Of a DNA stretch of 39,978 nucleotides, positions 1-39,978 are shown in pieces; position 1 is the first letter of the stretch; every line of letters begins with the position of its first letter. Source of the DNA: Phycisphaerales bacterium (GTDB taxonomy: Bacteria; Planctomycetota; Phycisphaerae; Phycisphaerales; SM1A02); contig JAKVBU010000028.1 in NCBI GenBank assembly GCA_022446885.1, forward strand, positions 1 through 39,978, given 5' to 3'. The position numbers and the translations under genes were made by a program. Below the pieces are notes generated by a model that was given only the letters and a program-made list of their open reading frames with translations, searched no databases and was not told where the DNA came from.

Positions 1-257
1 GACCCCGAGCCGTCAGCATCGAGGATCGTGGCACTGACGCCCTTGGACGATTCAATGGTGATGGCAAGATTGCGGGTGTCAATTGTGCCGGTCCAGATGC
101 CGGGGCCAACCAGCACTCGATCGCCGTCACTACTGGCGGCAATAGCGGCTTGAATGGAGTCGTATTGCTCCGGCACAGCGCGAGTCTGGCCGGCCTGCGT
201 CAGGCTCGGCAACAGCATCACCGTCGAACAGATGGTTGTGGTGATGGGGGTATGCAT
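1..257 (-). CDS. Exported beta-helix protein, N-terminal part only (runs off the window)
   Basis: An open frame starts with ATG at 257 on the minus strand and leaves the window still open after 85 codons. Residues 1 to about 22 look like a signal peptide ending near SLTQA. They are followed by a stretch of the type YDSIQAAIAASSDGDRVLVG and then ITIESSKG and ATILDADGSG. That pattern, an index of repeated items followed by 'I.L...' and 'T.IDA', is typical of right-handed parallel beta-helix (pectate-lyase fold, DUF1565-like) proteins, and very similar wording occurs in the beta-helix part of the protein at 6837-8171. An AAGGA ribosome site lies about 10 bases upstream of the ATG. The substrate is unknown. 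By analogy the missing C-terminus may carry the dockerin-like tail, but this is a guess. Confidence 0.7.
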   Translation of the reverse strand, partial: MHTPITTTICSTVMLLPSLTQAGQTRAVPEQYDSIQAAIAASSDGDRVLVGPGIWTGTIDTRNLAITIESSKGVSATILDADGSG

Positions 258-374
258 GGGGGCAAATCCTTGAGTTCCCGCTCCAACAGCCCCAGTTTCC
301 CGCAACCAGGGGCCAATTGCCAGCGAAACGGACCCTGGAGCCCCAAAAGGGCCTGGGTAGAGCCCTGCCGGGCC

Positions 375-402
375 TTGTTCAGCCCCCTCTGCGGGGTATG
401 GT
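375..402 (+). promoter_or_regulatory. Candidate sigma70-like promoter for the C25 peptidase gene
   Basis: TTGTTC at 375-380 and TATGGT at 397-402 are separated by 16 bases. Transcription would start near 409, so the mRNA would begin almost exactly at the hairpin at 416-447. This is weak sequence matching only; no experimental support. Confidence 0.3.
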
Positions 403-415
403 GGATGGACCAATT

Positions 416-447
416 CGGGCCAGAAATGTGGGGACAGTTCTGGCCCG
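416..447 (+). promoter_or_regulatory. 10-bp perfect hairpin in the leader of the C25 peptidase gene
   Basis: CGGGCCAGAA at 416-425 is the exact reverse complement of TTCTGGCCCG at 438-447, with a 12-base loop. It sits 24 bases upstream of the ATG at 472 and just before the AGGAG ribosome site. There is no T tract, so it is not a classical terminator. It may be a 5' mRNA stabiliser, a translation control element or an operator. Confidence 0.5.
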
Positions 448-471
448 TCACACCTGAGCAGGAGAGCCCAC

Positions 472-3165
472 ATGCGGCAGCAGAGATCACGCTTCGTCAC
501 CGGAGTCATTGCGGCGTCGGCCGCCCTTCTTTCGGCCGGCTTCGCCATGGCCGAAGACGACAACTTCGTCAGTGTCGAGGTTCTTTCAGATGGGCCCTTG
601 GGCACCACCTTGAACTTCGAGTTCGCTCAGCCGGAGGTTCGTCAGATCCGTATCGATGGTGCCCCCTGGGATGTCGTGCGTCTGGGCAGCGAGAGCATCA
701 CGGCCAAGGCAGGCGAGCCTGCGCTGCCCGATGTCTCCCGCTCGGTGAGTATCCCCGGCGATGCGGCCGTGCGTGTTCGCATGATCCGCGGCACCTACCG
801 AGACCTCGAGGGCTTCAACATCGCCCCGAGTAAGGGTGTCATCTACCGAGACACCAACCCCGCCGACGTCCCCTTCCAGTTCGGCGAGGTCTACGCCACA
901 GCTGGTTTCTGGCCCAGTGAATTGGCGACAATGCGTGAGCCCCACATCATTCGCAATGCTCGTGGTGTGGTCGTCACAGTGAATCCACTGCAGTGGGACC
1001 CATCAACGGGCACACTGCGGCTCTGGCAGTCGATGGAAGTGGCGGTCGATGTGATCGGCAAGACCACCAAGAACATCCTGCCGGAGTTCACGCTGACGCA
1101 GGGCAACGCCGCATTTGAGGCGATCCACGCCAATCACTTCGTCAACTGGCCAGCAGAGCCTCGCTACGACGACCTCGATTTCTCAGGTGACATGTTGATC
1201 ATCGCAGCGGATCAGTTCGTGGACAACATGCAGCCCTTGGCCGATTACAAGAACGGCACCGGCCGAAACTGCACGATCGTACCGATCTCAGAGATTGGCA
1301 ACAGTGCCGGAGCCATCGACGGTTATGTGAACAACATGTACATTGGCGGCAATCTCGCCTATGTGCTGCTTGTGGGCGACGCTGCTCATATCGCCGCTCC
1401 CTCCTCTGCCGGGGGTTTGTCCGATCCCCTGTACGCGAAGATCACCGCCGACGACTATCCGGACTTCTTCATCGGTAGATTCTCCGGTGAAACGGATGCC
1501 CACATTGACACACAAGTCCAGAGGGCCATTCAGTTTGAAGAGGACCAGTTGGCATTGAATCCGCTGTATAAGCGAGCAGCGGGTATCGCCTCAAATCAGG
1601 GCCCTGGTGATGACGGCGAGACGGACGATGTCCACGTTGCCAACATCATGAGTCAGCTCGAAGAAGAGTACGGCTATACCTATACAACCGTGATCGCAGA
1701 CCCCTCTGGCTCCGTGGCCGATGGTGTCGCAGCCATCAATAGCGGCCTTGGTGCCATCGCCTACACCGGTCACGGCTCCACAACCTGCTGGGGCAATGGC
1801 GCCCCTCTGTGTAACAGCGATGTCGATGGTCTGACTAACACAGAGATGCTTCCCTGGATCATCTCGGTGGCTTGTGTAAATGGCGAGTACAACGCCGGAA
1901 CCTGTTTTGCCGAGGCATTCACCCGCGCAACTCACAATGGTCAGCCTGCGGGCGCCACCATGATGTATGCGGCAACGATCAATCAGAGCTGGTCTCCGCC
2001 GATGTGCGCTCAGGATGAGACGTTCGATCTATTCGCATCTGAGCATTACACCACTCTCGGTGCCCTGTGCTTCGGTGGTTCGTGCCAGATGATGGATGAA
2101 TACGGTAGTGCCGGCGTCGAAATGTACGACACCTGGCACATCTTCGGTGATCCCTCATTGATCGTCGTCGGGACGGCCGAGCCGCCCACTGGCGTCACAC
2201 TGAGCGGCAATGGTTTTGCCGCCGAAGGCCCCCTTGGCGGTCCCTTCACGCCCAACTCTTGTGAATTGACATTGAAGAATTATGACGATGTTCCCTACGA
2301 CTGGTCCGCTCAGGTCAATGTGCCATGGGCTGATCTCTCGCAGGCCTCGGGCACAGTGCCCGCAACCGGTGAGATCACCGTCACGGTCATGATCAATTCT
2401 CAGGCCACGGGACTGGGCAATGGCTACCACGCCGGAGTTGTCGCCTTTAGTAACGAGGACACCAATGAGGCCATCGGCGACAAGAGCATTTCCATCAACG
2501 TGGGCGTGCCAGTCGAGATCTACAGCTGGAACATGGACCAGAACCCCGGTTGGAGCATGACCGGTGACTGGGACTGGGGACAGCCCACAGGTGGCGGCGG
2601 TGAGTTTGGTAGCCCGGACCCCAGCAGTGGGGCGGATGGGGAAAACGTCTGTGGCGTTAATCTGAATGGCGATTATGACATCAATGACATGGCCGCTATG
2701 ACGCTCACGACGAATCCCATCGACTGCAGCAGTCTGATGGATGTGGAACTGAAGTTCCAGCGCTGGCTCAACAGCGATTACCAGCCCTATGTCACCCAGC
2801 GGTTGGAGATCTCTCCAGATAACGTCAACTGGACGGCAATCTTTGACAATGGTGATGATGAGATCACGGCAACCTCTTGGAGTGAGCAGGTGCATGACAT
2901 CTCGGACATCGCTGACGGCGAGGTTGCGTTACGCGTACGTTGGAGTCACCAGATTACCTCTGGTGGTGCTTGGGCCTATTCTGGCTGGAATCTGGATAAC
3001 GTCCAGATCTGGGGCGTCGATGGAGATTCTGAGCCTTGCGATGGCGACTACTCCGGCGATGGCATGGTCGACACCTTGGACATTCTGGCAGTGCTGGCCA
3101 GCTGGGGTCAGTACAACACCCAGGACATCCTGCTCATTCTGGCCAACTGGGGCAATGAGTGCTGA
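472..3165 (+). CDS. Secreted C25 (gingipain-family) cysteine peptidase with dockerin-like tail
   Basis: This 897-residue exported protein has a signal peptide (about residues 1-27, ending FAMA). A gingipain-type propeptide follows, running to about residue 235. The C25 catalytic domain (about 238-570) begins with DMLIIAADQF. The catalytic pair is visible: His434 in YTGHGS and Cys468 in SVACVNGEY, 34 residues apart, as in gingipains. An immunoglobulin-like domain follows (about 570-680), then a MAM/CUB-like beta-sandwich (about 685-850, with WDWGQP and SGWNLDNVQIW). The last 42 residues (856-897) are a dockerin-like Ca-binding tail bounded by two cysteines. The ATG at 472 is chosen for its AGGAG site 7-8 bases upstream. 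The protein probably hydrolyses proteins outside the cell or on its surface. A terminator follows immediately, so it is transcribed alone. Confidence 0.9.
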   Translation: MRQQRSRFVTGVIAASAALLSAGFAMAEDDNFVSVEVLSDGPLGTTLNFEFAQPEVRQIRIDGAPWDVVRLGSESITAKAGEPALPDVSRSVSIPGDAAVRVRMIRGTYRDLEGFNIAPSKGVIYRDTNPADVPFQFGEVYATAGFWPSELATMREPHIIRNARGVVVTVNPLQWDPSTGTLRLWQSMEVAVDVIGKTTKNILPEFTLTQGNAAFEAIHANHFVNWPAEPRYDDLDFSGDMLIIAADQFVDNMQPLADYKNGTGRNCTIVPISEIGNSAGAIDGYVNNMYIGGNLAYVLLVGDAAHIAAPSSAGGLSDPLYAKITADDYPDFFIGRFSGETDAHIDTQVQRAIQFEEDQLALNPLYKRAAGIASNQGPGDDGETDDVHVANIMSQLEEEYGYTYTTVIADPSGSVADGVAAINSGLGAIAYTGHGSTTCWGNGAPLCNSDVDGLTNTEMLPWIISVACVNGEYNAGTCFAEAFTRATHNGQPAGATMMYAATINQSWSPPMCAQDETFDLFASEHYTTLGALCFGGSCQMMDEYGSAGVEMYDTWHIFGDPSLIVVGTAEPPTGVTLSGNGFAAEGPLGGPFTPNSCELTLKNYDDVPYDWSAQVNVPWADLSQASGTVPATGEITVTVMINSQATGLGNGYHAGVVAFSNEDTNEAIGDKSISINVGVPVEIYSWNMDQNPGWSMTGDWDWGQPTGGGGEFGSPDPSSGADGENVCGVNLNGDYDINDMAAMTLTTNPIDCSSLMDVELKFQRWLNSDYQPYVTQRLEISPDNVNWTAIFDNGDDEITATSWSEQVHDISDIADGEVALRVRWSHQITSGGAWAYSGWNLDNVQIWGVDGDSEPCDGDYSGDGMVDTLDILAVLASWGQYNTQDILLILANWGNEC
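3037..3162 (+). other. Dockerin-like C-terminal domain of the C25 peptidase (codons 856-897)
   Basis: The domain opens with CDGDYSGDGMVDTLDIL, a single EF-hand-like Ca loop with Asp at the usual dockerin positions. It continues with a helix (AVLASWG), a short linker and a second helix (DILLILANWG), and ends in Cys. The second Ca loop of a normal type I dockerin is missing. The same layout ends the protein at 6837-8171. Confidence 0.75.
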
Positions 3166-3200
3166 GTCTGCCCGGTTCGAGTCAATCGAATGTGTTCTTG

Positions 3201-3238
3201 CAGGCCCCCGTCTTTCGACGGGGGCCTGTTCTTTCTTC
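3201..3238 (+). terminator. Rho-independent terminator of the C25 peptidase gene
   Basis: A perfect 12-bp stem (3201-3212 with 3217-3228, CAGGCCCCCGTC and its complement) has a TTTC loop and is followed by TTCTTTCTT. It lies 35 bases after the stop codon. This is the clearest terminator in the window. Confidence 0.9.
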
Positions 3239-3302
3239 ACCATGAAGTTGCGTCTGGGCTGCAGGCCTGCCACACAAGACAGATGACAGACCTGGTCTGA
3301 CT

Positions 3303-4241
3303 ATGCTGCCCCCCATGCATGCGATAGACCCGGATCTGGCACGCATCGTGGAGTCGCTCAATGAGTCGGGATTGATGGACTGGTCCGGCCTCGATGCAGA
3401 GGGGGTGCGGGCCAAGTTTTCCGACATCAAACAGACGGTTCGTGAGCCAGCCGTTGCATTGGTGCAAGACGTGGATGTGCCGGGCGCCGGTGGGCCGATC
3501 GCTTGTCGGCTCTACCACCCGCAGCCAGGCACCCGCCTTCCTGGGCTGGTCTGGTGCCATGGCGGCGGTTGGGTACTGGGGACGCTTGATGGGGAGGAGG
3601 CGACAGCCCGTTTCTTGGCGACAGCAGGCCAAATGGCCGTGCTTAGCGTGGACTACCGCCTTGCCCCGGAGCATCGCTTTCCTGCAGCCTTTGAAGACGC
3701 GATGGCCGCCTTTGACTGGACCTGCGCCAATGCCAGCGAGTTGGAATTGTCCTGCGTTGCCATGGGGGGCGCAAGCGCTGGAGGTAATCTCGCAGCGGCC
3801 GTGGGCCTGGAGCGGGCCGGGCCACCTGGGCCCGAAGCTCTGCTGCTTGTGTATCCAATTCTCGACAGCGATCTGGATCGCCCCTCGATGCACACCTTCG
3901 GCGAAGACCTGGTGCTGCACCGGGATCACATGGCTTGGTTCTGGGATCAGTACGTGCCCGATGAGCGCGATCGGGCTCACCCTCGAGCCGCTGTTCTGCA
4001 AGCTGCAATTCCACAGTCGCTGGCGCCGGTCACGCTTCTTCTTGCTGAGTGCGATCCACTCGTTGATGAAGGATTGGAGTGGGCCAGGCAATTGCAGAGA
4101 TCGGGCGTCGACCTGCAACTGGTCGTCGCCAAGGGACTCACCCACGGCTATCTGGGCATGTCCAGGCGGGTGCCTGCGGCTCGTGCCTTGCTCGAGGCTG
4201 AGATACGCAGATTCGTCTCGCATCTGAATGCCCATGCCTGA
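3303..4241 (+). CDS. HSL-family alpha/beta hydrolase (esterase), first of a tandem pair
   Basis: A 312-residue carboxylesterase-like enzyme of the hormone-sensitive lipase (acetyl-esterase/Aes) family, length normal. The oxyanion motif HGGGW begins at His86. The nucleophile is Ser158 in GGASAGG (the family usually has GDSAGG, here Ala replaces Asp). The acid is Asp251 in CDPLVDEG and the base His281 in LTHGY. No signal peptide or membrane segment is seen, so it should be cytoplasmic. The start is uncertain: ATG at 3303 or at 3315, with no convincing ribosome site for either. The next gene overlaps its last 14 bases and is a paralog, so the two are probably translated together. The natural ester substrate cannot be inferred. 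Confidence 0.88.
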   Translation: MLPPMHAIDPDLARIVESLNESGLMDWSGLDAEGVRAKFSDIKQTVREPAVALVQDVDVPGAGGPIACRLYHPQPGTRLPGLVWCHGGGWVLGTLDGEEATARFLATAGQMAVLSVDYRLAPEHRFPAAFEDAMAAFDWTCANASELELSCVAMGGASAGGNLAAAVGLERAGPPGPEALLLVYPILDSDLDRPSMHTFGEDLVLHRDHMAWFWDQYVPDERDRAHPRAAVLQAAIPQSLAPVTLLLAECDPLVDEGLEWARQLQRSGVDLQLVVAKGLTHGYLGMSRRVPAARALLEAEIRRFVSHLNAHA

Positions 4242-5211
4242 GGGCGAAGATGTCAAGGCCCTGCTTGATCCAGCAGCAGCCAAGGCCATTGAAGACTGGG
4301 TGCAAAAACTGCCTGGCGGGGGCGCCCAACTGAACCCAGCCACGCTGGATGCCCCGACCTTGCGGCAAGCCATGGCGGCCAGGCACGAGCCGGTCGATCA
4401 TCCAGCAATGGCGTCGATCGAGGATCTACAGGTGCAGGGCACCGGATCGATCTTGGACTGTCGCTTGTATCGCCCCATGGGGCCGTGTGATGGCCTGCTC
4501 GTTTGGAATCCTGGGGGGGGTTGGGTGTTGGGCGGCCTTGATCGGGCAGATGCGATCTGCAGGCAACTTGCCGACGGGGGCGGCTGCTGTGTGCTGTCTG
4601 TTGCATACCGACTGGCTCCAGAGCACCGCTTTCCGGCGGCCTTCTACGACGCCGCAAGTGTGTGGAGGTTTGCGCAGTCGCATGCCAGTGAACTCGGCGT
4701 AGATGTTCGGCAGTTGGCCATCGGTGGTGACAGCGTTGGTGGGGCGTTGGCTGCAAGCGTCTGCCTGATGGCTGCGCTCGATGAGGCGCCGCTGCCGGCG
4801 GGCCTGTTGCAGCTGTATCCGGTGGTCGATGCCGATCTTGATCGACCATCCCTGCACCGTTTTGGACGAGGCGATCTGCTCCTGAGCCGGGCGATGATGG
4901 GGTGGTTCTGGGATCAGTATCAACCCGACCATGCGCTGCGCCGAGACTGGCGGGCCTCGCCACTGATGGCCCCAAATCTCGGCAGCCTCCCACCTGCCAC
5001 GATTCTGCTGGCGCAGCTGGATCCGCTGGTTGATTCAGGGCTTGAGTGGGCCCATCGATTGCGGGAGGAGGGCGTGCCTGTAGAGCTGCAGGTCGCTCAA
5101 GGGCTCCCGCATGCATTTGGCGAACTTTGGCCACAGGTTGCGTCGGCCCGAGACGCCCTCCGGCGGGCGGCCAAGGCGATGACCGCCCGGTTGGAGGCCA
5201 AACAGGCGTGA
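4228..5211 (+). CDS. HSL-family alpha/beta hydrolase, second of a tandem pair, altered oxyanion motif
   Basis: A 327-residue paralog of the upstream esterase, from a tandem duplication judging by the shared spacing of all motifs. The catalytic triad is intact: Ser169 in GGDSVGG, Asp265 in LDPLVDSG and His295 in GLPHAF. The oxyanion motif reads NPGGGW, so the His of HGGG is replaced by Pro95. The glycines that form the oxyanion hole remain, so activity is likely but substrate choice may differ. ATG at 4228 overlaps the upstream gene by 14 bases; ATG at 4234 is an alternative. It is followed by a convergent gene 51 bases away. Confidence 0.87.
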   Translation: MPMPEGEDVKALLDPAAAKAIEDWVQKLPGGGAQLNPATLDAPTLRQAMAARHEPVDHPAMASIEDLQVQGTGSILDCRLYRPMGPCDGLLVWNPGGGWVLGGLDRADAICRQLADGGGCCVLSVAYRLAPEHRFPAAFYDAASVWRFAQSHASELGVDVRQLAIGGDSVGGALAASVCLMAALDEAPLPAGLLQLYPVVDADLDRPSLHRFGRGDLLLSRAMMGWFWDQYQPDHALRRDWRASPLMAPNLGSLPPATILLAQLDPLVDSGLEWAHRLREEGVPVELQVAQGLPHAFGELWPQVASARDALRRAAKAMTARLEAKQA

Positions 5212-5262
5212 GGCACGCTGTGCATCTGGCTTGCCCGGAGGCCGGTGAATCGCCAACTGGGC

Positions 5263-6624
5263 TCAGCCCAGCATGGGCATGACCGCTTCGAGCAGGCCAA
5301 ACAGCCCGTGGTGCTCTTCAGGCGGCGGGGCACTCATTGCCTTCATGAGGTTAGCGCACAAGAGTGCAGCGTAGGTACCCACTGCATACCCGAGCACCGC
5401 AAGCAGAACACCAACCGGAGCCAGTCGTGGGTTGAAGGCGCCCGCGACGACCGGTGCTGAGGCGGCGCCGCCGATGTTCGCCTGCGAAGCAACTGCAATG
5501 AAAAAGCTCGGCGCCTTGATGAGTTTGGCGACAAGGAACAGCAGCGCCCCCTGGAATCCAATCCAGATGATGCCCAGCAGGAACAGGACAGGCGCATCAA
5601 CAAGTGCACGCAGATCCATTCGGAGTCCGATTACGGCGACTAGTGTGTAAAGAAAGACCGTGCCGATTCGGCTGGCACCTACGTCTTCAAGCGTGCGGGC
5701 GCTCCGCATGAACGAGGCCGCGACGCCCATTGAGGTGGACAGCACGATCAACCAGAAGAAGGGTTTGTTGAGGCTGAATGTCTTTGAACCGGGCCAGACC
5801 GTCTCGAACCAATGGGCAAGTGGCTCGGCGACGATGTGCGACAGGCCGACGATCCCGAAGGCCACCGCCAGCAGCACGAAGAAGTCATTCGTGGTGGCGA
5901 TCCGCGATCGGCCACTCTGCATGGCTCGAACCCGCTCTGTCAGATTGTCGATGGCGCTGCGGTCAGCCTTGAGCCACCGATCGAATGCCCCGGCGCGAGC
6001 CGCCATCCAAAGCAGAAAGCCCATCCAGATATTGGCGACAATGACATCCACCGCGACCATCTGTGAAAAGAGGTCTTCGCCGGGCAGGAAGATCTCCTTC
6101 ATCGCCAACTGATTGGCTCCGCCTCCGATCCAAGACCCGGCGACCGTTGACAGGCCCTTCCACAATTCGTGTGGGTCGGCGCTTCCGGGCAGACTGGGGT
6201 CAAAGATCCAGATGATGCCCAGTGCCAAGGGGCCGCCAAGCACCACGCCCACAGTGGCGGTGAAGAAGAGCACCAGCAGTTTTGGGCCCAATCGCAAGAT
6301 GCCCGGCAGATCCACAGAGACGGTCAGCAGCACGAGGCAGGCAGGCAGCAGAAACCGAGAGGCGACCCAGTAGAGATCGTGGCCCCCTGGATGCATGGGC
6401 ACATCGCCTACAAGACCGATCGTCGAGAGCAGGCTGGGAATGAAGTAACACAGCAGGATGGCCGGCACGATGGCGTAGAAGCGTCGGCACGAGGGCATCG
6501 TCGATGTCTTGAACACCACCGCCAAGATGATGAACAAGATGCCCAGCACAGCAGCCGGGTGGGTGATGTCGAAGTGCCTTGGGTCTGCCGCTTCGGCTGC
6601 AACTGCCATGAGAGACTCGATCAT
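5263..6624 (-). CDS. DUF819 family integral membrane protein
   Basis: A 453-residue, very hydrophobic protein with about 10-12 predicted membrane spans, matching the DUF819 (YjcL-like) family in length and in conserved pieces such as GSWIGGGANQ near residue 165 and the paired repeat GGAASAPVVAGAF near residue 400. The fold of this family resembles that of 2-hydroxycarboxylate or bile-acid type secondary transporters, but the substrate is unknown. The start at 6624 gives a short N-terminal segment before the first helix; the second codon choice is Met6. It is transcribed convergently with the esterase pair. A small GC palindrome (5257-5271) overlaps its stop codon. Confidence 0.85.
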   Translation of the reverse strand: MIESLMAVAAEAADPRHFDITHPAAVLGILFIILAVVFKTSTMPSCRRFYAIVPAILLCYFIPSLLSTIGLVGDVPMHPGGHDLYWVASRFLLPACLVLLTVSVDLPGILRLGPKLLVLFFTATVGVVLGGPLALGIIWIFDPSLPGSADPHELWKGLSTVAGSWIGGGANQLAMKEIFLPGEDLFSQMVAVDVIVANIWMGFLLWMAARAGAFDRWLKADRSAIDNLTERVRAMQSGRSRIATTNDFFVLLAVAFGIVGLSHIVAEPLAHWFETVWPGSKTFSLNKPFFWLIVLSTSMGVAASFMRSARTLEDVGASRIGTVFLYTLVAVIGLRMDLRALVDAPVLFLLGIIWIGFQGALLFLVAKLIKAPSFFIAVASQANIGGAASAPVVAGAFNPRLAPVGVLLAVLGYAVGTYAALLCANLMKAMSAPPPEEHHGLFGLLEAVMPMLG

Positions 6625-6780
6625 GGCGGCATTCTGTCAGATCGAGTCACGCTGTGTCAGGCAGGTTCAGGGTTGAGGCCCCATGAGCCACAGAAGCACA
6701 GAATTGATCTCTCGGTTCATCAGCGGCATGCCTCGATCTACAGGCAGGCCTGCCAACCAGATATTCGGGCCTTCCATGAG

Positions 6781-6812
6781 ACAGGGCCCCAAGCCGAAGC
6801 TCGGGGCCCTGT
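6781..6812 (-). terminator. Strong hairpin with C(UUCG)G tetraloop after the Omp28-like gene
   Basis: Read on the minus strand, a 14-bp stem (one G-U wobble) closes on the extra-stable tetraloop C(UUCG)G, 24 bases after the stop codon of the gene at 6837-8171. It lacks a clean T tract, so it may act as an mRNA 3' stabiliser or a non-canonical terminator. Confidence 0.6.
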
Positions 6813-6836
6813 GGGAATCAGAGAGTGTCAGGCGAA

Positions 6837-8171
6837 TCAGCAGCCGCTGCCGAAGTTCGCCAGGGTGACGAGGATGTCGTCAACTGTGTACATGGAGCCG
6901 AATCCGGCGATGACTGTGAGGATGTCATCCACGTTGACGGTGCCGTCACCGTTGTAGTCACCGTCACAGGGCTCGTCGCCGCAGTCTTGGTCAAAGCTGT
7001 TGCCGCCGCCATCGGTCCAGGCTCCGCCGATGTTGTTGGGGCTGTTGTTGCAGAAGACGTTGTCAGCGATGGTCGGGTTGCCAGCCGAAATGATGACGTA
7101 GTAGCCGGTGGCGTCGTTATCGCGAATGATGCAGTTTTTGATCATCGGCGTTCCGTTGGTGATCATGGCGCTGCCCGATGAAGCGTGACCGCCGCGAATG
7201 GTGAAGCCGTCAATGGTGGGGCTTCCGCCCATCATCGTGACGACACGGCCCTGTGCCTGCGCATCGATGACGGTGGCTGAGGGATCAGAAGACGCTGCCA
7301 GGAGATCGATGGACCGGCCATTGAAGTCGATCATCTCGTTGTAGGTGCCCGGTGCAACCGTGACCGTGCTGCCTGAGCCGACCTCGTCGAGGGCAGCCTG
7401 AATCGTCGAGAAGTCGCCGGTGGGGCCGACAGTGACATTCGCCGGGGGGGCTTCGCCGTGCTTGTGCTCTGCAGACTGATAGATCATCGCTGGGCCGCTA
7501 GAAGCATTGAGCTGGGCCCAGACAACATAGTTGACGTGCTGGGTGTTGGTCGACTCACCCGACAGGGTGAAGGTGTGGTTGAAGCCGTACGTCTGTCCCG
7601 GTGACAGAGTGAACGTTTGGGTTGGAGCGGACTGGCGCAGGGTGTTGAACTGAATCTCGTTTGACTCGGGCCAGTTTTCCTGATTGTAGACCTGCGTCAC
7701 ATAGAGCTTGATGTTTCTGGTCTGACCGCCGGACTCTACACCGACGGTGATGTCCAGGTTGTATTGGTTGGTTCCAGCCTCTTCACCAATCACGTCAATA
7801 GTGACATCGGTTGTTGAGGAAGCATTGTTAAGCATGCCCTGCAAGGCATTGGCATTGGCGGAGGGAGAGCCATAGGAGCCTACCTGAGACCAGGTGCCAT
7901 TCAGCCAGACCGTGGGATACCCGCTGAGACTGTAGAAGTTGATCAGTTGATCACCTAGGCTGGTGGTGTAACTGTCGCCGCCGTGAATCATCAAACCTGT
8001 TGTGGTTTCTGGATTGTTTTCCAGAACTGTGTGCAGGCCTTCAGCAACGTCTGGGCAGTACCCACACCAGGTAGCGGTGAACTCCTGAAACAAGTTGACC
8101 TTCGGCGCTGCGGTCAGCGCAGACGCACATGCCGTGGCCGCGATGAAAGCGAGGGTTGTTGTTGGACGCAT
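6837..8171 (-). CDS. Secreted Omp28-like thioredoxin/beta-helix fusion with dockerin-like tail
   Basis: The protein is 444 residues from ATG at 8171, chosen because AGGAGAG lies 8 bases upstream; an in-frame earlier start would add 11 residues before the signal peptide. Residues 1-22 are a signal peptide. Residues 23-130 form an Omp28-type thioredoxin-like domain with FTATWCGYCPD (Cys36 and Cys39) and the cis-Pro-like GYPTVW. A beta-sandwich region follows to about 250. Residues 255-395 are a right-handed beta-helix (DFSTIQAALDEVGSG, then TIDGFTIRGG). Residues 402-444 are a dockerin-like tail closed by Cys residues. The CxxC pair suggests redox activity or disulfide handling outside the cell, but that is inference. 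It stands alone, with a hairpin after it and a leader of its own. Confidence 0.82.
   Translation of the reverse strand: MRPTTTLAFIAATACASALTAAPKVNLFQEFTATWCGYCPDVAEGLHTVLENNPETTTGLMIHGGDSYTTSLGDQLINFYSLSGYPTVWLNGTWSQVGSYGSPSANANALQGMLNNASSTTDVTIDVIGEEAGTNQYNLDITVGVESGGQTRNIKLYVTQVYNQENWPESNEIQFNTLRQSAPTQTFTLSPGQTYGFNHTFTLSGESTNTQHVNYVVWAQLNASSGPAMIYQSAEHKHGEAPPANVTVGPTGDFSTIQAALDEVGSGSTVTVAPGTYNEMIDFNGRSIDLLAASSDPSATVIDAQAQGRVVTMMGGSPTIDGFTIRGGHASSGSAMITNGTPMIKNCIIRDNDATGYYVIISAGNPTIADNVFCNNSPNNIGGAWTDGGGNSFDQDCGDEPCDGDYNGDGTVNVDDILTVIAGFGSMYTVDDILVTLANFGSGC
6840..6968 (-). other. Dockerin-like C-terminal domain of the Omp28-like protein (codons 402-444)
   Basis: CDGDYNGDGTVNVDDIL is an EF-hand-like Ca loop with helix. 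It is followed by a short linker and a second helix DILVTLANFG without its own Ca loop, and the domain ends in Cys. It is the second copy of the tail at 3037-3162 and is identical to it in layout. Confidence 0.75.
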
Positions 8172-8246
8172 GTTTGACACTCTCCTGAATATGGCCACTC
8201 GCACGAGTGCAATTGGCGAATCCCCATCCCGGTGGACGTTCGAATG

Positions 8247-8262
8247 AACCTGTGATCAGGTT
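8247..8262. promoter_or_regulatory. Inverted repeat next to the putative start of the Omp28-like transcript
   Basis: AACCTG-TGAT-CAGGTT is a perfect 6-bp inverted repeat with a 4-base centre. It overlaps the downstream edge of the proposed -10 box (8262-8267), where a repressor site would be expected. No regulator is identified. Confidence 0.3.
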
Positions 8263-8289
8263 TCATACTAGCCAATCACTGGGTCAAGA
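8262..8289 (-). promoter_or_regulatory. Candidate promoter for the Omp28-like gene
   Basis: On the minus strand, TCTTGA (8289-8284) and TATGAA (8267-8262) are 16 bases apart, giving a leader of roughly 85 bases before the ATG at 8171. The match is moderate. Confidence 0.3.
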
Positions 8290-8373
8290 TGCACTGAAAT
8301 GGCCACAACTAAGGATGCCCCGGATGGCCCAGAAATCCACTCAAATGCGCTCAGGGCGTCGAGAATCAAAGTA

Positions 8374-8403
8374 ACGCCCCCGCAGCCGATGCTGCGGGGG
8401 CGT
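8374..8403 (-). terminator. Perfect 13-bp GC hairpin, probable terminator of the prepilin gene
   Basis: ACGCCCCCGCAGC at 8374-8386 is exactly complementary to 8391-8403 with a 4-base loop. On the minus strand it is followed by TACTTTGATTC, moderately T-rich. It lies about 107 bases beyond the prepilin stop codon. Confidence 0.7.
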
Positions 8404-8433
8404 CAATGTGTGCGAGAGATCGCAATGAGGCGT

Positions 8434-8502
8434 GGCTCAGCCGGGGGTAAAGCCCGTGGGGTAAAGCCCGTGGGGTAAACCCGGGTGTAAACCAGCTGAG
8501 CC
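8434..8502 (-). repeat. 14-bp tandem repeat enclosed by an 8-bp inverted repeat, 3' region of the prepilin gene
   Basis: The unit GTAAAGCCCGTGGG occurs at 8447-8460 and 8461-8474, with a degenerate third copy from 8475. The block is bracketed by GGCTCAGC (8434-8441) and its complement GCTGAGCC (8495-8502). It begins just after the prepilin stop codon and precedes the terminator, so it is transcribed as part of the 3' untranslated region. Confidence 0.7.
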
Positions 8503-8510
8503 GCCGGGAT

Positions 8511-9476
8511 TCAGTACACCGGGTCCCATGTGCAGGTGGAGTGGTACTCGGAGGTGCCGATACCGGTCTGCGGGTGGGCGTCGATGAGCGTGCCGACACG
8601 GCCGTCGCCCGAGCCGCCGGTGAGTGAGTAGCGGTAGAGCACCAGCAGGGTGTCGTCGTTGTTGGGGTCGCAGACGCCTGCCTGACCATCAACCATGCCG
8701 CAGTCGTACATGAACATGTTGTCCTTGACGCCACCGGGCAGTTCCGGGATGAAGGTTGGGAAGAAGGAATCTACGGACTTGGTCGAGCCGTCGTTCTGCA
8801 CGCAAAGGCCTTCCCACTTGTCCTGGGGGCCGTAATTGCGATAGGAGTGGCACAGTGCGTCCTGCTCGCGCGGCTCGCCGTTCTCAGGGCCACGGCTGCC
8901 GAGCATGGTGTAGCCCGAGCTGCCTCCGGCCTTCCACTGCTTCTTGAAACGCTTGCCGTGCAGCGGCATGGAAGCGAAGCTCACATTTGAGCCGGTCTCC
9001 ATGTCACAGGCAAAGTTGTAGTCCCAGTGCTGATCATCACCGCCGGCGGGGGGGGCGGGGTTGTAGTAGCTCTGGCGGGCGGGCTCTTGGTACTGATAGA
9101 CGTTGCCATTGGCGTCGTCAGAGGAGACACAGATACCACCGTCATAAATCTGCAGCGCGATGCTGGCCGCATGGATCGCGGCATGGTGGTTGTAGTCGTA
9201 CTGATGTGCACCGCGGCCGGCCATCTCGGTGGCGACGCCACCATTCATGACGGGCATGCGATCGATGTCGCTGGGCGTTGGGAACGCGCCCTGGTTGCTC
9301 GAAGAGTAAGCGACCCAACCCTGATGGATCTGCCGGGTGTTCTGCTTGTCAGCAGACAACTTGGCGTTTCGCTGGGCGGTGCTCAAGGCAGGCAGGAGCG
9401 TTGCGATCAGGATGGCGATGATGGAGATCACCACCAGCAGTTCGACGAGGGTAAAGCCTCTGTTTCGTGTGTTCAT
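8511..9476 (-). CDS. Prepilin/pseudopilin with type IV N-terminal methylation motif
   Basis: A 321-residue protein with the class III signal [19 protein letters not shown] starting at residue 7. A prepilin peptidase would cut after Gly7 and methylate the new Phe; Glu at mature position 5 is present. The hydrophobic helix (about 8-32) ends in [14 protein letters not shown], the usual continuation in planctomycete pseudopilins. The rest is a globular domain rich in Gly, Asn, Tyr and Cys without a recognised family. It is longer than most type II secretion pseudopilins, and no secretion or pilus machinery genes flank it, so it belongs to the large set of stand-alone planctomycete prepilins. The start at 9476 is fixed by the short leader before GFTL. 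Confidence 0.85.
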
Positions 9477-9507
9477 CGTGTCTCTCGCGCTAGATTGCGT
9501 ATTGAGG

Positions 9508-9544
9508 AGGTAGGTGTCCCAACGACAAGGACATCAGCCTACCT
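9508..9544 (-). promoter_or_regulatory. Leader hairpin upstream of the prepilin gene
   Basis: AGGTAGG at 9508-9514 pairs with CCTACCT at 9538-9544, and an inner GTCC/GGAC pair (9516-9519 with 9529-9532) extends it across a small asymmetric bulge. It is 31 bases upstream of the start codon. Possible roles are translation control or mRNA stability. Confidence 0.4.
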
Positions 9545-9750
9545 AACCTCGACTTTCCCCCAAATGTCTTCTCCAAATCGGACAATTGAATAGGCCGTCA
9601 GGCCATTCAGGCATCCAACTCGGGTGCCATTGCCCATCTACGCCTGTCCTTGGGGGCTGACAGAGCGTCGGTGCCGCAAGCCTTACCCGCCTGTTTGGTC
9701 AGCAGGATCCAGTTCGTGGACCCCTGAGTATACAGGTTGGGGCAATGCTC

Positions 9751-11112
9751 TCAAGGGGCTTCGATCGTCTTGCCCGTACGGTTCCCTGTAATAGACGAGG
9801 TTGAAATGGGATTTCCCTCATTTGAGGGCAAGATTGAGGCTGCCAGTGCCAGCCAGAGCAGTTGAGCCCCATTGCCCAGCGTACTGGCCGCCACAGCCAC
9901 CACCAGGCCGCTCCAGGCTCCAATCCAGACCCCGCCCGCCAATGTGGCCCCCGTCACCACCAGGAAGCACACCACGCTGATCGTGACGGCTCTGGTTCGA
10001 TGGGCCGCCACGAGCCGTCCTTGGCACCAGCTTTGCATGAAGGTAAGCCAGGGAATGGGGATCGCCAGCCACAGCGCCGTGGCCCCCAGTGCCGAGAGGT
10101 CCGCATCGAGCCCCTGTACATCTTCGAACCAGATGCCTGCCAGCCACGGCAGGCTGATGCAGGCCAGCAGGGCCGATGCGATCAAGCCCGCCTTATGCGC
10201 GAACCGCCGCAGCGCACAGGCCCACCCGGGATCGTCAATGTGGGCAATCACCACCTCGTTGTAGGCAAGCCCAGCGCTTCGAAGCAGAAAGACCAACCCA
10301 TTCAGAGGCGCCCATACCGCCATCGACATCACGGCCTCGTTCATTCGGGTCATGCCAGCCGTGCCCAGTGGCTGGGCTGCCAGAATCAGCATCGGCGTCA
10401 AGGCCAAGGGTGTGTAGAAGCGCAGCAGCGCACCAAGGTCACTGGGGACGTCGTCGGCGGAGGCACTCGCCAGATCGCCGACGATCAGATCTCGAGCAGC
10501 CCATCGTGCCCAAGCGGCTTCGATGAGTACCCCAACCGAGAGAGAACCCGCAGCGACAACGACGCCCGGTGACCCACTGAGTGCAAAGGCCGCGATTGCA
10601 CAGGTGGTGCCAACGAGCCGAATGCCGGTGCCTTGGGCCACGGCTATCTTTCGACCGAACCGAATGAGCAGCCCCTGACGCGTGCGGCGGTCGGCTATGG
10701 CCCAGGTCCAAGGGAGCATCCAGATCAGGCCCGTTCGAACAGGCCCCTGCACGGACTGAGGCACATCAAGCAGGTCTACCACGACCAACTCAAACAGGGG
10801 CGTCAAGATCAACAGCGCAAGGATCGCTGTCAGCAGGGCGGATGTGACGTGCATGGACCTGTTGAGGCGGTGCCATGCCCTGGCGTCTCGGGCCAGGGCT
10901 GTTGAGGCCGCCAGCATCATGATGATGGGCGACTCGATCAACAGTGCCAGAGGGAAGACGACCCCCCCGAATGCCGCCAGCATGAGTTCGTCATCGGGCA
11001 GTCGGCCTACGACCGCCGCGATGAGCGGCATCTCCAATCCCATGAGCAGCCAGCTCAGCGCCAGTGGCCACCAAGCGCTCAGCACGCCGGGCCCAGGGCC
11101 TGTCACTCTCAT
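9751..11112 (-). CDS. MATE/MOP-superfamily-like multi-span membrane protein
   Basis: A 453-residue protein with about 12 hydrophobic spans and the two-halves look of MOP (multidrug/oligosaccharidyl-lipid/polysaccharide) exporters. The N-terminal half has LALSWLLMGLEMPLIAAVVGR and IESPIIMMLAASTAL, resembling bacterial relatives of MATE and ANKH proteins. The start is taken as ATG at 11112 because it overlaps the nadB stop codon in the ATGA arrangement; an in-frame ATG at 11127 would add five residues. As the last gene of the nadA-nadB operon it may export a related metabolite, but its substrate is unknown. Confidence 0.65.
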   Translation of the reverse strand: MRVTGPGPGVLSAWWPLALSWLLMGLEMPLIAAVVGRLPDDELMLAAFGGVVFPLALLIESPIIMMLAASTALARDARAWHRLNRSMHVTSALLTAILALLILTPLFELVVVDLLDVPQSVQGPVRTGLIWMLPWTWAIADRRTRQGLLIRFGRKIAVAQGTGIRLVGTTCAIAAFALSGSPGVVVAAGSLSVGVLIEAAWARWAARDLIVGDLASASADDVPSDLGALLRFYTPLALTPMLILAAQPLGTAGMTRMNEAVMSMAVWAPLNGLVFLLRSAGLAYNEVVIAHIDDPGWACALRRFAHKAGLIASALLACISLPWLAGIWFEDVQGLDADLSALGATALWLAIPIPWLTFMQSWCQGRLVAAHRTRAVTISVVCFLVVTGATLAGGVWIGAWSGLVVAVAASTLGNGAQLLWLALAASILPSNEGNPISTSSITGNRTGKTIEAP

Positions 11113-12791
11113 GCCGGGGTTGAGCACTCTGTTGACTCGCGTTCCAGTGCCAAGGTGGTCAGGGCATCGTCATCACCTCGACAAGGCGTCAGCAGCGTGT
11201 GCTGGGCAACTGCATGCGTGTCGGGATAGTCCGTTCGGAAGTGGCCCCCACGCGACTCGCACCGTTGGGCTGCACAGGCGCACACCGATCGAGCAACCAG
11301 CAGCATGTTGCGTAACTCCCGGCTCTGGCGGTCAACGCCGCCCAGCCGCTGCGCCACATCAAGCCAGAAGTCGAGCTGGGCGGCGGCTTCTTCCAGACCT
11401 GCACCACTCCGGTGGACGCCGGACTCTCGCCACATGAGGCTCTTCAAGGCATAGAGCATGTCCACCTGATTGACGTTGGCATGAACCCGATCTGGTCGGG
11501 GGGGTGGGGGCACATCGGCGAGCGATCGAGGCATGTCGGCGCCTGCGAGCCCATCTCCGCAGGCCCGCCCCGCAACCAGGCACTCGAGCAGGGAGTTCGA
11601 CGCCATACGGTTGGCGCCATGCAGGGATGTGCTTGCACACTCACCAATGGCATGGAGGCCTTCAATGCTGGTTCTACCGTCGAGTGTCGCTCGGACGCCA
11701 CCTACCATGTAGTGCGCACCGGGACGAACCGGAATCGGGTCCCGTCGGATATCCAACCCGAATTGGCCGCAGGCTTGGGCGATCCCAGGAAACCGAGCTG
11801 CGGGATCACCTTCGATGTCCTTCAGATCGAGCAGCACGTTCGTCGCCCCCGTGTCGTGCATTCGCTCGGCAATCGCCCTGCTGACGACATCTCTGGGAGC
11901 GAGATCGGCATCTGGATGGAGGCTGGCCATGAAGGCCTCACCGGTGCGATCACGCAGCACTGCGCCGCTGCCTCGAACAATCTCACTGATGAGAATCCTG
12001 GCTGCCCCGGCGATGTACAGGCAGGTCGGGTGAAACTGAACGAACTCCAGGTCACGGGCCGTGGCGCCGGCTCGAAGGGCGATGGCCAGACCATCCGCAG
12101 TTGCATGGACGGGGTTGGTCGTCTCACGCCAGATCTGTCCGGCTCCACCGGTCGCAAGCACGACATCGGGCGCCTCGAGCAGCACAATGTCGCCTCCGGA
12201 GAGTTCTGCGAGCAGGCCACGCACCGGGCCGCCATCGGGCAGCCGCACAATGTCAATGGCTGAGGCGTCATCGAAGCAGGTTATGCCCGGGGTACCTTCA
12301 AGCCCTTGCTCAAGCGCCTGTTGTACTTCGACCCCCGTGGCATCTCCTCCCGCATGCACAATTCGATGACGGGTGTGTCCGCCCTCCAGCCCCAAGGCAA
12401 GCCCGCCGCCACTGCTGCGGTCGAATCTGGCACCCAGTGCGATGAGTTCATTGATCGCCTCGGGGGCACCCTGCACGATCCGTTCCACGACGGTTCGGTC
12501 ACTGAGCCCGCAGCCGCAGGCAATCGTGTCGGTGACATGACGCTCAAAACTGTCGTCTTCACCGAGCACGGCCGCTATACCGCCACGGGCCCATCCAGTA
12601 TTGGACTGGGCGTGTGGGCCCTTGGCCATAACGGCAACCCGTAGCCCCCTGCGGGCAGCAGCCATGGCGCAGGTAGCCCCGGCAGCGCCCGCTCCGATGA
12701 TGACGGCATCAAAGGGCAGGACGGCGATTCGGTTGGGATCGCAGGCCAGCGGCTGTCGGCGGGCGACATTCACGGAGACGAGGTCGGTCAA
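11109..12791 (-). CDS. nadB: L-aspartate oxidase
   Basis: This 560-residue flavoprotein oxidises L-aspartate to iminoaspartate, the first step of de novo NAD synthesis, in the cytoplasm. The FAD-binding start IIGAGAAGATCAM lies at about residue 31. The fumarate reductase/succinate dehydrogenase-type features follow: NTGWARGGIAAV, then GARFDR and GHTRHRIVHAGGDATG, and HYMVGGVRATLDGRT before GLHAIGECA. Length agrees with the family (E. coli about 540). ATG at 12791 overlaps the nadA stop by four bases, indicating coupled translation with its partner. nadC is not in the window. Confidence 0.95.
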   Translation of the reverse strand: MTDLVSVNVARRQPLACDPNRIAVLPFDAVIIGAGAAGATCAMAAARRGLRVAVMAKGPHAQSNTGWARGGIAAVLGEDDSFERHVTDTIACGCGLSDRTVVERIVQGAPEAINELIALGARFDRSSGGGLALGLEGGHTRHRIVHAGGDATGVEVQQALEQGLEGTPGITCFDDASAIDIVRLPDGGPVRGLLAELSGGDIVLLEAPDVVLATGGAGQIWRETTNPVHATADGLAIALRAGATARDLEFVQFHPTCLYIAGAARILISEIVRGSGAVLRDRTGEAFMASLHPDADLAPRDVVSRAIAERMHDTGATNVLLDLKDIEGDPAARFPGIAQACGQFGLDIRRDPIPVRPGAHYMVGGVRATLDGRTSIEGLHAIGECASTSLHGANRMASNSLLECLVAGRACGDGLAGADMPRSLADVPPPPRPDRVHANVNQVDMLYALKSLMWRESGVHRSGAGLEEAAAQLDFWLDVAQRLGGVDRQSRELRNMLLVARSVCACAAQRCESRGGHFRTDYPDTHAVAQHTLLTPCRGDDDALTTLALERESTECSTPA

Positions 12792-14131
12792 CTGGCTGCC
12801 TCCGTGATCTCGATCATCCGCTCCAATGCGAGGCGTGCGTCAGCGGCGCATGCCTGGCGGTCTGTCTCTGGCATGCGGTGCAGGGTGCCTGTACTCGTGT
12901 CGATCGAGTCTCCAGGCAGGACGCGGTGATACTCGGGCGCTTCGCCCTTTCGCAGCAGATCAAGCATGCCCGCCAGATGGGGGGGGTCGTTTCGACTCAT
13001 GGTGGCGCAGCCGCACCCTGGTGCAGGTGTGCCGGGAATGTCAGCCAGATGGACGACCTCGACGCCACGCCTCTGGGCGGCTTCGCGAGCGTTGCGAACA
13101 AAGTGGCCCTCGGTGGCGATGGCCAGCCGACTGCCGGCGGGGGCGTCTTCAACAAGCGACCAGAGGTAGTTCGTGCTGCCGGATCCATCCGCTGCCTGCA
13201 CAACCTTCAGTGGGCACTCGGGGTGCACGTGCACACGCCAGCCTCTCTCTCGCCACCACCGGACTTGATCGACATTGAACACCGTGTGCACACCGCACCA
13301 CCCCCCCCAGAGCAGCACCTTGGCCCGCTCCAAAGAAGCAGAATCGAGTTCGTCGATCGTCCAGTCGGCGGGGAGGCTCGTTGCGTCAGGCAGACGCAAT
13401 ACCTCGTCGGGCTGAATGCCTAATCGAGCCGCGGTGTTTCGCCCCAGATGCTCATCGGGCAGGAAGAGCACCTTGGCACCAGGCCGCTCTCGCATGAGTT
13501 GAGCCATGATCAGATGGGCATTGCTGCTGGTGCACACGGCGCCGCCCCATGCGCCAGCCAGGGCCTTGAGTTGGCCCGATGTGTTCATGTAGGAGAGCGC
13601 CGTGATGTCCGCGCCGAATCTCGCTCGGAGTTGGGCTGCGATGGGCAGCACCCTCGGGGCCTGAGCCATCATCTCCATGGTGCAGCCAGCACGCGGGTTG
13701 GTGATCCAGACGGTTTGATCCTCGCGAGCCAGGATCGCCGCGGTCTCGGCCATGAAGTGCACAGCAGACTCAACGATGATCGAAGCCCCGGAACGCTGGC
13801 GGGCTTCCAGCGCCAGTGCATAGGAGTCGGCGACCAAGCCGCCGTAGCGCTCGACGAGCTTGACGATCTCTCCACCCATGTAGAAGTGGGCCAGCAAGAG
13901 CAGATCGTTGCCGAAGTGGTCGATGGCTGGTAGCACATAGGCGTCCAGCCATGGCAGGATGGTCTCGGCCTTGCGATCTGGAAGGGCCAGATAGGACTCG
14001 GCGTAGGGGCGGAAGGCCTCGTCGTATCGATCGAGGGGCAGATCACTCTGGCACAGCGGTACATCAGGCTGCAGCGACAGAGCGCTGGGCATCGAGCGAG
14101 GTGTAGTCAGTTTGACGTAACCGCTGGCCAT
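12788..14131 (-). CDS. nadA: Quinolinate synthase
   Basis: A 447-residue [4Fe-4S] enzyme that condenses iminoaspartate with dihydroxyacetone phosphate to quinolinate. Recognisable segments are LLAHFYMGGEIV (where many NadA have HYYQ), SAVHFMAETAAIL, ALSYMNTSGQLKAL and CTSSNAHLIM. Candidate cluster ligands are Cys150 (AGCTMEMM), Cys200 (VCTSSNA) and Cys373 or Cys375 (GCGCATMS). It is about 100 residues longer than E. coli NadA, as in the longer subgroup of the family. It starts 15 bases after the TVP38-like gene and overlaps nadB by four bases. ATG at 14131 is used; Met14 is an alternative. Confidence 0.93.
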   Translation of the reverse strand: MASGYVKLTTPRSMPSALSLQPDVPLCQSDLPLDRYDEAFRPYAESYLALPDRKAETILPWLDAYVLPAIDHFGNDLLLLAHFYMGGEIVKLVERYGGLVADSYALALEARQRSGASIIVESAVHFMAETAAILAREDQTVWITNPRAGCTMEMMAQAPRVLPIAAQLRARFGADITALSYMNTSGQLKALAGAWGGAVCTSSNAHLIMAQLMRERPGAKVLFLPDEHLGRNTAARLGIQPDEVLRLPDATSLPADWTIDELDSASLERAKVLLWGGWCGVHTVFNVDQVRWWRERGWRVHVHPECPLKVVQAADGSGSTNYLWSLVEDAPAGSRLAIATEGHFVRNAREAAQRRGVEVVHLADIPGTPAPGCGCATMSRNDPPHLAGMLDLLRKGEAPEYHRVLPGDSIDTSTGTLHRMPETDRQACAADARLALERMIEITEAAS

Positions 14132-14146
14132 GGCCCCGGATTGTAG

Positions 14147-14956
14147 TCAGCCCGCTCCTGCGCCCATCGATTCAGACGACGCTTTGTCTGCCTGCTGCGC
14201 CCGATGAATCGCCTTGAGGGCGACGCGAGCGACAATGATGCTGCACAACACCGATGCAGCCAAGCCGACATACAACGTGACTTCATGCACCATCGAGTCA
14301 TCTGATGCCAGGTGATGATGGGTCCGCAGATGGTGGGCCAGATCGGCCGTGTGCCGGGCTGCGAATCCCATGTAGACGGTGGAGAAATTCCCCAGCACCA
14401 TGCCGACGCAGCTGAGCACATAGTCCCGGTAGCGGATCTGGCTCACGGCCAGCACCAGATTGAGCGTCGAAAAATTCACCGGGGCCAGACGTAGGAGGAA
14501 GGCCAGCTTGAACCCCTCCCTTGAGGCAGCGTCGTCGATGGCCTTGATCCGCGGGTGCCGTTGCAGGAATCGCTCGATGCGTTCACGTAACACCCGCCTA
14601 CCCAGCCAGAAAATGCAGTTGGCCGTCAGGAAGCTGGAGAGGACGACCCACAAGAGCCCCCACCAGAGGCCAAAGATGGTGCCGGCAGCGATCGCCAGGA
14701 GTGACTGGGGAAAGAAGAGGCTCGTGGCCACCATGAACACGCCAACGTAGATCACCGGCGCCCAGGGGCCCAGACGCTGCAGGCCGGATTCAATCTGATC
14801 TTCCAACGGCTGGATCCACATGTCCCAAACCAGCACGAGGGCCCCCAGCAGCGCCAGAGCCACGACCACCTTCAGCAGAACACCCCACCATGTGTGGTGA
14901 TGCGGGGCGATGGTGGACACGTCGATATCCAATCGGGTCTGGTCGTTCTCGGACAC
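14147..14956 (-). CDS. TVP38/TMEM64 family (VTT domain) membrane protein
   Basis: A 269-residue protein with a first span at about 25-45 and the VTT (SNARE-associated, DedA-like) core at about 60-225. It contains SLFFPQSLLAIAAGTIFGLWWG, the re-entrant FGxxxG type segment, and LLRLAPVNFSTLNLVLAVSQIRYRDY. Members of this superfamily work in lipid scrambling or undecaprenyl-phosphate flipping; which applies here is unknown. The start codon is GTG at 14956. It is the first gene of the operon with nadA, nadB and the MOP-like exporter. Confidence 0.85.
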   Translation of the reverse strand: MSENDQTRLDIDVSTIAPHHHTWWGVLLKVVVALALLGALVLVWDMWIQPLEDQIESGLQRLGPWAPVIYVGVFMVATSLFFPQSLLAIAAGTIFGLWWGLLWVVLSSFLTANCIFWLGRRVLRERIERFLQRHPRIKAIDDAASREGFKLAFLLRLAPVNFSTLNLVLAVSQIRYRDYVLSCVGMVLGNFSTVYMGFAARHTADLAHHLRTHHHLASDDSMVHEVTLYVGLAASVLCSIIVARVALKAIHRAQQADKASSESMGAGAG

Positions 14957-15059
14957 GGTTGCAGCCTACAGCAGAGGAAGACCGCAACCAAAATGGTGTA
15001 ATCCCTCAAAGGCAGCATTGAGAGGTTGCCTTGGGCCTCTTTGAAGGCACAGTTGAAGG

Positions 15060-15152
15060 ATGAACCCCGGACCTCTCATCATCGGCCTTGGATTGGCGCT
15101 CCTGGTGGTCGGTCTCGCTCTGCAGGCGCTTGACACCAACCAGATGCGTTGA
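15060..15152 (+). CDS. Tiny membrane peptide (30 codons), DUF2905-like start
   Basis: MNPGPLIIGLGLALLVVGLA followed by LQALDTNQMR is a single hydrophobic helix with a polar tail. The first 20 residues closely resemble the start of the ~70-residue DUF2905 family (MNxGxLLIxxGLxLLxxGL), but the second half of that family is absent. A GAAGG motif lies about 11 bases upstream. It lies between the divergent TVP38-like gene and the tRNA gene. It may be a truncated DUF2905 gene or a chance open frame. Confidence 0.4.
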   Translation: MNPGPLIIGLGLALLVVGLALQALDTNQMR

Positions 15153-15165
15153 ACGCACCGGGCCC

Positions 15166-15182
15166 CAACACCTCGGGTGTTG
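15166..15182 (+). terminator. Short hairpin between the micro-ORF and tRNA-Gly
   Basis: CAACACC and GGTGTTG form a perfect 7-bp stem with a TCG loop, 13 bases after the micro-ORF stop. AAAAG follows instead of a T tract, so termination is only possible, not supported. Confidence 0.25.
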
Positions 15183-15240
15183 AAAAGCACGCTCCAGGCG
15201 GTCGGTTCATTCACCCTCAACGAGTACCATGCTCGCCCTC

Positions 15241-15313
15241 GCGGGCGTAGCTCAATTGGTAGAGCGTCAGCCTTCCAAGCTGAATGTTGAGGGTTCGAGT
15301 CCCTTCGCCCGCT
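15241..15313 (+). tRNA. tRNA-Gly (anticodon TCC)
   Basis: A complete 73-base cloverleaf. Acceptor GCGGGCG pairs with CGCCCGC (15306-15312) and the discriminator base is T, as usual for glycine tRNA. The D arm is GCTC...GAGC, the anticodon stem TCAGC/GCTGA encloses CTTCCAA with anticodon TCC, and the T arm GAGGG-TTCGAGT-CCCTT is intact. The CCA end is not encoded and must be added, presumably by the nucleotidyltransferase at 28122-29327. It reads GGA codons (and GGG by wobble). Confidence 0.97.
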
Positions 15314-15367
15314 TGTCCCGATCGTTCGTGGCCCTCGTGGCTATGGCATCTCTGCCGGAGTTTCTCC

Positions 15368-16309
15368 ATGTCCACCATCGAGACGGCGGCCCCGTTGCAC
15401 CGCGGCGCACGCGCCATCGTGCTGATCTCAGTTCTGCTTCCGCCAATGGCTTTGGCTGCGGTGATGTGGCTGGCTTGGGGCCAGGGCTTCAACATGATCG
15501 ATCTGTCGCTCTTTGCCGGGATGTACCTCATCTGCGGTTTGGGTATCACGATTGGGTTTCACCGCTACTTCACGCACCGGTCATTTGACTGTCCCCGGGC
15601 CATGAAGTGGTTGCTCGCAGTGACCGGATCGATGGCATGTCAGGGCGACCTCTTCTGGTGGTGCGCCGTACATCGACAGCACCACCAACACAGCGATGAC
15701 GAACACGATCCCCACTCACCCCATGTGGGATCGGGCGGTCGGCTGCGTCGCTTTTGTCGAGCCCACCTGGGTTGGTTGTTTCGCATCGAGCAACCAGATC
15801 AAGCGCGTTACGTGCCCGATCTGCTGGCTGATGGCGACCTGCGAGTGATCAACCGCCTGTTCCCACTCTGGGTGGCGGCGAGTCTCGTCATCCCGGCCCT
15901 GCTGGGCGGGCTCATCTCCGGCTCTTGGATCGGCGTCCTCACCGGACTTCTGTGGGGTGGATTGGTGCGAATCTTCTTCGAGCACCATGTCACTTGGAGC
16001 GTGAACAGCGTCTGCCACATTTGGGGACGGCAGCCATACGAGAGCCATGACCACAGTCGAAACAACGCGATTGTGGGATTGCTGGCGCTGGGCGAAGGGT
16101 GGCACAACAACCACCATGCATTTCCCGCCTCGGCTCGGCACGGGCTGGCATGGTGGCAGTTTGATGCCAGTTGGGTATTCATCAAGGTGATGGGTTGGCT
16201 GAGGCTTGCCAGAGCGATCAAGACCCCCGATGCCCAGAGAATGCAGCGATCCCACCGCACCCCCGAGCCAACTGAATCTGTGCCTTCAAGCCCCAGCGAA
16301 GTGGTTTGA
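15368..16309 (+). CDS. Membrane fatty-acid (acyl-CoA/acyl-lipid) desaturase
   Basis: A 313-residue desaturase of the delta-9 type. All three histidine boxes that bind the di-iron centre are present: HRYFTH (from His65), HRQHH (from His102, followed by HSDDEHDPHSPH) and HNNHH (from His246 in EGWHNNHHAF). Hydrophobic pairs lie at about 18-62 and 180-215. ATG at 15368 is chosen for GGAG seven bases upstream; longer in-frame starts would overlap the tRNA gene. It introduces a double bond into saturated acyl chains and adjusts membrane fluidity. It is transcribed in the same direction as the tRNA just upstream. Confidence 0.92.
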   Translation: MSTIETAAPLHRGARAIVLISVLLPPMALAAVMWLAWGQGFNMIDLSLFAGMYLICGLGITIGFHRYFTHRSFDCPRAMKWLLAVTGSMACQGDLFWWCAVHRQHHQHSDDEHDPHSPHVGSGGRLRRFCRAHLGWLFRIEQPDQARYVPDLLADGDLRVINRLFPLWVAASLVIPALLGGLISGSWIGVLTGLLWGGLVRIFFEHHVTWSVNSVCHIWGRQPYESHDHSRNNAIVGLLALGEGWHNNHHAFPASARHGLAWWQFDASWVFIKVMGWLRLARAIKTPDAQRMQRSHRTPEPTESVPSSPSEVV

Positions 16310-16324
16310 TCAAGCGTTGGGGGT

Positions 16325-16340
16325 GGTGGCTCTCGCCACC
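16325..16340. terminator. Small hairpin between two convergent genes
   Basis: GGTGGC-TCTC-GCCACC forms a perfect 6-bp stem in the 42-base gap between the ends of the desaturase and the lipoprotein gene. It could serve both directions, but there is no T tract on either side. Confidence 0.3.
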
Positions 16341-16351
16341 GGGGCTGGCAG

Positions 16352-17038
16352 TCACTGCGAGGGGGTGTCGGCTCTGCGCCAGCGTCGCCATGACTCCGAT
16401 GGAATGCCCAGCAGCGTCCGACGCACTTGCTGCTGCCAGTACATCGGCCCCTGGGCCAAATCCAAAACCTCGGTGGCCACGCCACTGACGCTGGAGAGGC
16501 CCAAGTCAGCCTCGAATGTGCTGTCCAACCGAGCTCGCCGATGCCCCGCATGCTGGCTGTCGGCGCCTCGTTCGATCGTGAGCGTCCAATTGCCCCGCGC
16601 CAGTGGGTGGCCCGCCTCGGAACCGATGCGATGGACTCGCATGTCTCCCGTCGCACGATGCGTGAGGGCCTGAGCCTCGGCGATGGCAATGGGTAACACC
16701 GGAAGTGGTGGCTCGAAGAACACGTGCACGCCCTCGATGAGATCGATTTGCCCTACCTTGGCGATCGAACCGTCGGCCTGCCGCACAAGCTCCAATTGTG
16801 CCCATGGCATTGTCTGAGTCCAGCCTTCCTCAGTGGAGTGAATCTCGACTCGGATCAAGGCTGCGTCACCCTGAGAGTCTTCCATGTTCACGTCGAATCC
16901 GCTGCGCTCGAGGCCCAGCATCATCACAGGCGAACCCACAGCGGGCGGCAGATCGCCTTCGCTGGGGCCAGCAGGCATGGGGGCGGCGCAGCCAAGCACC
17001 GTCAACAGCAAGCCGGACAGCCCTGTGAGTTTGATCAC
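16352..17038 (-). CDS. Lipoprotein of unknown function
   Basis: A 228-residue protein with a lipoprotein signal (hydrophobic residues 4-16, then GC with the lipid-bearing Cys17). The mature part begins with a Pro/Gly-rich linker, and I recognise no domain in it. Segments such as GWTQTMPWAQLELVRQ and ARGNWTLTIERGAD suggest a beta-rich soluble fold at the inner face of the envelope. ATG at 17038 overlaps the stop of the GNAT gene by four bases, so the two are co-translated. It is the last gene of the valS group. Confidence 0.72.
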   Translation of the reverse strand: MIKLTGLSGLLLTVLGCAAPMPAGPSEGDLPPAVGSPVMMLGLERSGFDVNMEDSQGDAALIRVEIHSTEEGWTQTMPWAQLELVRQADGSIAKVGQIDLIEGVHVFFEPPLPVLPIAIAEAQALTHRATGDMRVHRIGSEAGHPLARGNWTLTIERGADSQHAGHRRARLDSTFEADLGLSSVSGVATEVLDLAQGPMYWQQQVRRTLLGIPSESWRRWRRADTPSQ

Positions 17039-17529
17039 GCTTCTGGTTCGGCGTACAGATCGACGTAGAAGTCGAGCAGGCGCCGGTCGTCGAGTGATCT
17101 GGCTCGGGCCAGATAGAAGCCAAACTTCTCAAACAACTGGATGGCACCAGTGCGCTCGCCGCGAACATCGAGCACAATCTTGAGATACTCGCGGTCGCGG
17201 CAGAATCGCACCGCATGCTGCATCAATGCGGAGCCGATGCCTCTTCGTCGCCACTGCGGATGCACACGCAAACGGCGGATTTCAGCCACCGCGTCATCGA
17301 CACGTTGCACGCCAATCATGCCGGCGACAGCCTCATCTTCACCGATGGCCACCCAGAATCCGTTGTGCTCCGGATCCGTCAGATAGCCATCTGCAATGTT
17401 CTCGATGTCTGCTCCAGTGTCATTGATCCGCACTTCGCCCTCGTTCATGCCAGCGGCAAAGAGCGATCTCAATGCGGGGAGATCGCCTTCAGTGGCGGCA
17501 CGAATCGTCGGCTGAATCAGATCGGTCAT
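17035..17529 (-). CDS. GNAT-family N-acetyltransferase
   Basis: A 164-residue acetyl-CoA-dependent acyltransferase. The GNAT core is clear: IRAATEGDLPALRSLF at the start, VAGMIGVQRVDDAVAEIRRL (beta 4), RVHPQWRRRGIGSAL (the acetyl-CoA pyrophosphate loop R-R-G-I-G at about residue 95-100), and AIQLFEKFGF near the C-terminus. The acceptor substrate cannot be inferred. It is 69 bases downstream of the HExxH lipoprotein gene and overlaps the next lipoprotein by four bases. Confidence 0.88.
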   Translation of the reverse strand: MTDLIQPTIRAATEGDLPALRSLFAAGMNEGEVRINDTGADIENIADGYLTDPEHNGFWVAIGEDEAVAGMIGVQRVDDAVAEIRRLRVHPQWRRRGIGSALMQHAVRFCRDREYLKIVLDVRGERTGAIQLFEKFGFYLARARSLDDRRLLDFYVDLYAEPEA

Positions 17530-17598
17530 CGGTCAGTTGCGAAAAACAAACTGGCTGGAGGGGTGAAGTCCACCAGCGAGTATAGAAGTGGCGGCCCC

Positions 17599-18558
17599 CT
17601 AGCGACGTCGGCCACGCACGCGTTGGCGGCACCAGTTCTGAAAGCGTGCATCTAACGCGTCGATATCAGGGTCGATCCAGGCCCACATCACTTTGGCACT
17701 ACGCGACATACCACGTGGGCCGCTTCGCAGGCGTGTTCCCATGTTGCCGGCAGCCGCGTCAGCAAGCAGCCTCCCGATGCCGGCCCGTGTTGCCGGATCA
17801 GCCTCCAGCAGGAAGGTGGCCAGCGCCCATGCCTGAGCGTAGTAGTCAAGCAGCGACTCACGGCCCCTGTCGAGTGCCGAGTAGGGATCGTCCTCGATGA
17901 AGGATCGAAGTGGTTGCAGACGCCGACCGTAGACCAGCCAACGAAGACGGCGCCACCGCTCGGGGTTATACGATGGATCGGGTTCGACTCCGGCGGCACT
18001 GATGCGCAGGCCTTCCATCCGAGTGGCGAGCCCCTCCTCGATCCACACTGGCAGGTGATCCTTGAAGGTGCGTTGTGTCACCTGATGCCAAGCTTCATGT
18101 GCGGCAAGGGCGAGCGTGTCGCGGCAACGGCCTTCAGGATCGATGTCATAGAGCACAGAGATGCCTCGAATGGCGAATCCACCGCGTCCGAGATTGTGCA
18201 GCTGATCGGCCATAGTCGGCACGACGATTCGCACGGCATTGCGCCATTGGCGCTTGTCCGCCAGCAGATAGGTGATGAACGGTGTGCCCGTGATCTTCAA
18301 CCCCGGTGTCAGCGTGACCACATCATCGAGGCTCGCTTCGAGCAGGCCTGGCAGTGCGTTGATGATCCGCGGGTCGTCAACGGTCGTTCGAATCTCGAAG
18401 TGCTCGGTGTAGATGCGCCTTCCTGAGTGGCCCAGAAAATCCCAGGTGTCAGCTTCGGTCCAACCTGGATCGACAGCTGCTGGTGCAGGTCGCTCGCTCG
18501 AGGAGGTTGCTGCGCATCCAGTGCACGCCAGCGACAGCGCCAGCCAGAGGCTACGCAC
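17599..18558 (-). CDS. Putative HExxH metallopeptidase lipoprotein
   Basis: The chosen start is GTG at 18558, which overlaps the valS stop (GTGCGTAG). It directly gives a lipoprotein signal, VRSLWLALSLACTGC, with the lipidated Cys at residue 15. A longer ATG-initiated frame would start inside valS and lack a proper signal. The 319-residue protein carries AAHEAWHQVT with His154, Glu155 and His158, and WIEEGLA with Glu174/Glu175 as the likely third zinc ligand, about 17 residues on, as in gluzincins (peptidase MA-like). The C-terminal third has helical LLDYYAQAWALATFLLE, typical of that clan. It should act on the periplasmic side of a membrane; substrate unknown. Confidence 0.75.
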   Translation of the reverse strand: MRSLWLALSLACTGCAATSSSERPAPAAVDPGWTEADTWDFLGHSGRRIYTEHFEIRTTVDDPRIINALPGLLEASLDDVVTLTPGLKITGTPFITYLLADKRQWRNAVRIVVPTMADQLHNLGRGGFAIRGISVLYDIDPEGRCRDTLALAAHEAWHQVTQRTFKDHLPVWIEEGLATRMEGLRISAAGVEPDPSYNPERWRRLRWLVYGRRLQPLRSFIEDDPYSALDRGRESLLDYYAQAWALATFLLEADPATRAGIGRLLADAAAGNMGTRLRSGPRGMSRSAKVMWAWIDPDIDALDARFQNWCRQRVRGRRR

Positions 18559-21500
18559 CGGCGCCCTCGGTGAGTTGATCAAGTTCTGACCGCGCCCGAT
18601 CGAGTTGCTCACGGGTCTGAGCGACAAGCGCGGGCGGCGCCTTCTGGGCATAGCCGGGATTGGCCAGCCGGCCCTCGAGCGCCTTGATCGATCCTTGAAG
18701 GTCTTTGATGCGCTGCTTGGTCACGGCATCATCATCGCCACTGCCGCCAAGTCCCGTCAACCAGGCACGGCCGGCTTCATGGTGCATTAACAGCCCGCCA
18801 GAGGGTTCACAGTCACAGGTTGAGGTGCACTCCAGCCGTCCCATGGCTGTCAGTGCGGTGTCCTCCATGCCGATTGCATCCCGAAGAGCCTGATCCACCA
18901 GCAGTTGTGGTCGAGCTTTGCCGGGCACCTTGCGTTCGTCGCGTACTCGGCGCACGAGGCCCAATAGTTCTTGCTGGGCTTCGATGTTGGCTTCGAGCGA
19001 GGCATCGAGGAGTGCCCCATCTGGCTTGGGCCATGGGGCCTGCGCCAGCGTGGGAGCGCCGGGGAGTTGCAGCCCGGGCAGACCCGGCGTGCCTGCTGCA
19101 CGGACATGCTGCCACAGCGTCTCGGTGACGAATGGGCAAACCGGATGCAACAGTCTCAGTAGGGCGTCAAGCACGCTAAGGAGCACCTGTTGCTGGGCGG
19201 GGGAGTCTCCGATCGTGCCCTTGACCGCTTCCAGATACCAATCACAGAGGTTCCGCCACGTCAATGTGTACAGATGATCCCAGCAGGCATTGAAGTTGAA
19301 GGTGGACAGCGCCGCACTCACAGCATCGGTGGTGGCGGCCAGTCTAGCGCACATCCAGCGGTCGTTGATGTTCTCGATGGTTGCCAGATCCGGCCCGGCC
19401 GGAGAAGTGACTCGCCCGAGTGCGAATCTGGCGGCATTCCAGAGTTTGGAGACGAAGTTACGCCCAGCGTCGAAGCGAGCTGACGTATTGCGGGCCATTG
19501 GCTGTTCGTCACTGACCTGTGCTTGTCCACTGAGAATTCCGTAGACGGTGACCATCGTGCGATCGGGATGCTCGGGCGAACGCTGGAGGGGCGCTGCAAC
19601 CTTGTGGCCTTGTGGAGTTGTGATCAGTTCAGGCGTGAATGTCTTGCCCGAGTGCGGGTCAACACAGTCAACGGGAAGCCGCACGTCTTGTGTCGCTGTC
19701 GCGATCTGCGTCATGACCAGTCGCAGCGCGTCTGTCCCATGTGACTCGATGATGTCACGTGGATCCACGCCGTTGCCCAGCGACTTGCTCATCTTCTGCC
19801 CGAAGCCGTCCTGGACCATCGGGTGAATCGTGACTTGCGTGAATGGAAGCGTGCCGCCACGCAGGTACCGGTTGAACATCACCATTCGGCTCACCCAGAG
19901 TGTGATGATCTCTCTTGCGGTACACAGCACACTGGATGGATTGAATGTGTCGAGCAGACCTTCCATCTCGGGCCGCTGCGAGGCATCGGGCCACCCCATG
20001 GTGCTCAATGGCCACAACGCTGACGAGAACCAGGTGTCGAGTACATCCGGATCCTGCTGGAAACCGGCTTCCTCAAGTGAACGCTCGATCGCCTCATTGC
20101 CGCCAGCAACACAGGCGAGCACCCGCACATGGGTGTCGTCAGCTCTCTGGAGACGAATGGTCAAGGCTGGATCTTCGTGGTCGCACATGGGCAGAGAGCA
20201 AGTTCGATCGGGTTCAACCAGCGACTCTCCCAGTTGCTCGGCCAGCGGATGCTCCACCTCAAGAGACCACACGGGGATTCGGTGTCCCCACCAAAGCTGT
20301 CGAGAGATGCACCAGTCGCGTAGCTGCTCGTGCCAGAGTTGGAAGGTGCGGGCATAGCGGGCGGGCGTGAACGTGAGTTGGCCGTCGCCGGGCCCCGAAG
20401 CAGCAGGGGCATCACCCTGCACCTGATCTGGATGCATCGCGGCCAATGCACTGCCACGCAATCGATCATCGGTGACCCGAACGTACCACTGGTCGCTCAG
20501 CCAGGGTTCGATGGGCACGTGCGAGCGATAGGAGTGCCCAACGCTGTGGTCGTACGCCCTGACCTCCTCCAAGAGGCCGTGATCCTGGAACCACTGCACA
20601 ATGGCGGTTCGTGCATCTTCACGGCTCATGCCAACGAAGGTGCTTGCGGTGTCAGAGACGTCATTCCAGCCATGCTGGTCGGAGATGGCTGCGTCAGGCC
20701 CCATGACGTTGATCACGGGCAGATCATGCCGCTGGCCGATGTCCCAGTCGTTGGGATCGTGAGCGGGCGTGACCTTCAGGAAACCGGTCGCAAATGCCGC
20801 CTTGGGGTCATCGCCTACACCTGGCATGATCACATGTTCATCCTCGACGATCGGAATGCACCGATCGACGATGGGCAGGCGAATCAACCGCCCTCGCAGG
20901 CTGGCGCCTCGCGGGTCATCCGGGTGCATCGCCACGGCGGTATCGCCAAGCATGGTCTCGGGTCTGGTGGTCGCGACAGTGACATGGCCATCACCGTCAT
21001 CGAGCGGATAGCGCAGATACCACATGTGGCCAGGTACCTCGCGCATCTCGACTTCGTCATCGGCCAACGCCGTGCCGGTAACAGGGTCCCAGTTGACGAG
21101 CCGTTTGCCGCGGTAGATCAGCCCGTCTGCAAACAAGCGATGAAACGCCTCCCGCACGGCGCTGGTGCAAACCTCATCCATGGTGAAGCGAGTCCGGTCC
21201 CAGTCGCAGGAACATCCCAGCGCCTTCAGCTGGGCGAGAATGACGCCTTCGTACTCGTCTTTCCAAGCCCGAGCCCGATCTACAAAGGCCTCGCGGCCAA
21301 GGTCCAATCGACTCACGCCTTCCTGCAGCAATCGCTTCTCGACGACGGTTTGGGTGGCAATTCCGGCGTGGTCCGTGCCGGGCATCCACAAGGTCCGACG
21401 GCCTTGCATCCGCTGCCAACGCACGAGCACATCCTGCAGGGTGTTGTTCAGGGCGTGGCCCAGATGCAGCGCCGACGTCACATTCGGTGGGGGAATGAGG

Positions 21501-21634
21501 ACGCAGAACGCCTCCCCCTCGCCGGGTTCACCGTGGCCGATCCGATGCGTCGACCACTGCTCCAGCACCTGTGGCTCGTGCTCTGCGGGAGAGTAGGATC
21601 GGGGGAGTTCAGCCGTATCTGTGACAGAGGACAT
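18551..21634 (-). CDS. valS: Valyl-tRNA synthetase
   Basis: A 1027-residue class I synthetase that charges tRNA-Val and edits threonyl errors. The HIGH-type motif HLGH lies at 57-60 (PPPNVTSALHLGH), KMSKS at 614-618, and the C-terminal coiled-coil arm at about 950-1020 (IKDLQGSIKALEGRL). The start is ATG at 21634, the only Met before the conserved PRSYSPAEHE; an ATG at 21658 would add eight residues and overlap the divergent gene. No clear ribosome site is seen. It is longer than E. coli ValS (951), mainly through insertions in the central domains. It heads a run with the HExxH lipoprotein gene, GNAT and another lipoprotein. Confidence 0.96.
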   Translation of the reverse strand: MSSVTDTAELPRSYSPAEHEPQVLEQWSTHRIGHGEPGEGEAFCVLIPPPNVTSALHLGHALNNTLQDVLVRWQRMQGRRTLWMPGTDHAGIATQTVVEKRLLQEGVSRLDLGREAFVDRARAWKDEYEGVILAQLKALGCSCDWDRTRFTMDEVCTSAVREAFHRLFADGLIYRGKRLVNWDPVTGTALADDEVEMREVPGHMWYLRYPLDDGDGHVTVATTRPETMLGDTAVAMHPDDPRGASLRGRLIRLPIVDRCIPIVEDEHVIMPGVGDDPKAAFATGFLKVTPAHDPNDWDIGQRHDLPVINVMGPDAAISDQHGWNDVSDTASTFVGMSREDARTAIVQWFQDHGLLEEVRAYDHSVGHSYRSHVPIEPWLSDQWYVRVTDDRLRGSALAAMHPDQVQGDAPAASGPGDGQLTFTPARYARTFQLWHEQLRDWCISRQLWWGHRIPVWSLEVEHPLAEQLGESLVEPDRTCSLPMCDHEDPALTIRLQRADDTHVRVLACVAGGNEAIERSLEEAGFQQDPDVLDTWFSSALWPLSTMGWPDASQRPEMEGLLDTFNPSSVLCTAREIITLWVSRMVMFNRYLRGGTLPFTQVTIHPMVQDGFGQKMSKSLGNGVDPRDIIESHGTDALRLVMTQIATATQDVRLPVDCVDPHSGKTFTPELITTPQGHKVAAPLQRSPEHPDRTMVTVYGILSGQAQVSDEQPMARNTSARFDAGRNFVSKLWNAARFALGRVTSPAGPDLATIENINDRWMCARLAATTDAVSAALSTFNFNACWDHLYTLTWRNLCDWYLEAVKGTIGDSPAQQQVLLSVLDALLRLLHPVCPFVTETLWQHVRAAGTPGLPGLQLPGAPTLAQAPWPKPDGALLDASLEANIEAQQELLGLVRRVRDERKVPGKARPQLLVDQALRDAIGMEDTALTAMGRLECTSTCDCEPSGGLLMHHEAGRAWLTGLGGSGDDDAVTKQRIKDLQGSIKALEGRLANPGYAQKAPPALVAQTREQLDRARSELDQLTEGAGA

Positions 21635-21640
21635 CGACGC

Positions 21641-22633
21641 ATGATAGGTGCAGTGCACAACCTGGCCATCTGGACGCTGCTCTTGTTGATGGTTGCCTGC
21701 TCAGAGGGGCCAGCGACCAGTGATGCCCCGGTTGATCGTGCTGGCGCCATGGAGACGCTGCGAACCGCCCAGCGATACATCGATGCCGGCCAGTTCGATG
21801 AAGCACAGGCGATTCTGGTCACGGCCCAGACGGCGTGGCCCGAAGATCCGCTGGTGCACGAGCAGTTGGCCCGGGTCGCCTTTGGGCGAGGCCTCACGCT
21901 GCGGGCACAGGGCCAACTGGATCTTGGCGATCAGCGTTTGGCCCAAGCATTGGAACACTGGCGTCGGGCATGCGATCTGTCTCCAGACAACGCGGCCATG
22001 CGGGTCAGCGCTGCGGATGTCGCTGCGATGATCGGGCAGACGAGCACGGCCCGTGCCCTCTATGGGCGTGCGCTCGAGTTGGACCCTCGGGCGGCCAGAG
22101 CTGCCCTGTGTTTGGCCCAGATCGAGATGACGGCGCATCCTGATCGCGCTGAGGCGCTCCTGCAGCAGGCCCTCGAACATGGTGGTGAGATTCCCGAAGC
22201 CCACGCCAGTTTGAGCATGCTGCACATGCGCCGCGGCGATGAGACGGCTGCCCGCGCTGCGATGGCGACGGCCCTTGAGGCGGGTGGGGACATGCCCGGG
22301 ATCCGAGTGATGCAGGCCAGGCTTGAACGCCTGTCGGGCGCACCCGACAGGGGGGTCGAGTTGCTGGTGGCGTTGGGGCCTCAGTCACTGGCTGACGTGG
22401 GCACGACCTGGGAACTGGCTGCCTGCTGGGAAGCGTTGGATCATTGGGACCGAGCCGCGCAGACCTGGGAGTTGTGCTTTGGGGCCAATGCCCATCGATC
22501 AGACGCAGGCACGCTTGCCCTCAATGCCGCGCGGGCTTGGGAGGCCGCTGGCGATGGCACCAAGGCCCAGTCTTGGTTCCGACAGGCTCGATTGCTTGGC
22601 GTGGATCAAGAGGGGTCATCGGCGTCCCCATGA
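21641..22633 (+). CDS. TPR-repeat lipoprotein
   Basis: ATG at 21641 gives a 330-residue protein with a lipoprotein signal (hydrophobic WTLLLLMVAC, lipidated Cys19). The rest is almost entirely helical tetratricopeptide-like repeats: AQRYIDAGQFDEAQAIL, WRRACDLSPDNAAMRV, ARALYGRALELDPRAARAAL, AEALLQQALEHGGEIPEA and so on to the C-terminus. Such proteins are scaffolds. A GAGG motif lies about 10 bases upstream. The frame stays open far upstream, antisense to valS, but that part is not coding. Its start is 6 bases from the valS start on the other strand. Its 3' end overlaps the small gene at 22606-22818. Confidence 0.8.
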   Translation: MIGAVHNLAIWTLLLLMVACSEGPATSDAPVDRAGAMETLRTAQRYIDAGQFDEAQAILVTAQTAWPEDPLVHEQLARVAFGRGLTLRAQGQLDLGDQRLAQALEHWRRACDLSPDNAAMRVSAADVAAMIGQTSTARALYGRALELDPRAARAALCLAQIEMTAHPDRAEALLQQALEHGGEIPEAHASLSMLHMRRGDETAARAAMATALEAGGDMPGIRVMQARLERLSGAPDRGVELLVALGPQSLADVGTTWELAACWEALDHWDRAAQTWELCFGANAHRSDAGTLALNAARAWEAAGDGTKAQSWFRQARLLGVDQEGSSASP

Positions 22634-22818
22634 CGACGGCCAGCCTCCACCCACGGGTCGATCTTGTCTCTAGAGTCCGGCAAGTTCCTGTCGGTGAGGG
22701 GCTTGCGCCTTCTCTCCCGTGCCCGCCGCGACATGGTGGCGGTTGCGACAAGGACCAGCAAAAGCACCAACAACGCCAGTCCCAGAGCGGCTAACGCAAG
22801 GCGAATCGCAATGGGCAT
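22606..22818 (-). CDS. Small single-span membrane protein (70 aa)
   Basis: Residues 5-27 form one strongly hydrophobic helix (LALAALGLALLVLLLVLVA), followed by an Arg-rich stop-transfer stretch (SRRARERRRK) and an acidic tail. The tail includes DKIDPWVEAGRR, and 'DPW.EAGRR' is a phrase I know from small uncharacterised planctomycete proteins. The topology is therefore N-out/C-in. It converges with the TPR lipoprotein gene, overlapping its last 28 bases. Function unknown. Confidence 0.65.
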   Translation of the reverse strand: MPIAIRLALAALGLALLVLLLVLVATATMSRRARERRRKPLTDRNLPDSRDKIDPWVEAGRRHGDADDPS

Positions 22819-22867
22819 GGGTTCAGCCTACCGAACTATCGGGCCTCAGCGGCCGTAGAGGAGGACC

Positions 22868-22902
22868 GTGGCCTTTCCAGATTCGGTGAATCAAAGGGCC
22901 AC
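22868..22902. promoter_or_regulatory. Two-part hairpin in the divergent gap upstream of the S41 protease
   Basis: GTGGCCTTT pairs with AAAGGGCCAC (one bulged G) and an inner GATTC/GAATC stem has a GGT loop. It lies between the start of the 70-aa gene and the S41 gene, where leaders or operators of both would be. Confidence 0.3.
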
Positions 22903-22916
22903 GCCGACCGATGTTC

Positions 22917-22946
22917 ATTGAAGGAGACCGCGTTGGGAGCCTGCTA
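22917..22946 (+). promoter_or_regulatory. Candidate promoter of the S41 protease gene
   Basis: TTGAAG near 22917 and TGCTAT about 18 bases later give a start about 50 bases upstream of the ATG at 23006. The match to the consensus is partial and coordinates are approximate to a base or two. Confidence 0.3.
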
Positions 22947-23005
22947 TCGTCGCTTCTGATGAACCCGACCGGCATCTGCGTTCTACAGCTCAGGAAAACT
23001 ACTCC

Positions 23006-25357
23006 ATGATTCCTTCTGCACGCCCCGCCTTCTCCGCAGCCGCCATCATCGCAGTAGCAGCCACTATCGGGGTGGGGGCGTCGAGCCTCTGGGCAGACCC
23101 AGTGTCTGCCGAGGCAGCCCAGTGGAGCGACGATCTATGGACCGCGGCGTTGTCGGGCGACCGTCCGGCGGTTGAATCTCTGCTGCAACGCACACCTTCA
23201 GCCGGCATCAGCCCCGGTGCACGTGAGGCATACGACAATCGGCTCGAACAGTGGCGAGGCAACCGCGCGGAAGATCGCCGCGCCACGGAGGCCCGGATTG
23301 CCGAGGCATGGATCGAGATTCGCGAGTCACTGGAAGACACCGATGCGCAAGTCAAAGAAGACGCCGATGCGCAGGCCGAAGAAAATGCCGATGAGTCAAC
23401 TCGGCTGATCGAGGCCATGCGACTGTTGGCCGAGATTCAGGAACTCAGCGGCGACATGGGAGCGCCGCTTGATGAACCTCAGGTCCAGGCATTGCTGAGT
23501 GAATTGCGCACGCACGTAGACCAGTGGAAGGCCGAGGGAGACCTGCTGCCTGCACAAGAGGGCGTCTTTCATCTCAAGGCCGTACATGAGGATGCTGGCC
23601 GCCCCGACGCACACGCCAAGCTCACGACAGAACTGGAGGAACTCTCCGCCCAGTTGATGCTGCTGCGCCGATATGCGTTCCCCTCGTTCCACTCGATGTT
23701 CATCGAGCATGCCCAGCGACGAGGAGAAACGCCACGAACGGAGTACAGCCCCCGGCTGGTCGATCGGTGGCAAGAAGAGGTCTCCGGTGTGGACATCGAG
23801 ATGGCGCTCACTGCCCTCGATCTGGCCGAAGCCGAACACGTGGAACGCGTTGATCTACAGACAATCCTCAATGGCGGGCTGGACGCCGTGGAAGATCTCG
23901 CAGAGGCCCCCGGCCTGCATGCGACCTTTGAAGGCCTTGCAGACGAGGCGGCACTTGCTGCGTTTCAGGCGGCGCTGGACCGGGTTCAAGCCCAGTTGAG
24001 CGTGCCCGGCGCAACTGTCGATGCACGTGTTCTGCTCGACGAGATCTTGTCCGCCAACGAGACCAGTGTGAACCTGCCTGAGCAGGTCGTGCTTCGCGAG
24101 TTTGTGGATGGGGCTACTGACGAGCTCGATCGATTCAGCGATGTCATCTGGCCCTTTGACTACGAGCAGTTTCAGCGTCAGATGGAAGGCGAGTTTGTGG
24201 GTGTGGGCATCCAGATCCAGGAAAACGAACTGGGCGAGGTCAAGGTGGTCTCGCCACTTGAAGGCAAGCCGGCCTTCTTCGCCGGTGTCCAGCCCGATGA
24301 CATCGTCGTGGAAGTTGACGGGCAGTCCACCGCCGGTTGGACGGTGCATGATGCCGTACGGCACATCACTGGGCCCCGGCACACAACGGTCGTGCTGGGC
24401 TTGCAGCGAGAGGGCGAGGACGATCTCGTGCACGTGCCTATCGTGCGCGACATCATCCGAATGCCCACCGTGAAAGGGTGGTCCAAGGCACTCACGCCCG
24501 AGGGTGGCGAAGAGAAGTGGGAGTGGTTTGTCGATCCTGATCAGCGCATCGGCTACATCAAGTTGACGGGCTTCGACAAGAAGACCTATCTGGACATTCG
24601 TCGGGCACTGGCTCGTATGCGAGCGACCGGGCCGCTCAATGGCTTGGTGCTCGACCTGCGCCACAATCCAGGTGGGCTGCTTGATCAGGCAGCGCACATC
24701 TGCAATCTCTGGGTGCCGGAGGGCACGATTGTCACGGGCGAAGATCGCAATGGGGAACGCACCTTCGCGATGAGTGCCTATCCCACCCGTTGTTTCCTTG
24801 CCGGCACGCCCACCGCGGTGCTGGTGAATCAAGGCAGTGCCAGCGCCAGCGAGATCGTGGCCGGTTGCCTGCAGGCGCATGATGCCGCCGTCATTGTTGG
24901 CGATCGTTCCTTCGGCAAGGGAAGCGTGCAGACAGTGCACGGTGTCGGCCCGGATGCGAGCATCAAGGTGACAAGTCAGTACTACCGGCTGCCTTCTGAA
25001 GACGGCATCACGCCCGGGCGGTTGGTGCACCGGCGGCCCGGCGGAGATGACTGGGGTGTCGTGCCCGATCTCACAGTTGAGATGTCTCTTGACGACATCG
25101 AAGACGCCCATCGGCTTCGTGCTCGAGCCGAAGCGGCCGCATCATCACTGCCTTGGGCCCGCGAACGAGCCGCCGAAGATGAGGAGGCGCACGGACCTGC
25201 AGACATCAATCGTCTGTTGACTGACGGCTTCGATCCCCAATTGGAATTGGCGTTGCTCATGCTTCAGGCGACAGCCCTTGCCGAGACAGCCCCGACCCCG
25301 ATGGAAGCGCTCCATCTGGCAGAACGGGCGCAGGGCATTCCCCCGGCATCTCCCTGA
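23006..25357 (+). CDS. C-terminal processing protease (S41, PDZ) with a long N-terminal helical extension
   Basis: The protein is 783 residues and starts at ATG 23006 with an AGGAAAA site and a signal peptide (about 1-30). Residues 40-390 are mostly helical, with an acidic repeat around 111-131 (DAQVKEDADAQAEENAD). The PDZ domain is at about 395-485 (VGVGIQIQEN, then GVQPDDIVVEVDG). The S41 core is at about 510-700, with the Ser-Lys dyad Ser613 in GSASASE and Lys638 in FGKGSVQ, 25 residues apart as in Prc/CtpA. It should cleave periplasmic or membrane proteins at their C-termini. CtpA proteins are usually 400-450 residues, so the extension is notable and may be a substrate or adaptor platform. 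Confidence 0.92.
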   Translation: MIPSARPAFSAAAIIAVAATIGVGASSLWADPVSAEAAQWSDDLWTAALSGDRPAVESLLQRTPSAGISPGAREAYDNRLEQWRGNRAEDRRATEARIAEAWIEIRESLEDTDAQVKEDADAQAEENADESTRLIEAMRLLAEIQELSGDMGAPLDEPQVQALLSELRTHVDQWKAEGDLLPAQEGVFHLKAVHEDAGRPDAHAKLTTELEELSAQLMLLRRYAFPSFHSMFIEHAQRRGETPRTEYSPRLVDRWQEEVSGVDIEMALTALDLAEAEHVERVDLQTILNGGLDAVEDLAEAPGLHATFEGLADEAALAAFQAALDRVQAQLSVPGATVDARVLLDEILSANETSVNLPEQVVLREFVDGATDELDRFSDVIWPFDYEQFQRQMEGEFVGVGIQIQENELGEVKVVSPLEGKPAFFAGVQPDDIVVEVDGQSTAGWTVHDAVRHITGPRHTTVVLGLQREGEDDLVHVPIVRDIIRMPTVKGWSKALTPEGGEEKWEWFVDPDQRIGYIKLTGFDKKTYLDIRRALARMRATGPLNGLVLDLRHNPGGLLDQAAHICNLWVPEGTIVTGEDRNGERTFAMSAYPTRCFLAGTPTAVLVNQGSASASEIVAGCLQAHDAAVIVGDRSFGKGSVQTVHGVGPDASIKVTSQYYRLPSEDGITPGRLVHRRPGGDDWGVVPDLTVEMSLDDIEDAHRLRARAEAAASSLPWARERAAEDEEAHGPADINRLLTDGFDPQLELALLMLQATALAETAPTPMEALHLAERAQGIPPASP

Positions 25358-25472
25358 ATTGGGTGATGACAACTGAACAGTCAGTTTGATCGGGCAGGCG
25401 GCACCCAGTCAGAGGGCTTGATGATGTTGACGCTGGCCGACAGGCACGAGGGCACCGCAGTGAACGTCAGGC

Positions 25473-26657
25473 TCAGTCGAGTAGCCGCCGAGCCTCTTCG
25501 ACGTCCTTGTCGCCGCGGCCGGAGCAATTCACGAGCAGCACTTCCTCAGGCCTCATGGAGGCTGCGATCTCAACCGCCCCGGCGATGGCGTGTGAAGACT
25601 CAAGCGCCGGAATGATGCCCTCCAGGCGAGCCAGCAGTTTGAAGGCGTCCAGGGCCTGTTTGTCCGTGACGCTTCGGTACCTCACCCGCCCTGCATCGCT
25701 CCAGGCAGCGTGCTCGGGGCCAACACCGGGATAGTCGAGCCCGGCGCTGCAGGAGTGCACGGGCGAGGTTTGACCATCGTCATCCTGCAGCACATAGGAC
25801 CGACTGCCGTGCAGAACGCCCGGCTGCCCAGCACCGATGCTCGCGGCATGTTCACCTTGGGCATCTCCTCGCCCACCGGCTTCCACACCCGTAAGCGCCA
25901 CATCTGTGTCGGCTTCAAATGGGTGGAAAATGCCTGCCGCATTCGAACCACCTCCCACACAGGCAACGACGTGATCGGGCAGGCGGCCGATCCTCTCAAG
26001 GCACTGTGATCTCGCCTCCGTGCCGATGATTGATTGCATCTGACGAACCATGAGGGGAAAGGGGTGGGGGCCCACAACCGAACCGATGACATAGTGCGTC
26101 TGCCCTACTGAGCCCATCCAGTCTCGCAGGGCGGCGTTGGTGGCGTCCTTGAGGGTGCGGGATCCATCGTGCACTTCATTGACTGTTGCCCCCAGCAGTC
26201 GCATTCGGAATACGTTGAGTGCCTGCCGGCGGGCATCTTCTGCGCCCATGTAGATCTCGCAGGTGAGGTTGTACCGAGCGCAGGCCGTCGCGGTAGCGAC
26301 CCCGTGCTGGCCCGCTCCGGTTTCGGCAATGATCCTCGTCTTGCCCATACGCCTTGCCAGCAGTACCTGCCCGAGCGTGTTGTTGATCTTGTGGGCTCCG
26401 GTGTGCGCCAGATCCTCACGTTTGAGCCAGATCGCTCCTCCGCCGCAATGCTCACTGAGACGGGGGCAAAAAGTCAGCGGCGTGGGACGACCCACCCAGT
26501 TGGCGAGCATGTCGTGCAACTCATCCAGATAGGCCTGATCCACTCGGGCCTCGGCCCAGGCCACTTGGAGTTCATCGAGCGCCGCTCGAAGCGTCTCGGG
26601 CACCCAGCGACCGCCGAATGAACCAAACCAACCATCCTGCAACAGCATCTCAGTCAC
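25473..26657 (-). CDS. trpB: Tryptophan synthase beta chain
   Basis: A 394-residue PLP enzyme that joins indole and serine to tryptophan. The PLP lysine is Lys90 in TGAHKINN, the phosphate loop is [10 protein letters not shown], and the C-terminal SGRGDKD is intact. Length and start ([12 protein letters not shown] near residue 10) match TrpB of the classical TrpB1 type. ATG at 26657 overlaps the stop of an alpha/beta hydrolase gene by four bases. trpA and the other trp genes are not adjacent, which is unusual because TrpB1 normally needs TrpA. Confidence 0.96.
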
Positions 26658-27472
26658 GATCGCTCCGCTCCAGAGGCAACATCAGGGCAAAGGGTATCTA
26701 CGAGGAACGTGCGTTCCATCTCCTTCACATCGGCAGCATAGCGCCCAAAGCCCACGTGTTCGAATGGGGCGCCAGTTTCATCTAGCGCTTTGAGCGTGAT
26801 GGTTGGCCCGTTGGAGCGGCTCTGTAGCGCCTGAACAAACCCCTGCTGGCCCTTGAACGGAATCCATGCGTCCTGGCGAGCGTGGACGGCCAGCACCGGG
26901 ATATCCCGCCAGCCGTGCAGCCGCTTCATGGGATCGGCTTCCTCGACGCGTCTTCGAGCCTCAGGCGACATGTGCGCTATGGCAGCGAGCGAGGTGAAGT
27001 CGCCGGTGGTGGCCAGCAACAAGGCAGCCTGAAACGGATGTGGATCACACAGCCGTGCGATGGCCGCCATGCCTCCGGCGGACATGCCCCCGATCGCCAA
27101 TCTGCGTTCATCGGCGCCCAGCGACTTGGCTGCTGCCTTGGTTACAGCGTCGATCTCATCACGCATCTGCAGCACGATGTCGAGGACCCGCTCGGGGGTT
27201 TGCGCCTGTGGGTCCAGCCGATCCCCATGGCCCGGCAGATCCACGGCGCACAGGGCAATTCCAGATCGCATCAGTCGCAGATAACGACCCGGATCCAGTT
27301 CCTTGCGGGCCGTGCGACCGTGCATCCACAGGAGCATTGGAGCCGGGGTGTCACTTGGGGGCCGCTCGGGAGGAATGAGCAGAGCGGGGACAGGCCCCAG
27401 TCGCTCGACTCGAGCCTGCCGCCGCAAACTCTGCGGAAGCGCATCGAAGGCATCTGAGGCAGCCTGACTCAT
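26654..27472 (-). CDS. Alpha/beta hydrolase (dienelactone hydrolase/prolyl-oligopeptidase-like)
   Basis: A 272-residue serine hydrolase. It contains LLWMHGRTA (oxyanion region), [10 protein letters not shown], and the nucleophile Ser in [10 protein letters not shown]. The catalytic Asp is in [10 protein letters not shown] and the His in FEHVGFG. ATG at 27472 is chosen for AGGGGGG seven bases upstream, against an ATG six codons earlier. No signal peptide. It is the first gene of a two-gene unit with trpB, their coding regions overlapping as ATGA. There is no obvious metabolic link to tryptophan synthesis. Confidence 0.82.
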
Positions 27473-27526
27473 GGCTTGCCCCCCTGGCACGTTGACGCCG
27501 GGGGCGAGGGCATCGACACTTCACGC

Positions 27527-28129
27527 ATGATCAGGATCATCGCTGGCGATTTTAGGTCACGACGCCTCGCGGCACCGCCCGATGCGCAGCAGACTCGGCC
27601 CTGGATGCAGCGGGTCAAGGAGTCGGTGTTCAATGTGCTCCGCGGCCACTTCGAGGGGGCTCGAGTCGTCGATCTCTTCGCTGGGGTCGGCACGATCGGG
27701 CTGGAGGCCATCAGCCGAGGTGCCCAACAGGTGCTGATGGTCGAACAGAGCCGCAGCGTGTTTGCGTTGCTTGAGCAAAATGTGCGAGACCTCGACTGCG
27801 CTCAGCAGGCCGATCTGCTCTGCGGTGATGCGCTGGGCGCGGTTGCCCTGTTGCGAGCGCCGCGTCCAGTTGACCTACTCTTTGTGGATCCACCCTTTGT
27901 CATGATGCAAGACGAGAAAGCTCGCATGCGCGTATTCGGGCAGATTCAAGCTGCGTTGGAGGTCATGTCGCCAGAGGGCTTCGCGGTCTTGAGAACACCA
28001 CTTAACCCAGATCGAACGGATCACACAATTGAAGGCTGGGAAGGCCCCGAGATTCACGATCACGGGATTCAGCACACGGTGTGCTTCTATGCCCCAGAAG
28101 TTGCAGCGAGGGACGAAGGCGGTGTCTGA
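27527..28129 (+). CDS. rsmD: 16S rRNA (guanine966-N2)-methyltransferase
   Basis: A 201-residue Rossmann methyltransferase that methylates G966 of 16S rRNA with SAM. It begins MIRIIAGDFRSRRL, the usual RsmD start. Then come RPWMQRVKESVFNVL, the SAM loop VVDLFAGVGTIGLEAISRGA and the catalytic motif FVDPPF (DPPF in place of NPPY). An upstream in-frame ATG at 27476 is less likely, since it would overlap the divergent gene's leader. It overlaps the next gene by eight bases. Confidence 0.93.
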   Translation: MIRIIAGDFRSRRLAAPPDAQQTRPWMQRVKESVFNVLRGHFEGARVVDLFAGVGTIGLEAISRGAQQVLMVEQSRSVFALLEQNVRDLDCAQQADLLCGDALGAVALLRAPRPVDLLFVDPPFVMMQDEKARMRVFGQIQAALEVMSPEGFAVLRTPLNPDRTDHTIEGWEGPEIHDHGIQHTVCFYAPEVAARDEGGV

Positions 28130-29327
28130 CGCACGCCAGGCTGCGATCGATGTGGCAGGCAGGCTTCGGCAGGCCGGTCACGAGGCCCTTCTTGCAGGCG
28201 GGTGTGTTCGAGATGTGCTGCTCGAACGCACGCCAAAGGACTGGGACGTAGCTACAAGCGCCCGCCCTGACGAAATCCGGTCGGTTTTCAAGGGCGCTCG
28301 CAGTGTGGGCGAGGCATTTGGTGTGATGTTGGTTCGCCGCCATGGACACACGATTGAGGTTGCCACCTTTCGCAGCGATGGCGTGTATCGCGATCATCGC
28401 CGACCTGAGACGGTCACTTTTTCAGATGCTGAACATGACGCCCAGCGACGCGACTTCACGATCAACGGTCTGTTCATGGATCCTCTCAGCGGTGACGTGA
28501 TCGACCACGTCAACGGTCGGCAGGATCTTGAGGCCGGGCTTATTCGTGCGATCGGTGATCCAACTGCTCGCATCAGCGAAGACCATCTGCGCATGCTCCG
28601 AGCAGTTCGCTTTGCTGCTTCGCTCAACTTCAAGCTCGACCTTGAAACAGCTGATGCCATCAAGGCCAACGCCTCGTCTCTGGCCGGCGTCTCAGCCGAG
28701 CGCATTGGAGAAGAATTCAGGCGGATGCTGCTGAGCGATGGTGCGGTTGACGGCATGGAGTTGCTCGCTGAACTTGGCCTTCTGGGTCTGGTGCCCGGCG
28801 GGATGACCCTCGCTACTGAACAGCACTTTTTGCACGCTGCGGCAACAGGGGGGCTCGACTGGCCCGCCCGACTAGCGGCCGTGGCGCTTGATGCTGGTGC
28901 TGATGACACGATCTTGACGGACTGCTGGGTGGGATCACTCGTGCTGAGCAACTGGGCTCGAGACGGCGCCCTGGCGGTACTTGACATTCATCGCACACTC
29001 AAAGGCTGGGACACCATGTCGGTGGCTGGGCGGCGTCGCTGCTGCGGCCGAGATCAGGTCGACTCGGCATTGGCCCTCAGTCAGGTTGACGCCCCCGTAC
29101 TGGCAGATCAGGCAGCGACGGCGCTGGCCACATGGCGTGCAACGGCTGGGGGCGTATTGCCTCGAAGGTTGGTCGATGGGCACATGCTGATGGAAGCGGG
29201 GGTCAGTGGCGGCCCCGAACTGGGCCGTCTGTTGGAAGCGATCTATGACGCGCAGCTTGAGGGACGGGTCTCAACTGCCGATCAGGGCCTCGAACTGGCT
29301 CGACACTTGCGCGATTTGAACGACTGA
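28122..29327 (+). CDS. CCA-adding enzyme / poly(A) polymerase family nucleotidyltransferase
   Basis: A 401-residue class II tRNA nucleotidyltransferase. The head domain holds LLAGGCVRDVLL and the catalytic Asp pair in KDWDVAT, then RRDFTINGLF (the neck) and ISEDHLRMLRAVRFAA, SAERIGEEFRRML in the body. There is no HD phosphohydrolase domain. GTG at 28122 (ending inside rsmD, 8-base overlap) gives the best N-terminus; ATG at 28089 is an alternative. CCA-adding and poly(A) enzymes cannot be separated by eye, but the uncoded CCA of the tRNA-Gly here fits a CCA role. Confidence 0.88.
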   Translation: MSDARQAAIDVAGRLRQAGHEALLAGGCVRDVLLERTPKDWDVATSARPDEIRSVFKGARSVGEAFGVMLVRRHGHTIEVATFRSDGVYRDHRRPETVTFSDAEHDAQRRDFTINGLFMDPLSGDVIDHVNGRQDLEAGLIRAIGDPTARISEDHLRMLRAVRFAASLNFKLDLETADAIKANASSLAGVSAERIGEEFRRMLLSDGAVDGMELLAELGLLGLVPGGMTLATEQHFLHAAATGGLDWPARLAAVALDAGADDTILTDCWVGSLVLSNWARDGALAVLDIHRTLKGWDTMSVAGRRRCCGRDQVDSALALSQVDAPVLADQAATALATWRATAGGVLPRRLVDGHMLMEAGVSGGPELGRLLEAIYDAQLEGRVSTADQGLELARHLRDLND

Positions 29328-29337
29328 ACCGTATACT
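29307..29337 (+). promoter_or_regulatory. Candidate promoter of the ClpP-fold exported protein gene
   Basis: A good -10 box TATACT (29332-29337) sits just after the CCA enzyme stop codon, with TTGCGC (29307-29312) 19 bases upstream as a weak -35. Start near 29343, leader about 45 bases. Confidence 0.35.
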
Positions 29338-29387
29338 AGGGCTTGGCTTGTGATTGATCGCAGCCGCCCTGCCTGGAGTTCACCGAG

Positions 29388-30623
29388 ATGATCAGATTGT
29401 TGTCCGTCGTACTGACGCTGGGATTGACCGGCCTGCTGAGCGTGCACAACGCGCTAGGCCAGGAGGCTGCTGAAGCCACCGACCGCGCTGCATCCACCGA
29501 AGGCGCTGCATCCACCGACAAGGGACGCCGCATCTACGTGGTTCCGATGTACGGCCAGTTTGGCACGGACATTCACCCCGATGTCTATGCCCCCATCATC
29601 GAGGACATCAAGGAGGTCAAGCCAGACACCATCTTGTTCAAACTCCGAACGAAGGCACTGAGCGGCAATGAAGGGTTCGTTGACATCATCGAGGGTTCCA
29701 GAACTCGCGAGCCCAATAGTGACAACACCGACTACAACATGGTGCGAGACCTTCGCCGTCAGTTCGGCATCGAGTTGGATGACTACGATCAGATGTTGTG
29801 GGTGGAGAACGCCAACGGCATCCTCGGCATCATGGCCTTTGGCTGGGACGACATGGTGATGTCTCCCAGCGCCACGATCGGGGATCTTGCGATCTGGTAT
29901 CGAATGATGCGGGCTGCCGCTCGCGGCGAGAACGTTTTTGGCAAGTACTTCGATGCCATGCTGGGCATCATGGAAGGTGTCGCGGAACGGGGGGGGTGGA
30001 CGCACCCGGAACGCCAGCCGCTTTGGGAGGCGATGACCGATCCGCGTCAATCTCTGAGCACCACTTGGGTCGGGCGCAAGGCCATCTTCTATCCAACCCT
30101 GCAGGGTGAATTCGTTCTCGATGGAAGCCCCGAATACCCCCCAACCATTCTTTCGCTGAGTGCCGACGAAGCCGAGGACCTCCTTGTGACCAAGGGCGTC
30201 GTGAATGACATGGACGATGTAGCGCTGCTCATGGGTTGGCCGCGATTTGAGATCGTCGGTGATGCCAGTGATGTGACCAAAGAGCATCGGGACGACTGGC
30301 GCTCCTTGCTCGATCGTGCCAAAGGTGCGATGCAGGCGTTCCAGGAGGGCCGCCGAGCGGGAGACCTCCAGGGGCTCTCCACTTGCATTCGAGCACTGCG
30401 TCGTTTGCAGAGCATTGAGCGCTCAAATTGCGCAATGACGATGGCATATCGCCAGAACGGAATCCCCTCTGGCGTTCAACTCAAAGTACTCATCGACCAG
30501 CTTGAGGATCAGATCGAGGACATGCGTCGCAACGGCGGCGGACGTCGCGGCCCGGGTGGAGGTGGCTTCGGCCCAGGTGGTGGAGGTGGCTTCGGCCCCG
30601 GCGGCCCACGCCCTGGCGGCTGA
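29388..30623 (+). CDS. Exported ClpP/NfeD-like fold protein, probably catalytically dead, Gly-rich tail
   Basis: The protein is 411 residues. A signal peptide ends near NALGQ (residue 25), followed by a small repeat of AASTEG/AASTDK. Residues 48-290 follow the ClpP-class membrane protease pattern of NfeD/SppA proteins: RRIYVVPMYGQFGTDIHP, PDTILFKLRTKA, then GIMAFGWDDMVMSPSATIGD and LSLSADEAEDLLVTKGVV. Where those enzymes have ASAG with the catalytic Ser, this protein reads NANGILG (141-147), so no Ser nucleophile is seen. A helical region (300-375) and a Gly/Pro/Phe-rich tail (about 384-411, GGGGFGPGG repeats) follow. It would be exported. Its GGAG ribosome site lies 9 bases before the ATG. 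Confidence 0.7.
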   Translation: MIRLLSVVLTLGLTGLLSVHNALGQEAAEATDRAASTEGAASTDKGRRIYVVPMYGQFGTDIHPDVYAPIIEDIKEVKPDTILFKLRTKALSGNEGFVDIIEGSRTREPNSDNTDYNMVRDLRRQFGIELDDYDQMLWVENANGILGIMAFGWDDMVMSPSATIGDLAIWYRMMRAAARGENVFGKYFDAMLGIMEGVAERGGWTHPERQPLWEAMTDPRQSLSTTWVGRKAIFYPTLQGEFVLDGSPEYPPTILSLSADEAEDLLVTKGVVNDMDDVALLMGWPRFEIVGDASDVTKEHRDDWRSLLDRAKGAMQAFQEGRRAGDLQGLSTCIRALRRLQSIERSNCAMTMAYRQNGIPSGVQLKVLIDQLEDQIEDMRRNGGGRRGPGGGGFGPGGGGGFGPGGPRPGG

Positions 30624-30712
30624 GGCACCCTCAATGCGCGACCGCATCTTGGCTGTGTGCTTGATCTGCTCTGAATGAAGCTGCTAGTGGGGCTGCCGGC
30701 GAACTGACTCGG

Positions 30713-31030
30713 TCAATCGCCGTCTACGAATCGCAGTAGCGCTGGACCGACCGAAACTTCGAGGCCATCCTCGACGCGAATGTCATCGACTCGATCGCCA
30801 TTGGACCAAGTGCCACCAGTGGAGTCCAAATCGCGCAATCTGTAGTCGCCATCCACGTGCTCGATGACGCAGTGCTCTCTTGAGACACTGGGGGCATTGA
30901 TCTGGACGTCACAGTCGCTGTCGCGGCCGACGATGACTTCAGTGGCGTCGCCCAAGGCAAAGGCTCGCAACGTAGCGCCGGTCGCCTTGTTCACGATGTG
31001 CATTTCCATCATAACTGTGTCGATCGCCAT
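30713..31030 (-). CDS. Small stand-alone FHA-domain protein
   Basis: A 105-residue protein that is little more than one forkhead-associated domain. VGRDSDCDVQI and SVSREHC hold the phosphothreonine-binding Arg, Ser and His, and DLDSTGGTWSNGDRV the Asn-containing loop. It should bind phosphothreonine peptides, so it links to Ser/Thr kinase signalling, which is abundant in planctomycetes. No kinase gene is in the window. Start ATG at 31030; Met7 or Met8 are alternatives. It is convergent with the ClpP-fold gene. Confidence 0.88.
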   Translation of the reverse strand: MAIDTVMMEMHIVNKATGATLRAFALGDATEVIVGRDSDCDVQINAPSVSREHCVIEHVDGDYRLRDLDSTGGTWSNGDRVDDIRVEDGLEVSVGPALLRFVDGD

Positions 31031-31057
31031 GTCTCACTGTTCGTCCCTCATACGTTG

Positions 31058-31086
31058 ATTGTTGCCTCTTCATGCCCGTTTGCCAA
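31058..31086 (-). promoter_or_regulatory. Promoter of the FHA gene
   Basis: On the minus strand TTGGCA (31086-31081) and AACAAT (31063-31058) are exactly 17 bases apart. This predicts a start near 31051 and a leader of about 20 bases before the ATG at 31030. Confidence 0.45.
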
Positions 31087-31108
31087 GTGAACAAGCGCAA
31101 ACGCCGGT

Positions 31109-31153
31109 GGCTATCGGACTCCGATGGCCCTGATCAGCCCAAATGGGGGCTGA
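31109..31153 (+). promoter_or_regulatory. Two adjacent hairpins in the waaA leader
   Basis: The first is a 9-bp stem with one wobble pair and a 3-base loop (31109-31117 with 31121-31129). The second, starting four bases on, is TCAGCCC/GGGCTGA (31134-31140 with 31147-31153). The second covers the upstream ATG at 31143, which argues that translation starts at 31170. Confidence 0.35.
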
Positions 31154-31169
31154 CCGCATCCCTGATAGC

Positions 31170-32432
31170 ATGCCCAAGATGCGGTGGCTGATCGACCTGA
31201 TCTGGCTGATCCTCATGCTGCTGGCGGCTGTGGTGCTTGTGCCCCGCCTGCTGGCGCGAGGCTGGCATCGAACCCACTGGCGTGGAAGATTCGGCCATGG
31301 CCCTCATCTGGCCAAGGGGAGCGCGCCACGGGTGCTCCTGCACGCCGTGTCGGTGGGGGAGGTGAACGCCATCCGAGCTCTGGTGCCGATGCTGCAGCAG
31401 CGTGGTTGCGAAGTGGTTGTCTCGGTCACGACGGACACCGGCATCGCTCGGGGCAAGGCCTGCTTTGGAGAGGGTGCAGCGGTGGTTCGCTACCCACTCG
31501 ATCTGTCCTGGTTTACCACTCGTTTTCTCAACCGAATCAAGCCCGATGCTGTGGGCTTTGTTGAACTCGAACTCTGGCCCAACTTCACCAGATCCTGCGC
31601 TCGCAGAGGCATTCCCATGATGGTGTTGGGGGGACGGCTCTCGGCTCGTTCAGCGAGTCGCTACCGCCTCATTCGATGGTTGGTGCGCCCCATGTTCAGG
31701 CGATTGGCCAGGGTGCAGGCAATTGACCGTGTCATCGCGGATCGTTTCATTGCGATGGGGGTTCCAGCGGACAACGTCTCGGTGGAGGGCTCGCCCAAGT
31801 GGGACAACACAGCCCTCGGCGCGACTGTCTCGGGCGTTGAGGCACTGGCAGTCGAATTGGGGATCGATACATCACGCCCGGTGGTCGTTGCCGGATCCTC
31901 CGCCCCGGAGGAGCATGCAGCCATCTTGGCGGCCGTGCCTGAGGGGTGCCAGTTGATCATTGCGCCGCGGCGGCCGGAGTGGTGGGACGAGGCTGCCCAC
32001 GTGCTGGGCCCATGTACCCGCCGCAGTCTTGGAGAAAATGGCCAGGAGGAGGGAGATCGATACCTGCTCGACACGATTGGCGATCTCTCGGCGGCCTACG
32101 CCCTGGCAGACGTGGTGATCATCGGTCGCAGCTTCGCCCAGCGGCACGGCTCTGACCCGATCGAACCCGCCGGCATGGGAAAGCCGGTGGTGTGCGGCTC
32201 AGCCATGGGCGATTTTCAACAGGCGATGACGCTGCTTCGATCGCATGATGCCATCGTGGAAACCACGCTGGCGGGGCTCTCGGGGCAGGTTCGAGCGCTG
32301 CTCGATGATGCCCAAGAACGAGCGGCGATCGGTCAGCGGGCCATCGAGGCGATTCGATCCAATCAGGGGGCATCCCAAGCCGCCGCTGAGGCGCTTTGCA
32401 CGCTGGCAGAGGCAGCGCAGCCAGGCCAATAG
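31170..32432 (+). CDS. waaA: Kdo transferase (3-deoxy-D-manno-octulosonic acid transferase)
   Basis: A 420-residue GT-B glycosyltransferase that adds Kdo to lipid A precursor, at the inner face of the inner membrane. The N-terminal anchor helix is LIDLIWLILMLLAAVVLV. The family Glu is Glu64 in HAVSVGEVNA. It also has FVELELWPNF, GGRLSARS, VVAGSSAPEEH, APRRPEW, DTIGDLSAAYALADVVIIG and PIEPAGMGKPVV. Start is taken at ATG 31170 (alternatives 31143, 31179); none has a clear ribosome site. It implies the cell makes Kdo-containing LPS. Confidence 0.93.
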   Translation: MPKMRWLIDLIWLILMLLAAVVLVPRLLARGWHRTHWRGRFGHGPHLAKGSAPRVLLHAVSVGEVNAIRALVPMLQQRGCEVVVSVTTDTGIARGKACFGEGAAVVRYPLDLSWFTTRFLNRIKPDAVGFVELELWPNFTRSCARRGIPMMVLGGRLSARSASRYRLIRWLVRPMFRRLARVQAIDRVIADRFIAMGVPADNVSVEGSPKWDNTALGATVSGVEALAVELGIDTSRPVVVAGSSAPEEHAAILAAVPEGCQLIIAPRRPEWWDEAAHVLGPCTRRSLGENGQEEGDRYLLDTIGDLSAAYALADVVIIGRSFAQRHGSDPIEPAGMGKPVVCGSAMGDFQQAMTLLRSHDAIVETTLAGLSGQVRALLDDAQERAAIGQRAIEAIRSNQGASQAAAEALCTLAEAAQPGQ

Positions 32433-32501
32433 GCCGCAGCCTCCTGATTGGACCAGCGGAATCGGGGTCGAGGGTTTGGGGGGTTGGGGTGCCCTGTGCC
32501 C

Positions 32502-32518
32502 TGACGTGTCACACGTCA
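32502..32518. promoter_or_regulatory. 17-bp palindrome between waaA and thiL
   Basis: TGACGTGT-C-ACACGTCA is a perfect 8-bp inverted repeat around one base, lying 134 bases upstream of the thiL start. It resembles a dimeric regulator operator. There is no regulator gene next to it; the Fur-like protein at 33978-34511 is the nearest one. Confidence 0.4.
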
Positions 32519-32526
32519 AAAGGAAT

Positions 32527-32558
32527 CGCCGCCGCGATCCGGGAGGGTCGCGACGGCG
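32527..32558. terminator. Strong GC hairpin with GGGA loop between waaA and thiL
   Basis: Pairing 32527-32540 with 32545-32558 gives 13 base pairs plus one C-A mismatch. It starts 94 bases after the waaA stop. No T tract follows on the plus strand, so it may be a waaA terminator lacking the tract or a leader structure for thiL. Confidence 0.4.
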
Positions 32559-32642
32559 GGGGAGAAAGGAACCTATTGCCGGAAGGGTTTGGGATGTGTT
32601 CCGCTGACGGATACGCTCGCCATGTAGGCCAGGTTCCCTATC

Positions 32643-32661
32643 CTTCACGGAATGCGTGAAG
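32643..32661 (+). promoter_or_regulatory. Hairpin with the thiL start codon in its loop
   Basis: CTTCACG (32643-32649) and CGTGAAG (32655-32661) form a perfect 7-bp stem, and the loop GAATG contains the ATG at 32652-32654. No Shine-Dalgarno sequence is seen upstream. Folding would present or mask the start codon, possibly with temperature or RNA-binding control. Confidence 0.45.
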
Positions 32662-33596
32662 CAGAATTGCTCCAATCCATCATCGAACGCTCCAGATCGA
32701 CCCTGAAGCCCCCGCCAGGGGCTCCTTTGGATCGGGTTCGAGTTGGCCCGGGAGACGATCTGGCGGTACTTGCGGAGGTTTCGGGGTCGCTGCTGCTGGG
32801 CGTCGATCAGGTTGTGGACGGCCTGCATGTGAACGCCAAGACCACCCCATGGAACGTCATTGGCTCCAAGGCCGTGCGCCGTTCAGTCAGCGATATCGCC
32901 GCTATGGCCGGCATGCCGATTGCCAGTGTGATTTCCCTCGTGCTGCCGCAGGATGCCACCAAGGTGCAATTCGATGCGTTGCACGATGGGCTCGTCGAGT
33001 CTGCTCAGGCATGCGACGTGCCGCTCGTTGGGGGTGACATCGCCGTGCATCTCAGCCCTGGCCCATTGACGATTTCGGTCACGGTGCTGGCGAGGGCCCC
33101 CGAAGGTGGGGCCGTGCTGCGCAGCGGAGGCCGCGTTGGCGATCGAGTCTGGGTCAGTGGCGAATTGGGCCGCACACTGGATCCGGATGGTGGGGGCGCA
33201 CATCTGTTCTTTGAGCCTCGGGTGTCAGTGGCCCGCGCGTTGCATGGGCAATTGGGCGAAGATTTGCATGCGATGATCGACCTGAGCGACGGGCTAGGCC
33301 GAGATGGGGCGCGTCTTGCCAAGGCTTCTGGGTGTACCGCCAGATTGCGGGCCATTGACTTGCCTTGTGCACGAGCCGCTTCCTGGCAGGAGGCCTTGTG
33401 TGACGGGGAAGATTACGAGCTGCTGGCGGCCGTGTCGCCCGAGGTTGACCTGCCCGCGTCGGTTGATGGCGTGCAGCTCACCTGCATCGGAGTGCTTGAG
33501 CATCCGCATCAAGCTGGCGGCTGCCTACTGGAGCGACCAGACGGCACCGTGCACTGCGCCGATGAAGACGGATGGGATCATCGAGGCGATGTCTGA
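32652..33596 (+). CDS. thiL: Thiamine-monophosphate kinase
   Basis: A 314-residue kinase that makes thiamine diphosphate from thiamine monophosphate and ATP. The glycine/acidic motif GPGDDLAVL is near residue 33, followed by GVDQVVDGLHV, SVSDIAAMAGMP, VGGDI, IDLSDGLGRDGARLA and GEDYELLAAV, all characteristic of ThiL. Length is normal. Its stop overlaps the tsaE start by eight bases (ATGTCTGA), so the two are one unit. Confidence 0.93.
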   Translation: MREAELLQSIIERSRSTLKPPPGAPLDRVRVGPGDDLAVLAEVSGSLLLGVDQVVDGLHVNAKTTPWNVIGSKAVRRSVSDIAAMAGMPIASVISLVLPQDATKVQFDALHDGLVESAQACDVPLVGGDIAVHLSPGPLTISVTVLARAPEGGAVLRSGGRVGDRVWVSGELGRTLDPDGGGAHLFFEPRVSVARALHGQLGEDLHAMIDLSDGLGRDGARLAKASGCTARLRAIDLPCARAASWQEALCDGEDYELLAAVSPEVDLPASVDGVQLTCIGVLEHPHQAGGCLLERPDGTVHCADEDGWDHRGDV

Positions 33597-34044
33597 GGGG
33601 GCTGTGCATCTCGTTGATGTCGAGGCAACGGAGGCTGCAGGTGCGAGAATCGCGTGCGACCTGCCCGATGGCGCTGTGCTTGGGTTGGATGGCCCGCTTG
33701 GCGCCGGCAAGACCACCTTCGTACGGGGGCTGGCGGTCGCTCTGGGTGTATCGCCCAGTGAGATCAGCAGCCCAACGTTCACAATCGTGCATGAACATCC
33801 GCTGCCTGACGGGCGCATGCTTCGACACGTTGATGCCTGGCGCCTGATGGATGGGGACGCTCTGGATGAACTGGGCTGGAGCCAGTGGATTGGCTCGCCA
33901 GGCTCTGTCACCGTGATTGAATGGGCTTCGCGAATCGAGCCGCATCTTCCCCAAGGAACAAAGCGGCTGATGCTGGATCATGCTGATGAGGGATCGGGCC
34001 GCATGTTGGTGCCTGGCTCGCCGGCCTCGGGCGAGAGCCCGTAG
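33589..34044 (+). CDS. tsaE: tRNA threonylcarbamoyladenosine biosynthesis ATPase
   Basis: A 151-residue P-loop ATPase that works with TsaB and TsaD in t6A formation at tRNA position 37. The Walker A motif is GPLGAGKTTF (Lys41), then SPTFTIVHEH (the SPTF signature), DAWRL and VIEWASRIEPHLP. ATG at 33589 overlaps thiL by eight bases; an ATG nine codons earlier is less likely. Its last 67 bases overlap, on the opposite strand, the end of the Fur-family gene. Confidence 0.93.
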   Translation: MSEGAVHLVDVEATEAAGARIACDLPDGAVLGLDGPLGAGKTTFVRGLAVALGVSPSEISSPTFTIVHEHPLPDGRMLRHVDAWRLMDGDALDELGWSQWIGSPGSVTVIEWASRIEPHLPQGTKRLMLDHADEGSGRMLVPGSPASGESP

Positions 34045-34511
34045 ATCACGAAGCGGTGACCGGTGACTCTCCAACCATGTCGCTTGGCGATGGCGTCGCG
34101 CAATTGCGTGATCTCCGGGTCGCGAAGGGACACATGTTGCTGGGTCTCCATGCAGATGAGCAGGTCTGCTGGCTCACGGCCATAGACAAGCTGGAAGTGG
34201 GTCTGTTTGGGGTCCACGAGCGTGGGGGTGATGATCCCGGCCTCTTGCAGCAACCTGAGTGTGCGGTACACCGTTGCCTTGGACACATTGTGGCTGGTGC
34301 GAGAGCGCAGCTGCGCCAAGAGCCCCTCCGCTTCGAACAGCCCATCCTGAGCCATGACGGCATCGAGCACGTCGGCGCGTTCCTGGGTATAGCGGAGATT
34401 CCGTTCCTTCAGGAACCGGCGAAACACCGAGCAAAGCGGCGCAAGCACCTCGATCCCCCCGGGAATCGCTGCCGGGGTGCTGTCTGCTCTACTCTCGGGC
34501 GACTGGGCCAT
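33978..34511 (-). CDS. Fur-family transcription regulator lacking the usual metal ligands
   Basis: A 177-residue protein with a typical winged-helix Fur start, YTQERADVLDAV then VSKATVYRTLRLLQEAG (about 40-95). In the region that normally carries HHxH and CxxC zinc/metal sites, it reads GREPADLLICMETQQHVSL, so those ligands are absent. HFQLVY (His105) and the late GHRFVIYGLSPEA remain. ATG at 34511 is used; a GTG at 34535 could add eight residues. It is divergent from the glycosyltransferase gene, whose ATG is 26 bases away, and overlaps the tsaE 3' end. Confidence 0.83.
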   Translation of the reverse strand: MAQSPESRADSTPAAIPGGIEVLAPLCSVFRRFLKERNLRYTQERADVLDAVMAQDGLFEAEGLLAQLRSRTSHNVSKATVYRTLRLLQEAGIITPTLVDPKQTHFQLVYGREPADLLICMETQQHVSLRDPEITQLRDAIAKRHGWRVTGHRFVIYGLSPEAGEPGTNMRPDPSSA

Positions 34512-34536
34512 GGAGGCACAGTGTAGTTGGTGCACG

Positions 34537-35643
34537 ATGAAGGTCCTCGGATTTGAATCATGGGACGGGGGATCTCACAGGCAGGTGCGGCTGTCGCTCC
34601 TGTCGCATGCCACGGCCGTCAACTGGACTTGGGTCACACTCCCACCTGCCCCGTGGCGGTGGCGGCAGCGACTGGCCATGCGGCAGCTCACAGACATGGC
34701 ACGGGCCAATGGTCTGCTCGAACAACCCTGGGACTGCATCCTGTGCACCAGCCTCATGGCGGTGGGGGAGGTTCGTGGCCTGTTGCCGCGGCACCTGCGT
34801 GATGTGCCCGTGGTGATGCTGGTACATGAGCATCAGGCCGCGTATCCAGCGGGACTTGCAGGGCCCGAGCCCCGAGATGCTCAGGCGATCACCACCGATC
34901 TCATGGGCATGCTCGCTGCAGACTTGGTGCTCTTTACCAGCCAGTGGAATCGGCGTTCATGCCTTGCGGGCATGCGATCGCTGCTGGGCAAGGCGCCTGG
35001 CGACGGACTCAGTGGCTGGCTGGAGCGACTGCAGGCCCGGAGCGAAGTCTGGTGGCCACCTGTTGAGGATCCCCTTGGGTTCCTTGAGCACAGGTCAACC
35101 GCACGACCTGTACATAACCCAGATAACTACGGACCCAATGAGCCACAACTGGTGGCCTGGCCACATCGTCACCAGCAGGACAAAGGCCCCAAAGCCCTGC
35201 TGGCCTTGGCCAAACGCTATAGCGAAGCCTGGGACCTCAATTGGGCGCTGCTGGGAGAACGGCGTGGGCCACCGCCGGCGCCTTTGCAACAACTGCGTGA
35301 GCACCTGGGATCGCGTCTGGTTCATGATGGCTGGTGTGAGGCTCGAAGCGACTATCTCGACTGGCTGAAGCGAGCCAATTGGGTGTGCTCAACCGCACGC
35401 CATGAGTATTTCGGCATCGCCGTGGTCGAGGCCTTGCTTAGCGGGGCGCTGCCGTGGCTTCCGCGAAGACTGAGTTACCCCGAACTCGTACCAGAGGCAG
35501 CCAGCGGCCTGCATCCTGGCATGCACCTTGAGTCCAAGGAGCGGGCGCACTTGATGCGTGCGATCCGCAGCCATCTGGCCCCGGCAATCGCCGATGCATC
35601 AACTCGCCACCTTGAGAACAGGCTCCTGCAACTGATTTCATGA
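34537..35643 (+). CDS. tRNA-queuosine mannosyltransferase-family (DUF3524/GTDC1) glycosyltransferase
   Basis: The protein is 368 residues. Its N-terminus MKVLGFESWDGGSHRQ is the signature of the DUF3524/GTDC1 family (ExxxGGSHRQ). LPPAPWRWRQRLAMRQL, CTSLMAVGEVRGLLPRHL, LVHEHQAAYP, ADLVLFTSQWNRRSC and CSTARHEYFGIAVVEAL follow. The C-terminal HEYFGIAVVEA is the GT4 donor-nucleotide motif. Human GTDC1 (QTMAN) and bacterial relatives mannosylate queuosine in tRNA-Asp; I infer the same role here. Start ATG at 34537. No queuosine genes are near. Confidence 0.8.
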   Translation: MKVLGFESWDGGSHRQVRLSLLSHATAVNWTWVTLPPAPWRWRQRLAMRQLTDMARANGLLEQPWDCILCTSLMAVGEVRGLLPRHLRDVPVVMLVHEHQAAYPAGLAGPEPRDAQAITTDLMGMLAADLVLFTSQWNRRSCLAGMRSLLGKAPGDGLSGWLERLQARSEVWWPPVEDPLGFLEHRSTARPVHNPDNYGPNEPQLVAWPHRHQQDKGPKALLALAKRYSEAWDLNWALLGERRGPPPAPLQQLREHLGSRLVHDGWCEARSDYLDWLKRANWVCSTARHEYFGIAVVEALLSGALPWLPRRLSYPELVPEAASGLHPGMHLESKERAHLMRAIRSHLAPAIADASTRHLENRLLQLIS

Positions 35644-36032
35644 CCCCGGGGGCACCTGAATGGGTCGGGCTTGGTGCAAACTGAGCGATGGAGCTGAGCG
35701 ATGGAGAGGGCCCTGAGCCCCGGAAACCGCCTCTGGTGGCTTGCCTCCCCTGTTGCCGCCGATAATGACCATTATGTTCAATTCCGGGTTCAGAGAGAGC
35801 GGCAACTGGCCTCAGTGATCGCCGGCAGCATGCGGGATGCAGCGATCAGCGGGCTCGGCGCCTTCCCATCCAGAGGGCTGGCGACAACGCCAACAACCCG
35901 CCGGGCGATGGCACGCTGGGTGCGGAGAACTCCAACGAGAACTCAGACCTGCTGCCTGGTGCGGTCAGCTGCCAAATGATGAGGAAGTTGAGTCGGTGCC
36001 CGGTTCCCGATGGCAACGCCTCGTAGCCTCCG
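35644..36032. other. 389-bp stretch without a convincing gene
   Basis: Nothing coding is well supported on either strand: the short open frames have odd composition and no ribosome site. It holds one tandem repeat of 13 bases (CTGAGCGATGGAG at 35681-35693 and 35694-35706). The rest may be the 3' region of the convergent secreted protein gene or a decayed gene. Confidence 0.5.
35681..35706. repeat. 13-bp direct tandem repeat, two copies
   Basis: CTGAGCGATGGAG occurs twice with no gap, 38 bases beyond the glycosyltransferase stop codon. Likely replication slippage. Confidence 0.8.
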
Positions 36033-36506
36033 TCAGAGATGTACTGGTTCAATGAAGACGTCGTTGCCCAGACTGACGTTCATGGTGCCCGATCCCGATG
36101 GGTCGGCCAAGAGCGACCAAGCCAGGCCGCCCGTAGCCAGATCGTCTGACGTAACGAAGTCAATCCACCCATGGGCCGACATGGTGAGTTCCACATTGGG
36201 TGACTGAGAACGCTCGAGGGTGAAGTCCAAAGTGGCCAACTGACCATCCGGAGCCACGTGGGCAACGAGGCCACCCTGGCCAACATCAGCGTCAGCATCC
36301 GGCCCAAACCATGCCCATGATTGCCCGGCAACGATCGGCGTGTTCAAGGTGGTTCGCGCATTGCCATCAGTCCCACTATCAAAGTCGGCGTAACTGATCG
36401 TCAGGTCGAGGCCAGCGGCATCGATGTGCACCGACGCAGCTGCCGCATGGGCGACACCCAGAGACACTACAAGGGCGACAGTTGAGGCAATCGGGTGCAG
36501 AGGCAA
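36033..36506 (-). CDS. Small secreted protein of unknown function (TTG start)
   Basis: A 157-residue protein with a signal peptide (about 1-24, ending AHAAAA) and a predicted beta-rich body. The body has phrases such as GLDLTISYADFDSG and QLATLDFTLERS, as in PEP-CTERM-like exported proteins, but there is no PEP sorting signal at the end (it stops at FIEPVHL). The only suitable start is TTG at 36506, preceded by GGGAAGAGGAG, the richest ribosome site in the window. It is divergent from the sensor kinase gene. Confidence 0.6.
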   Translation of the reverse strand: MPLHPIASTVALVVSLGVAHAAAASVHIDAAGLDLTISYADFDSGTDGNARTTLNTPIVAGQSWAWFGPDADADVGQGGLVAHVAPDGQLATLDFTLERSQSPNVELTMSAHGWIDFVTSDDLATGGLAWSLLADPSGSGTMNVSLGNDVFIEPVHL

Positions 36507-36629
36507 CTCCTCTTCCCACCTATGAACTCAGGTAAAACAGCTGTTACTGGCGCGTCTAGCCCACAACAGCAGCGATGGGACATGTGCATGCTGATGCCTG
36601 AGCCCAGACATGGCGGTAGGGTGGAGCCC

Positions 36630-37958
36630 ATGGCACCCCCCCGCGATGCCAATTCGGCTGCCCCCCCAGCCCAACCCGCTGGCAACGCACGTGCGCTGCC
36701 CCTCAGCACCGAACTGATGCTCTGGCTGCTGGCGATCATGCTCAGCGTGCTGGTGGGCGTCGGCGCCATCTTGTTCGGCCAGACCGAAGAAGCGGTCACA
36801 CGCGAATTGCAACAGGAGGCCCGCGTTGGGGCCATTGCACTACAACGGGCGGTTGACGCAGACCCGCACTCGACGATGGTTGCAGTGATGGCCCGAGGGC
36901 TGCTTGAGTCCTCTCCCGGCATGGCAGGCATTCGCATCATGGTCGGCGAACGAGAGGTCTTCCACGAGCCGCCGACGATGAGCGACACATCACCCGGCGA
37001 AGATGAGGTGCTGGTGACACTGGAGGATGCCTCCGGGTCGCGTGTGAGTGTCGCCATGCACCGCAGCGCCGGAGCCCTGACCCGCCAACGATGGACCCTG
37101 ACGCTGTTCGTCGTCATGGCTGCTGCGCTTGGCGTGTGTGCACTGGCCGTTGCGGCCATCCTGCGATGGCGTCTGGGACGTCCGTTGAGCCGCCTTCGAC
37201 GACAAGTAATCGATGGCGGCCCGCCTCCCAAGGGCCTGCCGGGTGAACTGCGACTCTTGTCCGAACACCTTGGAGACAACGCCGCAGCCCACGCCTCGGA
37301 GTCCCATCGACTTGGGCGCACCGAAGAAGAACTGCAACGAGCCAGCGCCCTGCAGCGACTCATGCTGCGTGAACTCGACCACCGTGTTCGCAACAACCTC
37401 GCATCCATTGCAGCGCTCATTGATCTGGAGCGATATGCGGCCTCAGACGTGGCCACCTTCGCCGATCGGCTGGGCGCACGTTTGGGTTCCATGCGACAGG
37501 TGCAAGATCTGCTCTCAAGCTCCAGTGAGCACGCAACTGATCTGGGCGCCTTGACGCAGGTCCTGATTCCGGCGGATGTACAAACGCGCGTGCGCGCCTC
37601 AGGGCCCCCCATAGACATACCCGGGCCGCAGGCGGTGCCTCTGGGCATGGTGATTCACGAATTGCTCACCAACGCCATGCGACACGGCGCACTCTCAAGC
37701 AATCAGGGCAGCGTCACCATCGGTTGGACGAAACCCAAACAAGATGCCGCCGGCCGTCGCCGCTTGCAACTGAGTTGGACTGAATCCGATGGGCCACAGC
37801 CACGCCGTGACATCATGCCCGGCTGCGGCACCGGCATCATCACCGGGCTCGTACAGTCAGAACTCGCCGGAACGATCGATCTGCGGTACCCACCCTCGGG
37901 CGCCGTGCATCGCATCGATATCCAACTACGGTCGCTGGCTCATTCCAGCGAAGTCTGA
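36630..37958 (+). CDS. Membrane sensor histidine kinase, HisKA_2/HWE-like
   Basis: A 442-residue kinase. Span 1 is at about 29-50, an extracytoplasmic sensor at about 51-155, span 2 at about 155-178, then a short HAMP-like linker and coiled-coil. The phosphoacceptor is His251 in ELDHRVRNNL. The N box is HELLTNAMRHGAL and the late G box is GCGTGI. The HRVRNN form of the H box marks the HisKA_2/HWE group. Start is ATG at 36630, with AGGGTGG about 6 bases upstream; an ATG 17 codons earlier is possible. No response regulator gene is in the window, so it is an orphan. Confidence 0.88.
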   Translation: MAPPRDANSAAPPAQPAGNARALPLSTELMLWLLAIMLSVLVGVGAILFGQTEEAVTRELQQEARVGAIALQRAVDADPHSTMVAVMARGLLESSPGMAGIRIMVGEREVFHEPPTMSDTSPGEDEVLVTLEDASGSRVSVAMHRSAGALTRQRWTLTLFVVMAAALGVCALAVAAILRWRLGRPLSRLRRQVIDGGPPPKGLPGELRLLSEHLGDNAAAHASESHRLGRTEEELQRASALQRLMLRELDHRVRNNLASIAALIDLERYAASDVATFADRLGARLGSMRQVQDLLSSSSEHATDLGALTQVLIPADVQTRVRASGPPIDIPGPQAVPLGMVIHELLTNAMRHGALSSNQGSVTIGWTKPKQDAAGRRRLQLSWTESDGPQPRRDIMPGCGTGIITGLVQSELAGTIDLRYPPSGAVHRIDIQLRSLAHSSEV

Positions 37959-37960
37959 GT

Positions 37961-38704
37961 TCAATCGCAACGCCTGGCAATGGTCGCAGTGCACGTGCCA
38001 AACGTCAGCGGCACCTGTCGCTCGATTTCGAACCCGTGCTTGCCAAGGAGTGAGGAGAGCTCCTCTGGACTCAAGAACGTCTGAATGCTCCGGGGCAAGT
38101 ATCGATAAGCGCCGCTGCGATCACGGGCGATCAACGTCGCCGTCAGAGGCATTATCCGTCGTGTGTAGAACGAGTTGAACCACCGCAGCACCGGGTTGCG
38201 TGGTTCACTGAATTCGAGAATGCCCAGCCGACCGCCGGGAACGAGCACACGAGCAAACTCCCCCACCGCGGCCGCCGGATCACTCACATTGCGAATACCA
38301 AACGCAATCATGGCGACATCAAATGCCCCGTCTGGCAACTCGAGCGCCGTGGCGTCTCCCTGTCGGTACTCAGGCGCGTTGCACTTGAGCCGAGCAGCCT
38401 TGACTCGGGCGATCTCGAGCATCTCAGGCGTGAAGTCAATGCCCAGCACAGCGTCAGCCCCAGCCAGAGCCGCCGCTTCGCTCAAATCGCCGGTGCCGCA
38501 AGCAACGTCCAGCACACGGTCGCCTGAGCCCACCTTCAGCAGTTTCACCACGCGACGCCGCCAAGCCTGATCCCTGCCAAAGGCGTGCAGCCGGTTGTTG
38601 AGGTCGTAGCTGGGCGCAATCGCACCGAACATGCGTTGGACACGCTCGGCCTTGTCCCTACTGCGGTGCGGATCGCCCGCCAGATCATCGCGCGTCCACG
38701 CCAT
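37961..38704 (-). CDS. ubiE: Demethylmenaquinone/ubiquinone methyltransferase
   Basis: A 247-residue SAM methyltransferase of the UbiE/MenG type, catalysing the last C-methylation in quinone synthesis. It shows VQRMFGAIAPSYDLNN at the start, the SAM loop VLDVACGTGDLS, FGIRNVSD, LEFSEPRNP and the C-terminal RSIQTFLSPEEL. In planctomycetes menaquinone is usual, so menG may be the better name. It ends two bases from the convergent kinase gene and is divergent from the lipoprotein at 38748. Confidence 0.93.
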   Translation of the reverse strand: MAWTRDDLAGDPHRSRDKAERVQRMFGAIAPSYDLNNRLHAFGRDQAWRRRVVKLLKVGSGDRVLDVACGTGDLSEAAALAGADAVLGIDFTPEMLEIARVKAARLKCNAPEYRQGDATALELPDGAFDVAMIAFGIRNVSDPAAAVGEFARVLVPGGRLGILEFSEPRNPVLRWFNSFYTRRIMPLTATLIARDRSGAYRYLPRSIQTFLSPEELSSLLGKHGFEIERQVPLTFGTCTATIARRCD

Positions 38705-38747
38705 GGGTTCATCCTACAGCCGGCCCCAGACCTCGTACCATGCCACC

Positions 38748-39428
38748 ATGCGGATGCTCACACTGGCATTGACGGCGCTCCTCCTGAGTGGATGTGCCTA
38801 TTCAGACCACGCTCGACACTGGGTTGGGGCGCTGCACACGGGCATGCAGGTAAATCGGGCCAACGCCGAACCCCTCACGGTGCCGATGCACTTCTCCACG
38901 GGTGTGTGCAGCGCTGATCCGAGAGTCGAAGCATCGATCTGGCTCACCGATCTGAGTGAGGCCACACTGGCGCAGGCGCCACCAGAGAAGGGCGCACCGC
39001 TTGAGAACAGTCATTCTCAGGGCACACTGCGCGATGGCCAGGCGATGCACGTCGAACTGCTCTTCTCACCGCGTCCGGGCTACACGCCGCTGGACTCAAC
39101 CGCCACGAACATCGCCATTCGCTACATCATCTTCTCCCGCGGTGAGGTGGGCATCTACGAAGGCGGAGGCTACGGCTATCCCATCGGCTCGATCGAGAGT
39201 GGATCCATGTCGCTGCGAATCGAAAACGCCACCCTGAGCCTGGGCGCTCACACCAGCGGGTTCGTCGATCTACTCACCCCTGCCACGCTCTCAGGCACTT
39301 TTAATGGTCCTCGAGACGACGCCAAAGCCGAGTTGATTCGTGACGGCCTGGACCAAGCAGTCTCAGCAGCGCTTGGCCGCCAAACCTACGTGCACCTGCC
39401 CAAGCACAGCGAACCGCGATCTTTCTGA
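38748..39428 (+). CDS. Lipoprotein of unknown function
   Basis: A 226-residue protein with a clear lipobox: LTLALTALLLSGC, lipidated Cys16. The mature part is beta-rich with segments such as HVELLFSPRPGYTPLD, IAIRYIIFSRGEVGIYEGGG and TLSGTFNGPRDDAKAELIRD, and no domain is recognised. The start is ATG at 38748 (38754 is the other option); the open frame reaches further upstream into the ubiE start without a sensible N-terminus. It faces the rplU gene, ending 56 bases from its 3' end. Confidence 0.75.
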   Translation: MRMLTLALTALLLSGCAYSDHARHWVGALHTGMQVNRANAEPLTVPMHFSTGVCSADPRVEASIWLTDLSEATLAQAPPEKGAPLENSHSQGTLRDGQAMHVELLFSPRPGYTPLDSTATNIAIRYIIFSRGEVGIYEGGGYGYPIGSIESGSMSLRIENATLSLGAHTSGFVDLLTPATLSGTFNGPRDDAKAELIRDGLDQAVSAALGRQTYVHLPKHSEPRSF

Positions 39429-39484
39429 TCTCGGTGGATGCAAGTACCTGATTGAGATGCCTTGACGAGGCGCCGAATTGATCC

Positions 39485-39805
39485 TCAGCCGAGGCTCGTG
39501 ATTTTCACCCGCACATGCGACTGACGATGACCCATCTTGCGGCGGTAGTTCTTTCGCCGCTTGAACTTGATCACGTCGATCTTGTCGCCCAGCGTGTCCC
39601 CAATCACCTCGGCACTGACAGAGGCGTCCTCCAGCCATGGCGTACCGATGGCAGCCATGTCAGCGTCGCCTGATCGGTGCGCCAGTACCTTGTCGAAGGT
39701 GATCGTCGAACCGACCTCGGCGGCCCGATAGTCGATGTCGAGGACGTCGCCCTCGCGCACCATGATCTGGGTTCCGCTGTCTTCGATGATGGCGTAGGCC
39801 TGCAT
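39485..39805 (-). CDS. rplU: 50S ribosomal protein bL21
   Basis: A 106-residue ribosomal protein that binds 23S rRNA in the large subunit. It begins MQAYAIIEDSGTQIMVREGD, has FDKVLAHRSGD and ends with the basic KFKRRKNYRRKMGHRQ typical of bL21. GGAG lies about nine bases upstream of ATG 39805. The usual partner rpmA (bL27) is not found downstream: the next gene is convergent. Confidence 0.97.
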   Translation of the reverse strand: MQAYAIIEDSGTQIMVREGDVLDIDYRAAEVGSTITFDKVLAHRSGDADMAAIGTPWLEDASVSAEVIGDTLGDKIDVIKFKRRKNYRRKMGHRQSHVRVKITSLG

Positions 39806-39835
39806 GAGTCTGACTCCAAAGGGTGGGAATCGAGC

Positions 39836-39863
39836 ATTCTAGCCCCTCCAGCGGCCATTGCAA
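39836..39863 (-). promoter_or_regulatory. Promoter of rplU
   Basis: On the minus strand TTGCAA (39863-39858) and TAGAAT (39841-39836) are separated by 16 bases. The start would be near 39829, giving a leader of about 24 bases. The -10 matches five of six consensus positions. Confidence 0.5.
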
Positions 39864-39871
39864 CTCGCAAG

Positions 39872-39978
39872 CCCCCCCCCCCCCCCCCCCCGCCCCCCCC
39901 CCCCCCCCCCCCCCCCCCCGCCCCCCCCCCCCCCCCCCCCCCCCGCCCCCCCCCCGCCCCCCCCCCCCGCCCCCGGGG
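39872..39978. repeat. Terminal poly-C tract, probably artefact
   Basis: From 39872 to the end almost every base is C, with a few interspersed G. Natural bacterial sequence is very unlikely to contain this. It looks like a failed read end or assembly-edge artefact, so the upstream part of this region is unknown. Confidence 0.9.

Follow-up and report, generated by a model that had tools for sequence, protein, structure and literature searches.

A predicted gingipain-like C25 peptidase and a predicted Omp28/thioredoxin-like protein, encoded by a marine Phycisphaerales bacterium, end in the same short C-terminal tail, and the locus raises the question of what this tail is and what it does for such different carriers. 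A previous reading, made from the letters of the DNA (hereafter referred to as the sequence-only reading), had described a dockerin-like module with one calcium loop and a closing cysteine, and had proposed that it may be a sorting or anchoring tag specific to the lineage and not part of a cellulosome. The window analysed here (39,978 nucleotides) is the entire contig C30 of the source genome, G000 (2.87 Mb in 108 contigs, 97.3% complete). Its features are collected in Table 1.

Table 1. Tail-bearing genes of the window and their parts
Feature	Position	Strand	Remarks
C25 (gingipain-like) peptidase, 897 aa	472..3165	+	signal-peptide-like N-terminus, propeptide, peptidase, C-terminal beta-rich region, short tail
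Short one-calcium-loop dockerin tail of the C25 peptidase, 42 residues, Cys first and last	3037..3162	+	
Single EF-hand-type calcium loop (positions 1–12) of the C25 tail	3046..3081	+	sequence
One linker residue and second half of the C25 tail	3109..3153	+	loop position 8 aromatic, followed by helix 2
Omp28/thioredoxin-like protein, 455 aa, with beta-helix and short dockerin tail	6837..8204	-	
Short dockerin tail of the Omp28/beta-helix protein, 43 residues	6840..6968	-	sequence used for AlphaFold2
Single calcium loop of the Omp28-protein tail	6924..6959	-	sequence
Adjoining beta-helix gene, truncated by the contig end	3..608	-	

The C25 peptidase ORF matched Pfam Peptidase_C25 with 147.7 bits and Propeptide_C25 with 88.4 bits, and the nearest named records to its product came from the Phycisphaerales MAGs ALOHA_ZT_37 (77%) and bin113o (72%). 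The Omp28/beta-helix ORF, whose true start codon may be internal (near 8171), matched Pfam Beta_helix at its cut-off (25.9 bits), with Omp28 and thioredoxin below theirs. Aligned with each other, the two tails are 57% identical and have a BLOSUM62 score of 123, whereas 5,000 shuffles averaged -15.4 and reached 28 at most. Both are in frame with their carriers, run up to the stop codon and are homologous, which bears out the claim that two different proteins share one tail. Scanned in all six frames with a regular expression, the window gave three matches, namely both tails and a place at 16879 that has no dockerin context.

Each window tail contains a single calcium loop, as the sequence-only reading had stated; positions 1–7 of a second loop are absent from both, in the C25 tail from the second half listed in Table 1. 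The type I dockerins of PF00404 have two calcium-binding repeats, which neither tail possesses, and the tails agree with them in homology (hhalign) and in fold (nearest PDB folds of the predicted model). When hhalign was used to compare a profile of 59 hand-selected short tails with one of 44 two-loop tails, likewise hand-selected, the two matched with a probability of 99.5 (E 9e-23) over 42 columns and with one gap, which lies at the linker and the second calcium loop. The C25 orthologues exhibit the identical gap inside one gene family. This homology makes the short tail a dockerin without positions 1–7 of the second calcium loop but with helix 2 retained, standing near the GC-type dockerin of NCBIfam (NF041540). 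The earlier term ‘dockerin-like’ captured the relation but understated it, since homology places the tail among the dockerins, in reduced form. The notion of a unique, non-dockerin invention is ruled out by the profile homology and by orthologues that bear either form.

PF00404 matched five of the nine short tails of G000 at E ≤ 10 (best E 0.0018), and the C25 tail of the window scored 14.7 bits, below the cut-off of 22.9 bits. Against NF041540 the same tail scored 13.7 bits, over the first half of the model, where the cut-off is 29 bits. This model matched 29 of the 59 short tails (best 4.3e-4), and all 44 two-loop tails chosen from G000 at E ≤ 10 (best 1.9e-9). The matches of the short tails are weak because loop 2 is absent.

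The parsed set comprised 97 short tails from 11 genomes, that is, 89 short-looking matches drawn from 151 genomes of the order (among the matches listed), minus one with a masked run (L278), plus the nine of G000. The tails per genome numbered at least 25 (G075), 15 (G032), 13 (G147), 12 (G117), 9 (G000), 9 (G084), 7 (G018), 3 (G047), 2 (G053), 1 (G111) and 1 (G022). In loop 1, D occupied positions 1 and 12 in 97/97, with a parser that required D at 12 and D or N at 1; N, D, T or S stood at position 3 in 96/97 and D, N or S at position 5 in 97/97. In the second half, 91 tails had D at position 12 and 94 had an aromatic residue (Y/F/W) at position 8; the linker measured exactly 2 residues in 93. 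In eight of the 97 the reading frame runs on for at least 169 residues past the tail, showing that the module can be internal. One-loop tails are thus common and homologous tails do not always carry two loops, although the 97 were picked for shortness and their one-loop count is not independent evidence against two repeats.

AlphaFold2, given 7 aligned tails from the window and the named records, predicted the Omp28 tail to be a two-helix mini-domain (helices 13–21 and 29–37) with a pLDDT of 94.9. The best PDB matches of this model in Foldseek were dockerins (2y3n; TM 0.78, probability 0.99, E 0.12), with E-values above 0.1 and no PDB match at E ≤ 0.001. VIA-align superimposed it on a dockerin with a Z of 6.0 and an rmsd of 1.7 over 43 residues, and the other matches listed were also dockerin entries, with Z of 4.2 or less. 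These Z values are middling (under 8), and the dockerin assignment rests first on sequence homology. The model of the C25 region was of middling quality (pLDDT 71, with 50 or less for four of the five models) and was relied on for the two tail helices only.

The closing Cys is the last residue of both window tails, as had been described, but this is no general rule, holding for 22 of the 97 short tails. The first and last Cys are nevertheless coupled: among the short tails, both were present in 92, the first only in 0, the last only in 3 and neither in 2 (L242 and L257; Fisher p = 0.002), and among two-loop tails of G000, G075 and G032 the corresponding numbers were 79, 2, 3 and 27 (Fisher p = 3e-20), p-values that overstate certainty because the sequences are related and not independent. 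This co-occurrence is the pattern of a disulfide that closes the ends of the module, and suggests such a bond as a feature of the whole family. The Cys clamp of the sequence-only reading is therefore real, but not peculiar to the short tail, as two-loop dockerins equally have Cys at both ends.

G000 contains at least nine short tails of 42–43 residues; a search with the Omp28 tail returned eight full-length matches and one slightly shorter. Besides the two window proteins, the carriers are a subtilase, a metallophosphatase, an M12B peptidase, an LVIVD-repeat protein, a trypsin-like protein (Pfam match below cut-off) and two proteins that match nothing in Pfam at E ≤ 0.01. All nine have hydrophobic, signal-peptide-like starts, as judged by eye. 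The genome also has 111 PF00404 matches at E ≤ 1, 23 matches to NF041540 at E ≤ 1e-4 (best 2.2e-10) and at least 84 two-loop repeat pairs, found with a regular expression on ORF ends (at least 133 groups of match places were covered and the ORF ends read; one protein may give more than one pair). Among the matches listed, 73 of these 84 pairs lie within 8 residues of the C-terminus and 61 have Cys at both ends. The Pfam cohesin PF00963 had no match in the whole of G000 at E ≤ 1, in line with the earlier remark that no cohesin is seen; 2 of 14 control genomes did match. The T9SS component SprA_N gave no match in G000, and likewise none in the control genomes. One copy of exosortase exceeded its cut-off in G000.

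The 59-row tail profile matched 6 of 392 genomes of the phylum at E ≤ 1e-8, all of the same order, in five of them over 42 or 43 columns (G000, G018, G022, G027 and G032) and in G013 partially. The tail thus looks restricted to the lineage, as had been supposed, in a sample that evidently lacks other short-tail genomes found in the survey of the order. Among 151 genomes of the order, a tail profile matched in 89, NF041540 was over its cut-off in 94 and cohesin PF00963 in 9 (11 at E ≤ 0.01). The seven genomes with the most short tails (among the matches listed; 96–97% complete) all lacked a cohesin at E ≤ 0.01. No dedicated sorting enzyme of the kind that had been envisaged was identified in the order: exosortase occurs in 151/151 genomes regardless of the tail, hence does not track it, and was rejected for this part.

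Among the C25 orthologues, those of seven genomes or records (G000, G018, L201, G147, G153, G075 and G117) have the short form and those of seven others (L204, L205, L207, L209, L170, L174 and L176) a two-loop dockerin. The short tail is kept in C25 orthologues of 46–77% identity, and close relatives retain it; its absence from their orthologues, which would have told against the sequence-only reading, was not seen. It appears interchangeable with two-loop dockerins. The contrast with dockerins that the sequence-only reading implied does not hold in a genome with at least 84 two-loop pairs, most of them with both Cys, and in a gene family that carries either form.

The ends of C25 homologues were scanned at 10 of 24 loci. 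TIGR04183 (T9SS) was over its cut-off in 8/10, from other phyla or unassigned bacteria; L217 ended in IPTL-CTERM (TIGR04174; 20.9 against a cut-off of 20.5), and L204 in a weak GC-type dockerin (16.3 against 29 bits). The eight T9SS homologues align to the query in the peptidase part only, so that what they share of the slot is only its being the C-terminus; in L217 the alignment extends to residue 856, immediately ahead of the tail. As positional evidence, not proof, these sorting domains suggest a sorting or attachment role for what occupies the slot. Neither window protein matched TIGR04183 at E ≤ 10. The C25 tail resembles the other tails of its own genome more than it does orthologous tails in G147 (0.53), G075 (0.60) and G117 (0.66), as compared with 0.31–0.42 for orthologues outside the genus, whereas it is no closer to them in G000 (0.42) and G018 (0.37; 0.38–0.42 outside). 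The C25 tails of G000 and G018 have a likeness of 0.69 to each other.

The two helices of the short tail mirror each other. Over 13 positions, helix 1 and helix 2 are 52% identical within a tail, 50% between tails of one genome and 34% between genomes. The commonest residue at position 10 (V, F, S or A) is the same in both halves in 11/11 genomes, and that at position 14 in 9/11, four of the 11 genomes having one or two tails only. The two positions change together in both halves (F/F and S/S in G032; A/A in G053). When helix 2 was shuffled within genomes, the matching remained unchanged at positions 10, 14 and 17, and position 20 alone lay above it (0.856 versus 0.798); except at position 20, the matching is thus a signal of the lineage and not of the single tail. 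In a block permutation over 7 genomes, 5 of 5,040 arrangements reached the observed value, a figure that is not a clean probability because the genomes are related.

Two-loop dockerins clearly share the pattern in one genome. The G032 two-loop pairs (n = 13) have F at position 10 in 12/13 and S at position 14 in 7–8/13, as in the G032 short tails, and the short and two-loop helices of this genome are 0.65/0.59 identical, against 0.26–0.34 between genomes. G075 falls in between; for G032 and G075, two-loop pairs were taken from the best 30 loci, not from all matches. The short tails of G000 had a likeness of 0.406 to their own two-loop tails, hardly above the 0.394 to those of G075, and the G075 short tails are nearer the G000 two-loop tails (0.448) than the short tails of G000 itself are. 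Tail position 10 presumably corresponds to recognition position 11 in dockerin numbering. Positions 11 and 12 are called pivotal for cohesin recognition in the available text of one study (PMC5301203). The lineage matching is compatible with a partner that co-evolves and binds through a twofold face, but it could also stem from the copying of one ancestral tail, together with core packing.

Taken together, the exported carriers, the apparent restriction to the lineage, the lack of a Pfam cohesin and the sorting domains at the same end of homologous peptidases sustain the earlier proposal of a lineage-specific sorting or anchoring tag, except that it is not set apart from dockerins. An attachment or sorting role is the best supported for the short tail, and probably the right one. 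The carrier would be exported via its N-terminal signal peptide; the C-terminal 42–43 residues would fold round one bound calcium, with a disulfide from the first Cys to the last closing the module. Being near-copies, its two helices may then offer a pseudo-twofold face to a cell-surface partner; recognition of this face would keep exported proteins as unrelated as peptidases, a phosphoesterase and beta-helix proteins on the cell surface, or sort them. We favour, with reasonable though limited confidence, this disulfide-clamped one-calcium dockerin variant, which would tag proteins for surface attachment or sorting by a partner that does not look like a cohesin; no partner was found in G000, where the Pfam cohesin search was negative. 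More tentatively, it is conceivable that the Phycisphaerales employ a compact, disulfide-clamped one-calcium dockerin code, common to their short and two-loop dockerins, by which many unrelated exported proteins are attached to a non-cohesin surface receptor; the mirrored helices would then bear a recognition pattern specific to the lineage and co-evolving with this receptor.

The same tail might instead be a structural cap, a calcium- and disulfide-stabilised plug of the C-terminus against proteolysis that has no partner and spread by gene-end shuffling. The lack of a Pfam cohesin in G000, the confident stand-alone predicted fold and the Cys coupling all suit a cap, and the helix matching could arise from core packing and descent. 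We regard it as unlikely, since C25 homologues in other groups end in sorting domains, and since S at position 14 in both short and two-loop tails of G032, where other genomes have L, A, G or N, is not an obvious core requirement. An ordinary, planctosome-like cohesin–dockerin system, with a cohesin too divergent for Pfam or encoded in the small part that the assembly lacks, gains from the pairs proposed for freshwater Nemodlikiaceae in the available part of PMC6461901, from the 9/151 genomes of the order with a cohesin over cut-off, and from a G000 assembly that is 97% complete and not closed. It seems rather improbable, as dozens of dockerins with not one recognisable cohesin would be unusual and the seven genomes richest in short tails (among the matches listed) are all outside the 11/151 with a cohesin at E ≤ 0.01.

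Decay, in which loop 2 was lost through disuse of the module, echoes one of two readings under which half-dockerins were first described, namely as partial and thus non-functional (PMC2930009, as far as its available text goes). We give it very little credence, because the 2-residue linker is uniform, a new aromatic is conserved, D stands at position 12 in 97/97 first and 91/97 second halves, and the short tail persists in C25 orthologues across the identity range given above. Hardly any credence is left for a processed or lipidated sorting signal, whose terminal Cys would itself be acted on by a sortase-like or acyl-transfer enzyme. It accords with the last residue of both window tails; a terminal Cys as a special substrate is, however, disfavoured by its variable position (last in 22/97) and by its coupling to the first Cys, which never occurs without it, both being jointly absent in L242 and L257, a pattern that suggests a disulfide. 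The universal occurrence of exosortase in the order speaks against such a signal as well.

The attachment or sorting tag would bear on a wider question, as many genomes of the order encode dozens of dockerins with no recognisable cohesin, and one may ask what these bind. The 42-residue form, which seems to fulfil the same role, is the smallest handle on it, being cheap to synthesise, usable as a pull-down bait and mutable at mirrored positions. A further suggestion is that, with a disulfide to close it, a dockerin may function on a single calcium loop, which would help in building small affinity tags.

Compared with known systems, the short tail shares with type I cellulosome dockerins (PF00404) calcium loop 1, the following helix, the second helix, the internal pseudo-symmetry and the predicted fold; it differs from them in having one loop instead of two, a Cys clamp and no Pfam cohesin in the genome. 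It has Cys near both ends in common with the GC-type dockerin NF041540, from which it is distinguished by the lack of loop 2, hence the weak matches; the phrase ‘GC-type dockerin’ did not occur in the literature searched, the parent family being curated as NF041540. TIGR04183 and TIGR04174 likewise occupy the C-terminus of homologous C25 peptidases, but they have other sequences. The exosortase-type tags (PEP-CTERM, IPTL-CTERM) have a C-terminal transmembrane helix, whereas the short tail, read by eye, has no hydrophobic membrane segment; its last helix contains Asp and Asn and is followed by Cys. The ‘planctosome’ of Nemodlikiaceae, another planctomycete case, similarly places dockerins on peptidases outside cellulose degradation, but it has cohesins, and one-loop dockerins are not mentioned in the available part of its description (PMC6461901).

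The nearest parallel in the number of loops is offered by the one-repeat C-terminal dockerins of Ruminococcus flavefaciens group 2 (PMC2930009, available text). The accessible portion of a further study reports that these short, or half, dockerins of strain FD-1 bind the ScaE and ScaH cohesins (PMC5301203). Like both window tails they are described as having a single calcium repeat at the C-terminus. They differ in being 5 sequences only and in having known cohesins, and the available text of both sources (PMC2930009, PMC5301203) does not mention an aromatic position 8 or a Cys clamp. Within the dockerin literature searched, as far as it was accessible, we met neither an exact deletion of loop 2 with helix 2 kept nor a conserved aromatic, a Cys clamp and a high copy number with no recognisable cohesin. 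Dockerins and one-repeat half-dockerins are known, and what is new, set against that literature, is a Cys-clamped one-loop variant that keeps helix 2.

Two observations concern the truncated beta-helix gene next to the C25 peptidase gene. A C-terminal part matching it was found at the end of contig C28, and its orthologue in L202 has a two-loop dockerin at its end.

A single repeat was found by regular expression in 23 of the 121 distinct closed dockerin ORF ends of the source Phycisphaerales genome (G000), with a degenerate first repeat in a few of the 23; Cys-rich GACC repeats stand before many of them. The short, one-calcium-loop dockerin can also be internal in relatives, with GACC-type Cys-rich repeats then following (loci L240, L247, L252, L262, L266, L276, L283 and L284).

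In a related MAG (L201), a probable orthologue of the Omp28/beta-helix gene lies downstream of a C25 gene on the opposite strand, and both end in short tails, matching the arrangement in the window.

As for the two-loop form, the linker between the repeats contains either no or two Cys residues in 100 of 111 pairs from G000 and two other genomes of the order (G075 and G032), which suggests that many of these tails have a second disulfide. Such a dockerin ends the orthologue (L202) of the beta-helix gene at the window edge; judged by this orthologue, locus L108 holds a matching C-terminal part, and the window contig and contig C28 probably adjoin within this gene.

Coordinates of dockerin-associated features
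Feature	Position	Strand
C25 gene and probable Omp28/beta-helix orthologue, related MAG	L201:3501-8941	opposite to each other
Beta-helix gene, cut by left window end	3-608	-
L108, C-terminal part with two-loop dockerin, end of contig	G000:C28:52710-53721	
Single-repeat end, G000 (example)	C50:112-192	
Single-repeat end, G000 (example)	C48:4157-4237	
Single-repeat end, G000 (example)	C28:37350-37427
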